NCBI GenBank assembly: GCA_022652655.1
Contig: JALCRQ010000001.1
Location: forward strand, 124,001-188,000
From: Oscillibacter sp.
GTDB lineage: Bacteria > Bacillota > Clostridia > Oscillospirales > Oscillospiraceae
Direction: 5' to 3'
Length of the DNA stretch: 64,000 nucleotides
Shown: positions 1 to 64,000 of the stretch, one piece after another
Layout: each line of letters starts with the position of its first letter
Position numbering within the stretch: position 1 is the stretch's first letter
Program-made: the position numbers and the translations under genes
The notes under the pieces: generated by a model
Database searches by the model: none
Told to the model about the DNA's origin: nothing
What the model saw: only the letters and a program-made list of their open reading frames with translations

Positions 1-162
1 TTCCTCTATTTGCCAGCTCTCATAATAGCGGTACCCGCTCCGATCATCCCGAAAAGCCGGCTTAATAAGACTGCGTTCATCATAAAAACGCAGCTGTTTT
101 GCCGTAATGTTGCACAGCTTGGCCATTTGCCCGATCGTGTATCTGCTCAGATCTGAAACCAT
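1..162 (-). CDS. MerR-family transcriptional regulator, N-terminal part
   Basis: This is the first 54 codons of a gene that runs off the left edge, so it is absent from the ORF track. The translation has the MerR winged-helix signature YTIGQMAKLCNITAKQLRFY followed by DERSLIKP and a GYRYY motif, which is the DNA-binding helix-turn-helix and wing 1 of the family. The ATG is at 162 with a GGGGGA-type Shine-Dalgarno just upstream on the minus strand. The effector-binding C-terminus lies outside the window, so the ligand is unknown. It is divergent from the gcvPA-like operon, whose promoter has MerR-type spacing, so it is the obvious candidate regulator of that operon. Confidence 0.9.
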   Translation of the reverse strand, partial: MVSDLSRYTIGQMAKLCNITAKQLRFYDERSLIKPAFRDDRSGYRYYESWQIEE

Positions 163-210
163 CCCGTTTCCCCCGTTTCTGCATCTGACATATTTCCTGA
201 ATATTGTTTG

Positions 211-219
211 AGTATAACA
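211..219 (-). promoter_or_regulatory. Probable extended -10 promoter of the merR-like gene
   Basis: Read on the minus strand this is TG-T-TATACT, an extended -10 box about 50 bp upstream of the regulator start codon. The -35 match 17 bp further up (TGTCTT) is weak, which is usual for extended -10 promoters. Confidence 0.4.
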
Positions 220-257
220 GGTATTTCGATCAAAAGACAGTATTATTTGTTAAAATA

Positions 258-299
258 GCTAAAAAAATTACAAAACCTTCCGCTCGATGGAAGGTTTTG
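258..299 (-). terminator. Hairpin with U-tract, active on the minus strand
   Basis: CAAAACCTTCC (271-281) and GGAAGGTTTTG (289-299) form a perfect 11-bp stem with a 7-nt loop. On the minus strand the stem is followed by TAATTTTTTT, so it looks like an intrinsic terminator that would stop antisense transcription coming from the operon side before the regulator gene. It lies between the two divergent promoters. The rest of the 163-586 gap is AT-rich and has no gene. Confidence 0.5.
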
Positions 300-495
300 C
301 AAACTTCTGTTTTGTACATATGCGCCAATAACTATTAGGGATTTTTCGTCAAAATGACAATACACAAGGTATAACGCAAAAACAGGACTGTAAAATTTTT
401 ACAAATACAATGGACTGTTTTTTCAAGAAAGCTCCGGGTTTTAAGGAATTTTACGCCGGAATTTATATTTTCTGGAAAATAACGCAGGAAAGGAA

Positions 496-526
496 TTGAC
501 TTTCCCTTAATGACAAGGTTTATAAA
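496..526 (+). promoter_or_regulatory. MerR-type promoter/operator of the gcvPA-like operon
   Basis: TTGACT (496-501) and TATAAA (521-526) are separated by 19 bp instead of 17. The spacer carries the dyad CCTT-N6-AAGG (505-518) centred within one base of its midpoint. An over-long spacer with a central operator is the classic arrangement that MerR-family proteins bind and untwist to activate transcription. A MerR gene is divergently encoded next door, which supports the reading. Confidence 0.7.
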
Positions 527-586
527 TAATATGAAGCACAGCCGTTAAAAAACTGTGCAGATCAAACAAAAGTGGAGGGGATTATT

Positions 587-1990
587 TTGAGTACGCATTT
601 TGTCCATCCCTATATGCCCAATAGTGTGCCTGCGGTTGAGCAGAGCATGCTGCGTGAAGTTGGCGTATCCTCTGTTGAGGAGATCTACAAGTCCGTCATT
701 CCCGACAGCCTGCTTTTTAAAGGCAAAATGAATATTCCGCAGCCGATCACCAGTGAGTCGGCCCTGAAAAAACACGTAATGGGCTTGCTGAATCAGAATA
801 CCTCTACCGATGATGCAATCAGCTTTTTGGGCGCGGGCTGCTATAAGCGCTACGTTCCGGCCATTTGCGATGAGATTACCAACCGTTCGGAATTTCTGAC
901 AGCCTACTGCGGCGACACTTATTCGGATCACGGTAAGATGCAAGCCATTTTCGAGTATTGCAGCATGATGGCGGAACTGTTGGATGTGGACGTAGTCAGT
1001 TATCCGACCTATGATGCCGGCCAGGCGGTTTCCTCCTCTTTTCGGATGGCATTGCGCGTAAAAGAGGGCCGGGATGAAATCTTGATTCCTGCCAGCATGA
1101 GCCCGGAGATCCGTTCTCAGGCGGAAGCCTATTGCCAGGGCTTCGGCAAATTGGTACCGGTGCATGCGCCCAACGGCTTAATGGATGTGGCCGAGCTGGG
1201 AAAGAAGCTCTCCAATAAGACCGCTGCGGTGTACATTGAGAATCCCTCCTATCTGGGCGCGTTTGAACCCCACGCAAAGGAGATTATGGATCTGGCTCAT
1301 TCCGTCGATGCCATCGGGATCGTGATGGCGGAGCCGTCCTCTCTGGGCGTGGCGGAAGCACCGGCAAATTACGGAGCGGACATTACCTGCGGTGACATTC
1401 AGAGCCTGGGCATTCACATGCAGTACGGCAGCGGCTGCGGCGGTTACATTGCCATGCAGGATAATCCCGCGCTGGTAAACGAGCTGCCTACATATCTGTA
1501 TGGCATTGCCAAAAGCGAAAAAGACGGCCAGTTTGGCTGGGGGCGTGCGCTTTACTACAGATGCAGCCATGCGTCGCGCGAAAAAGCAAAGGAGTATTTT
1601 GGAACTGAGTCCGGCCTTTGGGCAATCGCCGCGGGAGTCTACCTTGCTGCTATGGGCCCGCAGGGGATGAAAGAACTGGGCGAGCGCATTATGGCATATG
1701 CCGGCTATGCAATTTCCAAACTGGCTGCTATTCCCGGCGTGAAGGTCAATGCGTCCAACGCAAAGGTGTTCCAGGAATTTATGGTGGACTTCAGCGGCAG
1801 CGGCATGACCGTAAAGGAAATCAACAAGAAACTGCTGAAATATGGAATTTTCGGCGGCGTGGATCTCTCAGTGAGTTTCCCGGAATACGGTCAGTGTGCA
1901 CTGTACTGTGTCAATGATACGACTTGCGCAGAGGATATTGACAAGCTATGCGATGCCCTGAAAGCAATTTTGGGAGGTGCAGCAAGATGA
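587..1990 (+). CDS. Glycine dehydrogenase (decarboxylating) subunit 1-like protein (GcvPA family), divergent
   Basis: This protein of 467 aa belongs to the fold-type I PLP enzymes of the glycine-decarboxylase P-protein alpha-subunit family. Family-like segments include FLTAY, FEYCSMMAEL, GADITCGDIQSLG and VYLAAMGPQGMKELGE. Several motifs that I recall as nearly invariant in true GcvPA are changed: YTPYQPEVSQG is YCGDTYSDHGK, NASMYDGATA is SYPTYDAGQA, and the TNICTNQ segment is FGTESGLW. The start is taken as TTG at 587 because AGGAGGGG ends 6 nt before it; the GTG at 572 would overlap that Shine-Dalgarno. It overlaps the next gene by ATGA. No gcvT, gcvH or lpd gene is nearby, so a glycine-cleavage role is doubtful. 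Confidence 0.85.
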   Translation: MSTHFVHPYMPNSVPAVEQSMLREVGVSSVEEIYKSVIPDSLLFKGKMNIPQPITSESALKKHVMGLLNQNTSTDDAISFLGAGCYKRYVPAICDEITNRSEFLTAYCGDTYSDHGKMQAIFEYCSMMAELLDVDVVSYPTYDAGQAVSSSFRMALRVKEGRDEILIPASMSPEIRSQAEAYCQGFGKLVPVHAPNGLMDVAELGKKLSNKTAAVYIENPSYLGAFEPHAKEIMDLAHSVDAIGIVMAEPSSLGVAEAPANYGADITCGDIQSLGIHMQYGSGCGGYIAMQDNPALVNELPTYLYGIAKSEKDGQFGWGRALYYRCSHASREKAKEYFGTESGLWAIAAGVYLAAMGPQGMKELGERIMAYAGYAISKLAAIPGVKVNASNAKVFQEFMVDFSGSGMTVKEINKKLLKYGIFGGVDLSVSFPEYGQCALYCVNDTTCAEDIDKLCDALKAILGGAAR

Positions 1991-3540
1991 ACATTGGCGG
2001 AAAAAGAGATTTTCATGAAGCAAGATGGGATGAGCCCATTTTAATGGAGATGGGCGAAAAAGGCCAGCGCGCCGTTTTGGTGGACGGCATTGAGCCCAAG
2101 GTCGCTGATTGTGCCGGCACGCAGGGCGCTGTCCCCGACGGTTACGCCCGCCGCCGCGCGCCCAAGCTGCCTGAAATCGGCCAGATGCAGCTGCAGAGGC
2201 ATTACCTGCGCCTGTCCCAGGAGACCATCGGCGCGGATATCAATATTGATATTGGCCTCGGAACCTGCACCATGAAGTACAATCCCAAGGTCAACGAGGC
2301 GTTCGTCCGCACGCCCAAGTTCTCTGAACTGCATCCTTACCAGGATCCCGAAACAGTACAGGGAACGCTGAAGATCCTCTATGACACCCAGGAGTACCTG
2401 AAGGAAATCTCCGGTATGGACAGCTTCTCGCTGAACCCGTCCGGCGGCTCCCAGGCAATTTTCTCCAATATTTCCGTGATCCGCGCCTACCACGAGTCCC
2501 GCGGCGAGGGAAAACAGCGGAACGAAATCATTACGACAATCCTCTCTCATCCCGGAAATGCCGGAGCGCCCTCCACGCTTGGCTATAAGGTCGTGACACT
2601 CTATCCCGATGAGAGCGGTATTCCCGACATTGAAGCGCTGAAAGCGGCTGTAAACGAGCATACGGCCGGACTGCTGATTACCAACCCGGAAGATACCGGC
2701 ATCTACAACGAGAAAATTCGTGAGTTTGTCGATATTGTTCACAGCGTGGGCGGCCTGTGCGTTTACGACCAGGCGAACCTGAACGGGCTGATGGGCATTA
2801 CAAGAGCCCGTGACGCCGGATTCGACCTTTGCCACTACAACCTGCATAAGACCTTTGCCTCTCCCCACGGTTCACAGGGCCCGGCCGCCGGTGCGCAGGG
2901 CTGCACGAAGGAGCTGGCAAAATTCCTGCCGGTTCCCACCGTGGAATTTGACGGAACCCAGTATTATCTGAACTATAACCTGCCGGACAGCATCGGAAAA
3001 ATCAGAAAATTCCTGGGCGTGCCGGCCGTGGTTGTCAGAGCCTATGCCTACATTCGCAGTTTGGGAGCAGATGGCCTGAAGCAGGTCTCTGAGCTGGCAA
3101 TTCTCAACAACAACTATCTGCTCAAGAAGCTGGAAGCTGTTCGCGGAATGAGCATGCCCCTGGCAAAGGGCAAGCGGAGACTGGAGCAGGCCCGCCTGAG
3201 CTGGGAGGGACTCCACAAGGATACCGGCGTGACCACCGATGATATTGACAGGCGCATTGTGGATTATGGCTTCCAGAGCTACTTCTCCAGCCACCATCCC
3301 AGAATCGTTCCCGAACCCTTTACGCCGGAAGCATGCGAGACTTACTCCAGAGAAGATATTGATGAGTATGCAGCTGCGCTGAATGCGATTTCGGAAGAGG
3401 CGTATGCCGATCCCGAGATTGTCAAGACGGCACCGCACAACGCTGCGCTTGCAACCAGGATGGATGAGGATGCCCTGGAAGATATCTCTCAGTTTGCCTG
3501 CACGTGGCGTGCCTACCAGAAGAAATGCGTTAAAAAGTAA
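1987..3540 (+). CDS. Glycine dehydrogenase (decarboxylating) subunit 2-like protein (GcvPB family), divergent
   Basis: This 517-aa protein is the partner of the preceding subunit and carries the PLP-lysine in HYNLHKTFASPHG (around residue 290). LGTCTMKYNPKVNE and LHPYQDPETVQG are classic GcvPB motifs. Other active-site motifs differ from what I know of the family: the PAAGAHGE region reads PSGGSQAI, SAHGSNPA reads SHPGNAGAPS, and the GGGGPG after the lysine reads GSQGPAAG. The ATG at 1987 overlaps the stop of the upstream gene and is preceded by GGGAGGTG. The track start at 1948 is inside the upstream gene and has no ribosome binding site. The tight coupling implies an alpha-beta complex; substrate unknown. 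Confidence 0.85.
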   Translation: MNIGGKRDFHEARWDEPILMEMGEKGQRAVLVDGIEPKVADCAGTQGAVPDGYARRRAPKLPEIGQMQLQRHYLRLSQETIGADINIDIGLGTCTMKYNPKVNEAFVRTPKFSELHPYQDPETVQGTLKILYDTQEYLKEISGMDSFSLNPSGGSQAIFSNISVIRAYHESRGEGKQRNEIITTILSHPGNAGAPSTLGYKVVTLYPDESGIPDIEALKAAVNEHTAGLLITNPEDTGIYNEKIREFVDIVHSVGGLCVYDQANLNGLMGITRARDAGFDLCHYNLHKTFASPHGSQGPAAGAQGCTKELAKFLPVPTVEFDGTQYYLNYNLPDSIGKIRKFLGVPAVVVRAYAYIRSLGADGLKQVSELAILNNNYLLKKLEAVRGMSMPLAKGKRRLEQARLSWEGLHKDTGVTTDDIDRRIVDYGFQSYFSSHHPRIVPEPFTPEACETYSREDIDEYAAALNAISEEAYADPEIVKTAPHNAALATRMDEDALEDISQFACTWRAYQKKCVKK

Positions 3541-3599
3541 GCTGCAATTTCTCAACTGCACATGCAATGAGCAGGAACCCAGTTAAGGAGTAGTTTGTC

Positions 3600-4826
3600 A
3601 TGCAATATTTAACAAACGTTGTTGTCGGAATATTCAGCACCCCGGTATTTTTGATTTTTTTGATTGCGGGTGTCGGATACTTTTTCGGCAGCATCAGGAT
3701 CAAAGGGATCAGCCTTGGAACTGCGGCAGTTTTTCTGGCCGCTTTGGTGTTTGGCCATTTTGGCTTCGCAGATAATTCCCTTCTCCACACCATCGGCCTG
3801 ATTACCACCCCTTATGAAACATTGAAGGCGGCGATGAGCCTGACGCAGGGTATCGGCCTGATCTGTTTTGTGACGGCAGTTGGGCTGATTGCCGGGCCGA
3901 AGTTCTTTCACAACCTTAAGCAGAATGCAAAGTCCTACGTTTTCCTGTCCGTCATCATCATCGGCCTGGGCAGCCTGACCTGCGTGCTGATCACTGCGCT
4001 GACAAAGGTGGATGCCGCGATGTCCGTCGGTCTGCTCTCGGGTGCATTAACGACAACGCCCGGCTTTGCAGCGGCGCAGGAAGCGGTTGTCGGCAATGAT
4101 TATCTTCTCAATGAGATCTCCGTGGGCCACGGAATTGCATACCCGTTCGGCGTTGTGGGCGTGGTTTTATTCGTTCAGATTGTTCCCAAGCTGCTTCATG
4201 TGAATATGGACGAAGAACGGATGAAGATCAATGCAGGCGCAGAGTTCAATCCCAAGCCCCAGCCGCAAAATCTGATTGAGATTGACCCGTTTGGCTTTGG
4301 CGCATTTGCGCTGACGGTGGTTGTCGGCGTACTGCTTGGAAAACTGTCCATTCCGCTTCCGGGAGGATCGAGCTTCTCCCTGGGCAATACCGGCGGAACG
4401 CTGATCATGGGATTGATTGTGGGGCACTTTGGACACATGGGCCGAATCAATTTGAAGGTCAGAACCGCTTCGCTGGAAACGTTCCGCGAGTTTGGGCTGA
4501 TGTTGTTTCTGATTGGCGCCGGCGTGCCCGGCGGGTCCGGATTCGTGGCCATTATTCAGGAGCAGGGCTTCATTCTCTTTATCTATGGCGCATTGATGAC
4601 GCTGCTTCCCATGGTTGGCGGTTATCTGTTCGCTCGGTATGTGCTGAAGCTGGGGCTGCTGAACAATCTCGGCTCCATTACCGGAGGCATGACCAGCACC
4701 CCGGCGCTGGGCGCGCTGATCAATGTGGCGCAGACAGACGATGTCGCGTCTGCTTATGCCGCAACATATCCCTGCGCATTGGTCCTCGTTGTTTTAGCTT
4801 CGCAATTTATCGTAACGCTGATGTAA
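3600..4826 (+). CDS. AspT/YidE-type transporter (Asp-Al_Ex family)
   Basis: The 408-aa protein is almost entirely hydrophobic, with about ten or more membrane segments. It contains the duplicated signature of the aspartate:alanine exchanger family, with SGALTTTPGFAAAQEA in the first half and TGGMTSTPALGALINVAQ in the second. Family members such as AspT usually carry central cytoplasmic RCK_C (TrkA_C) domains; here only a short hydrophilic linker (about residues 200-225) lies between the halves. AAGGAG precedes the ATG. It sits 60 bp after the GcvPB-like gene in the same operon. AspT exchanges a substrate amino acid for its decarboxylation product, so an exchange role here is plausible but inferred. 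Confidence 0.8.
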   Translation: MQYLTNVVVGIFSTPVFLIFLIAGVGYFFGSIRIKGISLGTAAVFLAALVFGHFGFADNSLLHTIGLITTPYETLKAAMSLTQGIGLICFVTAVGLIAGPKFFHNLKQNAKSYVFLSVIIIGLGSLTCVLITALTKVDAAMSVGLLSGALTTTPGFAAAQEAVVGNDYLLNEISVGHGIAYPFGVVGVVLFVQIVPKLLHVNMDEERMKINAGAEFNPKPQPQNLIEIDPFGFGAFALTVVVGVLLGKLSIPLPGGSSFSLGNTGGTLIMGLIVGHFGHMGRINLKVRTASLETFREFGLMLFLIGAGVPGGSGFVAIIQEQGFILFIYGALMTLLPMVGGYLFARYVLKLGLLNNLGSITGGMTSTPALGALINVAQTDDVASAYAATYPCALVLVVLASQFIVTLM

Positions 4827-4894
4827 AGTGAGCCTCGCAACTTCAATTTTAGGGAAGAAATTGAATGATCTTATCGAGAGAAAGGGGAAAGAAA

Positions 4895-6094
4895 ATGACA
4901 TCACTGATTAGTTCTGAAAATACATGGGTGTTGTGGGCAATTCTAGTGGGCATTGCCGCTCTGAGCATCTTTCTGGAACAAAAGTACAAATGGGCAAACA
5001 AAGTAACCGGCTGTGTCATCGCGCTGCTCGCAACAATGATCCTGGCGAACCTGCATGTTATCCCCACGAACTCTGCGACATATGACAATGTGTGGGGCTA
5101 TGTTGTCCCGCTGGCCGTTCCTCTGCTGCTGTTCAACTGCGATATCAGAAAGATCGGCAAGGAAACCGGAAAGCTTCTGGTTGTCTATCTGCTCAGCGCA
5201 GTTGGCACATGCTGCGGCGCGATTGTCGGCGCCGTTTGCCTGGGCAAGTACATTCCGAGCCTCAAAGCAATCTCGGCTATGTATACCGGCACCTATACCG
5301 GCGGTTCTGTGAACTTCGCAGCCATGGCAGACGCATTTCATGCTCCCGCCGAGCTGGTCTCTGCCGGCGTTGTGGCCGACAACCTGCTGATGGCATTGTA
5401 CTTCTTTGTCCTGATCGCCATCCCCAGCATCGGCTTCTTCCGCAAGAATTATAAGCATCCCATTCTTGACGAGCTGGAAAAGAACACCTCGGCGGATGGA
5501 AACATGGTCTCGTCTTACTGGAAGGCAAAGCCTATTGCGCTGAAGGATATTGCATTTGACATGGCCGCAGCATTCATTATCGTTGCTGTGTCCAAGGCGA
5601 TTGCGGGCTTCTTCGCCGCCTTGATTCCCACCAGCAATACAGTCGGCAGCATTTTCAACACCATGCTCGGCAACCAGTATCTGATTATCACAACCCTGAC
5701 AATGCTTCTGGCGACCTTCCTGCCAAAACTCTTTGGCCAGGCTCCCGGCGCCAGCGAAATCGGTACTTTCCTCATCTATATTTTCTTTGCCGTAATCGGT
5801 GCACCCGCTTCGATTGGCGACATCATCAAAAACTCCCCCATTCTGTTTGCATTTGCAGCGATCATCGTCTTTGCAAACATGCTGATCACGTTCCTTTTCG
5901 GAAAGATCTTCAAGTTCAATCTGGAGGACATGATTATTGCATCCAACGCCAACATCGGCGGCCCGACGACTTCCGCAGCAATGGCAATTTCCAAGGGCTG
6001 GGTCAACCTGGTTGGTCCTGCCATGCTGGTAGGCACGCTTGGCTACGTTCTGGGCAATTATCTTGGCATCATTGTGGCCAACATCGTTGCTTAA
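4895..6094 (+). CDS. DUF819 family integral membrane protein (YjcL-like)
   Basis: This 399-aa protein has about ten predicted membrane helices and the DUF819 pattern of glycine-rich half-motifs, MYTGTYTGGSVNFAAMADAF in the N-terminal half and NANIGGPTTSAAMAISKGW in the C-terminal half. DUF819 proteins are putative transporters without an assigned substrate. I chose ATG 4895 because AAAGGGGA lies just before it; ATG 4865 is an alternative that adds ten polar residues. It is the last gene of the operon and follows the AspT-like gene by about 70 bp, so the operon pairs one PLP enzyme with two different permeases. Confidence 0.8.
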   Translation: MTSLISSENTWVLWAILVGIAALSIFLEQKYKWANKVTGCVIALLATMILANLHVIPTNSATYDNVWGYVVPLAVPLLLFNCDIRKIGKETGKLLVVYLLSAVGTCCGAIVGAVCLGKYIPSLKAISAMYTGTYTGGSVNFAAMADAFHAPAELVSAGVVADNLLMALYFFVLIAIPSIGFFRKNYKHPILDELEKNTSADGNMVSSYWKAKPIALKDIAFDMAAAFIIVAVSKAIAGFFAALIPTSNTVGSIFNTMLGNQYLIITTLTMLLATFLPKLFGQAPGASEIGTFLIYIFFAVIGAPASIGDIIKNSPILFAFAAIIVFANMLITFLFGKIFKFNLEDMIIASNANIGGPTTSAAMAISKGWVNLVGPAMLVGTLGYVLGNYLGIIVANIVA

Positions 6095-6360
6095 CTGAGG
6101 AGATGGCCCCGGCGTTTTATGCACCTTAAGTGTGTGGTTCTTCCCTAAAAAAGACATTGCGCTGCATGGATAAAATCGGCTGCCCGCACAGGTGACCTGA
6201 CTCTTGGCAGAAAAATCCGAAGCGGCCTCCCCGTATGGCAGAATAAACTGCAGCACAGTTATTTGCCGGGGCTGGATGCTTGCTGCGGACTGCCGGGATG
6301 ATATCGAAGGTGCGCCGGAATGAAAAAGGCAGCCGCTTGATGATTTACCCGCAGAGAAAA

Positions 6361-6397
6361 GGCACCCCCACAGGAATTTCGGTCCTGTGGGGGTGCC
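6361..6397. terminator. Perfect 15-bp hairpin, terminator-like
   Basis: GGCACCCCCACAGGA (6361-6375) pairs exactly with TCCTGTGGGGGTGCC (6383-6397). There is no T-run on the plus side; on the minus side it is followed by TTTTCTC. It probably separates the permease operon from the CRP-like gene, whose -35 box starts one base after the stem. The rest of the 6095-6473 gap shows no gene. Confidence 0.45.
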
Positions 6398-6425
6398 TTG
6401 ACTTCCGGCGGAAACCTGCTAAGAT
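6398..6425 (+). promoter_or_regulatory. Promoter of the CRP/FNR-family gene
   Basis: TTGACT (6398-6403) and TAAGAT (6420-6425) with a 16-bp spacer. The palindrome TTCCGGCGGAA (6403-6413) lies inside the spacer, where a repressor could bind. Confidence 0.6.
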
Positions 6426-6473
6426 GAGAAAAGAAAAATTCCCGCCGCCTGGGCGGCTGCTAGGAGGCCATGG

Positions 6474-7154
6474 ATGACGGAATTGGCGGAGTATCTGCCT
6501 TTTTGGACAGAACTGACGGCGGATCAGCAGGCGCTGCTGGACGGCGCGTGCACCCGGCGTCATTTTCCGCGGGGAACGGTGATTCACAACGGCCGGGAGG
6601 ACTGCGTGGGCCTCCTGCTGGTTTTAAGCGGACAGCTGCGGGTCTATACCGTCTACGAGGAGGGCCGGGAGCTGACGCTCTTTCGCCTGCTGGAGCGGGA
6701 TCTGTGCCTGCTGTCCGCGTCCTGCATTTTGCGGAGCATCCAGTTTGACGTGACTGTCTCCGCCCAGCAGGACACCTGGGCGCTGCACATCCCGGCGGAC
6801 GTCTATCAGCGGCTGATGCGGGCCTCCGCCGCCGTGGCGGGCTACACCAACGAGCTGATGGCCGCGCGCTTTACAGATGTGATGTGGCTGATGGATCAGA
6901 TTCTCAACCGGCGGATGGACAGCCGGCTGGCGGCCTTCCTGCTGGAGCAGAGCGATCTGGAGGAGACGGATCGCCTCCGGATCACCCAGGAGCAGATCGC
7001 TGGGAATCTGGGAACGGCCCGGGAGGTAGTGACCCGGATGCTGGGGTATCTGCGCAGCGAGGGACTGGCGGAACCGGAGCGCGGCGGCGTCCGCCTGCTG
7101 GACCGGAGAGGGCTGGAGGCCCTGGCCGGATTTGGCCGGAAAAAAAGTGTGTGA
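6474..7154 (+). CDS. CRP/FNR-family transcriptional regulator
   Basis: The 226-aa protein has an N-terminal cyclic-nucleotide-binding-like beta-roll (about residues 10-120; FPRGTVIHNG, GQLRVYTVYEEGRELTLF), a dimerisation helix, and a C-terminal winged helix with ITQEQIAGNLGTAREVVTRML as the helix-turn-helix. Two cysteines in LCLLSASC and two more earlier (GACTRR, EDCVG) could ligate a redox centre, but they do not match the spacing of E. coli FNR. ATG 6474 is preceded by AGGAGG. It lies directly upstream of a thioredoxin/rhodanese pair, and a palindrome at its own stop codon could be its operator, which suggests a sulfur or redox regulon. Confidence 0.88.
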   Translation: MTELAEYLPFWTELTADQQALLDGACTRRHFPRGTVIHNGREDCVGLLLVLSGQLRVYTVYEEGRELTLFRLLERDLCLLSASCILRSIQFDVTVSAQQDTWALHIPADVYQRLMRASAAVAGYTNELMAARFTDVMWLMDQILNRRMDSRLAAFLLEQSDLEETDRLRITQEQIAGNLGTAREVVTRMLGYLRSEGLAEPERGGVRLLDRRGLEALAGFGRKKSV

Positions 7155-7191
7155 TAAAATCACGGAAGGAAATTTCAAAACGGGGTAGGAT
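7151..7191 (+). promoter_or_regulatory. Putative CRP/FNR operator and -10 box of the trxA operon
   Basis: The perfect palindrome GTGAT-AAA-ATCAC (7151-7163) overlaps the regulator stop codon. A -10-like TAGGAT (7186-7191) would place the start near 7198 and the palindrome centre near -41, the class II position for CRP/FNR activators. No good -35 box is present, as expected for an activator-dependent promoter. Confidence 0.5.
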
Positions 7192-7281
7192 AACACCATA
7201 GAAAAGGCCCGGTATCGACTGCGGCCCGCTTCCGGCCCTCGGATTTCGAGCGCCGGGAGAGATAAAAAGGAGTGACACACG

Positions 7282-7590
7282 ATGTCTGTTATGACCATTC
7301 ACACCGATGATTTCCGCACCTCCGTACTGGAGTCCGACCAGCCCGTACTGGTGGATTTCTGGGCCTCCTGGTGCGGCCCCTGCAAAATGATCGCCCCCGT
7401 GGTGGACCAGCTGGCCCAGGAGCATCCCGAGATTGCCGTAGGCCGCGTCAATGTGGACGAGGAGACGGAGCTGGCCCGGCAGTTTGAGATTATGAGTATT
7501 CCGACGCTGATGCTGTTCCGGAACGGCAAACCCGTGGCCACCTCTGTGGGCGTCCGGCCCAAGGCCGCGCTGGAGGCGATGCTGAGATGA
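7282..7590 (+). CDS. trxA: Thioredoxin
   Basis: This 102-aa protein has the thioredoxin fold with the redox site WASWCGPCKM and the cis-proline segment SIPTLMLFRNG. It is normal family length and cytoplasmic. AAAGGAGTG precedes the ATG. It overlaps the rhodanese gene by ATGA, so the two are translationally coupled. It lies downstream of a CRP/FNR regulator, and a likely binding site for that regulator is in the promoter. Confidence 0.95.
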   Translation: MSVMTIHTDDFRTSVLESDQPVLVDFWASWCGPCKMIAPVVDQLAQEHPEIAVGRVNVDEETELARQFEIMSIPTLMLFRNGKPVATSVGVRPKAALEAMLR

Positions 7591-7898
7591 GCATTTTTGA
7601 AAAGACCCTTCGTCCGCAGACGGGGATTGAAGCGGGCCTGCTGCAATTTGAAAAAACCGAGGGCGCCGTCCTGTTGGACGTCCGCTCTCCGGAGGAATAC
7701 GAGGGCGGCCATCTGGCCGGCAGCGTCAATCTGCCCCTCAACCGGCTGGCTGCCATCGACTACCCCAAGGAGACGCCGCTGTTTGTATACTGCCACAGCG
7801 GCGCCCGCAGCAGCCGGGCCTGCGCGTTTTTGACCCGGCAGGGCTACCGTGCGGAGAATCTGGGAGGCCTGATGGATTATCACGGGCCGCTGGAGTAA
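7587..7898 (+). CDS. Rhodanese-like domain protein
   Basis: This single-domain rhodanese (103 aa) has the CH2A motif LLDVRSPEEYEGGHLAGSVN and the catalytic loop YCHSGARSSRAC with its active-site cysteine. Such proteins move sulfane sulfur to a thiol or thioredoxin. The ATGA overlap with trxA suggests that thioredoxin is the reductant or acceptor for this enzyme. There is no signal peptide. Confidence 0.93.
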   Translation: MSIFEKTLRPQTGIEAGLLQFEKTEGAVLLDVRSPEEYEGGHLAGSVNLPLNRLAAIDYPKETPLFVYCHSGARSSRACAFLTRQGYRAENLGGLMDYHGPLE

Positions 7899-7996
7899 AG
7901 GGCGGCATGAGATCCTGCTCCTTCGGGCATTCTAAATGAAGCTCGCGGAACGGGCCCCGCGCCCGTCCGTCAAATGCGGGAAGGAGTCTTAAGCGT

Positions 7997-8458
7997 ATGA
8001 GAAAAAAGAACGGTTCGGATGAGGAGCCCATCGGCGAAACTGTGGCGCGGGTAGCCGCTGCGATGGGCGAGACGGCGAAGGACATGGCCCGGCGCGCGAA
8101 GCCCACGGTGAAAAAGGCGCGCAGGAAGCTCCAAAGCGCCGCCCGGGAGGCGGAGCCCGCCGTAAAGGCCGCTCAGGAGAAGCTGGAGGACGCAGCGCGG
8201 ATGGTAAAGCCGGCAGTGCTGGCGGCGGGAGATTCCCTCTGTGCCGCCGGGAAGAAGGCGGCTGCGTCTCTGTGTCCTGAGATGTATCTCCAGTGGAACG
8301 GCCGGGAAATTTCCTGCGGGGAGGCGGCGGAACGGATCAGGCGACAGGATCAGGCCGCCCATCACCGGCCCATCTGCTCGTTCCGGATTTACTTCAAGCC
8401 GGAGGACGGCACCGCCTATTATGTGATCAACGGCACTGAGGGAAAAATTGAGCTTTGA
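7997..8458 (+). CDS. DUF6465-like protein with N-terminal amphipathic helix
   Basis: The 153-aa product has two parts. Residues 1-90 form a long Ala/Lys/Glu/Arg-rich helix with an imperfect 11-residue rhythm (AKPTVKKARRK, AEPAVKAAQEK, VKPAVLAAGD). Residues 93-153 form a compact domain (MYLQWNGREIS to YYVINGTEGKIEL) of the kind named DUF6465 in Clostridia. Function unknown. The histone-like helical part could bind nucleic acid or membrane. GGAAGGAGTC precedes the ATG. It is probably the last gene transcribed before the bidirectional terminator. Confidence 0.7.
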   Translation: MRKKNGSDEEPIGETVARVAAAMGETAKDMARRAKPTVKKARRKLQSAAREAEPAVKAAQEKLEDAARMVKPAVLAAGDSLCAAGKKAAASLCPEMYLQWNGREISCGEAAERIRRQDQAAHHRPICSFRIYFKPEDGTAYYVINGTEGKIEL

Positions 8459-8466
8459 AAGAGAAT

Positions 8467-8505
8467 AAAAATCCCGCGGACGCATTTGCGCCCGCGGGGT
8501 TTTAG
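8467..8505. terminator. Bidirectional terminator
   Basis: CCCGCGGACGC-ATTT-GCGCCCGCGGG forms a stem with one A-C mismatch, followed by GTTTTAG on the plus strand and by ATTTTTATTC on the minus strand. It sits between convergent genes. Confidence 0.85.
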
Positions 8506-8509
8506 TTTC

Positions 8510-8989
8510 TCATTTCTGCGCCTCCAGGCGCTGAACGGAGGCAGTCAGCACTCCCCGTTCAATCCGCACCAGCCCGTAGGTGGGGGCGGACCAGGAGGCG
8601 CCGATGCTGCCGGGGTTTAAAAACTGCGTGCGGCCCCGCAGATCCCAGTAGGGGCAGTGGGTGTGGCCAAAGAGAAAGAGGTCCAGTTCCTTTTCGGCGG
8701 CGGCGCAGCCCGCCGTCAGCAGGGAGGATTTGACGTGATAGGTGTGTCCGTGGCACATCAGAATCCGCAGACCGCCCTCCGTCAGCAGCTTTTCCGTGGG
8801 CTCGTCCGGCTGATAGTCGCAGTTGCCGGGAACCTGCTCGAAGGGGATGTCCGGAAAGGCCTCGTGAAGCTGCACGCCGTCCCGCCAGCAGTCGCCCAGG
8901 TGCAGAATTTTCTGCGGCTGCACCAGCTCTACGGCCCGAATCATATTGCTCACGTTCCCGTGGGAATCCGAGAGAACCAAAATCTGCAT
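8510..8989 (-). CDS. YfcE/MJ0936-family metallophosphoesterase
   Basis: The 159-aa protein has all the calcineurin-like metal motifs: DSHGN (residues 8-12), LGDCWRDG, PGNCDY, GHTYHVK, and GHTHCPYW with NPGSIG. Family members are small cytoplasmic phosphodiesterases with unassigned physiological substrates. The start codon is a few bases downstream of the next upstream gene on the minus strand, so the two form an operon. Length is typical. Confidence 0.9.
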   Translation of the reverse strand: MQILVLSDSHGNVSNMIRAVELVQPQKILHLGDCWRDGVQLHEAFPDIPFEQVPGNCDYQPDEPTEKLLTEGGLRILMCHGHTYHVKSSLLTAGCAAAEKELDLFLFGHTHCPYWDLRGRTQFLNPGSIGASWSAPTYGLVRIERGVLTASVQRLEAQK

Positions 8990-8995
8990 GGCGCT

Positions 8996-9289
8996 TTATC
9001 CTTTCTCGCGCCGGATGTCCGCCGTCTCCGGCGCAAAGGCGTCGCAGCGGCTCTGGAGCCACTCCTTCAGGGCCTCCACGCCGGCGTCGTCCCAGGAAAA
9101 GTCCCGCTTTTCCACATCCTGCGCCAGCTCATAGCAGACTCTGGAGTAAACGGCGGCGTGGATGGCGTGCTCTTTTTCGTCCACCTCCCAGCGGTAGCGA
9201 AAATCGCTGCCGAAAGGCCCCACGGATCCGGTATAGACATAGGCGCGCTTCAGCCAGGCGGGCGTCAGCCGGGAAAAACAGGAAAGCAT
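8996..9289 (-). CDS. Small protein of unknown function
   Basis: The 97-aa protein is not one I recognise. It has a basic N-terminus (FSRLTPAWLKRAYVYTG), a mixed middle and a C-terminal helix rich in Trp, Glu and Asp (DAGVEALKEWLQSRCDAF). No signal peptide or membrane segment is clear. An AAGGAG ribosome binding site precedes the ATG, and it is only 6 bp from the phosphoesterase gene, so it is very likely expressed with it. Confidence 0.65.
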   Translation of the reverse strand: MLSCFSRLTPAWLKRAYVYTGSVGPFGSDFRYRWEVDEKEHAIHAAVYSRVCYELAQDVEKRDFSWDDAGVEALKEWLQSRCDAFAPETADIRREKG

Positions 9290-9335
9290 AGAAAAGCTCC
9301 TTTCACGGGATTCAGGAATCAGTGCGGAACATAAA

Positions 9336-9375
9336 AAGGAAAGCCCCGCAGGCCCGCGGCGGGTCTGCAGGGATA
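9336..9375 (-). terminator. Terminator of the VTT-domain gene
   Basis: On the minus strand CCCTGCAGACCCGC and GCGGGCCTGCGGGG form a long, slightly imperfect stem followed by CTTTCCTTTTT. Confidence 0.65.
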
Positions 9376-9384
9376 AAAGACAGG

Positions 9385-10125
9385 TTATCTGTCCTGCGAG
9401 CCGGCTCCCTGCGGCGCGGAATCCTTGCCCGCGGGATGGTGCTTGAGCCGGAGGGCAATGATTTTATCCTTGGTTTTATAGAGCACAAAAATCATCGCCA
9501 GGGAGACCAGCACCAGGCAGAAGGAGATGGTAAAATCGCCGGACATGATGCGGCTGCCGATGGAGCACATGATAAAAACCTGGAAAAGGCTGCCCAGAAA
9601 AACGGACTTGCAGAAGCTGCGCAGTGTAACGTTGGTGTGGGCTGCGGCGTAGGGGACGAAGCCGTTGGGCACGCCGGGCATCATATAGGCCAGCATGCAC
9701 ATAAAGGAGGGATCGCTGGAGTTGATCCAGTCCAGCACCTTCCGGATCCGCCGGCCCCGCTTGGTGTCCGACTGAACCGGCCGGTTGCGCCGGTGTCTGG
9801 CCAGGGAAAAGACGCCCATATTCGTGCCGACAAAGGAGACCATGCACACCGCATAGCTCCGCAGCGTGCCGAAAACCAGGCCGCCCGCGATCTGCACGGC
9901 GGCCCCCGGAAAGAAGATGGACACCACCTGGGCAGCCTGCAGGAGCGCGAGATAAATCAGGCCCTTCCAGCTGATATTTCCGGCAAGAAAGTGCTCAATA
10001 TCCTCCTCACTGAGCCATTTTTGGAACAGGGTGGGGAGGAGCCAGAAAAAAATCAGACACAGGACGGCAATGCCGACGCTGACGCCGACAAGAATCCATA
10101 GCTTTTTCTTTTGTGTTTCTTTCAT
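9385..10125 (-). CDS. TVP38/TMEM64 (VTT-domain) membrane protein
   Basis: The 246-aa protein has five or six membrane segments. The VTT/SNARE-associated domain appears as FFPGAAVQIAGGLVFG (around residue 72) and MMPGVPNGFVPYAAAHTNV (around residue 147), the two conserved re-entrant-type segments of the DedA/TVP38 superfamily. Relatives are linked to lipid scrambling or undecaprenyl-phosphate recycling; the specific role here is unknown. The C-terminus is basic and polar. It is a single-gene unit with its own promoter and terminator. Confidence 0.88.
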   Translation of the reverse strand: MKETQKKKLWILVGVSVGIAVLCLIFFWLLPTLFQKWLSEEDIEHFLAGNISWKGLIYLALLQAAQVVSIFFPGAAVQIAGGLVFGTLRSYAVCMVSFVGTNMGVFSLARHRRNRPVQSDTKRGRRIRKVLDWINSSDPSFMCMLAYMMPGVPNGFVPYAAAHTNVTLRSFCKSVFLGSLFQVFIMCSIGSRIMSGDFTISFCLVLVSLAMIFVLYKTKDKIIALRLKHHPAGKDSAPQGAGSQDR

Positions 10126-10170
10126 TCCGAATCTCCGCAGTATGTAGAATCACAGGGGACATATCAGTAT

Positions 10171-10199
10171 AATATACACGACTTCCCTGAAAAAAACAA
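10171..10199 (-). promoter_or_regulatory. Promoter of the VTT-domain gene
   Basis: On the minus strand, TTGTTT and TATATT separated by exactly 17 bp, about 45 bp upstream of the start codon. Confidence 0.6.
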
Positions 10200-10222
10200 G
10201 TATAACCTACGCCGAACCGGGA

Positions 10223-10245
10223 CAAAAAGCGGCCCCGGACGGGCC
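10223..10245 (-). terminator. Terminator of ridA
   Basis: On the minus strand GGCCC-GTCCG-GGGCC forms a short GC stem followed by GCTTTTTG. Confidence 0.55.
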
Positions 10246-10306
10246 TGAAAACGGCGGATGCCGGCAATCCAGAACTGTCCGGGGCGCACGGCCGAAGACT
10301 TTCCGA

Positions 10307-10678
10307 TCAGACCTCGGCGATCAACTCTACCTCGACCAGAAGGTTCTTGGGCAGCGTTTTCACCGCTACGCAGGACCGGGCGGGTTTGCCGGTGAAGTAG
10401 CCGGCATAGAGCTCGTTAAAGGCGGCAAAGTCGCCCATGTCCGCCAGGAAGCAGGTGGTCTTGACTACCCTGGTGAAATCCGTTCCGGCGGCGGCCAGCA
10501 GAGCGGACAGGTTTTTCATGACCTGCTCGGTCTGAGCCTTGATTTCAGAGCCCACAACTGCGCCGGTCTTGGGATCCAGGGCGATCTGGCCGGAGGTAAA
10601 GAACAGGCCGCCGCTGATGTATCCCTGGGAATAGGGGCCGATGGCGGCGGGGGCTTTGTCGGTGCTGATTTGTTTCAT
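10307..10678 (-). CDS. ridA: RidA family enamine/imine deaminase
   Basis: The 123-aa protein matches the YjgF/YER057c/UK114 family: APAAIGPYSQGY near the N-terminus, FFTSGQIALDPKTG, and the C-terminal RSCVAVKTLPKNLLVEVELIA, which contains the arginine that binds the substrate carboxylate. It hydrolyses reactive 2-aminoacrylate-type enamines released by PLP enzymes. Full length. It is monocistronic, with a promoter and a terminator, and AAAGGAG precedes the ATG. Confidence 0.95.
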   Translation of the reverse strand: MKQISTDKAPAAIGPYSQGYISGGLFFTSGQIALDPKTGAVVGSEIKAQTEQVMKNLSALLAAAGTDFTRVVKTTCFLADMGDFAAFNELYAGYFTGKPARSCVAVKTLPKNLLVEVELIAEV

Positions 10679-10727
10679 AGTGAAACTCCTTTCAGTAACA
10701 GGTTTTGGCGTAAAACCATCTGGTGAC

Positions 10728-10756
10728 AGTATACTGCAAAAAAAATTTCATGTAAA
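10728..10756 (-). promoter_or_regulatory. Promoter of ridA
   Basis: On the minus strand TTTACA and TATACT are separated by 17 bp, with the -10 box about 50 bp from the start codon. The spacer has an unusual run of eight T. Confidence 0.6.
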
Positions 10757-10877
10757 CTGCGGCAAAACTTAATTTTTTCAAATTCGCCGCCGGATTTGCC
10801 GAAAAAGACGGGAATGGACGCTGCGGTGGAAAAGAGCTGACGGCCGTCACCGCCGGCGTTTCCTTTTGAACCGACGG

Positions 10878-10915
10878 AAAAACGCCCCGCCTCCCCGGAA
10901 GGGGATGGCGGGGCG
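10878..10915 (-). terminator. Terminator of the MMPL exporter operon
   Basis: On the minus strand a GC-rich stem (CGCCCCGCCATCCCC with GGGGAGGCGGGGCG, loop TTCC) is followed by TTTTTCC. Confidence 0.75.
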
Positions 10916-10921
10916 CCGCGC

Positions 10922-13210
10922 TTATTTCTTGCAGAGCTCCTCTGGGGACGGGGTGTCGTCCTGCGGCTTGGCTTCCGGAGCCTGGGGCGCTTTGCCGGCG
11001 CCCTTTTTCCGCCCCAGCGCCGCCTTGAGGCCGCCTGCGGGCTTCTTCCGTCCGGCGGCTTCCAGGAAGCTGCCGGGGCAGGCGGGGGCGGCGGTGCCTG
11101 CTTCCGGGGCGGCGGGCTGCTTTTTCGCCCTGACGCGCTCCGGCTTCGGCGTTCTCCAGTACCGGCTGGTGTGGGCAAACACCGGCTCGCAGACGCACAG
11201 CACGGAGGGGAGGATGAAGATGCTGACCACCGCGGAGATCAGCGCGCCCCGGGCCAGCATGGTGCAGATGGAGCCGATGATCTCAATGTCGGAGATGATG
11301 CTGACGCCCATGGTGGCGCAGAACAGCACCAGGGAGCTGGTGAGGATGGAGGGATCGGCGGTGGTGGCGGCGATCTCAATGGCCTCCTCCCGGGTTTTCC
11401 CTGCCTGCAGCTCCTCCCGGAAGCGGCTGGTCATCAAAATCGCGTAGTCCACCGTGGCGCCCAGCTGGATGCAGCCGATAACGGTGGGGGACACGAAGGG
11501 AATGACGGTGCCGGTAAAGTACGGGATTCCCTGGTTGATGAAGATGGCCAGTTCAATGGTGGACACCAGCGCGATGGGGATCGTGAGGGACTGAAAGACA
11601 ATGGCGATAATCAGGAAAATCGCCGCAATGGAGATGTAGTTGGTGACCTTGAAGTCTACGGCGGAGGTCTTGATCAAATCGTTGGTCAGGGCGGCCTCGC
11701 CGGTGATAAGGGCCTTGGAATCATAGGATTTGACCAGCTTGGTGAGCTTGTCGAGCTGCGTTGCCACCTGGGTGGTGGCCGTGTTGTAGCTGGTGTTCAC
11801 CATCATCATCTGATACCCGCCCTGCTTGAGCATGTTTTTGACCTCGTCCGGGATGAAGAAGTCCGGAATACCCGTGCCGATGAGGGAGTGGTAGGAGACG
11901 ACGGAGGTGACGCCGTCCAGATCCTTTATCTGGTTTTCCAGGTCGTTCATATCCGTGGAGGAGACGTCGTCCCGCAGGAGGATGAAGTGGGAGGAGGCCA
12001 TGTCGAAGTCGCTTTTGAGCTTGTCGTTGGCTACGATGGAGGGGAGATTCTGGGGCAGAGACTCATCCAGTTTGTAGTAGACGCTGGTCATGTTCTGGGC
12101 AAAGGAGAAGGGAATGAACAGCAGCAGGAACAGCACCACAAACCGCTTGCGGCGGTGAATGATTCCGCGGTTCATGCGGGTGGTGTCGGGGATCAGCGTC
12201 TTGTGGAGATGCTTGGTGATCTGCTTATCGAAAAGCAGCAGTACGGAGGGAAGCACAAGGATCACGCACAGTACGCCGATGGCCACGCCCTTGGCCATGA
12301 CGATGCCGATGTCCCGGCCCAGCGTCAGCTGCATGAAGCACAGCGCCACAAATCCGGCGATGGTGGTCAGGCTGCTGCCGGAGAGGGAGGTAAAGGCTGC
12401 CGCGATGGATGCCGCCATGGCGTCCCGCTTGTCGTCGTAATGCTCCCGTTCCTCCACATACCTTCGGTAGAGGAAGATGGAGTAGTCCATGGTGACACCC
12501 AGCTGCAGGACACCCGCAATGGCTTTCGTAATATAGGAGATCTGCCCCATAAAGAGGTTGGTGCCAAAGTTGTAGAGCACAGCCAGGCCGATGCACAGCA
12601 GAAACGCCGCCGGCAGCACCGTGGATTCCAGGGTCAGCAGCATGGCTGCCAGCGAAAGGGCCACGGCCAGCCCTACATAGACGGGCAGCTCCCGGTCCAC
12701 CAGATCCTTGGTGTCCTTGATGACGACGGAGAAGCCCGCGAGAAAGCACTGCTTGTTGCACAGGGAGCGGATGTCCCGGATGGCGTGCATGGTCTCGTCC
12801 GAGGCGCCGGCCTGGCTGTACTGGATAATCATCATGGTGGCCTTGCCGGAGTAAAACATGTCGCGCATATTGGCGGGGATAAAGTCCGTGGGGATCTGAA
12901 TACCCACCAGATTGGAGATCCATACGGCGTGGCTGACGCCGGGGACGTCCTCAATCTGCTCCAGCAGCCGGTTGGTGTAGTCCGCCGGCATATCCTCCAC
13001 CACCAGCATGCTGGTGGCGGCCATCTGGAACGGTTCCTCCAGCAGTTTTTCACCCTGGGAGGACTCCAGATCCTCCGGGAGGTAGGTCAGAATATCATAG
13101 TTGATACGGGTGGAGAGAGAGGCCAGAATCGACGGAATCAGCAGCAAGAGGGCGATAGCCACCACCAGCCTGGGCTTCCGGGTCAGGCCGTGGGCAATTT
13201 TTTTTATCAC
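10922..13210 (-). CDS. RND/MMPL superfamily exporter
   Basis: The 762-aa protein has the two-fold MMPL/SSD layout: TM1, an extracellular domain of about 140 residues, five TM segments, then TM7 after RRKRFVVLFLLLFIPF, a second extracellular domain and five more TM segments. QLGVTMDYSIFLYRRY (first half) and QLGATVDYAILMTSRF (second half) are the paired TM4/TM10 motifs with the proton-relay aspartates. The C-terminal 90 residues are a charged, Ala/Pro/Lys-rich cytoplasmic tail. It is predicted to export a lipid or peptide using the proton gradient. It follows the secreted coiled-coil gene by 42 bp and shares its promoter. Confidence 0.88.
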   Translation of the reverse strand: MIKKIAHGLTRKPRLVVAIALLLLIPSILASLSTRINYDILTYLPEDLESSQGEKLLEEPFQMAATSMLVVEDMPADYTNRLLEQIEDVPGVSHAVWISNLVGIQIPTDFIPANMRDMFYSGKATMMIIQYSQAGASDETMHAIRDIRSLCNKQCFLAGFSVVIKDTKDLVDRELPVYVGLAVALSLAAMLLTLESTVLPAAFLLCIGLAVLYNFGTNLFMGQISYITKAIAGVLQLGVTMDYSIFLYRRYVEEREHYDDKRDAMAASIAAAFTSLSGSSLTTIAGFVALCFMQLTLGRDIGIVMAKGVAIGVLCVILVLPSVLLLFDKQITKHLHKTLIPDTTRMNRGIIHRRKRFVVLFLLLFIPFSFAQNMTSVYYKLDESLPQNLPSIVANDKLKSDFDMASSHFILLRDDVSSTDMNDLENQIKDLDGVTSVVSYHSLIGTGIPDFFIPDEVKNMLKQGGYQMMMVNTSYNTATTQVATQLDKLTKLVKSYDSKALITGEAALTNDLIKTSAVDFKVTNYISIAAIFLIIAIVFQSLTIPIALVSTIELAIFINQGIPYFTGTVIPFVSPTVIGCIQLGATVDYAILMTSRFREELQAGKTREEAIEIAATTADPSILTSSLVLFCATMGVSIISDIEIIGSICTMLARGALISAVVSIFILPSVLCVCEPVFAHTSRYWRTPKPERVRAKKQPAAPEAGTAAPACPGSFLEAAGRKKPAGGLKAALGRKKGAGKAPQAPEAKPQDDTPSPEELCKK

Positions 13211-13252
13211 TTAGAACACACCTTCCGTTTCAAAATCGCGGCGCGTCCGCCC

Positions 13253-15724
13253 TTAATGCCGGAAAATACCGGTTATGGCCTGCCCAATGTGCTTAAAGAG
13301 GTTGGCGACGCGGCTCCAGAAGGTGCCCTGGTCGGCGGCTTTTTCTTTCTGGGCGGCCGTGTCCTCATCCGGCAGCTTGATCTCCTGGGAGCGGATCAGA
13401 ATCTGCACACTCTGGGGAGAGCCGTTCTGCTGGGAGGTCAGGGACACCGCCTGGGCGGTGGAATCCATGTTCAGCAGGTTGTCGACGTCGCCGGTATGGT
13501 CGTTCCACTCGTCCCGGATGATGCTGCTGATGTTGTTCTTGGCGCTGCGGATGTCGTCGGTGGTGTCGATGCTGGCGGCCGCCTTGCGCAGGGTGGAGGA
13601 CAGCCCGCTCAGCGTTTTCTTGGTGCCGGAGTCCAGCTGGGCGCCGCTCTTTTTGGCCAGCGCCTCAAAGGAGGAGAGAAAGCCCCTGGTGTCGCTCACG
13701 GTGGAGGTCAGGGAGGAGACAATGGTCTTGGTGTCCTCCAGAGTGGCCTTGAGATCCGGCACGTAGCGGTTCACCGTGTCGTCCAGCGCCTGCACCTGAT
13801 CCAGCAGTGTGCTGGAGGTTTTCAGCGCCTGATCCGCCACGTCGATGAGAGAGTCCAGATCGTCCATGGTGTCGCCGGCCAGCCGGCTGAGCTTGGTGAG
13901 ATCCTTGGAAAGACCGTCGCTGCCCATGACGCTGCACAGGTCGCTGAGATTGGCCAGCAGTCCGTCTCCGGTGTTGGAGGCGGACAGCGCCCGGAGCTTT
14001 TCCAGCTGCTGCGCGTTGGCCGCGTAGGTTTTCTTATTTCCCAGCACCTCACTGAGATTGGAACCGGTGGAGTTGACGTCCTGCATCATCTGCACGCCGG
14101 TAATGAACTGTTCCTCGCTCATGGTGCCCGCGCCGCAGACCGTCCCGTAGACGGCCTTGAAGATCTGGGCCTTGCCCCAGTTGGCCGCCTGCTCCTGGGA
14201 GGGTGCGGAGGCCAGTCCCGCCAGGGTGGCGAGGCCCTGGGCCTGGGTGTGGATGGCGGTCAGCTCATCGGCCGTTAGGGCGCTGCCCTTGGTGTTGGTC
14301 TCCTGAATAATCAGCGTGGCCTCGATAAAGCCTGTGAGATCCAGTTCTTTGCCCTGTCCCACGGCCTCGTATGTATTGTGCAGGCCCTTGGCCTGTTCCG
14401 TATTCGCCCGGAGCTCATCCGGCGTCAGGCCGTTGACGGTGACCCAGTCGCCGTGGAGCTGAATATCCAGATCCTTCATGGAGCTACGCAGCGCCGTGAT
14501 GCTGCTGCGCAGGCTGTCGGCATGCTGCCCCATTTTCTCCAGATCCTCCTGGAGATCGCCGTCGTCGTCGGTGGTGCCGGTGAGCTTTTTGACGTCCTTC
14601 ATATCGTCCTGGAGATAACCCAGATATTTCCGGGTGTCAGAGATCTGATCCTTCAGGCTGACGGCGGACTTGGTCACGGCGGTGAGATCGTCCGACACAT
14701 CCGTCACCGCCTGGGAGGCGGCGTCCAGATGGCCGGGCAGCGTGGCCAGGGAGGCGTTCAGGCTGCCCAGATCGCCGATGACCTTGTCGGCCTCACCGTA
14801 GACCGCGCCCTTGCCGGCGGAGATGGTGCCCCGGGCCTCGTTGAGCTCATCCAGGCCCCTGGCGGTATCCCGCAGGCTGCCGGTCATGTTGTCCAGGGAG
14901 TTGAGGAAGGTGTCCAGGCTGCCGTCCAGCTTGTCGTAATCGCTTTCAATATCGGCCTTCTTGTCCTTGAGGTCGGCGATCTGATCCAGCTGCTTCAGCG
15001 TGGCCGGCACCATTAAATAGGTAATGCCGTCAAACTGAAAGGAGTCGGCGCCCACCTCAATGGTGAAGTGCTGCTCCTCACCGGGCAGAACCACAAAGAG
15101 CACCATCCGGAGGTTGCCAACCAGCTGCACCTGGGCGCCCTCCGCCTTCAGGGACAGGATGTCGTCCTGATTGAAAAGGGCCATAGCCTCCAGAGTGTAG
15201 TTGTTTTTGGAGTAGTCGCTGGCGGCGGTATTGGGGACAATGTCCAGATTGATCTGCACCACGCCGGTCTTCCCGGCCAGCTCCTCCGCCTTGGTGGGCA
15301 CACCGTTGAGCTTGTAGCTCATGGAGATCGTCCAGGGCAGGGCGGTAAAGGGCTGGGAGGTCTTGCCCTCAAAATAGAAGTGGTCCGGCGCGTTCTTGCC
15401 GAAGTCGAACGTGGTGGCGCCGCCCGCCGTAACGGGCTTGGTGCCGTCCGTCAGGTTGTTGACGGAGTCATAGGTGCCGTAGTCCGTCAGCTTGTCGGCG
15501 CCGTTGAGGGCGTAGCTTTTGACCACGCTGCCGTTGGTCAGGTTGCCGTAGTAATCCAGCGTCGCGTAGTAGGCCTCGTCGAACGTGGGGGTTACGCCGT
15601 TGCCGATCTTCGCGGCGGCGGCGCCCGGCACCATCGTCAAAGACAGGGCGGCAGCGCAGGCCAAAGCCAGGGTGCGGGCCCAGAGCGTGCGGGAGTTCCG
15701 TCCGCCGGTGCAGAAGCGTTTCAT
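13253..15724 (-). CDS. Secreted coiled-coil partner of the MMPL exporter (YhgE/Pip-like heptad protein)
   Basis: The 823-aa protein has a signal peptide (hydrophobic core ALACAAALSLTMV, cleavage near GAAAA), a beta-rich N-terminal domain of about 240 residues, then about 500 residues of heptad-rich helices with many DLxxL and SDTxxxL segments, and an amphipathic C-terminus ending FKHIGQAITGIFRH. The helical style recalls the extracytoplasmic part of YhgE/Pip proteins, which often pair with MMPL exporters, but the flanking membrane domains are missing. I placed the start at 15724, 8 nt after GGAGG; the track ATG at 15739 overlaps that site. It is the first gene of the operon, under TetR-type control. 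Confidence 0.75.
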   Translation of the reverse strand: MKRFCTGGRNSRTLWARTLALACAAALSLTMVPGAAAAKIGNGVTPTFDEAYYATLDYYGNLTNGSVVKSYALNGADKLTDYGTYDSVNNLTDGTKPVTAGGATTFDFGKNAPDHFYFEGKTSQPFTALPWTISMSYKLNGVPTKAEELAGKTGVVQINLDIVPNTAASDYSKNNYTLEAMALFNQDDILSLKAEGAQVQLVGNLRMVLFVVLPGEEQHFTIEVGADSFQFDGITYLMVPATLKQLDQIADLKDKKADIESDYDKLDGSLDTFLNSLDNMTGSLRDTARGLDELNEARGTISAGKGAVYGEADKVIGDLGSLNASLATLPGHLDAASQAVTDVSDDLTAVTKSAVSLKDQISDTRKYLGYLQDDMKDVKKLTGTTDDDGDLQEDLEKMGQHADSLRSSITALRSSMKDLDIQLHGDWVTVNGLTPDELRANTEQAKGLHNTYEAVGQGKELDLTGFIEATLIIQETNTKGSALTADELTAIHTQAQGLATLAGLASAPSQEQAANWGKAQIFKAVYGTVCGAGTMSEEQFITGVQMMQDVNSTGSNLSEVLGNKKTYAANAQQLEKLRALSASNTGDGLLANLSDLCSVMGSDGLSKDLTKLSRLAGDTMDDLDSLIDVADQALKTSSTLLDQVQALDDTVNRYVPDLKATLEDTKTIVSSLTSTVSDTRGFLSSFEALAKKSGAQLDSGTKKTLSGLSSTLRKAAASIDTTDDIRSAKNNISSIIRDEWNDHTGDVDNLLNMDSTAQAVSLTSQQNGSPQSVQILIRSQEIKLPDEDTAAQKEKAADQGTFWSRVANLFKHIGQAITGIFRH

Positions 15725-15783
15725 AAATCTTTCCTCCATTGCTGCATAAAGTTAATTGACAAAAGTTTATTATTAGTTTATTG

Positions 15784-15833
15784 TTGATTTATTGAACGAA
15801 GTTGATTATAATGCAGGCAGATGAAAAAATCAA
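15784..15833. promoter_or_regulatory. Symmetric divergent promoters sharing a -10 box
   Basis: TTGATT (15784-15789) pairs with TATAAT (15807-15812) at 17 bp for rightward transcription. AATCAA (15828-15833, read TTGATT on the minus strand) pairs with TATAAT on the minus strand (15805-15810), also at 17 bp. The layout TTGATT-N15-ATTATAAT-N15-AATCAA is symmetric about 15808.5. A TetR protein bound here would block both the regulator gene and the exporter operon. Confidence 0.75.
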
Positions 15834-15911
15834 TCGACACATTGAGAAGAATGTAGCGTTTTTTACGAAGAATTTACGCCCGGCATGTCCGGGCGCCGGA
15901 GAGGAGACAGT

Positions 15912-16490
15912 ATGCTCAGTCATTCGGATGACCGGCGGGCCAGAAGGTCCCGGCGGCTTTTAAAAGAAGGTTTGTCGGAGCTGCTGCAGGAAAGACAGTT
16001 TTCGCAGATTTCCGTGCGGGACATTACCAACCGCATGGATCTGAACCGCGGTACCTTTTACCTGCACTATTCGGACACATACGACCTGCTGCAGGATTTA
16101 GAGAACGACGTGCTCCGGGATATCCAGGAGATGATCGATGCCCACCGCGGAGAGACGAACGGCGGCAGTCTGCGGCCGATTTTTGAGCCGCTGCTGCGAT
16201 ATGTGGAGGAACATCACACCCTTTGCGAGGCCCTGTTTCTGAACAACGCCAACAGCAATTTTCTCGATCGGGTGCAGGGGCTGATCCGGGACAACGGCGG
16301 CGCGATTATCCGCGGCCGCTGGCCGGACGCCACGGATGAGCAGGCCGCGTATCTGATGGGCTTTCTGGCCTTCGGCCTCATCGGCCTCATCAAGATGTGG
16401 TTCGATCTGGATCGGAAAACGCCGGAGAGTGAACTGCTGGACAGGATGGATCGGCTCAGCGCGCATGCGGCGCAGATATTGATGGCATGA
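15912..16490 (+). CDS. TetR/AcrR-family regulator of the exporter operon
   Basis: The 192-aa protein has the TetR helix-turn-helix at residues 25-60 (ISVRDITNRMDLNRGTFYLHYSDTYDLL) and an all-helical ligand domain of the TetR_C_8 sort, with the conserved C-terminal FLAFGLIGLIKMWFD segment. ATG 15912 has GAGAGGAG just before it; the track start at 15885 has no Shine-Dalgarno. It is divergent from, and shares a symmetric promoter with, the coiled-coil/MMPL operon, so it is most likely its ligand-responsive repressor. Confidence 0.9.
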   Translation: MLSHSDDRRARRSRRLLKEGLSELLQERQFSQISVRDITNRMDLNRGTFYLHYSDTYDLLQDLENDVLRDIQEMIDAHRGETNGGSLRPIFEPLLRYVEEHHTLCEALFLNNANSNFLDRVQGLIRDNGGAIIRGRWPDATDEQAAYLMGFLAFGLIGLIKMWFDLDRKTPESELLDRMDRLSAHAAQILMA

Positions 16491-16534
16491 AAAAAGCCTG
16501 TCCGACGGTCTGCCGGACAGGCTTTTTTCATGCC
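16484..16534 (+). terminator. Strong intrinsic terminator overlapping the tetR stop codon
   Basis: GGCATGAAAAAAGCCTGTCCG and its exact complement (16514-16534) form a 21-bp stem with a 9-nt loop. The inner GC stem is followed by TTTTTT. Symmetric, so probably bidirectional. Confidence 0.9.
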
Positions 16535-16570
16535 ATTGGAGAAGATCTGCCCGAATCCGCGGTTTCTTTC

Positions 16571-16598
16571 TTGTGTTTCGGGCAAAATATGGTATTAT
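16571..16598 (+). promoter_or_regulatory. Promoter of the DUF1893 gene
   Basis: TTGTGT (16571-16576) and TATTAT (16593-16598) with a 16-bp spacer, with a TGG just before the -10 box. Confidence 0.5.
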
Positions 16599-16604
16599 AA
16601 CTGC

Positions 16605-16680
16605 GTAGTAATTTTCGGGATTGTAACTGCGCAGCGGTTACGGTCCTGCGCATCAAAGCGCCTCGCGCTTTGGCGCATGG
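16605..16680 (+). repeat. Double-hairpin leader element, copy 1
   Basis: After the -10 box come two inverted repeats: GTAACTGC-GCA-GCGGTTAC, then GCGCATCAAAGCGC-CTC-GCGCTTTGGCGC. A closely similar pair occurs at 27483-27545 in the same position relative to the next gene. Confidence 0.6.
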
Positions 16681-16713
16681 AGACGGCGGCTTTCAAAGCG
16701 AAGGAGTGTTTGC

Positions 16714-17190
16714 GTGGAACTGGATCAGGAGCTTCGCCCGGCGCTGGAACGCGCCGTAAAAATTCTGGAGGAGGAGTCCCTCCCCTGCGTGTTTCTCCGC
16801 GGCGGCGAGATCGTGCAGCGAGGCGCGGGTACCGGCGTCGCGCCGCTGATTGCCGCGCTGGAGGAAGATTCCGAGATTATCCGGGGCACGGTGCTGGTGG
16901 ATCGGATCATCGGCAAGGCAGCCGCCATGCTGGCGGTGCTGGGCGGCGTTTCGGGCGTCTACGGGATGACCATGAGCGCCGCCGCCCGGGACTATCTCGC
17001 GCAGCGGGAGATTCCGGCCTCCTGCGGGACGCTGACGGAGCGGATCATCAACCGCGCGGGAACGGGACTGTGCCCCATGGAGCAGGCGGTTTTGGAGCTG
17101 GAGGATCCCGCGTCGGCCCTGCCGACTTTGAAGGCGACGCTTGCAAGGCTGCGGGCCGGAGGCCCGGGCGGCGCGCCCGGAACCAGGTAG
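16714..17190 (+). CDS. DUF1893 family protein
   Basis: This 158-aa protein matches DUF1893 (TM1506-like; a cytidine-deaminase-like fold without the zinc site). It shows the conserved layout of an N-terminal SLPCVFLRGGEIVQRGAGTGVAPL, the DRIIGKAAAMLAVLGGVSGVYG helix and the GLCPMEQAVLEL C-terminal segment. Function unknown. The start is GTG with AAGGAGTG upstream; residues after about 140 form a Gly/Arg/Pro-rich tail. Its 5-prime leader holds the double-hairpin element. Confidence 0.8.
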   Translation: MELDQELRPALERAVKILEEESLPCVFLRGGEIVQRGAGTGVAPLIAALEEDSEIIRGTVLVDRIIGKAAAMLAVLGGVSGVYGMTMSAAARDYLAQREIPASCGTLTERIINRAGTGLCPMEQAVLELEDPASALPTLKATLARLRAGGPGGAPGTR

Positions 17191-17235
17191 CGCGGCGCTT
17201 TGCCGACGGCGGACAGGGAGGGACAAAAAACGGAC

Positions 17236-18135
17236 ATGGACGATGAGACGGGCGTAAAGCCGCTGCCGCGCAGCCGGCTGGTACGCGGCTCCTATCTGAT
17301 GCTGCGGCGCTATCTGAGCCACAACGTGGCCATTGAGAGCGCCGCGCTGGCGTTTTACCTGCTTTTCACGATTTTTCCGCTGGCCATCTTTTTCAGCGCC
17401 CTGCTGGGCCTGCTCCATATGGATGTCACCGCCGTTCTCGCGGATGTGGCCAATTTTTTGCCCAGGGACGTGGTGAATCTGCTTCAGGTTTATCTGGGCT
17501 ACGTCCGGCGGAGTCCCAGCGTCCGGCTGATGCTCTTTGGCCTGTTTTTTTCCATTTACTTTCCCATGCGGGCCACCAATTCCCTGATGCGGGCGGTGCG
17601 GACGGCCTATCATCTGGGCCCTCCCAGAGGAGCGTTCCGCCATCTGCTCAAGACGCTTCTCTACACGGTTTTCCTGATTATCACCCTGCTGGGTACGCTG
17701 ACGCTGCTGACGGTGGGAAAGCTGGCGCTGAGCTATGCGGTGGAGCGGTTCGGGCTCAACGCGGTGTTTGCCGTGTGGTGGGAGAAGCTCCGCTTTCCCG
17801 CCATTGCCCTGCTGATGTATTTTGCCCTGTATCTCCTCTATGCCATGACCCAGGACTCCCGTCAGCCCAGAAGAAATATTTTTCCCGGAGCGGTGTCGTC
17901 TCTGCTGGGGTGGATGGCGGTCTCCTTTTTCTACTCGTACTACGTGGAGAACATGGCGGCGTACTCCCTGCTCTACGGCTCCATCGGCACGGTGATCGTG
18001 CTGCTGATCTGGCTGTATCTCAGCGCCACGGTGCTGGTGATGGGCGCGGAGCTCAACGGAACGCTGCTCTCCCTGCGCCGGGAGCGCCTGTCCGACGGAA
18101 CGGGGCCCGACCCGGAGCAGACCGAAAATCATTAA
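17236..18135 (+). CDS. YihY/BrkB family inner-membrane protein
   Basis: The 299-aa protein has six membrane helices and the family pattern: ESAALAFYLLFTIFPLAIFF in TM1, then a helix-rich middle, PRRNIFPGAVSSLLGWMAVS, and YGSIGTVIVLLIWLYLSATVLVMGAELN at the C-terminus. The older name ribonuclease BN for this family is incorrect. Physiological function unknown; it could be a transporter. GGGAGGGA lies 13 nt before ATG 17236; the upstream TTG at 17200 is less likely. Confidence 0.88.
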   Translation: MDDETGVKPLPRSRLVRGSYLMLRRYLSHNVAIESAALAFYLLFTIFPLAIFFSALLGLLHMDVTAVLADVANFLPRDVVNLLQVYLGYVRRSPSVRLMLFGLFFSIYFPMRATNSLMRAVRTAYHLGPPRGAFRHLLKTLLYTVFLIITLLGTLTLLTVGKLALSYAVERFGLNAVFAVWWEKLRFPAIALLMYFALYLLYAMTQDSRQPRRNIFPGAVSSLLGWMAVSFFYSYYVENMAAYSLLYGSIGTVIVLLIWLYLSATVLVMGAELNGTLLSLRRERLSDGTGPDPEQTENH

Positions 18136-18188
18136 ATAACTAAAAACAGCACACTGACGCGGATGACCGCGTGGGAAAGGATGATTTT

Positions 18189-19424
18189 ATGGAAAAACAC
18201 GATGAAAAACTCCGGGAGTATGCCGGACTTTTAATCCGGGTGGGCCTGAATGTGGCCCCAGGACAGACGCTGGTCATCTCCTCACCGGTGGAGTGCGCGT
18301 ATTTTGCCCGGCTGTGCGCCGCAGAGGCGTACGAGGCCGGCTGCCGGGAAGTGGTCATGAACTGGCACGACGACGCCCTGGCGCGGATGAAATACCTGCA
18401 TGCCGACGAGGCGGTCTTTGACGAGACGCCTCTGTGGCGCCGCCATTTCTTTAACGACCACGCCCTGGAGGGCGCGGCCTATCTGGCCATCGACGCCAGC
18501 GACCCCGAAAATTTCCGGGGCGTGGATTCTGAACGGCTTGTCCGGGCGCAGAAGGCCTCCGGCGCGGCGCTGAAGGAGTTCGACCGCCTGCAGATGAGCA
18601 GCGGCTTCCCCTGGTGCATTGCCTCCATCCCCATTCCCAGCTGGGCCGTGACGGTATTTCCCGGCTGCTCCGAGGATGAGGCCATGGAGAAGCTGTGGGG
18701 CGCCATCTTTGCCGCCGTGCGCATCTCCGGCGACGGGACCTGCATCGCCAGATGGAAGAAGCACCTTGACACCCTGGCGGAGCGCACTGAAAAGCTCAAC
18801 GCCCTGAATTTCAGGTCCCTGCACTACACCAACAGACTGGGCACGGATCTGACGGTGGAGCTGCCGGAGGGGCACATCTGGGAGGCCGGCAACGACGTGA
18901 CGCCAAAAGGACAGACCTTCATCGCCAATATCCCCACGGAGGAGATTTTCACCTCTCCGCTGCGCACCGGCGTCAACGGCGTGGTGTATTCCTCCATGCC
19001 GCTGGTCAACGGCGGCAACATCATCGACGGGTTTCACTTCACGGTGAAGGACGGCAGGATCACCGAGGCCCGGGCCGAGAAGGGCGAAGAATTTCTCCGG
19101 GCCGCCATCTCCGTGGACGAGGGAGCTTCCTACTTCGGGGAGGTTTCGCTGGTGCCCTACGACAGCCCCATCTCCAACCAGAAAATTCTCTACTACAACA
19201 CCCTTTTTGATGAGAACGCCGCCTGCCACATTGCCTTCGGCGAAGCGTATCCGTGTCTGAAGGACGGACAGAAAATGAGCAAGGAGGAGCTGAAGGCCCG
19301 GGGCCTCAACGACTCCATCACCCATGTGGATTTTATGGTGGGTACCGGGGATCTGTCCATTGTGGGTACGACCCACGGCGGGCAGGAGATTCCGGTGTTC
19401 AGAGACGGAAACTTTGCAATATAA
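18189..19424 (+). CDS. M29 family aminopeptidase
   Basis: This 411-aa protein is a thermophilic-type aminopeptidase of family M29 (AmpS/PepS/AmpT). The family marks are visible: NRLGTDLTVELPEGHIWEAG, PTEEIFTSP (metal-ligand Glu), FGEAYPCLK, and HVDFMVGTGDLSIVGTTHGGQEIPVFRDG near the C-terminus, which supplies the metal-binding His and Asp. It removes N-terminal residues from peptides in the cytoplasm. GGAAAGGATG precedes ATG 18189. It is about 50 bp from the preceding membrane-protein gene and 34 bp from the next gene. Confidence 0.93.
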   Translation: MEKHDEKLREYAGLLIRVGLNVAPGQTLVISSPVECAYFARLCAAEAYEAGCREVVMNWHDDALARMKYLHADEAVFDETPLWRRHFFNDHALEGAAYLAIDASDPENFRGVDSERLVRAQKASGAALKEFDRLQMSSGFPWCIASIPIPSWAVTVFPGCSEDEAMEKLWGAIFAAVRISGDGTCIARWKKHLDTLAERTEKLNALNFRSLHYTNRLGTDLTVELPEGHIWEAGNDVTPKGQTFIANIPTEEIFTSPLRTGVNGVVYSSMPLVNGGNIIDGFHFTVKDGRITEARAEKGEEFLRAAISVDEGASYFGEVSLVPYDSPISNQKILYYNTLFDENAACHIAFGEAYPCLKDGQKMSKEELKARGLNDSITHVDFMVGTGDLSIVGTTHGGQEIPVFRDGNFAI

Positions 19425-19458
19425 GATATAGAAAGAACAATATAATGGAGGATTTGCC

Positions 19459-19947
19459 GTGGAGGAGCAGAGAGAGCAGGGGCTCGATCAGGCCCCGCTG
19501 ATCGTGGACGGCGCCGTGGTGACCGGGGATGTGACACTGGGAAAGGGCGTCAGCATCTGGTACCGCGCTGTCCTGCGGGGGGATCTGGGGCCCATTTGGG
19601 TAGGCGATGAGACCAATATTCAGGACGGGGCAATCCTCCATGAGCGGACACAGGTGGGCCGCGGCTGCACCGTGGGACACGGCGCCATCGTCCACGGCTG
19701 TACCGTGGGGGACAACACGCTCATCGGGATGGGTTCCATCCTTTTAAACGGCGCCCGGATCGGCAGCGACTGCATTGTGGGCGCCGGCGCCCTGGTGACG
19801 GGGAAGCTGTGCGCGCCGGACGGCTCGCTGGTGCTGGGCAGCCCGGCAAAGGTGGTGCGGGCCCTGACACAGGAGGAGGTCCGGGGCAACCGGGCGTCCG
19901 CCCGGGAGTATCTGGAGCTTGCCCGCCGTCTGCGGGATAAAGAATAA
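19459..19947 (+). CDS. Gamma-carbonic anhydrase-like hexapeptide protein (YrdA/PaaY type)
   Basis: The 162-aa protein is a left-handed beta-helix of hexapeptide repeats (VSIWYRAVLRGDLGPIWVGDETNIQDGAILHE, then VGHGAIVHGCTVG). The three zinc-ligand histidines of the family are present at HERT, GHGA and VHGC. Many relatives lack proven carbonic anhydrase activity. The start is GTG 19459 with ATGGAGGAT upstream. It ends in a strong terminator, closing the aminopeptidase transcription unit. Confidence 0.9.
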   Translation: MEEQREQGLDQAPLIVDGAVVTGDVTLGKGVSIWYRAVLRGDLGPIWVGDETNIQDGAILHERTQVGRGCTVGHGAIVHGCTVGDNTLIGMGSILLNGARIGSDCIVGAGALVTGKLCAPDGSLVLGSPAKVVRALTQEEVRGNRASAREYLELARRLRDKE

Positions 19948-19950
19948 ACG

Positions 19951-19980
19951 GCCGCCGGGTTTTTAGACCCGGCGGCTTTT
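19951..19980 (+). terminator. Intrinsic terminator after the hexapeptide gene
   Basis: GCCGCCGGGT-TTTTAG-ACCCGGCGGC, a perfect 10-bp stem followed by TTTT. Confidence 0.85.
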
Positions 19981-20021
19981 CCGCCGCAGCGGCGGATGCG
20001 CCGGGCTCAGCTGCGCCCGGC

Positions 20022-20714
20022 TCAGCTGCGCCCGGCGGGCACCGGCCAGCGGCAGCCGCCGTCGGAAAAGGGAAGGGAGAAGGTGGGGACGCCCTCCGCG
20101 GAAGGGGCTACGGCGTTCATCTGCCAGAAAAACCGCAGGCCGTCCGGCGCAAGATAGAAATTCTCCCGGTTGTATGTCCTGCGCAGCTCCTGACGCCAGG
20201 CCTCGTGGTAGGCGGCTGTGCCGGAGGACTCCTGGCGCCGGATGTCCTCCTCCGCCGTTTTGAGCAGCGTGCGGCGAATGGGGAAGTGCCTTGGAAAACA
20301 GTCGGCCAGGGGAATGGGCCAGCCGGTGAACAGATTCCAGGTGTCGCCCCGCTGCATCAGCGTCCGCCGGGCTCCGGCGGTTTCCAGCATCTGCGTGCGC
20401 ACGCTCCAGACGCCGCACTCCGAGCAGGTGACGCAGTAGGTGAGCTCCGCACGGTGGCAGGGCAGGACTCCGCTTCCGGCCAGGGCCTGCCGGAATTCCG
20501 CGGCCGCCTGCGGAAAGAGCCAGCCCTCGCAGTAGCGCAGATAGGACTTTCCCTGGAGCTGATAAAACCGGTCGATGCGGCGGGCGGTACGGCCGCACCG
20601 CTCCGCCGGCCTGGGCAGAAACAGCTTCGCCGTCAGAACGGGGATGCCGTCCACCGTCCACTCGCGTTCCGCCGCAAAGGTTTCCGTGGTCAGCGCCTGC
20701 GTACTGTCGTCCAT
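20022..20714 (-). CDS. DUF3298-like (RsiV C-terminal type) protein without signal peptide
   Basis: The 230-aa protein resembles the DUF4163/DUF3298 pair found in RsiV and PdaC. It has a YCEGWLFPQAAAEFRQAL segment and the C-terminal NFYLAPDGLRFFWQMNAVAPSAEGVPTFSLPF, the DUF3298 hallmark. Those proteins are extracytoplasmic, but this one begins MDDSTQALTTETFAAERE with no membrane segment. The C-terminal residues overlap a short direct repeat in the DNA. No sigma factor is adjacent, so an anti-sigma role is not supported. AAAGGAGG precedes the ATG. Confidence 0.7.
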   Translation of the reverse strand: MDDSTQALTTETFAAEREWTVDGIPVLTAKLFLPRPAERCGRTARRIDRFYQLQGKSYLRYCEGWLFPQAAAEFRQALAGSGVLPCHRAELTYCVTCSECGVWSVRTQMLETAGARRTLMQRGDTWNLFTGWPIPLADCFPRHFPIRRTLLKTAEEDIRRQESSGTAAYHEAWRQELRRTYNRENFYLAPDGLRFFWQMNAVAPSAEGVPTFSLPFSDGGCRWPVPAGRS

Positions 20715-20804
20715 ACGCGGCCTCCTTTCGGTGGGGATTCCTTTGTGTCAGACTATGCGCCGGACAGACTTCCGGTGCGGCGGAAAAAAACTTCGGCCAG
20801 CCTC

Positions 20805-20833
20805 TTTACTTTCATACAGTACAATGCTAAAAT
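20805..20833 (+). promoter_or_regulatory. Promoter of the YerC-methyltransferase-hslO operon
   Basis: TTTACT (20805-20810) and TAAAAT (20828-20833) with a 17-bp spacer. Confidence 0.55.
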
Positions 20834-20892
20834 AAGGCTGTTGACTGCGTCGCGCTTTGAAGTGTGAAACTGCATCGGAGGAGTGGTTCAAT

Positions 20893-21189
20893 ATGGTCAA
20901 GATCGGGAAGAAAGAAAAGAACGAGGAATTGTATCAGGCGATCCTGCTGCTGAAGGATCCGGAGGAGTGCTACGCGTTCTTTCAGGATCTGTGCACGGTT
21001 TCCGAACTGCGCGCCATGGAGCAGAGATTTGAGGTGGCGGAGCTTCTGAACGACGGGATGATCTACAATGAAATCCTGGAGAGAACCGGAGCGTCCAGCG
21101 CCACCATCAGCCGGGTGAACCGGTCTTTGAGCTACGGCACCGGCGCCTACGCCAGACTGTTTGCCCGGCGGAAGGAACAGGAAAAGTGA
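20893..21189 (+). CDS. YerC/YecD family TrpR-related regulator
   Basis: The 98-aa protein is an all-helical TrpR-superfamily DNA-binding protein. It has the characteristic LLKDPEECYAFFQDLCTVSELRAMEQRFEVAELL and a helix-turn-helix in MIYNEILERTGASSATISRVNRSL. No tryptophan-biosynthesis genes are nearby, which is usual for YerC-type members. GGAGG lies about 11 nt before ATG 20893. It overlaps the methyltransferase start (GTGA). Confidence 0.92.
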   Translation: MVKIGKKEKNEELYQAILLLKDPEECYAFFQDLCTVSELRAMEQRFEVAELLNDGMIYNEILERTGASSATISRVNRSLSYGTGAYARLFARRKEQEK

Positions 21190-21935
21190 CCTCCTACGAG
21201 ACGCTGGCCGGCGCATACGACGTCCTGACCGAGGATGTGGGCTATGTCCGCCGGGCGGAGTGGCTCTGCCGGCAGTTTGAGAAATCCGCGCTGCCCGTGC
21301 ACACCGTCCTGGATCTGGGCTGCGGCACGGGCACCATCGCCTGCCTCCTGGCCCGCCGGGGCTATGAGGTCACGGCGGTGGACGGATCGGAGGAGATGCT
21401 GACGGAAGCGGCGCGCAAAGCGGCCTCCCTCGACGGGAAGCCGCCCTTCTTTGTGCACCAGACCATGCAGCGCCTGCACCTGGCCGCGCCGGCGGATGCG
21501 GCCGTCTCTACGCTGGATGCGCTGAACTACCTGACCCGGGTCGGGGACGTCCGGGAGACGTTCCGGCGGGTTTACCGGGCGCTCCGTCCCGGCGGGCACT
21601 TTTTCTTCGACGTGAACTCGCCGTACAAGCTGCGGCGGATGGACGGACAGACCTGGCTGGATGAGACGGAGGACGTCTACTGCGTCTGGCGCACGGAGTT
21701 TTCCCCAAAGACACAGATCTGCACCTACTGGGTGGATCTTTTTGAGCGGCAGCCCTCCGGGCAGTGGCGCCGCAGCGCCGAGGAGCACCGGGAGCGCGCC
21801 TGGGAGCCGGAGCTGCTGACCTCCCTGCTGAGGGAGGCTGGCTTTGTTCGGGTCCGGGTGACCGGCGACCTGCGGGAGCGCCGGCCCGGCCCTGCGGAGG
21901 ACCGTTTGATTTTTCGCTGTGAAAAGCAAGACTGA
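21186..21935 (+). CDS. Class I SAM-dependent methyltransferase
   Basis: The 249-aa protein has motif I VLDLGCGTGTIACLLA, motif post-I VTAVDGSEEML and VSTLDALNYL at motif II, giving the Methyltransf_25 pattern. The substrate cannot be read from the sequence. The GTG start overlaps the YerC stop codon, and the downstream Hsp33 gene follows after 12 bp, so the three genes form an operon. Confidence 0.9.
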   Translation: MTSYETLAGAYDVLTEDVGYVRRAEWLCRQFEKSALPVHTVLDLGCGTGTIACLLARRGYEVTAVDGSEEMLTEAARKAASLDGKPPFFVHQTMQRLHLAAPADAAVSTLDALNYLTRVGDVRETFRRVYRALRPGGHFFFDVNSPYKLRRMDGQTWLDETEDVYCVWRTEFSPKTQICTYWVDLFERQPSGQWRRSAEEHRERAWEPELLTSLLREAGFVRVRVTGDLRERRPGPAEDRLIFRCEKQD

Positions 21936-21947
21936 GGAGAGTGAAGC

Positions 21948-22862
21948 ATGGAGGATCGGCTGGTACGGGCCATTACGGCCGACGGAATGGTAAAAGCCGC
22001 CGCGGTTTCGACGAGAGTTCTGACAGAGCGGGCCCGGGAGATTCACCGGACGCTGCCGGTGGCCACCGCGGCCCTGGGCCGCACGCTGGCCGCCGCATCC
22101 ATTCTGGGCAACGCCCTGAAGGATGACGGCAGCAGCCTGACGCTGCAGATCAGAGGCGGCGGCCCCTTGGGGACGCTGCTGGCGGTTTCGGACAACGCGG
22201 GCAATGTCCGGGGTACGGTGGATCACCCGGAGGCGGAGCTGCCTCTGCGGCCGGACGGAAAGCTGAACGTGGGCGCGGCTGTGGGAACAGACGGAACGCT
22301 GACGGTGATCCGGGATCTCAACATGAAGGAACCCTACGTGGGCACGGTGGCTCTGCTCAGCGGGGAGATTGCGGACGATCTGGCGTCCTATCTCGTGGAG
22401 TCGGAGCAGATTCCCTCGGCCTGCGGACTGGGTGTGCTGGTGGACCGGGATCAGAGCGTGCGGGCCGCAGGCGGCTACCTCATTGAGCTGATGCCCGGCG
22501 CGGGAGAGGACGTCATCGGCAAGGTGGAGGGCGGCGTGCTGGCTGCCGGCTCGGTTACGCATCTGCTGGATGGGAACGACGATCCGGAGCGGATGCTGCG
22601 GGCGCTGCTGTCGGATTTTGACCTGAAAATTCTGGAGGAGACCCCTGTCGCCTACCGCTGCCCCTGCTCCCGGGAGCGGATGGAGCGGGCACTGATCTCC
22701 CTGGGGCCGGATGAGCTGCAGAGCATGCTGGACCAGCAGGGACAGGCGGAGCTGGGATGCCGGTTCTGCGGCCGGAAGCAGATTTTTACAGGAGCGGAGC
22801 TAAAGGCGATGCTGGGGAAGATGAATGCCGAAATCGAGAAAAAAACTGAAAGAAAAGGTTGA
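21948..22862 (+). CDS. hslO: Redox-regulated chaperone Hsp33
   Basis: The 304-aa protein is full length. The N-terminal domain begins LVRAITADGMVKAAAVST and contains the family sequence GELNVGAAVG-like KLNVGAAVGTDGTLTVIRDL. The C-terminal redox switch has the zinc ligands in YRCPCSRERM (CxC) and GCRFCGRK (CxxC). Oxidation of these cysteines turns it into an ATP-independent holdase. The start has GAGGAGAG upstream. The tRNA promoter begins within its last codons. Confidence 0.96.
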   Translation: MEDRLVRAITADGMVKAAAVSTRVLTERAREIHRTLPVATAALGRTLAAASILGNALKDDGSSLTLQIRGGGPLGTLLAVSDNAGNVRGTVDHPEAELPLRPDGKLNVGAAVGTDGTLTVIRDLNMKEPYVGTVALLSGEIADDLASYLVESEQIPSACGLGVLVDRDQSVRAAGGYLIELMPGAGEDVIGKVEGGVLAAGSVTHLLDGNDDPERMLRALLSDFDLKILEETPVAYRCPCSRERMERALISLGPDELQSMLDQQGQAELGCRFCGRKQIFTGAELKAMLGKMNAEIEKKTERKG

Positions 22863-22887
22863 CAGGCTGGGGACCATTTAGTATAAT
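22859..22887 (+). promoter_or_regulatory. Consensus promoter of the tRNA cluster
   Basis: TTGACA (22859-22864), 17-bp spacer, TATAAT (22882-22887): an exact sigma-A consensus promoter overlapping the end of hslO. Confidence 0.9.
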
Positions 22888-22918
22888 AACCCTTGCCGTC
22901 CGGTGAAGACGGCCATCC

Positions 22919-22995
22919 GGGAGCATAGCTCAGCTGGTTAGAGCACCTGCCTTACAAGCAGGGGGTCACTGGTTCGAGTCCAGTTGTTCCCACCA
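22919..22995 (+). tRNA. tRNA-Val (anticodon TAC)
   Basis: Full cloverleaf with a 7-bp acceptor stem (GGGAGCA with TGTTCCC), anticodon loop CTTACAA, GGTTCGAGTC T-arm and encoded CCA. Confidence 0.96.
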
Positions 22996-23029
22996 CCCAA
23001 CAATACCGACGGTGGCGGAGATGTCATAT

Positions 23030-23106
23030 GGCCCGGTAGTTCAGTTGGTTAGAACGCTAGCCTGTCACGCTAGAGGTCGTCAGTTCGAGCCTGATCCGGG
23101 TCGCCA
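23030..23106 (+). tRNA. tRNA-Asp (anticodon GTC)
   Basis: Acceptor GGCCCGG with CCGGGTC, anticodon loop CTGTCAC, discriminator G and encoded CCA. Confidence 0.96.
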
Positions 23107-23109
23107 TCT

Positions 23110-23185
23110 GCCCAGATAGCTCAGTTGGTAGAGCAGGGGACTGAAAATCCCCGTGTCGCTGGTTCGATTCCGGCTCTGGGCACCA
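23110..23185 (+). tRNA. tRNA-Phe (anticodon GAA)
   Basis: Acceptor GCCCAGA with TCTGGGC, anticodon loop CTGAAAA and encoded CCA. Only 3 nt follow the tRNA-Asp gene. Confidence 0.96.
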
Positions 23186-23189
23186 GTTC

Positions 23190-23265
23190 GCGGGCGTAGC
23201 TCATCTGGTAGAGCGCCACCTTGCCATGGTGGAGGTAGCGAGTTCGAGCCTCGTCGCCCGCTCCA
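23190..23265 (+). tRNA. tRNA-Gly (anticodon GCC)
   Basis: Acceptor GCGGGCG with CGCCCGC, anticodon loop TTGCCAT and encoded CCA. Confidence 0.96.
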
Positions 23266-23275
23266 TTTCAAAAAG

Positions 23276-23299
23276 ACCACACCCCCGTGTGGTTTTTTT
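23276..23299 (+). terminator. Terminator of the four-tRNA operon
   Basis: ACCACAC-CCCC-GTGTGGT followed by a run of seven T. Confidence 0.9.
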
Positions 23300-23308
23300 G
23301 AATCTTTT

Positions 23309-23349
23309 CCAAAAGTCCTGTGGACTTTTGGATGGCTGCGCAATATAAT
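23309..23349 (+). promoter_or_regulatory. Promoter of tRNA-Cys overlapped by a perfect inverted repeat
   Basis: TGGACT (23321-23326), 17-bp spacer, TATAAT (23344-23349). CCAAAAGTCC-TGT-GGACTTTTGG (23309-23331) is a perfect 10-bp inverted repeat that covers the -35 box. It may be an operator or a leftover hairpin. Confidence 0.7.
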
Positions 23350-23361
23350 AAGGAGAGCTCC

Positions 23362-23436
23362 GGTGACATAGCCAAGTGGTAAGGCAAGGGTCTGCAAAAC
23401 CCTGATTCCCCGGTTCAAATCCGGGTGTCACCTCCA
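23362..23436 (+). tRNA. tRNA-Cys (anticodon GCA)
   Basis: Acceptor GGTGACA with TGTCACC, anticodon loop CTGCAAA and encoded CCA. It is transcribed separately from the four tRNAs upstream. Confidence 0.96.
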
Positions 23437-23478
23437 AAAAAAGAAAGAACCATCTGAGGATGGTTCTTTCTTTTTTTG
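23437..23478 (+). terminator. Terminator of tRNA-Cys
   Basis: GAAAGAACCATC-TGA-GGATGGTTCTTTC flanked by A7 and T7 tracts, so it could work in both directions. The 23479-23637 stretch beyond it holds no recognisable feature. Confidence 0.9.
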
Positions 23479-23637
23479 TGCGGCCAGACTGCCTCCGATG
23501 CGGCGCGGCGTCACGGAGGGCGTGCATGTGGGGCACAGCTGCACCGTCCCAGCCGGCCTGTTTCGTCAGCGGTCCCCTCCTGCCAGAGCCAGCCTCTCTG
23601 GGTGCCGGGGCGGACTCGCAGGAGGTGTCCGCGGCGC

Positions 23638-25161
23638 TTACAGCTCCGGATGGGATTTACAGTAGCTCCGGAGCCGGCGGATGAGCTGTTTGATTTTGGA
23701 GATGCTCTCCTCCCGATAGATCCCGCTGAGGATGGAACGTTTCACCGCGCTGTATTCGTATTCCCACAGGGCCCCCACCAGATCCGGATGGGTGATTTTG
23801 CACATGGCCTGCTGCTCCTGATGGTTGAGGATCAGCAGCTCGTGGCTTCTTTTGATGTAAATGCTGGACGGGACATCGGAATCCTGGTGCAGGTAGATAT
23901 GGAAATTTGGGTAGGTGTTGAGAAGATAGAGGATATTACTCAGATGCAGGACGTACTGCCCCGGCGTATAACCCACCTCGCTATGGCAGAACATGCTGCG
24001 GGCCATAAAGACTGCCCTGCCGGAGACAATATCCTCAAAAGTGTGCAGCGGGAAAACTTCGATTACCGTATGCTCCGGCAACAGATTCACCAGGGCGGTA
24101 TACCGCTTTTCGCAGAAATCGCGGATCTGCCCGCATCCGCGGGATTTGAAGGTGGGAGGGGGCAGAAGCTCCGGCGGCGAGGAGGAGAGCGGCAGCGTGT
24201 CAGAGATCAGAATACAGTCAGCCGGATAATCAAAGAAATCATCCAGGACTTGTTTCATGCCCGGTGATTTTCCGGGATAATCGTAGTAGGTGGATACCGG
24301 TGTGCAGAAGGACAGGTAGTCATCGATCAGGGCCTCGAAGGAGGCGACCAGCTCAGGATCGGTGGTGACAAATACCGGCCCGGTGCTGTTTGCGATTCCG
24401 GAGGAGCAGGAGAAAAGCGCCGCCACGCCGGGCATCACGTAAAGCGTGTGGTTGATAAGGTTGTCCCGCACTCCGTGATAGTAGAAGGTTTTCACCTTCC
24501 GCGTGCAGTAGAGGGGCATCCAGCGCTGGGCGCTGTCCAGGGCGTTTTTCAGATTTACAAATTCCGGAATGACACGGATCACCTTTCTGCCTGTCGCAAG
24601 CAGCTGCTGCAGCCGCAGATTCACGCAGGCCGAATACTCCGGATCCCGCCGGAGCCAGTCCGGATCCTCCTGGGTGAGCAGCTTCAGATCGGCGGGATAG
24701 CCGTCTGCGGCGGCCAGCTCAAAAAAGAGCCGCAGAGCCTCCTCCTTGCTGTGGGGGCCGCTGAAACTGCAGCCCTCGGATTTGAACATGCGGGCCCCCA
24801 GGGCGGTGCCGAAGCCCGAGGGCAGACTGCGCTTCTCCCGAAGCGCCTCGCTCCTTTTCCAGATTTTCCGGGGAGAATCCGGCGGAGCGTTGGAGAGCCA
24901 TTTCTCCAGAACGCCGGAGAGGGGGCCTTTTTCATTGATGCCGGCCATCTCCAAAACCGCCGTGTGCTTGTAATTCGTGTTGCATTTTGACGCAAAGTAG
25001 ACGGACAGCATATGGATATAGTTGGACTGCTCCGGAACAGAGCGGGTTCCGCTTTTGTAGCGGCTGATCAGGGAGGGATCCACCTTTAAAAGCTGCGAGA
25101 GCTGAATGTTGCTGGTGGCCGTCAGCTCCATCAAAAATTTCAGCTTTTCAGGGAAATCCAT
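23638..25161 (-). CDS. Large HTH-domain regulator of unknown family
   Basis: The 507-aa protein begins with a Cro/C1-type helix-turn-helix (residues 5-45: LKFLMELTATSNIQLSQLLKVDPSLISRYKSGTRSVP). The remaining 450 residues are a mostly helical domain that I do not recognise, with no enzyme motif, signal peptide or membrane segment. It includes a YYDYPGKSPGMKQVL region and a basic C-terminus (KIKQLIRRLRSYCKS). Similar large HTH proteins occur in gut Clostridia. It has repeated TGTCA/TGACA half-sites in its promoter region, which suggests autoregulation. It is divergent from the Spo0A_C-like gene. Confidence 0.7.
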   Translation of the reverse strand: MDFPEKLKFLMELTATSNIQLSQLLKVDPSLISRYKSGTRSVPEQSNYIHMLSVYFASKCNTNYKHTAVLEMAGINEKGPLSGVLEKWLSNAPPDSPRKIWKRSEALREKRSLPSGFGTALGARMFKSEGCSFSGPHSKEEALRLFFELAAADGYPADLKLLTQEDPDWLRRDPEYSACVNLRLQQLLATGRKVIRVIPEFVNLKNALDSAQRWMPLYCTRKVKTFYYHGVRDNLINHTLYVMPGVAALFSCSSGIANSTGPVFVTTDPELVASFEALIDDYLSFCTPVSTYYDYPGKSPGMKQVLDDFFDYPADCILISDTLPLSSSPPELLPPPTFKSRGCGQIRDFCEKRYTALVNLLPEHTVIEVFPLHTFEDIVSGRAVFMARSMFCHSEVGYTPGQYVLHLSNILYLLNTYPNFHIYLHQDSDVPSSIYIKRSHELLILNHQEQQAMCKITHPDLVGALWEYEYSAVKRSILSGIYREESISKIKQLIRRLRSYCKSHPEL

Positions 25162-25178
25162 GGTGCGGCCCCTTCCAG

Positions 25179-25210
25179 TGTCATGTATCGTGACAAAAGT
25201 GTCAATGACA
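25179..25210. promoter_or_regulatory. Paired TGTCA/TGACA inverted repeats
   Basis: TGTCA (25179) with TGACA (25191) and TGTCA (25200) with TGACA (25206) form two inverted repeats of the same half-site. Some of these also partly match the Spo0A box (TTTGTCRAA). They lie between the divergent HTH and Spo0A_C-like genes. Confidence 0.5.
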
Positions 25211-25332
25211 TTTTTGCAAAACCACTTGCTAAAATTCTATTTCTCATTAAGTATATAGGCATACTCTAATATTAGCACAATTCTCGCACAATCGTCAAGA
25301 AAGTGGGCATATTTTCGGGAGGGGGAACGATA

Positions 25333-25728
25333 ATGGAGCGGAGGGATTTTGTGGAAGAACAGTGCATCCGCCCCGACGATCAGAGAAGGACCATCTTTGA
25401 CGCGGTGTTTGCACTGGGCTTCCCGCCCAACATGAAGGGTTTTGAATATATCTGCCAGGCGCTGGCACTGCTGGAGTCCCAGGCGGAACCGATGTTTTTG
25501 ATCACCAAGGACGTCTACCCCCGGATCGCGAAAATCAACCATGTTACGGCGGCCTCGGTGGAGCGGGCGATCCGGCAGTGCATCGGTTCCATGTGGGAGC
25601 TGCCGCAGTCGGTGGGTCACCGGCAGAAGATCTTTTGCTGCGTGCGAAGACCCAGCAATAAAATCGTTTTATCGTGCCTTTATGAATGGATTGCCGCAGG
25701 CCGGAGACAAGCCTGGTGCGGTGAATAA
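25333..25728 (+). CDS. Stand-alone Spo0A C-terminal (effector) domain protein
   Basis: The 131-aa protein consists only of a Spo0A_C DNA-binding domain. IFDAVFALGFPPNMKGFEYI matches the start of the domain, INHVTAASVERAIRQCI matches the recognition helix of Spo0A almost exactly, and RPSNKIVLSCLYEWI corresponds to the last helix. The phosphoacceptor receiver domain is absent, so its binding cannot be phosphorylation-switched. GGGAGGGGG precedes ATG 25333; the track start at 25303 has no ribosome binding site. It could modulate Spo0A targets or control a private regulon. Confidence 0.85.
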   Translation: MERRDFVEEQCIRPDDQRRTIFDAVFALGFPPNMKGFEYICQALALLESQAEPMFLITKDVYPRIAKINHVTAASVERAIRQCIGSMWELPQSVGHRQKIFCCVRRPSNKIVLSCLYEWIAAGRRQAWCGE

Positions 25729-25768
25729 AAAAGGAGAGGGCGGAAGCCCTCCCATTTTTTATTCACCG
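25719..25768. terminator. Bidirectional terminator between Spo0A_C-like gene and rubrerythrin
   Basis: GGTGAATAAAAAA-GGAGAGGGC-GGAA-GCCCTCCC-ATTTTTTATTCACC: a GC stem flanked by complementary A/T tracts, symmetric for both convergent genes. Confidence 0.9.
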
Positions 25769-25791
25769 CGGCACGTTTCGTGACGGGACGG

Positions 25792-26403
25792 TTATTGCTG
25801 CGTCAGACGGGACGTGTACCAGGGCGAAAACTCCAGCCGGATAAAATAGCCCTGTTCGTGGGAGCAGACCGGGCAGGAGGCCGGAGCCTGGGTACCCTCG
25901 AAGACATAGCCGCAGTTCAGGCAGATCCACCGGGTCTTGACGTCACTGACAAAGAGCTTTTTCTGTTCCAGCAGCTCCGCCAGCAGTCCAAAGCGGTCGC
26001 CGTGGAGCTTTTCGATACCGGCGATGAGGGAAAAGCTGTCCGCAATTTCCAAAAAGCCCTCCTCCCGCGCTTTTTCCGCAAAAGTGGGGTAGACCTTTGC
26101 GTATTCCTCACATTCGTTGTGGTGGGCATTTTTCAGAAGGGAGAGCACATCGTCCTTCAGATCTACGGGATAGCCCGCCTGATCCATGACCACCGTGTCC
26201 TGACCGGCCTTTTTCAGATGCTTGAAATAGATTTCGGCGTGCTCCTTCTCCTGATCTGCGGTGTAGAGAAAAACCTGCTGGATGCAGGGGAGCTGTTCTT
26301 TTTTCGCCGCCCCGGCAGCGAAGGTGTAGCGGGTCCTGGCCTGGCACTCCCCGGCGAAGGCCCGCAGCAGGTTTACTTTGGTTTCACTCTCCGAAAGATT
26401 CAT
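25792..26403 (-). CDS. rbr: Rubrerythrin
   Basis: The 203-aa protein has a four-helix diiron domain (FAGECQARTRY, DQEKEHAEIYFKHL, ECEEYAKVYPTFAEKAREEGF, IAGIEKLHGDRF) with the expected Glu and His ligands. A C-terminal rubredoxin-like domain carries ICLNCGYVFEG and CPVCSHEQGYF binding one iron. It reduces hydrogen peroxide in anaerobes. ATG 26403 is preceded by GGAGGATATT; the track ORF extends 84 codons too far upstream. Full length. Confidence 0.96.
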   Translation of the reverse strand: MNLSESETKVNLLRAFAGECQARTRYTFAAGAAKKEQLPCIQQVFLYTADQEKEHAEIYFKHLKKAGQDTVVMDQAGYPVDLKDDVLSLLKNAHHNECEEYAKVYPTFAEKAREEGFLEIADSFSLIAGIEKLHGDRFGLLAELLEQKKLFVSDVKTRWICLNCGYVFEGTQAPASCPVCSHEQGYFIRLEFSPWYTSRLTQQ

Positions 26404-26416
26404 AATATCCTCCCTG

Positions 26417-26442
26417 GAACCGCCCCGCGGCGGTTCTTTTTT
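26417..26442 (+). terminator. Hairpin with T6 on the plus strand
   Basis: GAACCGCC-CCGC-GGCGGTTC followed by TTTTTT. It lies in the rubrerythrin leader but is oriented to stop plus-strand transcripts that enter antisense to rubrerythrin, just before the deacetylase gene. Confidence 0.6.
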
Positions 26443-26492
26443 GATGCCCGGACAGGGCGCCGCGCGCCGGTATCCGAATACGCTTCTAGTAT

Positions 26493-27446
26493 TTGAAAAC
26501 CGGGAAACATTATGTGCCCGTTTCGCATGAAGCACGGAAAAAACGCACACGCTACGGATCGGGCCGGTTTTCTGAATCCGGCAGATTCTCAAAAGGGAGG
26601 CTGATTTTTCTGTTTTACTGCGATCCGAAATTCCGCCGCCGCGCCTTTGCGGCACTGGGCGCCGCCGCGCTGTGCGCGTCGCTGCTGAGCGGCTGCGGCT
26701 GCAGCGCCCGTGGGTCGGTTACCGCGGCGGATCAGGCCGCCATCCCCGCGCTGTCGGAGAACTGGGGGCTGTCGTTTCCCGCCGAAGGGCAGACACCCGC
26801 CGGCAATACCAGCGCCGCGGAGCTGGCGAAGTACGACGCCTACTACGTGGGGGATACGTCTAAAAAAGTGATCTATCTGACCTTTGACTGCGGGTATGAA
26901 AACGGGAACACTGGGGCGATTCTGGACGCGCTGGAAAAGCACCATGCTCCGGCGGCGTTTTTTGTGGTGGGTCACATGCTTACCTCCGCCCCGGAGCTGA
27001 TCCGGCGGATGGCGGACGACGGCTTCATCGTGGGAAACCACACGTTCCACCACCCCGACATGTCCGCTATCTCCGATCAGGCCGCCTTTCAAAAAGAACT
27101 GGACGACACGGCGTCGCTTTACCGGCAGGTCACCGGAAAGGAGATGTCCCACTATTACCGCCCGCCCCGGGGCGTTTACAGCGTGGAAAACCTGAAGCAG
27201 GCCCAGGCGCTGGGCTACAAGACGATCTTCTGGAGCCTCGCCTATGTAGACTGGTACGCGGACCGGCAGCCCACCCCGGAGCAGGCCTATGCCAAGCTGC
27301 TGCCCCGGATTCACAGCGGCGCCATCGTCCTGCTGCATCAGACCTCCTCCACCAACGCGCAGATTCTGGACGAGCTGCTGAGCAAGTGGGAGGCCATGGG
27401 CTATACCTTCGCCTCCCTGGACCAGCTCCCCCCTCTGCCGGCGTAA
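26493..27446 (+). CDS. PdaA-like peptidoglycan deacetylase (muramic delta-lactam type)
   Basis: The NodB-type carbohydrate esterase 4 domain (317-aa ORF) closely follows PdaA: YLTFDCGYENGNTGAILDAL (catalytic Asp), GNHTFHHPDM (metal His pair), YYRPPRGVYS, and SGAIVLLHQTS. PdaA makes muramic delta-lactam in spore cortex. The mature N-terminus follows a hydrophobic segment ending LLSGCGC, a possible lipobox. The start is uncertain. No ATG is in frame; TTG 26493 and GTG 26514 lack ribosome binding sites, while GGGAGG sits 9 nt before a CTG at 26610, which would give a 278-aa protein starting right at the signal sequence. Confidence 0.85.
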   Translation: MKTGKHYVPVSHEARKKRTRYGSGRFSESGRFSKGRLIFLFYCDPKFRRRAFAALGAAALCASLLSGCGCSARGSVTAADQAAIPALSENWGLSFPAEGQTPAGNTSAAELAKYDAYYVGDTSKKVIYLTFDCGYENGNTGAILDALEKHHAPAAFFVVGHMLTSAPELIRRMADDGFIVGNHTFHHPDMSAISDQAAFQKELDDTASLYRQVTGKEMSHYYRPPRGVYSVENLKQAQALGYKTIFWSLAYVDWYADRQPTPEQAYAKLLPRIHSGAIVLLHQTSSTNAQILDELLSKWEAMGYTFASLDQLPPLPA

Positions 27447-27482
27447 ATTTGCGGGTATCTCTCTTTCTCGGGGAGGAAAAGC

Positions 27483-27545
27483 GTGGTACAATGACCGCGT
27501 AGCGGCCATTGTACCGGCGCATCAAAGCGCGGTGCGCTTTGGCGC
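27483..27545 (+). repeat. Double-hairpin leader element, copy 2
   Basis: A TACAAT -10-like box runs into GTACAATGACCGC-GTA-GCGGCCATTGTAC, then GCGCATCAAAGCGC-GGT-GCGCTTTGGCGC. The order, the second hairpin and the position upstream of a gene match the element at 16605-16680. Confidence 0.6.
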
Positions 27546-27613
27546 ATTGCAATCGGCCTCCGCCTCGCCCCCTGCGGGGCAGCCGGCGGGGATGCTTGAA
27601 TGGGGGAGAGAAC

Positions 27614-29197
27614 ATGAAGCTTCGCAAAAAGCTGACGCCGCTGCTTCTGGCGGCGGCGCTGCTGGCGTCCCTGGCCGTTCCGGTCAGGGCGGCGGCGCGG
27701 TTTTCCGATGTGCCGGCGGCGTTCTGGTGCGCGCCGGCCATCGAGCAGATGGCCGAGGGCGGACTGATCCGCGGCTACTCCGACGGCACGTTCCGGCCGG
27801 GGGATACCATGTCGGTGGGGGCGTTTATCACCGTGGTGGCCCGATGCGCCGGAACGGATTACGGCGCGGACGGCAATGGATACTGGTGCGGCGGTACGGT
27901 GCGGGGCGCCCGGGCGGCGGGCTGGCTGCCGGAATCGTACTGCTCCGCCGCCGTAAGCGCCGGGACGTATGCAAAGCCCATTACCCGGGAGACGGCCGTC
28001 TATGTACTGATGAAGGGCCTGCAGCCGCAGGATCGGGGCCTGGGCTACACCGCCGGACAGATTCCGGATTACGACCGGATCGGTGCGGATGTCCGGGAGA
28101 CGGTGCTTGCGGCCTACAACGCGGGAATCACCAAGGGCGGCGCCTCCGGCGCCTTCGGCCCAGGAGACCTGCTCAACCGGGCGCAGGCGGCGGAGTTGCT
28201 GCGCCGGGCGGGCTTCGTCCGGGCCGCCCAGCTGCCCTCCGGCTGCGAGGTGGACTATCTGGACGTGGGACAGGCTGACGCCATCCTGATCCGCTGCGGC
28301 GGCCGCAGCATGCTCATCGACGGCGGCAACACGGAGGATTCCAGCCGGATTGTCTCCTATTTAAAAAAGAGCGGCATTACATATCTCAGTGCCGTGGTCT
28401 GCACCCATGCCCACGAGGATCACGCGGGGGGCCTGGCCGGCGCGCTGAATCAGGCGGCGGCGGGAACCGTTTACGCACCTGTCACAAGCTATGATTCCGA
28501 CGCGTTTCGCAGCTTTGCCAAGTATACCGCCCAACAGGGCCTGCCCATCACCGTACCCGAGGCCGGCACGGAATTTACCCTGGGCGGAGCCACGCTCCGC
28601 TTCCTGGGGCCGCTGCGGTCCGACTACGGGGAGGTGAACGACAGCTCCATCGTCCTGCGGATGACTTACGGCGGGACGTCGTTTCTCTTTACCGGCGACG
28701 CCGGGGAGGAGAGCGAAAAGGATCTTCTGTCCTCCGGACAGACCCTGTCCAGCACGGTTTTGAAGGTGGGACACCACGGCAGCGCAACCGCCACCTCCTA
28801 CGCCTTTTTGCGGGCCGTGTCCCCGCAGTACGCCGTGATTTCCGTGGGGGCGGGCAACAGCTACGGCCATCCGGACGCGGCGGTGCTCAGCCGCCTGCGG
28901 GACGCGGACGCGGCGCTTTACCGCACCGATCTGCAGGGAACCATTACCTGCGTCAGCGACGGGAAAACCGTGACGGTTACTCCGGAGAAAAATCCCAACG
29001 CCATCACCAATCCCACAGCAGCGGACGGCTCTGGGCAAAATTCCGCGGAGCTCCGGTACATTGGGAATATCAATTCCCATAAATTCCACCGCCCGGACTG
29101 CCCCTCGCTGCCGGAGGAGCAGAACCGGATCACGTTTGCCGACCGGGCGGCGGCCGTGGCGGCGGGTTACCAGCCCTGCAAAATCTGCAACCCCTGA
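27614..29197 (+). CDS. Secreted SLH / metallo-beta-lactamase / Ada-like Zn-domain protein
   Basis: The 527-aa protein starts at ATG 27614 (GGGGGAGAG upstream) with a signal peptide (LTPLLLAAALLASLAVPVRAAA). Residues about 30-200 hold SLH domains (FSDVPAAFWCAPAIEQMAEGGLIRGYSDGTFRPGD and a second, degenerate set). Residues about 215-445 are a ComEC/Rec2-type metallo-beta-lactamase domain with CTHAHEDHAGGLAG, FTGDAGEES and VGHHGS. The C-terminal 45 residues are an Ada-like zinc-binding module (NSHKFHRPDC to GYQPCKICNP). It is probably a surface-attached nuclease or phosphodiesterase. It opens the surface-protein island. Confidence 0.88.
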   Translation: MKLRKKLTPLLLAAALLASLAVPVRAAARFSDVPAAFWCAPAIEQMAEGGLIRGYSDGTFRPGDTMSVGAFITVVARCAGTDYGADGNGYWCGGTVRGARAAGWLPESYCSAAVSAGTYAKPITRETAVYVLMKGLQPQDRGLGYTAGQIPDYDRIGADVRETVLAAYNAGITKGGASGAFGPGDLLNRAQAAELLRRAGFVRAAQLPSGCEVDYLDVGQADAILIRCGGRSMLIDGGNTEDSSRIVSYLKKSGITYLSAVVCTHAHEDHAGGLAGALNQAAAGTVYAPVTSYDSDAFRSFAKYTAQQGLPITVPEAGTEFTLGGATLRFLGPLRSDYGEVNDSSIVLRMTYGGTSFLFTGDAGEESEKDLLSSGQTLSSTVLKVGHHGSATATSYAFLRAVSPQYAVISVGAGNSYGHPDAAVLSRLRDADAALYRTDLQGTITCVSDGKTVTVTPEKNPNAITNPTAADGSGQNSAELRYIGNINSHKFHRPDCPSLPEEQNRITFADRAAAVAAGYQPCKICNP

Positions 29198-29255
29198 GCG
29201 ATTCCTCCGGGGGGGGCTCCTGCGGCGTTCCGAATATGCGGCGCTCCCCTTCAGC

Positions 29256-29290
29256 CCCGCGGCATTCGCTGAGAATGCCGCGGGATTTTT
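29256..29290 (+). terminator. Terminator after the SLH-MBL gene
   Basis: CCCGCGGCATTC-GCTGA-GAATGCCGCGGG, a perfect 12-bp stem followed by ATTTTT. The AT-rich 29291-29655 stretch beyond it contains the next promoter region (TATGAT near 29503) and no gene. Confidence 0.9.
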
Positions 29291-29655
29291 CTGCCCCGGA
29301 GCGGAAACCTCCAAATCTACGCTCAGGATACAAATTCACAAAAAAACGTTAAAAACTGATCAAGAAAATTGGATACAGCAGGAAAATGATTTTTCTATAT
29401 TTATACTGAATTTTGGAGTTTTACACAAAATAATCCGGAAATATCCGTGCAAAAAAATAGGTACGATTTTCCTAAATAGGCTTTAAAAACAGCGGGCAAT
29501 TTGATATGATAAAGTTACAAATCGACTATGATAGGAAAATCAGAACGTTTAACGCGGGAATGAGCGGCGGCAGCCATCTTCCGGCGGCGTTTTGTTCCTC
29601 GGATAAAGGCGGGAGGATCCGGCGGTTCCGGAGGTTCCCCCAGATCGGAGAGAGC

Positions 29656-30861
29656 ATGGACAAGAGCAGAACCCGACGCTATCACCGTCCGTCCACAAAG
29701 GCCGTCGCGCTGATTCTGGCTGCGGTGCTGACGGCGTCGATTGCCGTCAATGCCGCCGTTACAGTAAAAATTACCGGGGGAGATTCCTCCCAGGCGGCGA
29801 AGAACTATTTGGTGGACAGCACGGACTATGTACACAAAAACCGCTTTGAGCGCATTTCGGAGCTGGCGGGCACGCTGAAAAACCCCACCACGCTGGAGGA
29901 CTACTACCGTCTGGCCTCTACGCAGATTGCGGCGGAGAACTATTCGGAGGCCCTGGACAGCGTAGAGCGCTGCCTCTCCCTCTATTTCGGGGGCGACCGG
30001 GAGCTGGAGCTGGATCTGTGGCTCAAGAAGGCCTGCCTGCAGGTGATCCTGGGGAAGGACGAGGATGCGCTGACCTCGCTGGACAGCGTGCAGCATATGG
30101 ATCCCAGCCTGGCCAACGCCTATCTGATCCGGGCGCAGATCTACGCCAAGCAGGATGATATGGAGCCCCTGGCCCAGGCACTTTCGGCGTATCTGACGCT
30201 GAAACCCGAGGACAGCGACGTGCGGGGCCTGCTGGCCCAGGCCATGTTTACCCAGGGCGATTACCAGGGCGCCACGGCGCAGTATGAGACCATTCTGGAC
30301 ACCGCGCCGGCGGAGGCCGACCTGTCGCAGACGGAATACCTCTACGCGCTGACCTGCATTCAGCTGGGAGACTTTAAAACCGCCGAGAAAAATCTCAGCG
30401 CCGCGCTGGAAAAGGACGACTCCCTGGACGGCATTTCCTATTACCGGGGAGTGTGCCGGATGTCCCTGGGGAATTACGCCGGTGCGGTGAAGGATTTTTC
30501 CGCGGCCATCGGGAAGGACGACATGACGCAGGCCAGCTACTATTCCAGAGGGCTGTGCCGGATGATGTCGGAGGACGGGGCGTACGACAAGGCCCTGACC
30601 GACGTGCGCAAGGCGGTGAGTCTGGACGCCAAAAACGAAACCGGACGCCAGGCCGCCGCTCTCCTGACGCAGCTGGAGACAGCCCAGCGGGCCACAGCGG
30701 AGGCGGATGCCAAGGCAGCCGCAGAAAAGGCAGCCAGGGAGAAAGATGCCAAGGAGAAAGCCGCGGCAAACGAAAAGCAGCAGTCCGCTGCCGCAGATAC
30801 GGTTCAGAAGGACACCGAAGGGAACGGGCAGAGCCAGTCGGATTCAAAAGCGGCGTCCTGA
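29656..30861 (+). CDS. Membrane-anchored TPR protein
   Basis: The 401-aa protein begins with a short basic N-terminus and a single hydrophobic segment (AVALILAAVLTASIAVNAAV) that anchors it facing outward. Residues 70-340 hold about seven tetratricopeptide-like helical hairpins (for example SEALDSVERCLSLYF, DYQGATAQYETIL, NYAGAVKDFSAAIGKDD). The last 60 residues form a charged Ala/Lys/Glu helix (AEKAAREKDAKEKAAANEK) and a polar tail. I placed the start at ATG 29656 after GGAGAG; the track ATG at 29506 overlaps the -10 box. It precedes the giant gene by 112 bp with no terminator, so it could be co-transcribed and help export or assembly of the giant protein. Confidence 0.8.
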   Translation: MDKSRTRRYHRPSTKAVALILAAVLTASIAVNAAVTVKITGGDSSQAAKNYLVDSTDYVHKNRFERISELAGTLKNPTTLEDYYRLASTQIAAENYSEALDSVERCLSLYFGGDRELELDLWLKKACLQVILGKDEDALTSLDSVQHMDPSLANAYLIRAQIYAKQDDMEPLAQALSAYLTLKPEDSDVRGLLAQAMFTQGDYQGATAQYETILDTAPAEADLSQTEYLYALTCIQLGDFKTAEKNLSAALEKDDSLDGISYYRGVCRMSLGNYAGAVKDFSAAIGKDDMTQASYYSRGLCRMMSEDGAYDKALTDVRKAVSLDAKNETGRQAAALLTQLETAQRATAEADAKAAAEKAAREKDAKEKAAANEKQQSAAADTVQKDTEGNGQSQSDSKAAS

Positions 30862-30973
30862 TACAACAGGATCCTTTCGGCGGCATAAAACTGCCGTGTG
30901 CAGCTCATTAAAAAACAAACTACAGTCCAGACGGTTCGAAAGACCGACAAAACTGTGAAAGGCTGGTATTGAG

Positions 30974-33900
30974 ATGAACGATACGGGAGCCAGGAGAATC
31001 GGAAGAAAGGGTGTTCTCGCAGCAGCCGCGGCGTTGGCCGCGCTGGTGCTGTGGGTTTGCCCGGTTACCGCGATGGCGGCGGAGGCGGAGCAGCCGTCCG
31101 CCGTTTCGTCGTCGGAGAGCGCGGGGAGCAGTCTGTCCTCCGGCGGGGAGGGAAGCTCCTCTGCCGCAGCGGCGGAGAGCACCTCCGGCAGCGGGACGGA
31201 GACTCCCGCGCCTGCGGAGAGCACCGGCGGCACGGAGACTCCCGCGTCCGCAGAGAGCACCGGCGGGACGGAGACTTCCGCGCCCGCGGAGAGCACCTCC
31301 GGCAGCGGGACAGAGACTTCCGCGCCTGCGGAGAGCACCTCCGCGCCGGCTTCGCTGAGCGTGTCTGCCGGTGAGACGGCGGGGACGCCGGCACTTCTGG
31401 CCGCCGCTCCCGAAACCGAAACCAAGACCGCTGCTGCGCCCGTGACCACGCCGGAGTATCAGATTCCGTCCGGCTCGGCCTATGTGGTGGGCAGCGAGGA
31501 TACCGTTTATCAGAATACCGCCGCGTCCAACGCCATTCAGCAGGCCATTGACGCGGCGATTGCCGCAGCCAAGGACAGCGTGACCATCGTCGTGAACAAC
31601 GGCGTATACACCGGCGGCATCAACGTGATCTACACCACCGCTCCCGCCTCCGGGGGAGAGGGCGAAACGCAGACCGAGCCTACAAAGCTGGGGCTCAATA
31701 TCATTGCCTCCGACGCCTTCACCAAGGATAAGGACGGCAATATTACCGATTCCGCAGGCAAGCTCACCGCCGACGTCAATGCGAACTCCGCCGGCGGCGT
31801 GGAGGTGGAGGGCGGCCTCAGCGTAAAGGACGTCAATCTGCTGCTGGCCGGCATCTATCTCTCTCTCAAGGAGCAGGAGAAGAGCAAGGTCGCCGTGGAC
31901 GGCGCGGACACCTTCACCTATTACGGCACCCGGGAGGGCGACAGCGCCACCCTGGAGCTGAAAAACATCACGGACGCCATCACCGTCAGCGGCGGCGGCG
32001 GGAACGACAAGCTGGATGTCTCCGTAACCCAGACGCCCACCAAGACCTTTACCGTGGGCGGAGAGGGAGAGTCTCTGGTCACAGTGGACGGCGCGGCCCC
32101 GACAGAAGCTGCCAAGACCGCCATTGTGGATGCCGTTGAAGCCGGCGTCAATGGCCTGGCAGGCACGGATACCCGCCTGGAGGTCACCGTCAACGGCGAC
32201 GCGGGCGACGACACCATCACCGTCAAGCTCATCAACTCCACTGCCATCACCACCGACAGCGAGGATACGACGGCGGAGGGCAGCGCCCAGCCGACAGCCA
32301 CGCCGCCCACCACCGCCACCATCACCATCGACCTCTCCGCCAGCAAGGTGACGGTCAACGCCGGGGACGGCGCGGATACCGTCACCGTCAGCGGCGGGTC
32401 TGAGCTGGGGCTGGCCACCATCGCGGTGCAGCCCATCCTCAACGCCGTCACGGATCTCATTGCGGAAAAACTGGCTCCCGCCACCGGCCTTCAGGGGACG
32501 GAGATCACCCTCAACGGCGGCGCGGGGGACGACGTCCTCAACGTGGACACCACCTCGGCGTTCTCCAGCTTCCGGGGCGTGAAGGTCACCGCCAACGGCT
32601 TCGGCGGCACGGGGACCAAGGCGTCCGGCGAGTTCGACCGTACCCACCTCACCGGCAAGCTGGAGAAGCTGGCCGACGGTGAAGCTGCGGATACACATAT
32701 TAAATATAATGCAGAGACGAACACCGTCTCTATGGATACTGTGGCGGAGATCAGTATTCTCAACGGCGCGGCGGCGGTTTCCAAGCTCTACGCCGGCCTG
32801 GACGTAAATGCCATCGACGTCAATGCCGTCACAGACGTGCTGGCAGGGAAGAAGACCGTCGAAAAAACCCTGGCCGACATGAAAAACGAGACGTTTGCCT
32901 CCTTCACGGACTATGTCATCACGGACTATGACGGGACGGCCGCCTTTGCCAACGGAAGCGGCGCCGGGATCATTCTCTCCAACCTGGTCATCGAGGGCGA
33001 GCAGGTGACACTGGGCAATCTCACGGTGCCCAATCTGACGCTGATCGTCAACGGCCAGGACAGCGGCGAGAACGAGTCCGGCAGCGTCACAGTGGCCGGC
33101 CGGGTAGAGGCCAAGAACATCCTCGTCAGCGTGGAGAACAGCGACAGCCACGCGCTGACGATTATCGAAAACGATCTGGGCGACGAGGATCAGAACGTCG
33201 AGATCGAGGGCAGCCTTTTTGACGTGGCCAGCGACGCCAAGATTACAGTGGGTGCGGCCGGAGCGCTCATCGCCGGCGGCGCGGTGGATCTCTCCGCCGC
33301 CAGCAAGCAGACCAAGGGCCTGCTGCCCACGGAGAATCTGGACAAAATCGCCGGACTGATTGAGCCCACCGCCGGCGAGGCGGGCAATCTCAATTTTGTG
33401 GCGGTGAAGGTCGGCTCCGCAGTGGTTGAACTGCTGGGCACCATTCAGGCGGGCGCCGTCCGGGCCAGCGCGTCATCCTTCGTGGACACCGGGGCCACCA
33501 ATAAAAATCTGGCCAACTTCGGCCTGCCTCTGGCGGTGGGCGTCGTGGTTTCCAACGCCAAGGTTCTGGTGAACGGCGGCAAGATCACCTCCACGGTGGG
33601 CGGCGTCAAGCTGAACGCCGACTCCCGGGTGAGCCTGGATACCGAGGCACTCTCCGGCCGGCTGCCGTTTACCCTGGCGGTGGGCGTCGTGGTCAACGAC
33701 TCCTGCGTGGACGTCCGGGGCAGCTCCGACGTGCGGGCCGCGGGCGATCTCCATGCCGACGCCTACGGTTCCACGGATGTCACCACCGTGTCCAGCGGCA
33801 CCAACAAAATGCCGCAGACCAGCTTTGGCAGCAGCACCGATTCCGCCGCCAACACCACACCCACCGGCTCTACCACCAGCTCCAACAAGCTGGATACAGG

Positions 33901-36900
33901 CAAATCCGGCGGCTTCTTCGCCGTCAGCGTGGCGATCCAGAATGTGTACGCCGCCATTCGGGAGGCGGCGAGAGCCTCCGCGGACGGCGACCTGACGGTT
34001 ACCTCCTCCGCCTATGAGCACGTGACCAACAAGGCCACCTCCAACCCGGACGAGACCGGCGATTCCATGTCGCTGGATCAGCTCCTCAAGACCGTGGACG
34101 GCCTTTTGACCAAGACTTCCCAGAACCAGGGCACCGGCGCCAACGGCAAGCCCGCCAGCTCCGCCGGACAGGGCGCTCTGGGCGCGGCCGTGGACAAGAT
34201 GACGGGCAAGACCAATTCCTCCACCGGCGCGGGCAATCTGGTGAATACCGGCACTTCCGGCGCCACCTCCGCCTCCACCGGCGCGGGGACGACGTCCCAG
34301 ACCAGCACCACCCAGCTGGTGGGCGCGCTGGCCGTCACCTATGCCGGCAACACCAATACCGCTTATATCGACACCACAGGCGTGCTCTCCGCCGGCGGGA
34401 AGCTGGCCGTCCGCGCCTCCGGTTCCATGACCTGCGAGACGCTGGCCGACGGCTCTCCTGTCCAGCGCACCAGCGCCGGCGCTACCGGAACCGCCAGCGC
34501 GCCGGTGACCACGCCTCAGGATACGCCGTATCCCGGCGCCACCCAGGGGAAGATCGTGATCTCCGGCACCACCAACGGCTATCTCACGGTGGATAAAACC
34601 ACCGCCGCCGAGCAGACGGCGCTCAGTACCATCAAGGTTACCGCCATTGCCCGCACCGGCTACAAGCTGGCCAAGAACGCGGCGGGCACCGCCTTTACCG
34701 GCGTTACCGTCACCTCGGACGCAGTCACCGAAGCCATTGAGATGCAGCTGGACACGGCCGTGGGCGACCGCGCAGACGGCGCAACCTGGTATACCGGGAC
34801 CTTTACCATGACTGCCACCCAGCAGCTGCTCAACGCGGCGTTCGTCCCCAAGGACTATACCCTCACCTGCACCAACGCCAATCTCAAGGCCGGCAGTTTT
34901 GCCCTCTATGCCAATGAGACTTCCGATGTGGCTGCCTACTATGCCGACGAGGGTGAGAGCGTCTACCTCAAGGTGAAGCCCAACGCCGGCTATACCGTGG
35001 AGACGGTGAAGATCACCTATACCACCGGTACCGGCGAGACGGCGACGCAGACCGAACGTCCCTATACCACCATCACGGCGGGAAGCGTCTACCGCTTCAC
35101 CATGCCCGCCGGCAACGTCACCGTTACGGTTACCTTCTCCGGCGAGAGCAAGACGCTGAAGCTTCTGCCCGCCGCCGATACGTCCCATCTGACCATCAAG
35201 GTCACCAAGCCCGGCGCCGCAGGCGCCGCGGCCACGGATTTCATTGACAACCTCACCGCCACCACCGTGCCGGCTTTCGCTGCCGCGGCGGTGGGCGAGA
35301 GCTACACCATCACGGTTACTCCCGACACGGGATACTATCTGAAGAACAACACCCTGCGCTTCGCAGGCAGCACCCCGGTCTATATCAGGGGACTGACCCA
35401 GGCGGCGGACGGCGTCAGTTGGACCGGGACCATCACGGTGCCCGCCGGCACCGGCGACGCGGCCATCAACGCTGAGTTCACCCAGAACCAGGCCGAAGCG
35501 CAGAAATCCTCCTCGCCCAAGACCAACGCGCTGGGCGTGGGCGTCAGCGTGTCCGTCGTCAACTACGACAACAGCGCCTATATCCGGGGCGGCGCCACGG
35601 AGACTGTCACAAACGGTCAGACCGTGGTGACGCCGGGCACCATCACCGCCGGAGGCGTGGAAGTCACCGCCCATACGCTGGACGCCACCTCCTCCTCTGT
35701 TGCCCGTGCGGGCTTTACCGCCGCTGATCTGGGATTGGCAGGCGCCCTCAGCGTCCATGTGGCCTCCATGACCAACAGCGCCGAGCTCAAGGCCGCTGAC
35801 ACGGAGCATCCCGACGCTCTGGCAAAGCTGATCTTGACGGACGGGGCGGATGTCACGCTGGACGCCTCCGTGGCCCGCAGTACCTTTACCACCGTGGCGG
35901 ACGCCGCCGGCACCGGCGCGCAGACCGTCGCCTCCGCCCAGACCGGCACCTCCAACAAGCAGACCGCCTCCAAACCGGCGGCCGGAACTGCCGCAAAGCA
36001 GCCCGCCAAGGACTCCGTGGGCGTAGGCGCCGGCATCGCCGTGGGCGTTGTGGGCGTGGACACCTACGCGAAGATCGCGGACGCCCTGTCCATCCTGGCA
36101 AAGGACGGCGCGGCGCTGGGCGCCCTCACCGTCAGCTCCAAATATACCGGTACGGAAAAAACCATCGCCAAGGCAGGCGCCTCCGGCGGAACCGCCGTGG
36201 TGCCGGTGCTGGCGCTGGACGTCTCCGGCGTCTATGCCGGCGCCGATACCGGAACCAATAAAAATGATGCGCTTCTGAAGTTCCAGGAGGGCGTCGACGT
36301 CAGTGCGCTCAGCTCCATGACCCGCACCATCACCGCGGACGCCGCGGCGGTGGGCGGCAGCGTGGGCGTGGGTGGCGCGTTCATCGTCGATGTGCTCAAC
36401 GACAGCGCCGTCGCCAATCTGGGCCGCGGCGTCAATACCAAGGGCAAGGGCAAGGCCGTCAGCGTCAAGGCCAATTCCATCAGCCGCCTGACCGCCACCG
36501 GCAAGGCCGGCGCCGCCGGAGCCCAGAGTACCACTACCACCGGAGGAACCGCCACCGGCGGCAAGAGCGCCGCGTCCAGCGGAGATTCCGGCGGGGACTC
36601 GGGGTCAGGCTCGGGGTCATCGGCTAAGGCTCCCGCAGCCGCCGGAGAGGACGAGGATCTGAGCGGCGCGCTGAACGATTTGTTTGACGAGAACAAGCAG
36701 CCGCCCGCCTCCACGGAGGAGGACGAGGACTACGCCGATTCCATGCAGCAGATGTTTGACGAGGGCGAGGCCGACGCGGTAGCCGACAAAAATACAGCGG
36801 CCGTATCCGGACTGGCCGGCGCCGCCAACACGACGAACGTCAACACCACCTCCGTCAACACCCTGACAGCCAACCGTCAGCGGGCGGAGACCAGCGAGGG

Positions 36901-39900
36901 CAGCGTCCAGGTGGCCGCGACCTTCGTGCTGAACGTGCAGCACAACGCCTCCGTCGCCTCCATCGCCTCCGGCATCACCGTCCAATCCGGCGGCGACGTG
37001 ACGGTGGAGAGCAAGGCCGATACCGACGGCGTGATCACTGCCAACGCCTCCGCCACCAACTCCACCACCGGTGTGGGTGTGGCCGTGGCCATCAATATCG
37101 TCACCTATGAGACTATCGCCGACGCGGGTGCCGCGGATCTCTCCGGGGCCAACCTCACCGTCAGGGCCGAGATCTACGAGGCCGACACGGCAGCCGGCGT
37201 CCAGAATTTCCTGGAGACGCTGAAGACCCAGTTTATCGCCGCGCTGGGTGCGACGCAGCTGGTGGACGCGCTGACCAAGGCTGCCACAGACGGCAGCTAC
37301 GACTCCCTCATCGACTATATTACCAGCCTTTTGACCGAGCAGGGCTTTACCGTATCCGAAGGCCTGCCTGCGACCATCAAGGACATTGCGGTGGGCCGGC
37401 TCACCGCCGCCCTGAAGGGTGAGGACGTGGAGCCGCTTGAAAACGAGGAGTATCAGCAGATCGTCGAGGACGCCGTGGCCTTCCTGGCCGATGCCGCCCG
37501 GGATCCCAGCGTGTTCAAGAGCGTAGTCACCAGCAACTGGGCAGCGATGCTGGAGAACTGGAAAACCACCATCACCGATCCCGCCGCCCGGCAGGAGATG
37601 ATCAACACCGCCTTCCAGGCTCTGTCCGCCCTGCTGGGCAGCGACGACGAGCCCGACGGCATGGGCAATAAGATCTCCACCTCCACCATTTCCGGCGTGG
37701 GCGCCGCCAATGTGGGCGTGGCCGGCAGCGTGGCGCTCAGCGTAGTCAACGGCACTACCCGGGCCTCCGTGGCGAATGTCGAAAGCACGGAGAACCGCGG
37801 CCCCGTGGACTTCACCGGCAGCATCGTCATCACCGCCGACGGGAAGCAGAAGGTCTACACCACCGCCGGCTCCACCGCCGACCTCAAGGGCCGGCCGGAC
37901 AAGAACAAGGCGGCGGCCCAGGGCTCTACCGCCTCCAACAACGGCGCCGGAACCGGCACCGCGGCTCCCAACACGGCCTCCAAGAAAACGGTGGGCGTGG
38001 GCGCCGCCGCGGCCATTTCCGTGGCCAATCTGACGGTACAGGCGTTTATCGGCGACAACCGCGCCGTCACCGCCCTGAGCGTGGATATCCGCGCCGAGGC
38101 AAAGAACGATCTGGACACCAACAGCGTCTCCGGCGCCGATCCCATCGTCCGCAGCGAGACGAATCAGACGACAAAGCCCGCCGGAACCACGGTGCCCACC
38201 ACCTCCGCAAAAAATACCTCCGTGGACGCCTCCGTCTCCGTCAGCTTCATCGATAATCTGGTGGAAGCTTACGTGGGCAAGAACACCACTCTTACGGCCA
38301 ACGGCGGCGATCTCATCACCACGGCGGACGGCAAAACCGTCAACCTCTATATTCTGGCCTCTCAGAGCGGCGACACCAAGACCAACGCCAGCGGCTACGC
38401 CATGGGGACTGCCACGGCGGTGGGCGCGGCGGTGGCCGTGAATATCGCCCTCAGCGACGTGTCCGCCCGGTTCCTGGGCAGCGGCACCGTCACGGGCAAG
38501 GCCGCAGTGCGGGCCGTCACCGAGGATCGGGACGACGCCAACGCGCTGGCGCTGGCCATGGGCGCCGATCTCCAGCGCTACCTTGACAAGATCAAGGCCG
38601 CGCAGAATCTGAACCGCAAAAATCAGGCGGCCGGGACGCAGGGCGGCAACGCAACCTCCCAGAACATTGCGAACCGGCTGAACGCCAATTCCAACAACCC
38701 GGCAGGCGGGAACACCACACCGGCCAGCAGCACCATGCCGCTGTCGGTGAACGCCCTCCATTCCCAAAACGCCCAGACTACCGCGCCCAACGGCTCCACC
38801 ACCGGCTCCGCCGGCGGCATCGGCAGCCAGATCAGCGGCAGCGCGGGCAGCGCAGGCACCGCCGTCACCGGCGGCCTGGGCGGCGCCAACGCCAGCCAGA
38901 CCACTCAGAATCTCCACGTGGCGGCGGCGGTAGCCGTGAACGTCACCAAGCACAGCGCCGTCACGGAGATCGCAGGCAAACTCAGCGCCTCCAACATCTC
39001 CGCCACAGCGGCCAACCACGGCGATTTCGCTGCCGTAGCCACCGGCGCGGCGGCCTCCTCGCTGAATTCCACCGCGCCCACAGGCACCACCTCCATCGGC
39101 GTGGGCGTCGCGGTGGGCGTCAACGGCAACACCGCCGCCGTGAAGCTGGGCGGCCAGCTCATCGCAACGGACGGCGACATCACCGCCGATGCGGAGCTGA
39201 CCCAGAATATGGACGGCACCTACAAGGGCAAGTACGGCGTGCTGGCCGTGGCCGGCAGCGTGTCCGGCAAGGGCTCCGCGGGCATCGCGGGCGCGCTGGC
39301 CGTCATGGTGGCCAAGGCCGTCAGCTCCGTCACCGCGGCGGACAGCACAACGCTGACCGCCCAAAACGGCACCGTTACGCTCCACGCCTACGACAAGTCG
39401 AAACTCTCCGCCGCCGCCATGGCCGCGACCCTCTCCAAGGGCGCCACCGCCGGTGTGGGCGCATCCTTCGCCCTGCTGTACGCGCAGAACGCCGTCTCCT
39501 CCAAGCTGGGTGACAGCGCGGTAGTCCGCGCAAAGGCCCTGAGCGTCACCGCGGAAAAGAAACGCGTAGACATCAAGGACTACGGCTCCCCCTGGAATAC
39601 CTCCGAGATCCTGAGCCTGACACAGGCGGGCGACGGGAAAAAGAAGGGCATGGCGGATGTTCAGAAGAACGCGGACGGCTCCTATAAGGTCACGCTGAAC
39701 ATTGAGTCCCAGGACGTGGTCACCGGACTGGAGGGAACCAGCATCCTCGGCACCGTCAACTATTACGCCTCCGCCGTGGCGGGCACCATCGTGGGCAGCT
39801 CCTCCACCGGGGAGAGCGGCAAGTTGGCTCTGGCCGGCGCGATCTCCATGCTCTTTAACACCAGCGCCACCGAGGCGCTCATCGGCAGGAACGCCGATAT

Positions 39901-42900
39901 CGTCCTCACGGACGGCGACCTCACCGTCGCCGCCGTCAGCGACAACAATACCCGTCTCATCGGCGGCGCGGTCAGCGCCTCCACCGCTACCGCGGGCGTG
40001 GGCCTCAACGTGGCGGCTGTAGACAGCAGGGACACCGTCACCGCCGCCATCGGCGACGGCAGCACGGATGAGAGCTATCAGGGAATCAGAGTTGAAGGGG
40101 GCAATGCCAGCGTGTCCGCGCAGGCGAAGAACAACGCCTGGGCCGTCACCGCGGCCGCCGCCCTCTCCACCGGCACCAGCTCCACCGCCACCGTAGGCGG
40201 CGGGCTCACCGTCATCGTCTCCAACACCGCGGCCAGGGCCCTGGTGGGCGATCATGTCAAGCTGAGCGCCTCGGGCAACGTGTCCGCCGACGCCAGGAAC
40301 GACGCCGACCTGGTGCTGGTCAGCGTCAGCGCCGCTGTCAGCGGCTCCGGCTCCGGCAAGGTCGCGGCCGGCGGCACCATCGCCGCGGTCATCACCGCCG
40401 ACAAGGCGGAGACCTCCGTGGGCGGCGGGGCGCAGCTTACCGCCGGCGGCACACTGGGTGTTACCGCACACAACAGCGAGAATCTGGTCAGCGTCCTGGG
40501 CTCCGCCAGCGCGGCGGCCTCCGGCGCGGCAGCGGCCGGCACGCTGAACGTGCTGGTCACCAACGCGGTGAGTTCCGCCGCGGTGGGTGCAAAAGCAAAG
40601 CTCATCTCCAAGGGCAATCTCACCGTCGCCTCCGACGGCGACGCCAAGCTGGTGGCGGTTCTGCTGGCGGTTTCCGCCGCGGGCAGCGCCGGCGATCCGG
40701 CCATCGGCGCAACCATTCTGGTCAATGTGTTCAATCGCCGCGCAACCGCCTCCGCAGGCGATGGCGCAAGCCTGATCTCCCAGGGCGGCAGCGTCCTTCT
40801 TACCGCCGACGGCGACGAGAAGACCGTGGCTGTCAGCGTGGCGGGAGCTGCCGCGGAGGGCCCGTCCATCGCAGGCAATATTCAGGTCAATGTGGGCAGC
40901 AGCACCGTAGAGGCAAAGCTGGGCGACAGCGTCACCGTGGAAGCTTACGACTCCATCGGCGTGACAGCGGATCAGCACAACGACGTGGTGCTGATCTCTC
41001 CCACCTTCTCCTTCTCCGGCAGCAGCGCCGGCGTAGGCGCCACCATCGTCACCACTGTTTTGGGCAACACCGTGCAGGCACTGGTTGGCAGCAATGCCAG
41101 CCTGACAGCCCACGCGCTGTCCACCGCGGCGACGGCGGGCGTCAAGACCGCCAATCGCAGCGACCGCCGCAGAGGCGTGGTGGTTCACGCCTTCTCCGAC
41201 GAGACCGTGGTTATGCTGGGTATCGCCGCCAGCGGCAGCCTGAGCAGCGCGGCCGTCTCCGGCGTGGTGGACACTCTGGTGGTCACCAACAATGTCAAGG
41301 CCGCTGTGGGTCCCAATACCAGCGTCATCTCCGGCACCGTGGTGGAGGATGCCCTGGATACCGACGGCGACGGAACCAACGACACTTCCAACGGCGCGGG
41401 CGAGATTGCGGTGGAAGCCGACGATACGTCCAGCCTCTATAACTTCGGCGGCGCGGTAGCCGCCACTGCGGGCAGCGCCGGAGTAGGCGCCACCGTCGTT
41501 ACACTGGTGTTCAACAAGACCGTCACCGCATCCCTGGACGGCCGCGACGCGGAAAATTCCGCATTGAGCAGGCTGATCCGCGCGGCGGGCAAGCTTACCG
41601 TCACCGCCGATTCCCGGGATGTTCTGGCGCTGGTGGGCGTTACCTTCGGCGCCAGCGGCAGCGCGGCTGTCGCCGTGGGCGGCAACATTCTGGTATTTGA
41701 AAATACCGTCACCGCCGAGCTGGGCGGCACGGTTACTGCCGGCGGCAGCGTCACCGTGGCGGCCCAGAGCGACGCCACGCTGGTCAGCGTTGCGGCAGCC
41801 CTGGCGGGCAGCGGCTCCGCCGCCGTGGGCGGCGCGGCCATCATCACCTACTTCAAGAGCACCACCGCGGCCCGGGTGCTGGAGAACAGCACTGTCACGG
41901 CAGCCGGAGCCCTCAGCGTCACAGCTGATTCCCGGGAACTCATTACCTCTGACGGGGTGGGCGCCTCCGGCGGCGGCAGCGCTGCCGTCAGCGGCCTGGT
42001 GGACGTAATCGTTACCAAGATTACCACCCAGGCGTATCTTGAGAAAAATGTCACCGTGAAGGCGAGCAGCCTCACGGTCAAGGCAGACGACCGCTACAAG
42101 CTGGTGGGCGTCGGCGTCAGCGCGGCTGTCAGCGGTACCGCCGGCGTAGGCGTCACCGCCATCGTCACCGTGGCCAAAAATACCGTCACGGCCTACGTGG
42201 GCGACAACAGCAGCATTACCGCAGCCGCCGGAGACGTGTCCGTCAGCGCCGCCTCTGACCGGAGAATCCACACCTATGCCGGCACGCTGGCCGCGGGCTT
42301 CGGCGGCGCGGGCGTGGGCGTGACGCTGATGGTCACCGTTGTCGGCGGCAAGCTCCAGCAGACCAGCGCCGATGAGCTGAACAAGAACTTCAGCTCCGGC
42401 GAGCTGCTGCGTGCGCTGAGTGCGCAGGCCCCCGGCGCAGCCTCCGGCAGCTATGCCGAGCTTCAGGGCGAAAACGGCCTGGCTTCCGATCTGGAGGGCG
42501 ACGGCGTCAAAACCTCCGCCGGCGTCGGCCATGAGGAGCCTGTCTATAAAAAGACCGGCGAAAACCCGGATGGCACGCCGATTCTGGAGCCGGTCTACAA
42601 GACTCGCGCCGAGGGCGAGATCAAGCGCGACGCGGACGGAAACGTCATCTATCAGAAAAATACCGACGGAACGTACAAGGTGGATGAGGACGGCCGCTGG
42701 ATTCCAGAGAAGTATGCAGGCGGCGAGTTCGTACTGGACGCTGCGGGCCAAAAGATCCAGGAAACGCAGATTGTCTACGATGACCAGGGCTACAGCGACA
42801 GTTCCCTGAACACGTCCTACGACAAGGAGACCAACGCCACGCCGGGCAAGGACATGGAGGTACAGGAAAGCAGTGACCGGGATCAGGCCGCCGGAATCGG

Positions 42901-45900
42901 CCAGACCCAGCCCAACTATGACTCCCGGGATACCACCAGCGCCTACCTCGGCAAAAACGTCACCGTAGTCAGCGCGGGCGACATCACCGTGTCCGCCAGC
43001 GACAACCTCATCGCCGACATGGTCACCGCCGCCATCGCGGGCGGGCTCTATGCGGGCGTGGGCGTGGGCATCGCCGTGGGCGTGCTGTACAGCAGCGTCC
43101 TGGCCTACGTTATGGACGGTTCCTCCCTCAGCGCCGTCGGAACGGTTTCCGTCAAGGCCTGGGGCGGCTCTGCCGCAGAGGGCTTCGGCGATACCACCAG
43201 CACCGGGGATTCCGGCGACAACGGTGCACTCAACAGCGCCGTCAATGATTCGGAGTTCAGCATCAACGACCTCACCATCCACGCCATCTCCGTCTCCGCC
43301 GGGATCGGCGGCTATGCCGGAGTGGGCGCGGCGATAGGCGTTGTGGTGCTCCGCTCCGAGGTGAAGGCCTATGTGGAGGGCGACATTCTCAAGGCGGCTG
43401 CCGTGGAAGTCAGCGCCAGAAGCTACTATAAGAACGTGGTGGCCGCCACGCTGGCCCTCTCCGGCGGCATTGCGGGCGTCTCCGCCTCCATTGCCAGCGC
43501 CACCTTCGTGGGGAACACCATCGCCGCCATCGTGGGCGACGTCCAGGTGGGCGATACTGCCGGTAACCGCACAAAGTATCCCACCGCCCAGCTGGGCGTG
43601 GGCAGCGTCAGCGTGCGCACCGATGCAACCCACACCGCCACCGCCATCGCCGCGGCCATCGCCGCAGGAGGCGTGGCCGTCAACGGGGCCGTGGCCGTGG
43701 CTGTCAACCGCAGCCGCACCGAAACCTTCGTGGGCCAGGGCGTCAGCATGAACCTGACCGGCGACCTCTCCGTCTCCTCCGCCGTTTCCACCGCCGCCAG
43801 GAATCTGATTCTGGGCGTGGCGGGCGGAATCGTGGCCGTGGGCCTGGGCGTCGCGGTCTCCGTGCTGAATCCCGCGGTGCTCACCTATCTGGGCGTCACG
43901 CCCGACGGCGAAGTCACCGGCGGCTCTGTCACCGGCACCGTCGGTCAGATCACCGCCCGGAACGTGTCCGTCGCCAACGACGTGACCACCGACGCATACA
44001 GCACCGCAATCCTGGCCTCCATGGGCGGCGTGGCCGTCAACGGCAGCGCCCTGCTGACCTTCAACAGCACCAACGCCTGGGCGGCCATCAACCGGATGAG
44101 CGTCACCGCCTCCGGCAGCCTCAGCGTGGATGGACGGCTGGTTTCTGCGGCCCGCTCCGTCCTGGCCTCCGCTGCCATCGGCAACGTGGCCGCCGGCGTG
44201 ACCTTCAGCTATGTGGGTCTGGACTCCGTCAACAAGGCGCTCATCGACACCACCGGCGTCACCGTCAGCGGCGGAACGATCAGTGTGTTCGCCGGCCGGG
44301 ACGACGCGCGCAGCAGTGCCACCGCCCAGGCGACAGCAGTGGCCGCCGCAGTGGCGGGCCTGGCGGCGGTCAACCTCAATACTGCCGTGGCGGACAACAA
44401 CGCCGTCAACGACGCGCTGATTCAGGGCAGCGGAACGCTGATCTCCGCCGGCGCGCTGAGCGTGGGGGCCAACGGGATTGCCTCCGCCCAGGCGACGGTT
44501 CTGGGTCTCACCGTGGCCGCAGGCGCGTCCATCGCCGGTGCCTTCGCCGTAGCGCTGCTCCGCAGCAGCCAGCAGGCGTCTGTCAACGGCGGAACCGTCT
44601 CCGCCGCCTCCCTCAGCGTGCTCTCCAACCTCAATCGGGGAAGAACAGAGGCAGCTTCGGAGGCGAAGCTCATCACCGGCTCCGGCGCACTGTTCACGGT
44701 CACGGCCAACGTGGCTGTGGCTTACGGAAGGAGCAGCAGCGTTGCCCAGGTCACACCCGGCACGCTGACCCTGACCGGCACCAACGGCGGCTCTGTCACC
44801 GTGGGCAGCTACGGCAGCGCGGACGTGAAGTCCGATACCACCAATTTGACCATCTCCGCCATCAGCGCGGGGCTGATGGTGAATCTGGCCTTTGCCCAGT
44901 CCAAATTCCAAGCGATCCTCGATGTCCCCGCCGGCGGAGCCGTTGACACGGATTCCGTCACCGTGGAGACGATTTATACCGCCAACGCTACGGCAGACCT
45001 GACGCCCTCCGCAGGCGGCGCGCAGGCGCACCTGGCCTCCATCGGCGTGAATCTGGCGCTGGCTGCGGCCGATTCCACCGCCGAGGCCGCCATCACCGGC
45101 GCAGGCACAGTCACCGCAGGCACCGTCTCCGTCACCGCGTCCGGCACCGCCGGCGCCAACGCCATCACCCACGCGCCCACACTTCAGCTCAGCCTCGTGA
45201 ACATCGCGGCCAACACCGCGGTGGCCCTGCTGACCGCCGAACAGTCGGCGCATCTGGACGGCGTCACCGTGAAAAAGGCCGGCGTGACCGTCTCGTCCAC
45301 ACTGAACAACGGCGCGTTCGACGGCGCGTTCGCCACGCTGGGCGCCAGCTCCGACGGATGGACCCGCAAGGACGACGGAACCACCGAAAAGGGCTACAAG
45401 TTCACGCTCGACCTGTATTCCGCCGAGGTGAACACCGCCGTCGCCACCAACGACGCCAGCAACAGCGCCTATTTCAAGGGTGCCGGCGTCAGCGCCTCCG
45501 CAAAAGATCTGGCCGTGACGGCCGCCGGCAAGAGCCTGGCCGACGCCAAGGTGCAGATCGCGGATACCTCCCTGGGCTACGTGTCCGTGGGCATCAACAC
45601 CCTGTATGCCTATGCAAAGGGAACGTTCCGCGCCTATCTGGACATCGGGGCGCGGGAGCTGGACGTCAATTCCGTTACCGTGACCAACACCTATACCGCC
45701 CGGGCAGACGCCGAGACCACCCAGTCCACCGGCGGCGTCAAGGCTGCCGTCATCGACGTCGTCAACAACGCCGCCGCGGCTGAGGCCTCCACCGCCGCAG
45801 AGGCCGGGATCTTCGGCACCGGCACGGTGAAGTCCGCCGGCGCCATCACCGTCACCGTTTCCGGCACGGCGGATGCCGTCACCGGTATCGCCGAGAGTGA

Positions 45901-48900
45901 AGCGAAGCTCTCCGGAATCTCTATCGCAGGCAATGAACTGACCTCCCTGCTGAAGGGAGTCCAGAGCGCCTATCTGCGGGGCGTCACCGTGGAAAAGGCC
46001 GGTACCGTCACCGTCCTCAGCGAGTACAACAAGGACGGAGCCCACGGCGCCACCGGCACGCTGGGCAATTCCGCAGCCTCCGCCTCCGACGTCTCTCTGC
46101 TGGTGGGCGCCACGGGCAGCACGGTGGAAGCCGCGGCCAATACCACGGCCGGTGCTTCTATCTCCGGCGTGAGCATGGGCAGCGACACAGCCAGGGTAGG
46201 CGCGGTCACCGTCCGCTCCGACGCCGCCTCCGCCGCCAGAGCGTCCCAGTCCGACGCGGTGTTTGATGCGGGACTGATTTCACTGGGCCTGACCATCATG
46301 AAGGCCCACGCCCAGGGCACCTATGAGGCCTATGTGGACGTGGCAGACGGCAGGAGGATCTACGCCGAGTCCCTGAGCATCTCCAACACGTATACCGCCG
46401 ACGCGGATGCCAAGACCACCCAGGCAATTCTGGGAGTCAGCGGCGCTGACGTCAGCGCCAACGTGGCCCTGGCTGACGTCACCACCGCGGCAGATGCCTC
46501 CGTCCGGGGCAAGGGCACGGTGAATACCACCGGCGCGGTGACGGTTCAGACCACCGGCACCGCCAACGCCCATGCCGGCGTCGTCACACCCACCGTATCC
46601 GTCAGCGGCATCAAGGTGGCGCTGAAAGCATTGACCGCCGACGTTAAGGCAAGCCAGAGCGCTTATATCAAGGACGCGTCCGTCACCGCCTCCGCGGTGA
46701 GTATCCTCAGCGAGTACAACAAGGATGGAGCCCACGGCGCCAAGGCCGAGATGGGCAGCATCTTCAAGGCCAAGGATGGCGGAAGTTTCTCCTTCGAGGC
46801 CGCCGGGACGTCGCTCTCCGGCAACGTCATCACCGCTACCTCCGAGACCACCAGCCTGGCCTACGCCGACGGCGCGGCCATTACCGCTGCGGGCGGGGAG
46901 AGCGGCAATCTCACCATCACCGCGGACGGCACCAGCATCGCCTCCGCCACCATGGATCAGGCCAGCCTGTCTGCCGGGTATATTGACCTGGCCCTGACGC
47001 TGATGTACGCCTATGCCAACGGTGATTACCAGGCGTACCTCCGGACGCCGGGCCTGGCCGTCAGCGCCGCGGGTGACATCCTGATCTCCAACAACTACAC
47101 CACCTCCGCCACGGCCCGCACCGCGCAGGCCGGCGGATTCGGCGTCAAATTCTCCGGAGCCAGCCTCAAGACCAATGTGGCGATCGCCCAGGTGAATTTG
47201 AAAACCTATGCCGGCATTCTCCGCACGCGAGAGGGCGGCACGCCCTCCGGCACAGGCGGAGAGGAGTCCGGCGGCGAGGAAGCCTCCGGCGACCCCGAGT
47301 CTCCGGACGGCACCATCCACGCGGACGGAAACCTCACGGTTCAGGTCACCGGCACCGCCAGAGCCTATGCGGGCGTTGCGCAGCAGACCATCAGTCTCAG
47401 CGGGCTGAACATCGCCGCCAATGTGCTGACCGCCACGCTGCATGCGCAGCAGAAGGCGGAGATCGCCGCCGGTACCGTCACAGCAGACGGCGCGCTCAAG
47501 GTGCTCAGCGAGTTCAACAAGGGCAAGACCGCCGCTTCCACGGATTCCGGCGCGGCTGCCGAGCTGGGAAGCATCAGCGACAAGGCCCTGGCGGACATTC
47601 ACGGCATCGGGGTTCAGGTCAACGTCGTCACCGCTGAGGTCACGGCCTCCAGCCAGGCGCTGATCTCCGGCGGAGCCGTTACCGCCAAGGGAACGGCCAA
47701 TGTCACCAATACCGCCACCTCCTACGCCAACGCGTATACCGGCGCGGCTGTGGTGAATCTGGGCCTGGTGGGCATCGGCGTCACCCAGCTCAAAGCCAGC
47801 GCGGGCGGCAGCTTTGCCGCCGCCGTCCGGAACGCCGGGCTGACGGCGCTGAGCGTAGACGTCACGAACACCGCTTCGGCGGGCTCCGACGCCACCGGCT
47901 CCCAGCCCTCCGTCAGCCTGACGCTGGGCAAGCTCGACTATAACAAGGCGGAGGCCTCCACCGGCTTTACCGCCGGTGCAGAGATCTCCGGCAGCACCAT
48001 CACCGCCAAGGGGACGAAGGATGCCGCGGGCACCGTCACCGTCAGCGCCGACGGCACTGCCACCGCCTCTGCCGCCATCACCGCTCCCATTGCCGCCATC
48101 GGCGGCGTGGGCGCCGCCATCAACGATGTATCCGCCAGGGTATCCGCCGTGCAAAAGGCATTTCTCTCCGGCGGAACCGTCAAGGCTGCTGGCGCCGTCA
48201 CCGTAAAGTCTGTCCTCAACGACGGCGACGGCGAGGGCGCGACGGCCAGCCTGGGCGCGGCCGGCGTAGGCGTCAGCGGTGCGGATATTTCCAGCAACCA
48301 GGCCACCGCGGATTCCAACGCCACCAGCTGGGCTTACGCGGCGGGCGTCAGCATCGGCACCGACCAGCAGTCCAGCGGCAAGCTCACCATTCAAAACCGG
48401 GCCAACTCCTACGCCAAGGCCGGCTTTACTGCCTCCGCCGTAGATGTCAGCGGCGTAAATGTGGGCGTCATGGTGATGAAGGCCACCGCCGCCGGCAGCT
48501 TCAAGGCGGAGCTGGATACCGCCGCAGCCACGCTCTATACCGGGGACATCGACATTCTCAACGACTATGTCTCCACGGCAGACGCATCCTCCACCCAGCC
48601 CGGCGGCGGCGTCAAAGTAGGCGCGATCTCCGGCGGAAGCAACACAGCTGAGGCCACGGTTTCTACTATTGCTGCTGCGGGTATCGTCGGCAGCGGCACC
48701 GTCCACGCGGGCAGCGTGACCGTTCGCTCCGACAGCAGCGCCAACGATGCGGCGCAGCACTCCGGCGCCACGGCGGACATCGACGGCAAGGCTGTGTCCG
48801 TGGAAGGCGTCAACGTGGGTATCAACAAGGCCATGGCCCTGATGAATATCACCCAGAGCGCGTATGTAAAGAGCTGCACGCTGATTCTAACCGGAAGCCT

Positions 48901-51900
48901 GAGCGTAAAATCCCTGCTGAACAACTCCACCGTAAAATCCGAGACCGGAGCCAACGGCGGCGCTAAGGTCGGACTCATCGGCGCCTCGGGCACCTCCACT
49001 ACCGCAAAATCACAGGGAAGCAGTCAGGCCTCCGTGGAGGACGCCGCGGTGAGCGCCGCAGCGGGCTCTGTCACCGTGCTGGCCGAGATGAAGAACACCA
49101 GCGTCACTTCCAACTCCAAGGCCAACAGCGTGAGCGTAAGCGGTGCGGCAATCGATATCGTGTCGGTTTACGCCGAGATTGCCAAGGATGCGGCAAAGGC
49201 GTTTGTCAGCGGCTCCAAGGCCAATCTCACGGCGCAATCCGTGTCCGTGGCGGCGGATTCCACCGGTGCCAAGGTCACCGCCTATGCCGAAAGCCCCGAT
49301 ACCAGTGTGCATGCCTTCGGCGGCAGCACCGTCACAGCCGATGCCAAAGTTACGGAAAAGACGACCGAGGCATATCTGGGCGCGGGCACTAAGATTACAG
49401 CCACCGGCGCCGAAAACGACGTCAGCGTCACCGCCTCCGCAGATACTGAACTGAATGCCAGCACCAATCACTCCACCAACGTCGGTCTGGCAGAGGTAAA
49501 CAAATATGTCATCGCCGCCACGGTATTGACACAGAAAACTTTGGCTCACGCCGACGGCAGCGTTCGCTCCGCGGGCACGCTGAATGTGGCTGCGTACGAC
49601 GAGATTACCGGTACCGCCAAAACTTCCGGCAAGACCATCGGCGCGGTGGCCAACGGCGATTCCAAGGTCACCGTTACAGTGGGCGACACGGAGCATACCG
49701 GCCAGACGGCCAAGGCGTCCGTCGGCGCAGGCGCCGACTTGGAGGCTGCCGGCAGCGTCAGCGTTACGGCTCACACCGCGGCTGCCCTCACTGCCACGGC
49801 GGACAGCTCCGGCGTCGCCCTGGGCCAGTACGGCAAGGTGGGCGCATCCGTGGCCCTGATCCGCAATACGTTCATCGACATCGGCACCAGTGCCCGGCTG
49901 ATTTCCCACTACGGCGATGTGTCTGTGACAGCTATGGCCGCACTGGCAGACCTGTCCGCCAACACCACAATGGACGGCGCAGGATTCGCCTTCGGCGGCG
50001 ACGGGCCCAGTTCCACGGTCACGCTTAGCTCCAAGACCAATGTGGATGTGGGCGGCGGCGCTACGGTCACAGCCCTGTTCGGCAGCCTGAATATCCAGGC
50101 GGAGAGCCACAGCGACGTGCGCTCCGCGGCCTCCCGCAGCATGAAGGGCTTCGCAGGCAGTAACCAGAGCGCCGCGTATATCACTGCTTCGGAGGAGGTC
50201 TTGATCAACCTGGCTACGGCGGATAACGCCGCCCGGGCTTACCTTAACGCGCGCAATACCGCCATCCGTTCGGTGATCTATCAGTCCCTCAATGCCTACG
50301 CCTACTCCGTCACCGGCAGCGCAGATTCCCATACCACCGCCAACGCGTACGTGACGGTCAACAACACCCAGCAGATCAATATCGGCAACGCCTTTGTGGG
50401 TGGCACGGACACTCTGACCATCGAGGCGGTTACACCCGCCATGTTTGTAGTGGCCAAGGGCTACTCCACCATTGACGGATTCACCGGCAAGGTCTACGCC
50501 AACACCGGCGTCAACGGCGGTGCCGCCGCGGAGGTCAAAGTCTCCGCCCGCGCGGATATTGCCAGCAAGGCCGTCATCATCAACGCCGCCGCACCCAACG
50601 TAGGCGACAACGGCGTGGCGGCCAGCAATGCCGAAGCCGTGTCCAACACCATCATGGGCTGGGTCAGCCGTGCTGTCGACACCTTCAACCAGAAGGTGGC
50701 CAACGCTCTGGGCAAAATCCCCTTCATCGGCAAGAAGCTCAAGCGCCTGTACGAGACGGTCACCCGCTGGGTCACCAAGACTTTCTGGGAGCCCATCTCC
50801 TCCAAGTCCTATGCCGCTTCCACCAAGGTCCTTACGTCCGTCGGACGTGTCATTCTGGACGGCGGAATCCATTTGGGCGGCGGCGCCGCAGGCACCTTCG
50901 TCGAGATCGACAGCAGCGGAAAGCTTCACTGGTCCGGCCTGGATGAGGACTTCGGCACGGATACAAATCCGTCGGCGAACAGGCCGGTGGCCACGGTCAC
51001 GGACAGCAGTGTGACGGTCAGCAATCTTTACAACGACGACCGCGGCTCCATTGCCGTCAGCGTCACCGCCTCCGGCGATGTTAGCCAGCACACCAGCGGT
51101 GATAGCGCCGCCACCTCTACGACGGTGAATACCAGCGTGGACGGCACGGCGGAGATCAAGACCAATAACAGCTTCGTGAAGATTTACGACAGCGGGTATC
51201 TGCCCAACGTGGTGATTCTCAACGAGACCGCCAAAAACCTGATTGTCAGCAGCATTACACTGAACAACGGCGATCAGCCCCGTCCCAGCGTGGAAATCGG
51301 CGGCCTGACCACCCGGTACGCCCACGAGACACCCGCCCTGACGGTGCTTAACCGCACAGGCTCCGACGTCACCTTCGGCGTCACCCTTGACTGCATCGAG
51401 GGAAGTGTGACGGTGGGCATGAACGGCGGCGCATTGAATACGGCACTCGGCGCGGTGATCTGGGCCAACCGGATCTCCGTACCCGGCAGCGGCAGCCTCC
51501 TGCGCGGCGTCTTCCCCGTCACCGGGGCAGGCAGCATCGGCAGCGAGGCAAACCGTTTCCGCGCCTATCTGATGGACATTGCCGCGGTTCCCGCCACCAA
51601 CGTCTTCCTGGCGCAGGCGGCCCGCCCCACCAACCTCTCTGTCTTTGCGGAGGGGGAGATCTGGCTGGACATTACCCACGTGATCAAGAATATCACCGCT
51701 CCCGACGGAACCATCAGTGCGGTTGCCAATCCCGTGCTGACACTGGATCAAGTGATCTCTAAATCGGGCAAGAAGGTGGATCTGCAGATCAACGCGCCGA
51801 AGGTGATCGGCGCCGCCGCGGTCAACAAGACCAACCGCGACGTTTACGCCCCCGGTGAACGCAACAACCTGGCCTCCATTGATACCGCTCTGGCGGCGAA

Positions 51901-54900
51901 CATCGGCAAGGCCATCCTGACTTCCGGCGGTTTGGCCACAAACTACGCCCTGACGGCTTCCGGCAAGCTGGCCTATACGAAGACCGACACCTGGTACAAT
52001 CTCAGTGATTATCTGGTGGTCAGCACCGGCGACGGCACAGAGGGTTCGCCGATCACCAAGTACTACCTGCTGCCCAACGGCCAGATGCTGCAGACGGATG
52101 ACGCGGGCCGGATTCTCAACGTCTCTTATGTCACCGGCACCACTACCCAGACCTGCGAGCTCAACGGCCTGCTCTTTAACTTCACCGGCACGGGTACAGA
52201 CAGAAAGCTGGACTCCGTGACCTTCCTGACCGACGGAGCGGCGACGGAGGCCGAGGGCTACCGTCAGAAGCTGACCTTCAACGCGGACGGCACCCTGACC
52301 ATGAACATCGGCGGCGTCGGCGGGACGATCTATCTCACCCGCGTGCCCGGCAGTCTGGCCTGGATTCTGCCCGACGGCTCCCGAATCTATGTCAAGAGCG
52401 CCTTCCTGCGCACGAATACAGCAACCGGCGAAATCAGCGAAGTGACCGGCTGGACGCTCAAGACGGAGGAGGATGGCAGCTATTGGCTGGTGCTGGAGAA
52501 TCTGGATCTTGCGAACCGCACCGTGTACCACGTGGTGCGTCTGTCCGCCGACGGCACACTTCAGGAGAAGTCTGTCTATACGCTGGACAAAAAGATCGAT
52601 GCCCGGGAGATCACAGCGCTGACAGACATCGCTCAGAGCGCCGCAGATGCCCAGACCGCCGGCGATACCGTGATGAACGGCCTGACGGACACCACAGAGG
52701 GCTCCACCAAGACGTTGACCATCGCCAACGACAGCACGCCGGCGAGCCTTGCAAATGATGTGCTGGCCAAACTGAAGCCCGTCCTGACGGCCGACTGGAA
52801 CGTGTCTGTCACCGTGACCTACACGACGAAGGTCGTGACAACACTGGATAATCCGGCAACTACTGACGTGGATGAATCCAGCTCCAAGACTGTGGTCGAC
52901 GGCATCACCGTCGCGGCATCGGCAACGGAGGCAAACGGCGGCGGCCTGTTCTCTGACCCGGAGACTATCAACTTTGCAGCCCAGACGTTTGCGGGCTCCG
53001 ACACCTATGCGGTGCCCGATTCTCTGAGCGCTACCGTGGATCGGGATGATCAAAACAAGCCCATCCCCGGGACCAAGACGCGGGATACGGTAAACGGCGT
53101 CTCGTTTGGTGTGAATACACTGGGCGAACGTAAGGGCGCCGTATTGGCGGCCTACGACGAAGCCGACAATACCATCGTCACCGGCCTGTCCTCCGTCCGG
53201 AACGGCTCCTACACCTTCGCACTTGAAAAGATCGGCACTTATTACCAGGTTGCGTCCCCCACCGATACGGAATATGAGGGCTGGAACAAATGGCAGAAGG
53301 CCCGGTACGGCGAGGTGGCCGATGTCTACTTTACGCTGGGCAAAACCGACAAGACCGTCACTGTCACCGGTGACGATCCCAGCACGACGGAAGTGACGGA
53401 GACCAGTTACGAAACCACCGTGCAGGTGGATGCCATCTCCGCCAGCCAGCTGGTGGCCGGGATTTCTGATACGCCCAGCTCAATCACCACCACGACCGAA
53501 GGGGAAACCACCACCGACACCGTGAACTACAACAGCGGCTATGTGATTGTCACCGGCGGCATCCTCTTCCTGGATCCGGCGAACGTCACCAAGGCGGTTC
53601 TGGATGCTCCCACCCCGGCGGACGGCATCTACTATCTGACCGACAAGGCTGTGGCCGTCACGCCGCAAAACAAGCTCATCCCCATCGACATCGTGTATGC
53701 CGGCGCGGATCAGGACATCAACAACGCCACCATGGTCTACTCGCCCAATATGACCCAGGCTCTGGACGGGAACGGCGATCCGGTTTACTCGGAGGCCCTC
53801 TACCGGTATAAACCCACCGACCACCAATCTTCTGAGATCACGACCTATTGGCGCAGCGAGGACGGAACCGTCTCTGCGACGGAGTCCAGCCCGTCAGGTT
53901 CAGGCTGGACGAAGGTCAATTTCTACTCCACCGGCGAGGGCGATCCTGTCTACGACAAGATTCTGACGCAGCTCAAGGAGAAGGATGGCAGCCATCAAAC
54001 CACGTACCAGGATTCTCTCACGATGGCGCTGAAAGAGGAGGACAGAGTTGTCGGCTTCGAGACCACGAGGGTTAACGCCGTCCAGTACAACACCTCCAGC
54101 CTGCCCGTCTACGTCAGCCGCCGGCAGAAGCAGAAAGGTACCGGTTACGATACGCAGTACTGCTACACGGATAGAAACGGCGCAGAGATTTGGGATAATA
54201 CGAGCTTTGCGGAATACCAGAAAAATCCGCAGAGTCTGCAGATTCGGATTTGGATTCACGGAATCTACGATCCCGTGTACGAGTATCTCCCGGGCACTGT
54301 GCTCATCCGGCCCACCGACAGCGGCACGGCCATGAACGTTTCCTATTCCGATGCCACCGCCTTCACAGTGCCCACCGGCATGTACGACAATCTTCACTTC
54401 GGTTCCGGAGAGGGCAAGACGCACGTCACCACCGCCAGCGGCAACGCTGCGGTGCTGTCCGTCAGCCAGTATGTCCGGATGCTGACGGAGGACGCCGTCT
54501 TCAATCCGGGCACCGATGCGGAGCTCCGTCTGGAAAAGGGCACGCTGCTGTATCTGGACACTGGCTACCATGCGGTGCGGATCTGCACACCGGATAAGTC
54601 CCTGCGGCTCTATGAGCAGGGCTCCTATCTGGGCAAGACTGCCGCCATCACCACGACCGACGGAGAGGGCGGTACTACCACCACCGCCGTGCCGGACGAG
54701 ATCTATACCGAATACGGCGACGGCTATATCCACTTCTCCGCTGGAGCGGAACAGATGTTCAACGAACTCGCCACGGGCATCTATATGACCTACCGCGGCG
54801 AGGGGGATCCCAACATCAGCCTGCTGTCTCTCAATACGGCCGGCCCCGCCAGTTTCTACTTTAAGAGCGACTACTTCTGCCTGAAAAAGTCCGGGGAGTC

Positions 54901-57900
54901 CAGCGAACTGGTGCAGCTCATCGCCCAAACCAAGAATACGGACGGCACCTGGCGAACCTTTGAGCAGGATGCGGATGCAGCTAAATTTGACCTCTCCAGC
55001 ACGTATGCCGGCACCTTTAAGAAAGCGTGGCTGTGCAAGGTTTACGAGGCCGACAGCAGCGCCGCGGCCCTCTATATCCTGGAGCTGCAGGCAAGCGAAA
55101 CCGACACGAACGCCACCATTGTCGTCCTCCTGCCCGACGGCACCTGGTATGATTCCAAGGGCGGCGCCGGCGTATTGAAGACGGCCAGCATGCCGCAGAC
55201 TGACGACTATACCGGCGCTACCAGCATCGATCTCAACTCCGTGCAGGGCGAGCCGGTGGAGCTCAGTTTTGAGGGAGCCAACACCGTTCTCACCGACGCG
55301 GCGGACAGCGACGGCGTCAACATCAAATCCAACAACGTGACCATCGTATCCAAGGACGGACAGATCTTCTCCAAGGACAATCCGATGGTCATCGCCCCGG
55401 AGACCGGCGATCAGGTGAACCTCCAGCTGGTGGCGCAGAAGAACACCGACGGAACCTATTCCGGCGACTACGCCGGCAAGGCCTACGTCACCACCGTTAC
55501 CGGCCAGGCGGACGCCGACAAGGTCACCAAGAACGTCAACCTCCACGATACCACCATCGCCACCGACAAGGGGCTGCTGGATCTCACCACCGCCGCCGGC
55601 AGCATCATCGCGAAGGACGCGGTGAACATCAAGGGCGGCGCGGCGCTGAACATCACCACCGGCACCGGCAGCGTGACCCTGGGCGACCGGGACAACGCGT
55701 CCGGCGACCACACGGTGAATGTGGACGGCAGCCTGAACATTGCCACCGGCACCGGCAGCGTGAATTTGAGCGATGTGGACGCCGCCAAGGGCAGCACCGT
55801 CGCCGTTACCGCCGGCACCACGGCGGGCTCTGCCGGAAACGACGTCACCGTGGATCGCGTGAACGTGGACGGAATCTTTAAGATCACCACCTCCGGCGGC
55901 AGCCTCCTCCGAAAGGACGGGGACTCCCTCTTTACCGTGGGCGCCGACGCGGACGAGGCGGGCAGCTTCCTCAGCATCGGCGGCGATATCGGCACGGCTG
56001 CAAATCCCTTCCGGATCAACATCCTGCCGGATACCGCAGGCAAGACCCAGGTGCTGGGCATCACCAAGGTCGTCAACACCTTCCTGACCCAGGTCACCTC
56101 CATCCCCACGGACACCGACCTGCCGCATACCGGCAGGGAAGAGGGCGCGGCGGAGGATACCACCCACGACGAGGCCATCGGCGACATGAGCACATCCGAC
56201 AAGCCGGTGGACGTCACACTCAGCAGCGAGCCTCAGGCCATCGCAGCCCAGCTCGTCTCCGGCTATGCCGGCGGACGGGTGACGCGCCAGGCGCTTCTGG
56301 GCCTGGTCACCGCCGGCGCGTTTACCGGCGCACAGGTTAAATCCACGCTGGGCGTCACCGATCAGCAGATCACCGCCAAGGCCGGCGAGCTGAAGACGGC
56401 CGGAACGGCGGAGGAGCTTACGGCGCTGGCTGCAAAGCTGAACCTGAGCGTGACCCCGCTGGAAGCCAAGCTGGATCTCAGCGTGCTGGACGCATCCACC
56501 GACGGCATGGACACTGCGGCGCTGGAAGCGCACAACGAGGCGGTGGCGGCGCTCCGGGCAGCACTCAGTGAAAAACTGGGCGCAGCCTATTCCGAGACCA
56601 TGACCCCCGCTTCGCTCCGGCAGGCGTATGAGACCTACTACACGGGCAAGCTCACCGCATACCGCACCGCCGTGGCGGAGGCCTATACCCAGGGCCTCAC
56701 CGGCCGGTTTGCAAAGACGGACGCCCTGCGTGCGGACGATCTGGCGTGGATTCTGGATTCCGGCATCACAGACGCTGACGCGGGCCTCACGGCTTTGCTC
56801 ACCGCCGCCATCGCCGCCCGGAAGAACACGGCGGAGCAAAAGACCGACGGAGAGGGCAATCCACTCTATCTGGACACCGTTACCGGCGCGGAGACTACCA
56901 GCGCAACCACGATTCAGGACGGAAGCCCCGTCGACAACACCCCCGTCTACAAGACGGTTCCCGTTCTCTCCGATACGGACGATCTCTTCCCGCTTTACTG
57001 GCAGTCCCTCAGCAGCGTCCAGAAGCAGGAACTGATGGCGCAGGCCTGGGCCAAGGTGGACGGCGAGCACTATCCCGCCCCCGCTGACGACGACACCCAG
57101 CCGCCCCGGGAGCTGACGCTCCATATCGGCACCAGCACCGGCGACAGCTATATCCTGAACATCGGAGACATTACCGTCACCCAGGACAGCGGCGTATTCA
57201 GCGCTGGCGAGGTGGCCTCCACCCACGGCGACGTGACCGTGATCAACACCAGCGGCTCCATCGCGGGTGTGGAAGACAAGGCCGCGGACTATACGGGCGC
57301 GGACACCGAATCCAACATCTACGGCGAGAACCTCACGCTGAAAGCCGAAAACGGGCTCATCAGCCACGTCAGGACCGAGCAGAAGTCCTGGCCCAGGACC
57401 ACCATCGCCAACATCGGCAAGGAGCTGATGAATAAGACCTACGCGGAGATCACGGCGGCAAACGGCAGCTGGCAGCTGAAGCGCGCCGCAGACGGCACAC
57501 TGGCCATGATCTTCAAGGTGGACTTCACGGCGGTGCGGGATCTGAGCCGCACCATCGCCACCCACCTGACGGCCGCGGCCTCCGGCGACATCGAGCTTGC
57601 GGAGGTCACCGGCGATCTGGGCGTGGACAGCGTCACAAGCGTCAACGGCACCGTTGCGCTCAGCGCACCCGGCAGTATTCTGGATGCGTCCGCCGGCGAC
57701 GCGGTCAACGTGTCCGCCGGAAAGGACGCCAGCCTCACCGCCGGCGGCACCGTCGGCACCAGCCAGGATTACCTGGACGTCCAGGTGGGGAACACCCTTA
57801 CCGCGGACGCACAGGGCGACATCAGCCTGAACGCCGTGGGCAGCCTCACCGCTGTTACCGAAAGCGCCAACGGCCAGGTCAACGCGGACGCCCTGACGGA

Positions 57901-60847
57901 CGGCGCGAACCTCACCCTCAGCAATGTCAGCGGCGACTTCCTCATCGGCTCCGTCCGGGCCTCCGGCACGGCGGCCATAACCGCCCAGGCGGGCATCGCG
58001 CTGGGCGACAAGCTGGGCCGCGCGGCGCAGGTCCAGGCCAAGTCCATCTCCCTCAGAGCATTGAACGGCGCCGTCGGCACGGCCGGCGCACCGGTGGATG
58101 TGGATACCGGCACCGGCACCCTCAGCGCCTCCGCGGTCAACGGCACCGTCTATCTCAACGAGCTCACCGGCGACGTGACCGTGGGAACGATTACCGCCAG
58201 CGGCGACGATTCCAACGGCGGCGGAGCGGTGAAGCTCACCGTGCCCGGCAAGGTCACCGTGGGCACCATCACCAGCACGGGCGGCGGAGACGTCACCATC
58301 AGCGCCGGCGGCAGCATCGCAGATTCCAACGCGGATACCCTCCGGGATCTGGCGGAAAAGACGGCGGCGGCAGCCGAGGCCAAGAGCGTCTATGACGCGG
58401 CCAGCGGCAAGGCGGGCGTCCTCCAGGCCTATGTGGACGTTCTGAACACGGCCGCAGGTGAGCTTGCCAACGCAAAGCAGCTTCTCGGGCAGAAGCAGAA
58501 TGCTCTGACTGACGCGCAGAACGATTTGACGGCGGCACAGAATACCCAGTCCGACAGGGAGGCCGATGTAACCGTCGCCCAGACGGCCCTCAGCCAGGCA
58601 CAGGCAGAGCAGGCAGACGCCGCGTCCGCCAAAGCCCAGGCCGAAACCGCCAAGAGCGCAGCCCATCAGGCGGTGATCGCGGCGGAGGCTCAGCTGGCCG
58701 AGCTGAAGCAAACGGTCCCCGAAGCGGAATGGCCCACGAATCCGGCCATCCTCGCCAAGCAGGCGGAGCTCACCGGAATTCAGACCGCCGCCAGCAGCGC
58801 CGATCAGGCTCTGACCGACGCGGAGAACGATCTCACGGCGAAGGACACCGCACTGACCGACAGCCAGGAGGCTCTGGACAATGCCCAGACGGCCCTGACC
58901 AATGCCCGGAAGGCAGCGGCGGAGAAGGAAGCGGCGGTGCAGACCGCCCAGGCCGCCGTGGAGCAGCAGCAGGCGGCGATCAAGGCGCTGATCGCGGACA
59001 TCGATACCCGCACCTACGGCAATATTTCGGCGCTGAAGGGCGAGACGGATGTCCAAAGGGCCATCAGCGCGGTAAACAGCGAGAAGCAAACGGTGCAGCC
59101 GAAGCTGGATGCGGCAAACGATGCCGCGAATGCCGCTCAGATCACTCTGGATGCGGCAAACGATGCCGTGGCTGCCGCCCAGGGGGCGGCCGCCAACGGG
59201 ATCACCACCGGCGGAGACCTGAATCTCAACCTCACCAACGGCGGCAGCATCGGCACCGCAGGCAGCGCCCTGGGCGCTACGGCGGCGGGCAATACCGTCA
59301 TCACCGCCGGAGAGGGCAAGACGCTTGAAAATCTGTATCTGGAGAGCGGCGGCGATGTAAAGCTCGCCCCCGTCACCGTTACAGGCGAGGCGGGCATCAC
59401 CGCCCGGGGAGACATCACCGGCACAGCGGAAACCGGCGGCACTGTAATTACCGCGAACAGCGCGGTTCTGCACGCCATCGGAAATTCCGTGGGCGCGGTG
59501 TCCAAGGCATTGAAGGTCAGCCTGAACCGCGTATCCGCCTCCGGCAGCAGCGTCTATCTCAGTAACGACAAATCCCTGACGGTGGACACCGTCACGGCAG
59601 GCACCGCAGCGGACATCACCGCCGCGGGAAGCATCACCGCCGGCACGCCCGGTCACAACATCATCGCGCCCAGCGCCGCACTCACCGCCAACGGCGGCAG
59701 CGTCGGCTCGGCGGACAGTGCCCTGAATGTCAGCGCCGGCACCGCTTCGGCCTCCGGCACGGACGTCTATCTCGAAAGCGACGGGGATCTGACAGTGGAC
59801 CGCATTACCGCCTCCAACAAGGCGGAGCTCTCCGCCGGCGGCGCGGTCAAGGATACCGGCACGGCGGACGCCATCACGGCCAAGGATCTCACGCTGACTA
59901 CCGGCGACGGCATCGGCCGTGCGGACAACACTCTCAACGTGCATGTGCCCGGCACCGTCACGACCGCCGGCGGCCACAACGCCACCTATCTCACCAACAG
60001 CTACTCCGCAGGCACCGGCGATACCGGCGGCGGAGGCGGCGGAGGCGGCGGAGGCAGCCTGACAATTGAGGTGACAACAGGGGAACACGGCAAGGTCACT
60101 CCGTCCGGCACCAGCGTAGAGGTAAAGGCGGGCAAGGACGCAATCTTCACCTTCCTCCCCGACCGGGGCTTCGATGTGAATCGGGTTCTGGTGGACGGCA
60201 TCTCCGTTGGCTGGAGAAACAGCTACACCTTCCAGGCAGTCAGCGAAAACCACAAGCTGGAGGTCAGCTTCCGGCCCTGCCTGCTCCTGGACTTCACGGA
60301 TGTGGATCTGGGCGCGTGGTATCACCCGTATCTGGATGAGATGCTGTACCGCAAGCTCTTTAAGGGCACCTCTCCCACCACCTTCACGCCTGACGGCGCC
60401 ATGACCCGGGCCATGTTCGTCACGGTTCTGGGCCGCCTGGCCGGCGTGGATCCCACGCAGTACGCGGCCGGCGATTTCAGCGACGTGCCGGAGGGCTACT
60501 GGTGTGCGGGCTACGCCGCATGGGCCGCAAAGAACGGCATCGTTCTCGGCTACGAGGACGGCACCTTCCGGCCCACCCGGAGCATCTCCCGCCAGCAGAT
60601 GGCGGCACTGCTGTACCGCTACGCCAAATTCACGGGTGCGGATGTCAGCGTGGGCGAGGACACCAACATCCTCTCCTATAAGGACGTGGGGCAGGCGGCG
60701 GAATACGCCATTCCCGCCCTGCAGTGGGCCTGCGGCGCCGGAATCCTCCAGGGCGACACCGACGGCTGCCTGACCCCGCTGCGCAGCGCAACCCGCGCAA
60801 ATACCGCGGCCATCCTGGCCCGGTACTGTGCGCTGCCGGAGAAGTAA
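30974..60847 (+). CDS. Giant SLH-anchored repetitive surface protein (LktA-like filamentous adhesin), 9,957 aa
   Basis: One uninterrupted frame of 9,957 codons. Order of parts: signal peptide (cleavage near TAMA-AEA); Ser/Thr/Glu/Pro linker to about 155; a pectin-lyase-like start; four RTX-like nonapeptides (340-520); Listeria-type bacterial repeats (about 1190-1507); Ala/Gly/Val beta-repeats with helical insertions (about 1510-6050); a non-repetitive module (about 6558-8090); hemagglutinin-like beta strands and a helical module; a long coiled coil (about 9120-9406); a Gly9 linker (about 9685); a bacterial-repeat domain; and three SLH domains (9773-9957). SLH domains bind pyruvylated cell-wall polymer, so it is held on the surface. 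It resembles LktA-family filamentous adhesins in style; adhesion is inferred. The ribosome binding site is weak (AAAGG). A strong terminator follows. Confidence 0.93.
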   Translation: MNDTGARRIGRKGVLAAAAALAALVLWVCPVTAMAAEAEQPSAVSSSESAGSSLSSGGEGSSSAAAAESTSGSGTETPAPAESTGGTETPASAESTGGTETSAPAESTSGSGTETSAPAESTSAPASLSVSAGETAGTPALLAAAPETETKTAAAPVTTPEYQIPSGSAYVVGSEDTVYQNTAASNAIQQAIDAAIAAAKDSVTIVVNNGVYTGGINVIYTTAPASGGEGETQTEPTKLGLNIIASDAFTKDKDGNITDSAGKLTADVNANSAGGVEVEGGLSVKDVNLLLAGIYLSLKEQEKSKVAVDGADTFTYYGTREGDSATLELKNITDAITVSGGGGNDKLDVSVTQTPTKTFTVGGEGESLVTVDGAAPTEAAKTAIVDAVEAGVNGLAGTDTRLEVTVNGDAGDDTITVKLINSTAITTDSEDTTAEGSAQPTATPPTTATITIDLSASKVTVNAGDGADTVTVSGGSELGLATIAVQPILNAVTDLIAEKLAPATGLQGTEITLNGGAGDDVLNVDTTSAFSSFRGVKVTANGFGGTGTKASGEFDRTHLTGKLEKLADGEAADTHIKYNAETNTVSMDTVAEISILNGAAAVSKLYAGLDVNAIDVNAVTDVLAGKKTVEKTLADMKNETFASFTDYVITDYDGTAAFANGSGAGIILSNLVIEGEQVTLGNLTVPNLTLIVNGQDSGENESGSVTVAGRVEAKNILVSVENSDSHALTIIENDLGDEDQNVEIEGSLFDVASDAKITVGAAGALIAGGAVDLSAASKQTKGLLPTENLDKIAGLIEPTAGEAGNLNFVAVKVGSAVVELLGTIQAGAVRASASSFVDTGATNKNLANFGLPLAVGVVVSNAKVLVNGGKITSTVGGVKLNADSRVSLDTEALSGRLPFTLAVGVVVNDSCVDVRGSSDVRAAGDLHADAYGSTDVTTVSSGTNKMPQTSFGSSTDSAANTTPTGSTTSSNKLDTGKSGGFFAVSVAIQNVYAAIREAARASADGDLTVTSSAYEHVTNKATSNPDETGDSMSLDQLLKTVDGLLTKTSQNQGTGANGKPASSAGQGALGAAVDKMTGKTNSSTGAGNLVNTGTSGATSASTGAGTTSQTSTTQLVGALAVTYAGNTNTAYIDTTGVLSAGGKLAVRASGSMTCETLADGSPVQRTSAGATGTASAPVTTPQDTPYPGATQGKIVISGTTNGYLTVDKTTAAEQTALSTIKVTAIARTGYKLAKNAAGTAFTGVTVTSDAVTEAIEMQLDTAVGDRADGATWYTGTFTMTATQQLLNAAFVPKDYTLTCTNANLKAGSFALYANETSDVAAYYADEGESVYLKVKPNAGYTVETVKITYTTGTGETATQTERPYTTITAGSVYRFTMPAGNVTVTVTFSGESKTLKLLPAADTSHLTIKVTKPGAAGAAATDFIDNLTATTVPAFAAAAVGESYTITVTPDTGYYLKNNTLRFAGSTPVYIRGLTQAADGVSWTGTITVPAGTGDAAINAEFTQNQAEAQKSSSPKTNALGVGVSVSVVNYDNSAYIRGGATETVTNGQTVVTPGTITAGGVEVTAHTLDATSSSVARAGFTAADLGLAGALSVHVASMTNSAELKAADTEHPDALAKLILTDGADVTLDASVARSTFTTVADAAGTGAQTVASAQTGTSNKQTASKPAAGTAAKQPAKDSVGVGAGIAVGVVGVDTYAKIADALSILAKDGAALGALTVSSKYTGTEKTIAKAGASGGTAVVPVLALDVSGVYAGADTGTNKNDALLKFQEGVDVSALSSMTRTITADAAAVGGSVGVGGAFIVDVLNDSAVANLGRGVNTKGKGKAVSVKANSISRLTATGKAGAAGAQSTTTTGGTATGGKSAASSGDSGGDSGSGSGSSAKAPAAAGEDEDLSGALNDLFDENKQPPASTEEDEDYADSMQQMFDEGEADAVADKNTAAVSGLAGAANTTNVNTTSVNTLTANRQRAETSEGSVQVAATFVLNVQHNASVASIASGITVQSGGDVTVESKADTDGVITANASATNSTTGVGVAVAINIVTYETIADAGAADLSGANLTVRAEIYEADTAAGVQNFLETLKTQFIAALGATQLVDALTKAATDGSYDSLIDYITSLLTEQGFTVSEGLPATIKDIAVGRLTAALKGEDVEPLENEEYQQIVEDAVAFLADAARDPSVFKSVVTSNWAAMLENWKTTITDPAARQEMINTAFQALSALLGSDDEPDGMGNKISTSTISGVGAANVGVAGSVALSVVNGTTRASVANVESTENRGPVDFTGSIVITADGKQKVYTTAGSTADLKGRPDKNKAAAQGSTASNNGAGTGTAAPNTASKKTVGVGAAAAISVANLTVQAFIGDNRAVTALSVDIRAEAKNDLDTNSVSGADPIVRSETNQTTKPAGTTVPTTSAKNTSVDASVSVSFIDNLVEAYVGKNTTLTANGGDLITTADGKTVNLYILASQSGDTKTNASGYAMGTATAVGAAVAVNIALSDVSARFLGSGTVTGKAAVRAVTEDRDDANALALAMGADLQRYLDKIKAAQNLNRKNQAAGTQGGNATSQNIANRLNANSNNPAGGNTTPASSTMPLSVNALHSQNAQTTAPNGSTTGSAGGIGSQISGSAGSAGTAVTGGLGGANASQTTQNLHVAAAVAVNVTKHSAVTEIAGKLSASNISATAANHGDFAAVATGAAASSLNSTAPTGTTSIGVGVAVGVNGNTAAVKLGGQLIATDGDITADAELTQNMDGTYKGKYGVLAVAGSVSGKGSAGIAGALAVMVAKAVSSVTAADSTTLTAQNGTVTLHAYDKSKLSAAAMAATLSKGATAGVGASFALLYAQNAVSSKLGDSAVVRAKALSVTAEKKRVDIKDYGSPWNTSEILSLTQAGDGKKKGMADVQKNADGSYKVTLNIESQDVVTGLEGTSILGTVNYYASAVAGTIVGSSSTGESGKLALAGAISMLFNTSATEALIGRNADIVLTDGDLTVAAVSDNNTRLIGGAVSASTATAGVGLNVAAVDSRDTVTAAIGDGSTDESYQGIRVEGGNASVSAQAKNNAWAVTAAAALSTGTSSTATVGGGLTVIVSNTAARALVGDHVKLSASGNVSADARNDADLVLVSVSAAVSGSGSGKVAAGGTIAAVITADKAETSVGGGAQLTAGGTLGVTAHNSENLVSVLGSASAAASGAAAAGTLNVLVTNAVSSAAVGAKAKLISKGNLTVASDGDAKLVAVLLAVSAAGSAGDPAIGATILVNVFNRRATASAGDGASLISQGGSVLLTADGDEKTVAVSVAGAAAEGPSIAGNIQVNVGSSTVEAKLGDSVTVEAYDSIGVTADQHNDVVLISPTFSFSGSSAGVGATIVTTVLGNTVQALVGSNASLTAHALSTAATAGVKTANRSDRRRGVVVHAFSDETVVMLGIAASGSLSSAAVSGVVDTLVVTNNVKAAVGPNTSVISGTVVEDALDTDGDGTNDTSNGAGEIAVEADDTSSLYNFGGAVAATAGSAGVGATVVTLVFNKTVTASLDGRDAENSALSRLIRAAGKLTVTADSRDVLALVGVTFGASGSAAVAVGGNILVFENTVTAELGGTVTAGGSVTVAAQSDATLVSVAAALAGSGSAAVGGAAIITYFKSTTAARVLENSTVTAAGALSVTADSRELITSDGVGASGGGSAAVSGLVDVIVTKITTQAYLEKNVTVKASSLTVKADDRYKLVGVGVSAAVSGTAGVGVTAIVTVAKNTVTAYVGDNSSITAAAGDVSVSAASDRRIHTYAGTLAAGFGGAGVGVTLMVTVVGGKLQQTSADELNKNFSSGELLRALSAQAPGAASGSYAELQGENGLASDLEGDGVKTSAGVGHEEPVYKKTGENPDGTPILEPVYKTRAEGEIKRDADGNVIYQKNTDGTYKVDEDGRWIPEKYAGGEFVLDAAGQKIQETQIVYDDQGYSDSSLNTSYDKETNATPGKDMEVQESSDRDQAAGIGQTQPNYDSRDTTSAYLGKNVTVVSAGDITVSASDNLIADMVTAAIAGGLYAGVGVGIAVGVLYSSVLAYVMDGSSLSAVGTVSVKAWGGSAAEGFGDTTSTGDSGDNGALNSAVNDSEFSINDLTIHAISVSAGIGGYAGVGAAIGVVVLRSEVKAYVEGDILKAAAVEVSARSYYKNVVAATLALSGGIAGVSASIASATFVGNTIAAIVGDVQVGDTAGNRTKYPTAQLGVGSVSVRTDATHTATAIAAAIAAGGVAVNGAVAVAVNRSRTETFVGQGVSMNLTGDLSVSSAVSTAARNLILGVAGGIVAVGLGVAVSVLNPAVLTYLGVTPDGEVTGGSVTGTVGQITARNVSVANDVTTDAYSTAILASMGGVAVNGSALLTFNSTNAWAAINRMSVTASGSLSVDGRLVSAARSVLASAAIGNVAAGVTFSYVGLDSVNKALIDTTGVTVSGGTISVFAGRDDARSSATAQATAVAAAVAGLAAVNLNTAVADNNAVNDALIQGSGTLISAGALSVGANGIASAQATVLGLTVAAGASIAGAFAVALLRSSQQASVNGGTVSAASLSVLSNLNRGRTEAASEAKLITGSGALFTVTANVAVAYGRSSSVAQVTPGTLTLTGTNGGSVTVGSYGSADVKSDTTNLTISAISAGLMVNLAFAQSKFQAILDVPAGGAVDTDSVTVETIYTANATADLTPSAGGAQAHLASIGVNLALAAADSTAEAAITGAGTVTAGTVSVTASGTAGANAITHAPTLQLSLVNIAANTAVALLTAEQSAHLDGVTVKKAGVTVSSTLNNGAFDGAFATLGASSDGWTRKDDGTTEKGYKFTLDLYSAEVNTAVATNDASNSAYFKGAGVSASAKDLAVTAAGKSLADAKVQIADTSLGYVSVGINTLYAYAKGTFRAYLDIGARELDVNSVTVTNTYTARADAETTQSTGGVKAAVIDVVNNAAAAEASTAAEAGIFGTGTVKSAGAITVTVSGTADAVTGIAESEAKLSGISIAGNELTSLLKGVQSAYLRGVTVEKAGTVTVLSEYNKDGAHGATGTLGNSAASASDVSLLVGATGSTVEAAANTTAGASISGVSMGSDTARVGAVTVRSDAASAARASQSDAVFDAGLISLGLTIMKAHAQGTYEAYVDVADGRRIYAESLSISNTYTADADAKTTQAILGVSGADVSANVALADVTTAADASVRGKGTVNTTGAVTVQTTGTANAHAGVVTPTVSVSGIKVALKALTADVKASQSAYIKDASVTASAVSILSEYNKDGAHGAKAEMGSIFKAKDGGSFSFEAAGTSLSGNVITATSETTSLAYADGAAITAAGGESGNLTITADGTSIASATMDQASLSAGYIDLALTLMYAYANGDYQAYLRTPGLAVSAAGDILISNNYTTSATARTAQAGGFGVKFSGASLKTNVAIAQVNLKTYAGILRTREGGTPSGTGGEESGGEEASGDPESPDGTIHADGNLTVQVTGTARAYAGVAQQTISLSGLNIAANVLTATLHAQQKAEIAAGTVTADGALKVLSEFNKGKTAASTDSGAAAELGSISDKALADIHGIGVQVNVVTAEVTASSQALISGGAVTAKGTANVTNTATSYANAYTGAAVVNLGLVGIGVTQLKASAGGSFAAAVRNAGLTALSVDVTNTASAGSDATGSQPSVSLTLGKLDYNKAEASTGFTAGAEISGSTITAKGTKDAAGTVTVSADGTATASAAITAPIAAIGGVGAAINDVSARVSAVQKAFLSGGTVKAAGAVTVKSVLNDGDGEGATASLGAAGVGVSGADISSNQATADSNATSWAYAAGVSIGTDQQSSGKLTIQNRANSYAKAGFTASAVDVSGVNVGVMVMKATAAGSFKAELDTAAATLYTGDIDILNDYVSTADASSTQPGGGVKVGAISGGSNTAEATVSTIAAAGIVGSGTVHAGSVTVRSDSSANDAAQHSGATADIDGKAVSVEGVNVGINKAMALMNITQSAYVKSCTLILTGSLSVKSLLNNSTVKSETGANGGAKVGLIGASGTSTTAKSQGSSQASVEDAAVSAAAGSVTVLAEMKNTSVTSNSKANSVSVSGAAIDIVSVYAEIAKDAAKAFVSGSKANLTAQSVSVAADSTGAKVTAYAESPDTSVHAFGGSTVTADAKVTEKTTEAYLGAGTKITATGAENDVSVTASADTELNASTNHSTNVGLAEVNKYVIAATVLTQKTLAHADGSVRSAGTLNVAAYDEITGTAKTSGKTIGAVANGDSKVTVTVGDTEHTGQTAKASVGAGADLEAAGSVSVTAHTAAALTATADSSGVALGQYGKVGASVALIRNTFIDIGTSARLISHYGDVSVTAMAALADLSANTTMDGAGFAFGGDGPSSTVTLSSKTNVDVGGGATVTALFGSLNIQAESHSDVRSAASRSMKGFAGSNQSAAYITASEEVLINLATADNAARAYLNARNTAIRSVIYQSLNAYAYSVTGSADSHTTANAYVTVNNTQQINIGNAFVGGTDTLTIEAVTPAMFVVAKGYSTIDGFTGKVYANTGVNGGAAAEVKVSARADIASKAVIINAAAPNVGDNGVAASNAEAVSNTIMGWVSRAVDTFNQKVANALGKIPFIGKKLKRLYETVTRWVTKTFWEPISSKSYAASTKVLTSVGRVILDGGIHLGGGAAGTFVEIDSSGKLHWSGLDEDFGTDTNPSANRPVATVTDSSVTVSNLYNDDRGSIAVSVTASGDVSQHTSGDSAATSTTVNTSVDGTAEIKTNNSFVKIYDSGYLPNVVILNETAKNLIVSSITLNNGDQPRPSVEIGGLTTRYAHETPALTVLNRTGSDVTFGVTLDCIEGSVTVGMNGGALNTALGAVIWANRISVPGSGSLLRGVFPVTGAGSIGSEANRFRAYLMDIAAVPATNVFLAQAARPTNLSVFAEGEIWLDITHVIKNITAPDGTISAVANPVLTLDQVISKSGKKVDLQINAPKVIGAAAVNKTNRDVYAPGERNNLASIDTALAANIGKAILTSGGLATNYALTASGKLAYTKTDTWYNLSDYLVVSTGDGTEGSPITKYYLLPNGQMLQTDDAGRILNVSYVTGTTTQTCELNGLLFNFTGTGTDRKLDSVTFLTDGAATEAEGYRQKLTFNADGTLTMNIGGVGGTIYLTRVPGSLAWILPDGSRIYVKSAFLRTNTATGEISEVTGWTLKTEEDGSYWLVLENLDLANRTVYHVVRLSADGTLQEKSVYTLDKKIDAREITALTDIAQSAADAQTAGDTVMNGLTDTTEGSTKTLTIANDSTPASLANDVLAKLKPVLTADWNVSVTVTYTTKVVTTLDNPATTDVDESSSKTVVDGITVAASATEANGGGLFSDPETINFAAQTFAGSDTYAVPDSLSATVDRDDQNKPIPGTKTRDTVNGVSFGVNTLGERKGAVLAAYDEADNTIVTGLSSVRNGSYTFALEKIGTYYQVASPTDTEYEGWNKWQKARYGEVADVYFTLGKTDKTVTVTGDDPSTTEVTETSYETTVQVDAISASQLVAGISDTPSSITTTTEGETTTDTVNYNSGYVIVTGGILFLDPANVTKAVLDAPTPADGIYYLTDKAVAVTPQNKLIPIDIVYAGADQDINNATMVYSPNMTQALDGNGDPVYSEALYRYKPTDHQSSEITTYWRSEDGTVSATESSPSGSGWTKVNFYSTGEGDPVYDKILTQLKEKDGSHQTTYQDSLTMALKEEDRVVGFETTRVNAVQYNTSSLPVYVSRRQKQKGTGYDTQYCYTDRNGAEIWDNTSFAEYQKNPQSLQIRIWIHGIYDPVYEYLPGTVLIRPTDSGTAMNVSYSDATAFTVPTGMYDNLHFGSGEGKTHVTTASGNAAVLSVSQYVRMLTEDAVFNPGTDAELRLEKGTLLYLDTGYHAVRICTPDKSLRLYEQGSYLGKTAAITTTDGEGGTTTTAVPDEIYTEYGDGYIHFSAGAEQMFNELATGIYMTYRGEGDPNISLLSLNTAGPASFYFKSDYFCLKKSGESSELVQLIAQTKNTDGTWRTFEQDADAAKFDLSSTYAGTFKKAWLCKVYEADSSAAALYILELQASETDTNATIVVLLPDGTWYDSKGGAGVLKTASMPQTDDYTGATSIDLNSVQGEPVELSFEGANTVLTDAADSDGVNIKSNNVTIVSKDGQIFSKDNPMVIAPETGDQVNLQLVAQKNTDGTYSGDYAGKAYVTTVTGQADADKVTKNVNLHDTTIATDKGLLDLTTAAGSIIAKDAVNIKGGAALNITTGTGSVTLGDRDNASGDHTVNVDGSLNIATGTGSVNLSDVDAAKGSTVAVTAGTTAGSAGNDVTVDRVNVDGIFKITTSGGSLLRKDGDSLFTVGADADEAGSFLSIGGDIGTAANPFRINILPDTAGKTQVLGITKVVNTFLTQVTSIPTDTDLPHTGREEGAAEDTTHDEAIGDMSTSDKPVDVTLSSEPQAIAAQLVSGYAGGRVTRQALLGLVTAGAFTGAQVKSTLGVTDQQITAKAGELKTAGTAEELTALAAKLNLSVTPLEAKLDLSVLDASTDGMDTAALEAHNEAVAALRAALSEKLGAAYSETMTPASLRQAYETYYTGKLTAYRTAVAEAYTQGLTGRFAKTDALRADDLAWILDSGITDADAGLTALLTAAIAARKNTAEQKTDGEGNPLYLDTVTGAETTSATTIQDGSPVDNTPVYKTVPVLSDTDDLFPLYWQSLSSVQKQELMAQAWAKVDGEHYPAPADDDTQPPRELTLHIGTSTGDSYILNIGDITVTQDSGVFSAGEVASTHGDVTVINTSGSIAGVEDKAADYTGADTESNIYGENLTLKAENGLISHVRTEQKSWPRTTIANIGKELMNKTYAEITAANGSWQLKRAADGTLAMIFKVDFTAVRDLSRTIATHLTAAASGDIELAEVTGDLGVDSVTSVNGTVALSAPGSILDASAGDAVNVSAGKDASLTAGGTVGTSQDYLDVQVGNTLTADAQGDISLNAVGSLTAVTESANGQVNADALTDGANLTLSNVSGDFLIGSVRASGTAAITAQAGIALGDKLGRAAQVQAKSISLRALNGAVGTAGAPVDVDTGTGTLSASAVNGTVYLNELTGDVTVGTITASGDDSNGGGAVKLTVPGKVTVGTITSTGGGDVTISAGGSIADSNADTLRDLAEKTAAAAEAKSVYDAASGKAGVLQAYVDVLNTAAGELANAKQLLGQKQNALTDAQNDLTAAQNTQSDREADVTVAQTALSQAQAEQADAASAKAQAETAKSAAHQAVIAAEAQLAELKQTVPEAEWPTNPAILAKQAELTGIQTAASSADQALTDAENDLTAKDTALTDSQEALDNAQTALTNARKAAAEKEAAVQTAQAAVEQQQAAIKALIADIDTRTYGNISALKGETDVQRAISAVNSEKQTVQPKLDAANDAANAAQITLDAANDAVAAAQGAAANGITTGGDLNLNLTNGGSIGTAGSALGATAAGNTVITAGEGKTLENLYLESGGDVKLAPVTVTGEAGITARGDITGTAETGGTVITANSAVLHAIGNSVGAVSKALKVSLNRVSASGSSVYLSNDKSLTVDTVTAGTAADITAAGSITAGTPGHNIIAPSAALTANGGSVGSADSALNVSAGTASASGTDVYLESDGDLTVDRITASNKAELSAGGAVKDTGTADAITAKDLTLTTGDGIGRADNTLNVHVPGTVTTAGGHNATYLTNSYSAGTGDTGGGGGGGGGGSLTIEVTTGEHGKVTPSGTSVEVKAGKDAIFTFLPDRGFDVNRVLVDGISVGWRNSYTFQAVSENHKLEVSFRPCLLLDFTDVDLGAWYHPYLDEMLYRKLFKGTSPTTFTPDGAMTRAMFVTVLGRLAGVDPTQYAAGDFSDVPEGYWCAGYAAWAAKNGIVLGYEDGTFRPTRSISRQQMAALLYRYAKFTGADVSVGEDTNILSYKDVGQAAEYAIPALQWACGAGILQGDTDGCLTPLRSATRANTAAILARYCALPEK
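31090..31440 (+). repeat. Low-complexity linker with tandem TETPAPAEST-like units (in the giant gene)
   Basis: Residues about 40-155 repeat the pattern GTET(P/S)APAEST, about five copies with variable spacing. The DNA units are similar enough to recombine, so length variation between strains is likely. In the protein this is a flexible, disordered stalk after the signal peptide. Confidence 0.8.
31991..32560 (+). repeat. RTX-like glycine/aspartate nonapeptides (in the giant gene)
   Basis: Four separated copies of a GGxGxDxLx-like motif: SGGGGNDKLDV, NGDAGDDTITV, NAGDGADTVTV and NGGAGDDVLNV, spaced about 55-65 residues apart near residues 340, 406, 461 and 513. Such motifs bind calcium in RTX toxins and adhesins. 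Confidence 0.7.
34540..35490 (+). other. Listeria/Bacterial-repeat-type domains (in the giant gene)
   Basis: Residues about 1190-1507 contain two to three divergent InlB B-repeat-like domains. The hallmark segments are VYLKVKPNAGYTVETVKITY with FTMPAGNVTVTVTF, and YTITVTPDTGYYLKNNTLRF. These are common surface-protein spacer or adhesion modules. Confidence 0.75.
37165..37660 (+). other. Helical insertion in the beta-repeat region (in the giant gene)
   Basis: Residues about 2065-2230 switch from Ala/Gly/Val beta-repeats to a helix-rich, acidic segment (FLETLKTQFIAALGATQLVD, LIDYITSLLTEQGFTV, MLENWKTTITDPAARQEM). It is bracketed by normal repeats on both sides, so it is an inserted domain of unknown function. 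Confidence 0.65.
39080..42370 (+). repeat. Short beta-repeat array, about 55-60 aa per unit (in the giant gene)
   Basis: Residues about 2703-3800 are built from units of the kind LTVSA-x-LVSVxxAxSGSAAVGxxxxVxV-xNxVxAxVGxxAxVTAGG. Two adjacent units counted by hand are 58 and 55 residues. Units are degenerate at the DNA level, so the array is old rather than recently expanded. Confidence 0.75.
42370..42930 (+). other. Hydrophilic insertion (in the giant gene)
   Basis: Residues about 3800-3986 are polar and rich in Lys, Asp, Glu and Tyr (EEPVYKKTGENPDGTP, LEPVYKTRAEGE, NVIYQKNTDGTYKVDEDGRW). This differs from the flanking hydrophobic repeats. It contains a short VYK-centred internal duplication. 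It is probably a surface-exposed loop or domain. Confidence 0.65.
44200..49100 (+). repeat. Supra-repeat array, seven units of 224-266 aa (in the giant gene)
   Basis: A repeated motif S-x-(Y/F/L)-N-(K/N/D/R)-G marks each unit. The anchor residues are at nt 44627, 45299, 46022, 46712, 47510, 48212 and 48914, giving spacings of 224, 241, 230, 266, 234 and 234 residues. Each unit also has an AYLD-like segment and an NxYTxxADAxTTQ-like segment. Two units share the identical string SEYNKDGAHGA. Confidence 0.85.
50645..55250 (+). other. Non-repetitive module (in the giant gene)
   Basis: Residues about 6558-8093 break the repeat pattern. The module opens with a basic helical stretch (FIGKKLKRLYETVTRWVTK) and continues as mixed alpha/beta sequence with higher Trp, Tyr, Met and charged content and with LPNGQMLQTDDAGR and LPDGSRIYVKSAF segments like short beta-hairpin repeats. 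I cannot name a family. Confidence 0.7.
56230..57080 (+). other. Helical module (in the giant gene)
   Basis: Residues about 8420-8702 are helix-rich (ALEAHNEAVAALRAALSEKL, YYTGKLTAYRTAVAEAYTQG) and lie between beta-strand stretches. Family unknown. Confidence 0.6.
58330..59190 (+). other. Long coiled coil (in the giant gene)
   Basis: Residues about 9120-9406 are a near-continuous heptad pattern rich in Ala, Gln, Glu, Asp and Lys (ALTDAQNDLTAAQNTQ, ALTDAENDLTAKDTAL, ALDNAQTALTNARKA). Pro residues around VPEAEWPTNPAI mark a probable turn, so it could fold back as an antiparallel hairpin. Confidence 0.85.
60290..60844 (+). other. Three C-terminal SLH domains (in the giant gene)
   Basis: SLH1 begins DFTDVDLGAWYHPYLDEML (residue 9773), SLH2 DFSDVPEGYWCAGYAAWAAK, SLH3 SYKDVGQAAEYAIPALQWAC. 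Each has the FTPDG/FRPTR/LTPLR element at the end of its unit. They follow a poly-Gly linker (60027-60058) and a single bacterial-repeat domain (TGEHGKVTPSGTSVEVKAG). Confidence 0.93.
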
Positions 60848-60866
60848 ACTGATCACACAAGCGCAG

Positions 60867-60900
60867 AAATCCCGTCCGGCCTCAGGCCGGACGGGATTTT
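60867..60900 (+). terminator. Terminator of the giant gene
   Basis: AAATCCCGTCCGGCC and GGCCGGACGGGATTT form a 14-15-bp stem ending in TTTT. It is palindromic, so it may also work leftwards. Confidence 0.9.
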
Positions 60901-60920
60901 CACGCAGGTGCGGCCGGGTG

Positions 60921-60950
60921 TTGACCCGCCCGCCGGAAATGGATTATAAT
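60921..60950 (+). promoter_or_regulatory. Promoter of the two-component system
   Basis: TTGACC (60921-60926) and TATAAT (60945-60950) with an 18-bp spacer. Confidence 0.75.
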
Positions 60951-61015
60951 GAACCGGATAAGAGTTCCCGGGGTCGCGGGCCCCGGAAGCATACCGCGGA
61001 AAGGAGCCACCCGGA

Positions 61016-61687
61016 ATGAAACAGCTGCTGATTGTGGAGGACGACCGCGCCCTCAGCCGGGGAATCTGCATGGCGCTGGAGAGCCCGGATCTCCACACGG
61101 CGGCCTGCTTTTCCCTGGGGGACGCGGCGGCGGAGCTCTCCCGCCGGACGGTTGATCTTCTGATCCTGGACGTAAACCTGCCGGACGGCAGCGGTCTGGA
61201 GTTTCTCCGCTCCCGCCGTCCGGCCCTGACCATGCCGGTAATCCTGCTGACCGCCAACGACCTGGAGACGGATATCGTCGCCGGGCTGGAGCTGGGTGCG
61301 GACGACTATATCACCAAGCCGTTTTCACTGGCCGTGCTCCGGGCCCGGGTGAACACCCAGCTGCGCAGGGGCACACCGCCGGACCGCGTTGAGATCGACG
61401 ATCTGGCGTTTGACTTTGGGCGAATGGAATTTTTCCGCGGGGGTGCGGCGGTGGAGCTGAGCAAGACAGAGCAGAAGCTGCTGCGGATTTTGGTGGAGAA
61501 CCGAGGCATCAAACTGTCCCGGGAGGATCTGGTGGACCGCATCTGGACCAGCGGCGCGCAGTATGTGGATGAAAACGCCCTGTCCGTCACTGTCAAGCGG
61601 CTGCGAGACAAGCTGGAGGAGCACCCCTCCCAGCCCCGCTATATCCGGACGGTGTACGGCATCGGCTACACCTGGGCGGTGAAGTGA
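61016..61687 (+). CDS. OmpR/PhoB-family response regulator
   Basis: The 223-aa protein has a receiver domain with the acidic pocket VEDD, phospho-acceptor LILDVNLPDG and LITKPF-type lysine (YITKPFS), followed by a winged-helix domain (ELSKTEQKLLRILVENRG to VDENALSVTVKRLRDKLEE and GIGYTWAV). AAAGGAG precedes the ATG. It directly abuts the histidine kinase gene and lies upstream of an ABC exporter, the arrangement of Bce-type antimicrobial-peptide sensing modules. Confidence 0.94.
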   Translation: MKQLLIVEDDRALSRGICMALESPDLHTAACFSLGDAAAELSRRTVDLLILDVNLPDGSGLEFLRSRRPALTMPVILLTANDLETDIVAGLELGADDYITKPFSLAVLRARVNTQLRRGTPPDRVEIDDLAFDFGRMEFFRGGAAVELSKTEQKLLRILVENRGIKLSREDLVDRIWTSGAQYVDENALSVTVKRLRDKLEEHPSQPRYIRTVYGIGYTWAVK

Positions 61688-62626
61688 ATGGGAATGCCGG
61701 AGAGAATTGTGCTGGCCGCGGGACTCTGCGCGGTGCTGGCCGCCGCGGCGGCAATTTGGCTGAATCACCGAAAAATGCGCAAAATAATGGACGGATTGGA
61801 GCATATGCTGGACGATGCCATCCGGGGAGACTTTCGGGAGGACCGGTTTGACGAGAGTCTTCTGTCCTCTGTGGAGGCCCGGATGGCCGGGTATCTCACC
61901 GCCTCCGGCGTCTCCGGACAGGCGGTGCGGGAGGAGCGGGACAAGATTCGGGAACTGATCGCGGACATCTCCCATCAGACGAAAACGCCCATCGCCAACA
62001 TCCTGCTCTATGCGCAGCTTTTGGAGGAGCAGGAGCTTCCGGACGAGAGCCGGAGGTGCGCGGAGGCACTGGCCCGGCAGGCGGAAAAGCTGAGCTTCCT
62101 CATCGGTTCCCTGGTGAAAACCTCCCGGCTGGAGACGGGAATCCTGACGCTGCATCCCCGTCCGGCTCCGGTGAGCGCCCTGCTGGCGGAGCTGGAGCGG
62201 CAGCTTGCACCCAAGGCCGCCCGGAAGGGCGTGGCCCTGACGGTGGAGGACGCGGAGATCCGGGCGGTGTTCGATCCCAAGTGGACGGCGGAGGCGCTGT
62301 GCAACGTGGCGGACAACGCGGTGAAGTACACGCCCGCCGGCGGACACGTCACGGTGCGTGCGGCGGCGTACGAGCTATTTGTCCGCATCGACGTGGCGGA
62401 TACCGGCATGGGGATCCCGGAGGACGAGCTGCCCCGGATTTTTCAGCGGTTTTACCGGGCCCCCTCCGCCGCCGACGCGGAGGGCGTGGGTCTGGGCCTG
62501 TTTCTGGCCCGGGAGATCCTTTCGGAGCAGGGAGGCTATCTCAAGGCCGCGTCCCAGGTGGGGCAGGGCTCCGTATTCTCCCTTTTCCTGCCCATGGAGG
62601 GGACGTGTCCCTCCGGCGGGGAGTGA
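61688..62626 (+). CDS. Sensor histidine kinase
   Basis: The 312-aa protein has one clear N-terminal membrane segment (IVLAAGLCAVLAAAAAIWL) and almost no extracellular sensor loop. It then has the HisKA H-box ADISHQTKTPIANI (about residue 97), N-box NVADNAVKYTPAGG, G1 DTGMGIPEDEL and G2 GVGLGLFLAREIL. It is probably a member that receives its signal from a partner membrane protein, such as the nearby FtsX-like permease. The ATG follows the regulator stop codon immediately. Confidence 0.92.
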   Translation: MGMPERIVLAAGLCAVLAAAAAIWLNHRKMRKIMDGLEHMLDDAIRGDFREDRFDESLLSSVEARMAGYLTASGVSGQAVREERDKIRELIADISHQTKTPIANILLYAQLLEEQELPDESRRCAEALARQAEKLSFLIGSLVKTSRLETGILTLHPRPAPVSALLAELERQLAPKAARKGVALTVEDAEIRAVFDPKWTAEALCNVADNAVKYTPAGGHVTVRAAAYELFVRIDVADTGMGIPEDELPRIFQRFYRAPSAADAEGVGLGLFLAREILSEQGGYLKAASQVGQGSVFSLFLPMEGTCPSGGE

Positions 62627-62653
62627 AATCCTTCAAAAGAGACAGAAGAAAAT

Positions 62654-62683
62654 TTTCCCGGGAAAGAATGTGGAAAGATTCTT
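62654..62683 (+). promoter_or_regulatory. Two dyads upstream of the ABC genes
   Basis: TTTCCCGGGAAA (62654-62665) is a perfect 12-bp palindrome, and AAGAAT-N8-ATTCTT (62664-62683) is an overlapping inverted repeat. Both are candidate response-regulator sites for the ABC operon. Confidence 0.4.
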
Positions 62684-62691
62684 CTGCTAAA

Positions 62692-62727
62692 GTGTGTATC
62701 GTGGAACCCCCGATACACACTTTTTTT
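62692..62727 (+). terminator. Intrinsic terminator/attenuator between histidine kinase and ABC genes
   Basis: GTGTGTATCG-TGGAACCCC-CGATACACAC followed by T7, ending 3 nt before the ribosome binding site region of the ATPase gene. It either ends the two-component transcript or attenuates read-through into the ABC genes. Confidence 0.85.
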
Positions 62728-62744
62728 CATGGAGGATCGGACAA

Positions 62745-63437
62745 ATGACCATTTTAGAGACAAAAGAGCTGCGCAAGATTTACGGCGCCGGAGAGAACGC
62801 GGTTCACGCGCTGGACGGCGTGACGTTTACTGTTGAAAAAGGGGAGTTCGCGGCTGTGGTGGGCACGTCGGGCAGCGGGAAATCCACCCTGCTCCACATG
62901 CTGGGCGGCCTGGATCGGCCCACCTCCGGCACCGTGACGGTAGACGGCCGGGAGCTTTTTTCCCTGAAGGACGAGGAGCTGACCATCTTCCGGCGGCGGA
63001 AGATCGGGTTTGTGTTCCAGAGCTTCAACCTGGTGCCGGTGCTGAATGTGGAGGAGAACATCGTCCTGCCGGTGGAGCTGGACGGCCGGGAACCGGATTA
63101 CGAATATATCGGCCGGATTGTCGAGACGCTGGGACTTGCGGAGAAGCTCCGCAGCCTGCCGAACAATCTCTCCGGCGGACAGCAGCAGCGGGTGGCTATC
63201 GCCCGGGCGCTGGCGGCCAAACCCGCGATTCTGCTGGCGGACGAGCCCACGGGAAATCTGGACAGCCGCACCAGCCAGGACGTGATGGGCCTGCTTAAGG
63301 TGACGGGGCAGAAATTCGGCCAGACCATCGTGATGATTACCCACAACGAGGAGCTTTCGCAGATGGCCGACCGCGTGATCCGCATTGAGGACGGCCGGAT
63401 CGTCTCCGGCGGGGAAACGGGAGGCGCGGCGAAATGA
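62745..63437 (+). CDS. ABC transporter ATP-binding protein (MacB/BceA type)
   Basis: The 230-aa ATPase has Walker A GTSGSGKST, Q-loop FQSFNLVPVLNVEENI, signature NLSGGQQQRVAIARAL, Walker B ILLADEPTGNLD and H-loop MITHNEEL. It fits the family of ATPases that pair with FtsX-like permeases (LolD/MacB/BceA). I chose ATG 62745, preceded by ATGGAGGAT; the track start at 62694 lies inside the terminator. It overlaps the permease by ATGA. Confidence 0.94.
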   Translation: MTILETKELRKIYGAGENAVHALDGVTFTVEKGEFAAVVGTSGSGKSTLLHMLGGLDRPTSGTVTVDGRELFSLKDEELTIFRRRKIGFVFQSFNLVPVLNVEENIVLPVELDGREPDYEYIGRIVETLGLAEKLRSLPNNLSGGQQQRVAIARALAAKPAILLADEPTGNLDSRTSQDVMGLLKVTGQKFGQTIVMITHNEELSQMADRVIRIEDGRIVSGGETGGAAK

Positions 63438-64000
63438 TTCGCATCAAAAACCGCGGGACCGTCGCCAATCTTGCCCGCAGGAGCCTCCGGTCCGCCGGAA
63501 CGCGCAACCGCGTCGCCGTGGCCGCCATCGCGCTGACCACGTTGCTGTTCGCGGCCCTTTTCACCATCTCCGGCACACTGGTGGACTCCTTTCAGCAGCA
63601 AACCTTCCGCCAGGTGGGCGGCAGCGCCCACGGCACCTTCAAAAATGTCACCGAGGAGCAGCTAAAAACGCTGCGGGACGACCCGCTGATCGTCAGGTCA
63701 GGCGCCCGGCTGCTGTTGGGGATGCCCGAGCGGGCGCCGTTCAACAAGGTGCACGCCGAGCTCAGCTACATGGACAAAAACTGTGCGGCCAGCTATTTCT
63801 GCACCCCCGACCACGGCGTGCTGCCGGAGGAAGGCACCAGGCAGATCGCCTGCGATACCCGGATTTTGAGCCTGCTGGGCGTGGAGCCGAAGCCGGGAGC
63901 TCGTGTGTTCCTCACTTATACCATCGGGGACGGCGCCGGCGCCGGCAAAGAGGTTTCGGACACCTTTACCCTGTGCGGCTGGTGGGAATACGACCCGGCG
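63434..64000 (+). CDS. FtsX-like ABC permease, 5-prime part
   Basis: The first 189 codons lie in the window and the gene runs off the right edge, so the ORF track does not list it. The translation begins MIRIKNRGTVANLARRSLRS and has a TM1 segment (VAVAAIALTTLLFAALFTIS), followed by a large extracytoplasmic domain beginning DSFQQQTFRQVGGS. This is the FtsX/MacB permease layout. It is translationally coupled to the ATPase (ATGA). Confidence 0.85.
   Translation, partial: MIRIKNRGTVANLARRSLRSAGTRNRVAVAAIALTTLLFAALFTISGTLVDSFQQQTFRQVGGSAHGTFKNVTEEQLKTLRDDPLIVRSGARLLLGMPERAPFNKVHAELSYMDKNCAASYFCTPDHGVLPEEGTRQIACDTRILSLLGVEPKPGARVFLTYTIGDGAGAGKEVSDTFTLCGWWEYDPA

Follow-up and report, generated by a model that had tools for sequence, protein, structure and literature searches.

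Gene Organization of the Locus

The 64-kb window (the whole stretch of DNA analyzed, from an Oscillibacter genome) begins with part of a divergently transcribed regulatory gene, followed by a promoter and four genes on the forward strand, the first two of which encode homologs of the two subunits of the glycine cleavage P-protein:

1–162, minus strand: 5′ part of a gene encoding a MerR-family regulator with a weak GyrI-like ligand domain, divergently transcribed
496–526, plus strand: MerR-type promoter, TTGACT and TATAAA separated by a 19-bp spacer that contains a CCTT-N6-AAGG dyad
587–1990, plus strand: GcvPA-like subunit (PA) of the divergent branch, TTG start at 587 with ribosome site GGAGGGG
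1987–3540, plus strand: GcvPB-like PLP-binding subunit (PB) of the divergent branch, start codon overlapping the PA stop in ATGA
3600–4826, plus strand: Asp-Al_Ex transporter of 408 amino acids with two repeats and without TrkA_C (Pfam, 226 bits)
4865–6094, plus strand: DUF819 permease (Pfam, 327 bits)

The first-pass annotation had described GcvPA-like, GcvPB-like, Asp-Al_Ex exchanger, and DUF819 permease open reading frames, and all four are present at these coordinates on the same strand; every motif that it quoted (YCGDTYSDHGK, SYPTYDAGQA, PSGGSQAI, SHPGNAGAPS, and NLHKTFASPHG) is likewise found. The mechanical open reading frame of PA begins with GTG at 572, and TTG at 587 is the likeliest start; PB likely starts at the ATG at 1987, which overlaps the PA stop, and a longer open reading frame extends from 1948. 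PA matches the Pfam model GDC-P (182 bits), and PB matches GcvP2_C and Aminotran_5 together with a sub-threshold GDC-P match. Because both subunits exceed the NCBIfam equivalog cut-offs (NF001696/NF003346; 429 bits against a cut-off of 364 for GcvPA and 556 bits against 441 for GcvPB), they are automatically annotated as glycine dehydrogenase subunits gcvPA/gcvPB, and NCBI annotation gives these names to other members of the branch as well. The reported absence of gcvT, gcvH, and lpd near the operon holds, and GCV_H was not found anywhere in the assembly of the window's genome (G000, 94% complete).

The MerR regulator is 294 amino acids in length, and its gene extends approximately 720 bases to the left of the window edge. 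A 19-bp spacer is a known hallmark of MerR-activated promoters, and the pattern TTGACN-N19-TATA has a single match on both strands of the 64-kb window, located between the MerR gene and PA. In Evtepia and Fretibacterium, the pair is preceded by the elements TTGACC-N19-TATACT and TTGACA-N19-TAGAAT, respectively, and MerR homologs are also encoded within 6 kb of it (loci L033 and L035). Given that MerR and Asp-Al_Ex genes are found near the pair in all three organisms, this sub-branch has its own type of inducible operon.

Phylogeny and Distribution of the Divergent Branch

Canonical GcvPA proteins of the same bacterial family share 29–36% identity with the window PA, and a scan of GTDB genomes yielded 10 relatives with 46–72% identity. 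A profile built from these 10 relatives and run on 399 genomes of the window's phylum identified 27 genomes with scores of 601–842 bits and a partial second copy at 594 bits, with the next best match at no more than 382 bits. In concatenated PA+PB trees (IQ-TREE) of 34 and then 41 divergent pairs with 15–20 canonical pairs, the divergent pairs all fall on one side of a long-stem branch with 100% SH-aLRT support in both trees; in an initial FastTree of PA, rerooting left the branch with an anomalous local support of 0.27. The GcvPA/GcvPB tree proposed in the first-pass annotation thus places the window pair outside the canonical clade, where it groups with Evtepia gabavorous and then, less firmly, with Fretibacterium. 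The divergent branch is a real P-protein subfamily without a description in the literature searched, in which we found no paper on it.

Members of the branch are present in Bacillota, Synergistota, a KSB1 MAG, Proteobacteria, Actinobacteria, and a haloarchaeon. Only 2/394 genomes of the window's order carry the branch, a patchy occurrence as expected for horizontal spread, and copies of the pair are encoded on plasmids of Paracoccus, Gemmobacter, Rhodococcus, Sphingomonas, Antarctobacter, Roseicitreum, and one haloarchaeon. Genome G806 holds the second copy known from the window's family (L123/L124), in which PA contains one in-frame TGA.

Hosts Lacking H Protein and Lipoate Attachment

The P-protein is classically linked to the lipoyl H protein. 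Among the 27 branch genomes, four that are 94–99% complete (the window's genome, G124, G167, and G420) encode neither a member of the LplA/LipB family nor a credible GcvH. The GCV_H matches in G167 and G420 are fragments of only 22–24 bits, and G124 has a contamination of 7%; G384 is also negative for both, yet is 61% complete. GcvH and lipoate ligase are present in most of the remaining branch genomes, so that use of an H protein is possible in many of them, and 15 of the 27 genomes additionally encode a canonical pair. Based on the hosts without H protein and lipoate attachment, and given that many others also carry the canonical pair, we regard the branch as a paralog able to live without H protein.

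The first-pass annotation had proposed that gcvT and gcvH elsewhere in the same genome would speak against its reading; the window's genome encodes no GcvH and no lipoate ligase. Its sole GCV_T-domain protein, a 481-residue open reading frame flanked by TetR-like and MFS-like genes (L032, G000:C62), was considered as gcvT and rejected because it is demethylase-like by sequence. Genome G395 encodes five full-length GCV_H genes and has six matches to the lipoate ligase family.

Active-Site Substitutions

We defined an invariance set of 93 PA and 154 PB columns that are at least 95% identical across 44 canonical sequences. The branch has lost 29 of these columns in PA and 47 in PB, many in favor of another fixed residue, which indicates that the altered motifs of the first-pass annotation are not noise. 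In human GLDC, the active site includes Tyr161, Tyr164, Thr894, and Trp897, and a docking model predicts an H-protein interface that includes Ile372, Arg373, and Lys376 (PMC7259800); we mapped these residues onto the branch by alignment through PDB chains. The principal sites in the window pair are as follows:

893–934, plus strand: rewritten active-site motif of PA, canonical YTPYQPEVSQG replaced by YCGDTYSDHG
1559–1606, plus strand: canonical REQHIRRxKATSNICT segment of predicted H contact (human I372, R373), here RCSHASREKAKEYFGT
2689–2694, plus strand: Glu248-Asp249 of PB, fixed in the branch, canonical Asn-Thr
2848–2850, plus strand: PLP lysine 301 of PB (NLHKTF), kept
3178–3195, plus strand: R411-x-E413-Q414-x-R416 of PB, canonical C-x-H-E-F-V
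3292–3297, plus strand: His449-His450 of PB in the human Trp897 region, canonical Tyr-Phe

The PLP core of PB (Lys301, Asp274, and His201) is retained. The position of human Tyr164 (Tyr98 in Thermus thermophilus) is deleted in 42/42 branch members, and Tyr161 is also lost in the plasmid members displayed. The equivalents of Ile372-Arg373 are mostly Ala/Gly-Ser, and residues E307, Q308, I310, and R311 (T. thermophilus) of the QHIRR H-contact motif are replaced in nearly all branch members. Fixed changes in Thermus numbering are S103 to D and Q203 to E in PA, and T214 to D, C373 to R, V378 to R, Y405 to H, and M415 to T in PB. Judged from the alignment, the new charged and polar residues fit a polar cosubstrate or acid–base catalysis better than a lipoyl arm, and the two new invariant arginines, R411 and R416, which are both present in 41/41 branch members, could hold a retained carboxylate. 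Structure prediction of PA and PB with 11 sequences gave a mean pLDDT of 58 and 61, respectively, a quality insufficient for interpreting the active site; the predicted structure of PB confirms the P-protein fold (1WYU, Foldseek E value of 3e-31).

Gene Neighborhoods

We compared gene content up to 6 kb away from the pair between 41 divergent and 25 canonical loci. The canonical pairs are accompanied by gcvT in 24/25 and by gcvH in 25/25 loci, whereas neither gene is found near any of the 41 divergent pairs, as the first-pass annotation had proposed to check for such a clade. The divergent pairs instead neighbor a gene encoding an ATP-NAD-kinase-like protein in 29/41 loci versus 0/25 canonical loci (P = 2e-9, which is only indicative because related loci are not independent samples); an earlier count of 1/25 canonical loci became 0/25 at a stricter E value. 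A dehydrogenase, either an SDR or a Tdh-like Zn-ADH, is encoded near 24 of the divergent pairs and none of the canonical pairs. Together, a kinase-like and/or a dehydrogenase gene is present in 37/41 loci, and the window is among the four with neither. Given that the window's genome encodes no relative of the kinase-like protein (best E value of 0.098) and only distant Zn-ADH paralogs (27–30%), the common module is incomplete in this organism; the better of these Zn-ADH paralogs is encoded directly before Kbl. Our literature search found no paper on the function of COG3199/AcoX-type proteins.

The remaining neighbors vary. A canonical glycine cleavage (GCS) operon adjoins the divergent pair in five Bacillota loci (L040, L075, L077, L090, and L095), and GCS and serine dehydratase genes lie beside the pair in L124 of the window's family. 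Acid-activating enzymes (acyl-CoA synthetase or CoA-transferase) are encoded in L034, L141, and L142, a number that is small and not significant. A primary-amine oxidase gene adjoins the pair in L141. In L091, the 3′ end of a divergent PA-PB-kinase set is directly followed by a gene for MtbB, a dimethylamine methyltransferase, that carries an in-frame TAG (a pyrrolysine site; 12998–14389) and is succeeded by genes encoding a corrinoid protein, a Na+/H+ antiporter-family protein, and an MTTB-family protein. The transporters differ by lineage and include APC, MFS, ABC, SSS, TRAP, NhaC, tripartite tricarboxylate, Asp-Al_Ex, and DUF819 types, several of which were recognized from sequence only.

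The Asp-Al_Ex transporter of the window matches PF06826 in two stretches corresponding to its two repeats, has no TrkA_C match, and scores 147 bits against the AspT equivalog model, which has a cut-off of 547. The first-pass annotation had asked whether the clade co-occurs with Asp-Al_Ex or DUF819 genes; each is linked to the pair in only 3/41 loci, Asp-Al_Ex in the window, Evtepia, and Fretibacterium, and DUF819 in the window, L034, and L035. The Asp-Al_Ex gene of Fretibacterium lies on the strand opposite to the pair, and judging from sequence the visible neighbors of the nearest relatives of the exchanger elsewhere resemble genes of acyl-CoA metabolism, not amino acid decarboxylases. The pair-associated DUF819 gene of Candidatus Fermentithermobacillus is split, its two pieces being separated by transposase-like open reading frames (L034:4595–8906).

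Proposed Function

The separate branch and the hosts without a trace of the lipoate carrier make a different reaction in amino acid breakdown probable. We posit that the pair is, somewhat more probably than otherwise, a P-protein paralog independent of H protein and lipoate that forms the core of a mobile module for amino acid breakdown. PLP on Lys301 would form an aldimine with a small α-amino acid, and a bond between Cα and carbon would be broken as in P-protein; the carbanion would then take up a proton, or water would capture the leaving group, with no transfer to a lipoyl disulfide. Such a mechanism could take the form of decarboxylation to an amine or of splitting a β-oxo amino acid, supplied by the partner dehydrogenase, into glycine and an acid. 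We consider these two versions about equally likely; neither accounts for the role of the kinase-like protein. The equivalog scores, the GcvH and lipoate ligase of many branch genomes, and the incomplete module of the window's genome speak against the paralog reading. In the window, the MerR protein presumably responds to an inducer, and transport of the substrate and/or product would fall to the Asp-Al_Ex and DUF819 proteins. We give an even chance to the wider proposal that a P-protein-type enzyme of bacteria and archaea has left the lipoyl arm for a new reaction, such as β-oxo hydrolysis or lipoate-free decarboxylation, aided by the kinase-like protein, in hosts to which databases ascribe glycine cleavage.

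In the β-oxo version, which we advance tentatively, the dehydrogenase would oxidize a β-hydroxy amino acid, PA-PB and water would release glycine and an acid, and CoA enzymes would activate the acid. This version explains the dehydrogenases near 24 of the 41 pairs, the glycine-using operons beside six, and the acid-activating enzymes in three loci, although the last are too few for significance; the two invariant arginines may serve the carboxylate. Against it, the window operon includes no dehydrogenase, and Kbl handles the threonine case in the window's genome. The pair may equally be a simple lipoate-free decarboxylase without antiport, a possibility that we hold just as tentatively, in which the amine would be metabolized further or exit otherwise. 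Decarboxylation is the chemistry of the family, and the amine oxidase of L141, the methylamine methyltransferases of L091, and the variable transporters are consistent with this proposal; however, the amine-handling neighbors are single cases, and this version offers no explanation for the recurrent dehydrogenase and kinase-like partners.

The first-pass annotation favored a cycle in which PA-PB decarboxylates, for example, glycine and the Asp-Al_Ex protein exchanges the amino acid for the amine, providing proton-motive force or acid tolerance. Its premises of a pair outside the canonical clade, without gcvTH nearby and in a host lacking GcvH and lipoate ligase, are upheld; antiport as the general function is not, given that the usual partners are the kinase-like protein and the dehydrogenase, the transporters vary, and the exchanger fails the AspT model. 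Such a cycle may operate in the window's own organism, in which the exchanger shares an operon with the pair and a lipoyl acceptor is lacking; the Asp-Al_Ex genes of Evtepia and Fretibacterium, the chemistry of the family, and the amine oxidase adjoining one branch member also agree with it. We nevertheless judge it rather improbable and rank it below the two versions above because the exchanger seldom accompanies the pair (and is on the opposite strand in Fretibacterium), is not AspT by model or domains, and has relatives near acyl-CoA-like genes.

That the pair is an ordinary, fast-evolving glycine cleavage P-protein served by an H protein encoded elsewhere is highly improbable: the equivalog scores and the GcvH of most branch genomes agree with it, but it is at odds with the four nearly complete genomes without credible GcvH or lipoate ligase, the coexisting canonical pairs, the absence of gcvT and gcvH within 6 kb, and the replaced tunnel and contact motifs, and is contradicted for the window's genome unless the missing 6% holds both GcvH and lipoate ligase. 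Replacement of Kbl in threonine breakdown is unlikely, and was rejected, because the window's genome encodes a Kbl that scores above its family cut-off, beside the better Zn-ADH match.

Relation to Known Systems

The pair resembles the P-protein of T. thermophilus (1WYT/1WYU; approximately 30–40% identity) in its two subunits, PB fold, PLP Lys/Asp/His residues, and subunit order in the operon. It differs in its separate branch, in some hosts without H protein and lipoate, in the loss of the active-site tyrosine and predicted H contacts, in new invariant Asp, Glu, Arg, and His residues, and in its neighbors. Similar to the system of AspT and aspartate decarboxylase, the window places an exchanger with Asp-Al_Ex repeats next to a PLP enzyme whose family comprises decarboxylases; however, its exchanger of 408 residues lacks TrkA_C, fails the AspT model, and is linked to the P pair in only 3/41 loci. 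Several branch loci parallel the Tdh-Kbl threonine cleavage system, in which a Tdh-like dehydrogenase adjoins a fold-type I PLP enzyme, but the PLP enzyme of the branch is P-protein-like and the window's genome holds Kbl too. Finally, the kinase-like partner presumably resembles AcoX of acetoin operons in its NAD_kinase Pfam domains and in being encoded with a dehydrogenase in an operon for catabolism, although the kinase-like protein partners a PLP P-like pair and not a TPP/lipoyl complex.

A widespread paralog in lipoate-free hosts would show a rerouting of P-protein chemistry and would give the kinase-like protein a context. Many genomes are probably misannotated as having glycine cleavage, an error that misdirects metabolic modeling of gut bacteria and anaerobes.

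Follow-up and report, generated by a model that had tools for sequence, protein, structure and literature searches.

We are fairly confident that the DNA between the tetR gene and the exporter operon of this Oscillibacter sp. holds a bidirectional sigma-70-type promoter driving both, most likely repressed jointly by TetR through phased palindromes. A single predicted -10, reading TATAAT on both strands, would have a -35 box 17 bp off on each side. RNA polymerase would bind in one orientation or the other and transcribe tetR rightwards or the accessory–MMPL operon leftwards, from starts lying about 21 bp apart.

Re-reading the letters of the window –the whole 64,000-nucleotide stretch of DNA that was analysed– placed TTGATT-N15-ATTATAAT-N15-AATCAA at exactly 15784-15833, between the TetR-family gene on the plus strand and the exporter operon on the minus strand. 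A whole-genome pattern search retrieved one match in the 1.8 Mb assembly. The shared -10, ATTATAAT at 15805-15812, contains TATAAT on the plus strand at 15807-15812 and TATAAT on the minus strand at 15805-15810. The tetR-ward -35 box is TTGATT at 15784-15789 (plus strand), and the exporter-ward one is AATCAA at 15828-15833, which reads TTGATT on the minus strand. Both spacers are 17 bp, and each -35 box has four of the six consensus positions. The -10 region is thus legible on both strands, as in the Warman/Grainger definition of a bidirectional sigma-70 promoter. The sequence-only reading had proposed two overlapping divergent promoters with a common -10, directed toward tetR and the exporter operon, and this stood: the boxes are exact and their geometry is conserved.

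From the positions of the boxes, the predicted transcription start of tetR is 15819 (plus strand, 7 bp past the -10, with a conserved CA at 15818-15819) and that of the exporter is 15798 (minus strand, 7 bp past the minus-strand -10). The alternative exporter start, 15797, is a G in this genome. We infer from the sequence that both promoters are active. A consensus scan of the intergenic region displayed no further minus-strand promoter match. A second promoter-like site on the plus strand (TTGACA at 15756, TATTGT at 15784) was rejected: its TTGACA lies within a predicted operator (O1, see below) and is not conserved.

To the right, tetR (15912-16490, plus strand) encodes 192 aa with TetR_N (PF00440, 25.1 bits vs. 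a cut-off of 24) and TetR_C_8 (PF14278, 44.8 bits vs. 26.1) domains, and the nearest solved relatives of the protein are DhaS-type regulators. It has a Shine-Dalgarno sequence, AGAGGAG, at 15900-15906, and a consensus scan gave a terminator-like hairpin 3' of the gene at 16507-16530 (plus strand). The predicted tetR leader also contains, just ahead of the ribosome-binding site, a perfect G+C-rich hairpin (CGCCCGG-CATGT-CCGGGCG, 15877-15895) without a T run, which includes an alternative ATG at 15885. To the left, the first gene of the operon encodes an exported coiled-coil accessory protein (13253-15724, minus strand), for which family searches gave no confident match. Its annotated reading frame begins at 15739, and the start at 15724, behind GGAGGAAAG, is probably the likelier one. 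The second gene (10922-13210, minus strand) encodes an MMPL-family RND transporter (Pfam MMPL, PF03176, E 9.6e-57), whose MMPL domain falls in two stretches and which scores under the NCBIfam subfamily cut-offs. The name exporter operon was therefore right, with the accessory gene nearest the promoter and the transporter second.

We searched for the tetR protein in 86 genomes of the genus, whose contigs appear in deposits under the name Oscillibacter, and retrieved 34 loci with tetR divergent from the same accessory gene. All 34 presented TTGA[CT]T-N17-TATA[AG]T toward tetR, and TTGA[CT]T was invariant in all aligned orthologues. Moreover, 32 of the 34 (hereafter coupled loci) combined an ATTATA[AG]T -10 with a plus-strand TTGAYT at 17 bp and a minus-strand TTG, the latter at a spacer of 17 bp in 30 loci and of 18 bp in two. 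No minus-strand TTG was found at spacers 10-16 or 19-23 across the genus loci, and a minor peak at spacer 24 originates from an adjacent GACAA. Few columns of the leader are as strongly conserved as this TTG, which is lost in two close tetR orthologues without exporter (L036 and L068). These locus counts overstate independence, because orthologous loci share ancestry. Besides, repressor half-sites can also be read in the plus-strand -35 and in the upstream half of the -10, and some of their conservation may thus have a cause other than promoter function.

The perfect symmetry first read from the sequence is exact in this genome, but the two -35 hexamers are identical in only 6 of the 32 coupled loci, with TTGACC, TTGACT, TTGCGT, TTGTTT, and others on the minus side. 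Exact -35 symmetry is thus ruled out as a functional feature. As judged across these orthologues, it is partly incidental, and the geometry is not.

Some relatives differ in gene content around the locus. One genome (G030) has two tetR–exporter modules (G030:C33 and G030:C63, that is L032 and L003), both of them with a coupled promoter. Several relatives (G032:C91, G039:C15, G079:C144, G040:C6, and others) have, directly 3' of the tetR orthologue, an additional diverged TetR-like gene, which is absent here. The same promoter pattern also occurs elsewhere: TTG-N18-ATTATA[AG]T-N18-CAA has about 70 places in 46 of the 86 genus genomes, vs. two for the pattern read backwards. A second conserved 17/17 bidirectional promoter lies between the divergent murC and cca (tRNA nucleotidyltransferase) genes. 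By sequence, this type of site is present in about 24 genus genomes, and the promoter, murC, and cca were present in all seven loci read (L047-L052 and L055; e.g., L047 position 3001, G072:C9:53328-53377). Some 16 other places carry the pattern besides the tetR and murC/cca sites.

Against named genomes, a single-protein query found no relatives, and an alignment query found 342, of which 80 were kept. The loci outside the genus came from Lacrimispora, Hungatella, Eisenbergiella, and other Clostridia. Among the 21 divergent MMPL/accessory loci beyond the genus, the minus-strand TTG spacer peaks at 17 bp (10 loci) and 16 bp (four loci), and in most of them the MMPL gene itself adjoins tetR. The operon order is inverted in L059, L061, L065, L067, L072, and similar loci –MMPL by tetR, accessory gene second– with the shared promoter kept. 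Overall, the layout is maintained in many gut Clostridia. A complete minus-strand promoter on the shared -10 was found in 46 of 55 divergent loci vs. 6 of the 22 loci in which no MMPL was detected (Fisher p 4e-6), where the rows are not independent, given their common ancestry, and the 22 are a mixed group, many of which may have other divergent genes, rather than a clean control.

Two genus loci present a split form. In the tree, L009 and L011 group as a well supported clade within the coupled loci, and their intergenic region contains two copies of the promoter region. The promoter scan gave exactly one promoter per direction. The exporter-side copy holds the leftward one (TTGCAT or TTGCTT-17-TATAAT) and reads TCAATT or TCAATC at the position of the tetR-ward TTGATT; the tetR-side copy holds the rightward one (TTGATT-17-TATAAT) and has lost the leftward boxes. 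Read from these sequences, this is the pattern of a duplication followed by complementary loss. Each copy lost the elements of the other direction, which argues that both directions matter. The separate promoters of this clade also show sharing one -10 to be dispensable.

Regarding repression, sequence comparison displayed conserved phased palindromes across the promoters, with the half-site TGTTGATTA in an 18-bp register over 15753-15808. The predicted operator O1 (15753-15772; consensus TAATCAACA-NN-TGTTGATTA) was drawn from the footprint, the consensus match, and the half-site profile. It matches the consensus at 14 of 18 positions in this genome and at 18 of 18 in L008, and is weaker here than in some relatives. 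In the same register, predicted O2 (+18 bp, 15771-15790) overlaps the tetR-ward -35, and its half-site at 15782-15790 scores > 4 bits in every coupled orthologue. Predicted O3 (+36 bp, 15789-15808; half-site 15800-15808) extends over the spacer on the tetR side, one half of the shared -10, and the predicted start of the exporter transcript. A further predicted half-site on the minus strand, TGTCGATTG at 15831-15839, overlaps the exporter-ward -35 by three bases and, together with a TGTC-like sequence at 15852-15855, is part of a weaker inverted repeat. A profile built from O1 alone recovers the half-site at +18, at +36, and on the opposite strand at 15831-15839.

Given that the predicted half-sites extend over one -35, the adjoining spacer, and the shared -10 and reach the other -35 box, TetR probably closes the two promoters at the same time. 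TetR dimers sitting in a row on the palindromes at 15753-15808 and at 15831-15839 would repress their own gene and the exporter jointly. A ligand would then release both directions, and we would expect joint induction. Within its own genome, the O1 consensus with up to three mismatches found no site, and thus we draw no wider regulon.

With predicted starts about 21 bp apart, two RNA polymerases cannot bind together. The sequence-only reading was sound in excluding simultaneous occupancy, and steric exclusion of polymerases at bidirectional promoters has been stated (PMC12825309). It went on to propose that, by the shared promoter alone, tetR and the exporter operon would be expressed in mutual exclusion or in alternation, which we consider unlikely: a bar on binding at the same moment still leaves room for both sides to be expressed. 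Measurements on five bidirectional promoters of E. coli, acrR/acrA among them, found basal activity insufficient for competition and no gain in one direction when its partner was weakened (PMC12825309). Competition was seen only after one direction was much strengthened or activated, and strengthening one -35 did suppress the other direction (PMC12825309). The promoter at hand has two perfect -10 hexamers and a 17-bp spacer on each side, stronger than basal activity needs, which together with the steric exclusion speaks for the proposal. However, the joint predicted repressor sites would lower both directions together, and the separated promoters of the two split relatives speak against alternation as a necessity.

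Perfect -10 boxes and optimal spacers both ways make competition possible when the promoters are derepressed. It is conceivable, if doubtful, that competition between polymerases belongs to the circuit and is the reason for keeping the promoter shared: on exporter induction, leftward polymerase would starve tetR, less repressor would be made, and the induction would be sharpened or latched.

We regard as more improbable still that only the tetR-ward promoter is real, that the left-hand minus-strand boxes are kept for their role as repressor half-sites, and that a promoter elsewhere drives the exporter. The half-site TGTCTATTG/TGTCGATTG does overlap the minus-strand TTG, and the minus-strand -35 is below consensus strength, but the TTG stays at 17 bp in loci where the half-site is lost. 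It is kept despite the loss of the adjacent GACA of the right-hand repeat in, e.g., L006, L007, L010, L013, and L015-L018. Because it remains where the GACA of the possible operator is gone, its role as a -35 box is favoured. Moreover, the last three bases of the minus-strand -35 vary as expected of a -35 box, the intergenic region offers no other minus-strand promoter match, and the exporter-side copy in L009 and L011 retains just the minus-strand promoter.

Returning to the bidirectional promoter, chance symmetry within an intergenic region of 70-80% A+T, where exact -35 identity is not conserved, is refuted for the architecture: TTG-N18-ATTATAAT-N18-CAA occurs once in the window and was absent from all 100 dinucleotide shuffles of it, the spacing is fixed across the 32 coupled loci, and the layout recurs beyond the genus. 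That the two hexamers are identical letter for letter may nevertheless be coincidence. Taking the plus-strand promoter as given, we put the chance, in DNA of the local A+T-rich composition, at about 0.13 for AT ahead of TATAAT and about 0.012 for a correctly placed CAA, jointly about 0.0015; for the exact AATCAA, 0.0006 replaces 0.012. Conservation is a stronger argument than these chance figures, and it says that the predicted promoter is functional.

The closest known layout is E. coli PacrA/acrR (Warman et al. 2026, PMC12825309), where a TetR-family gene is likewise divergent from an RND pump operon, with overlapping promoters and a shared -10 region. AcrR represses both directions there (PMC12825309), and joint repression here is a predicted likeness. 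In contrast to PacrA/acrR, the present pair comprises a TetR_C_8 subfamily regulator and an MMPL-type RND transporter, both -10 hexamers are perfect with both spacers at 17 bp, and no MarA/SoxS-like activator is known here. In Staphylococcus aureus, FarR/FarE is described as a TetR-family regulator divergent from a Gram-positive RND efflux pump with overlapping divergent transcripts (PMC10019231, PMC8844917), much as in our case, where the divergent transcripts are predicted. We compare it by layout and claim no orthology to the present pair; relative to what these two sources describe, the shared -10 is a feature of the present locus.

Bidirectional promoters account for 19% of E. coli RNAs (PMC12825309) and are defined by divergent starts 7-25 bp apart (PMC10268837). 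As summarised in PMC10268837, prokaryotic bidirectional promoters generally have one symmetrical -10, like the one here, and are common between divergent genes. In the commonest configuration given there, the starts lie 18 bp apart and both hexamers cannot be perfect, whereas the predicted distance of about 21 bp found here is less common and permits two perfect TATAAT boxes.

The bidirectional promoter class, recently described and widespread, is thus already known, and so is the TetR/RND pairing on such a promoter from acrR/acrAB. What is new is a sequence-predicted member, together with its conservation inside and outside the genus, its 21-bp configuration, which is less common, and the split form. 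Transcript mapping has so far defined bidirectional promoters in a few species. The invariant geometry across the genus, its recurrence beside divergent MMPL genes, and the split clade are comparative evidence that selection keeps the two-way design. Finally, the split relatives are a natural control for the effect of promoter sharing on the repressor–pump circuit, and if polymerase competition were part of that circuit, the split-promoter lineage would have lost the sharpening or latching behaviour.
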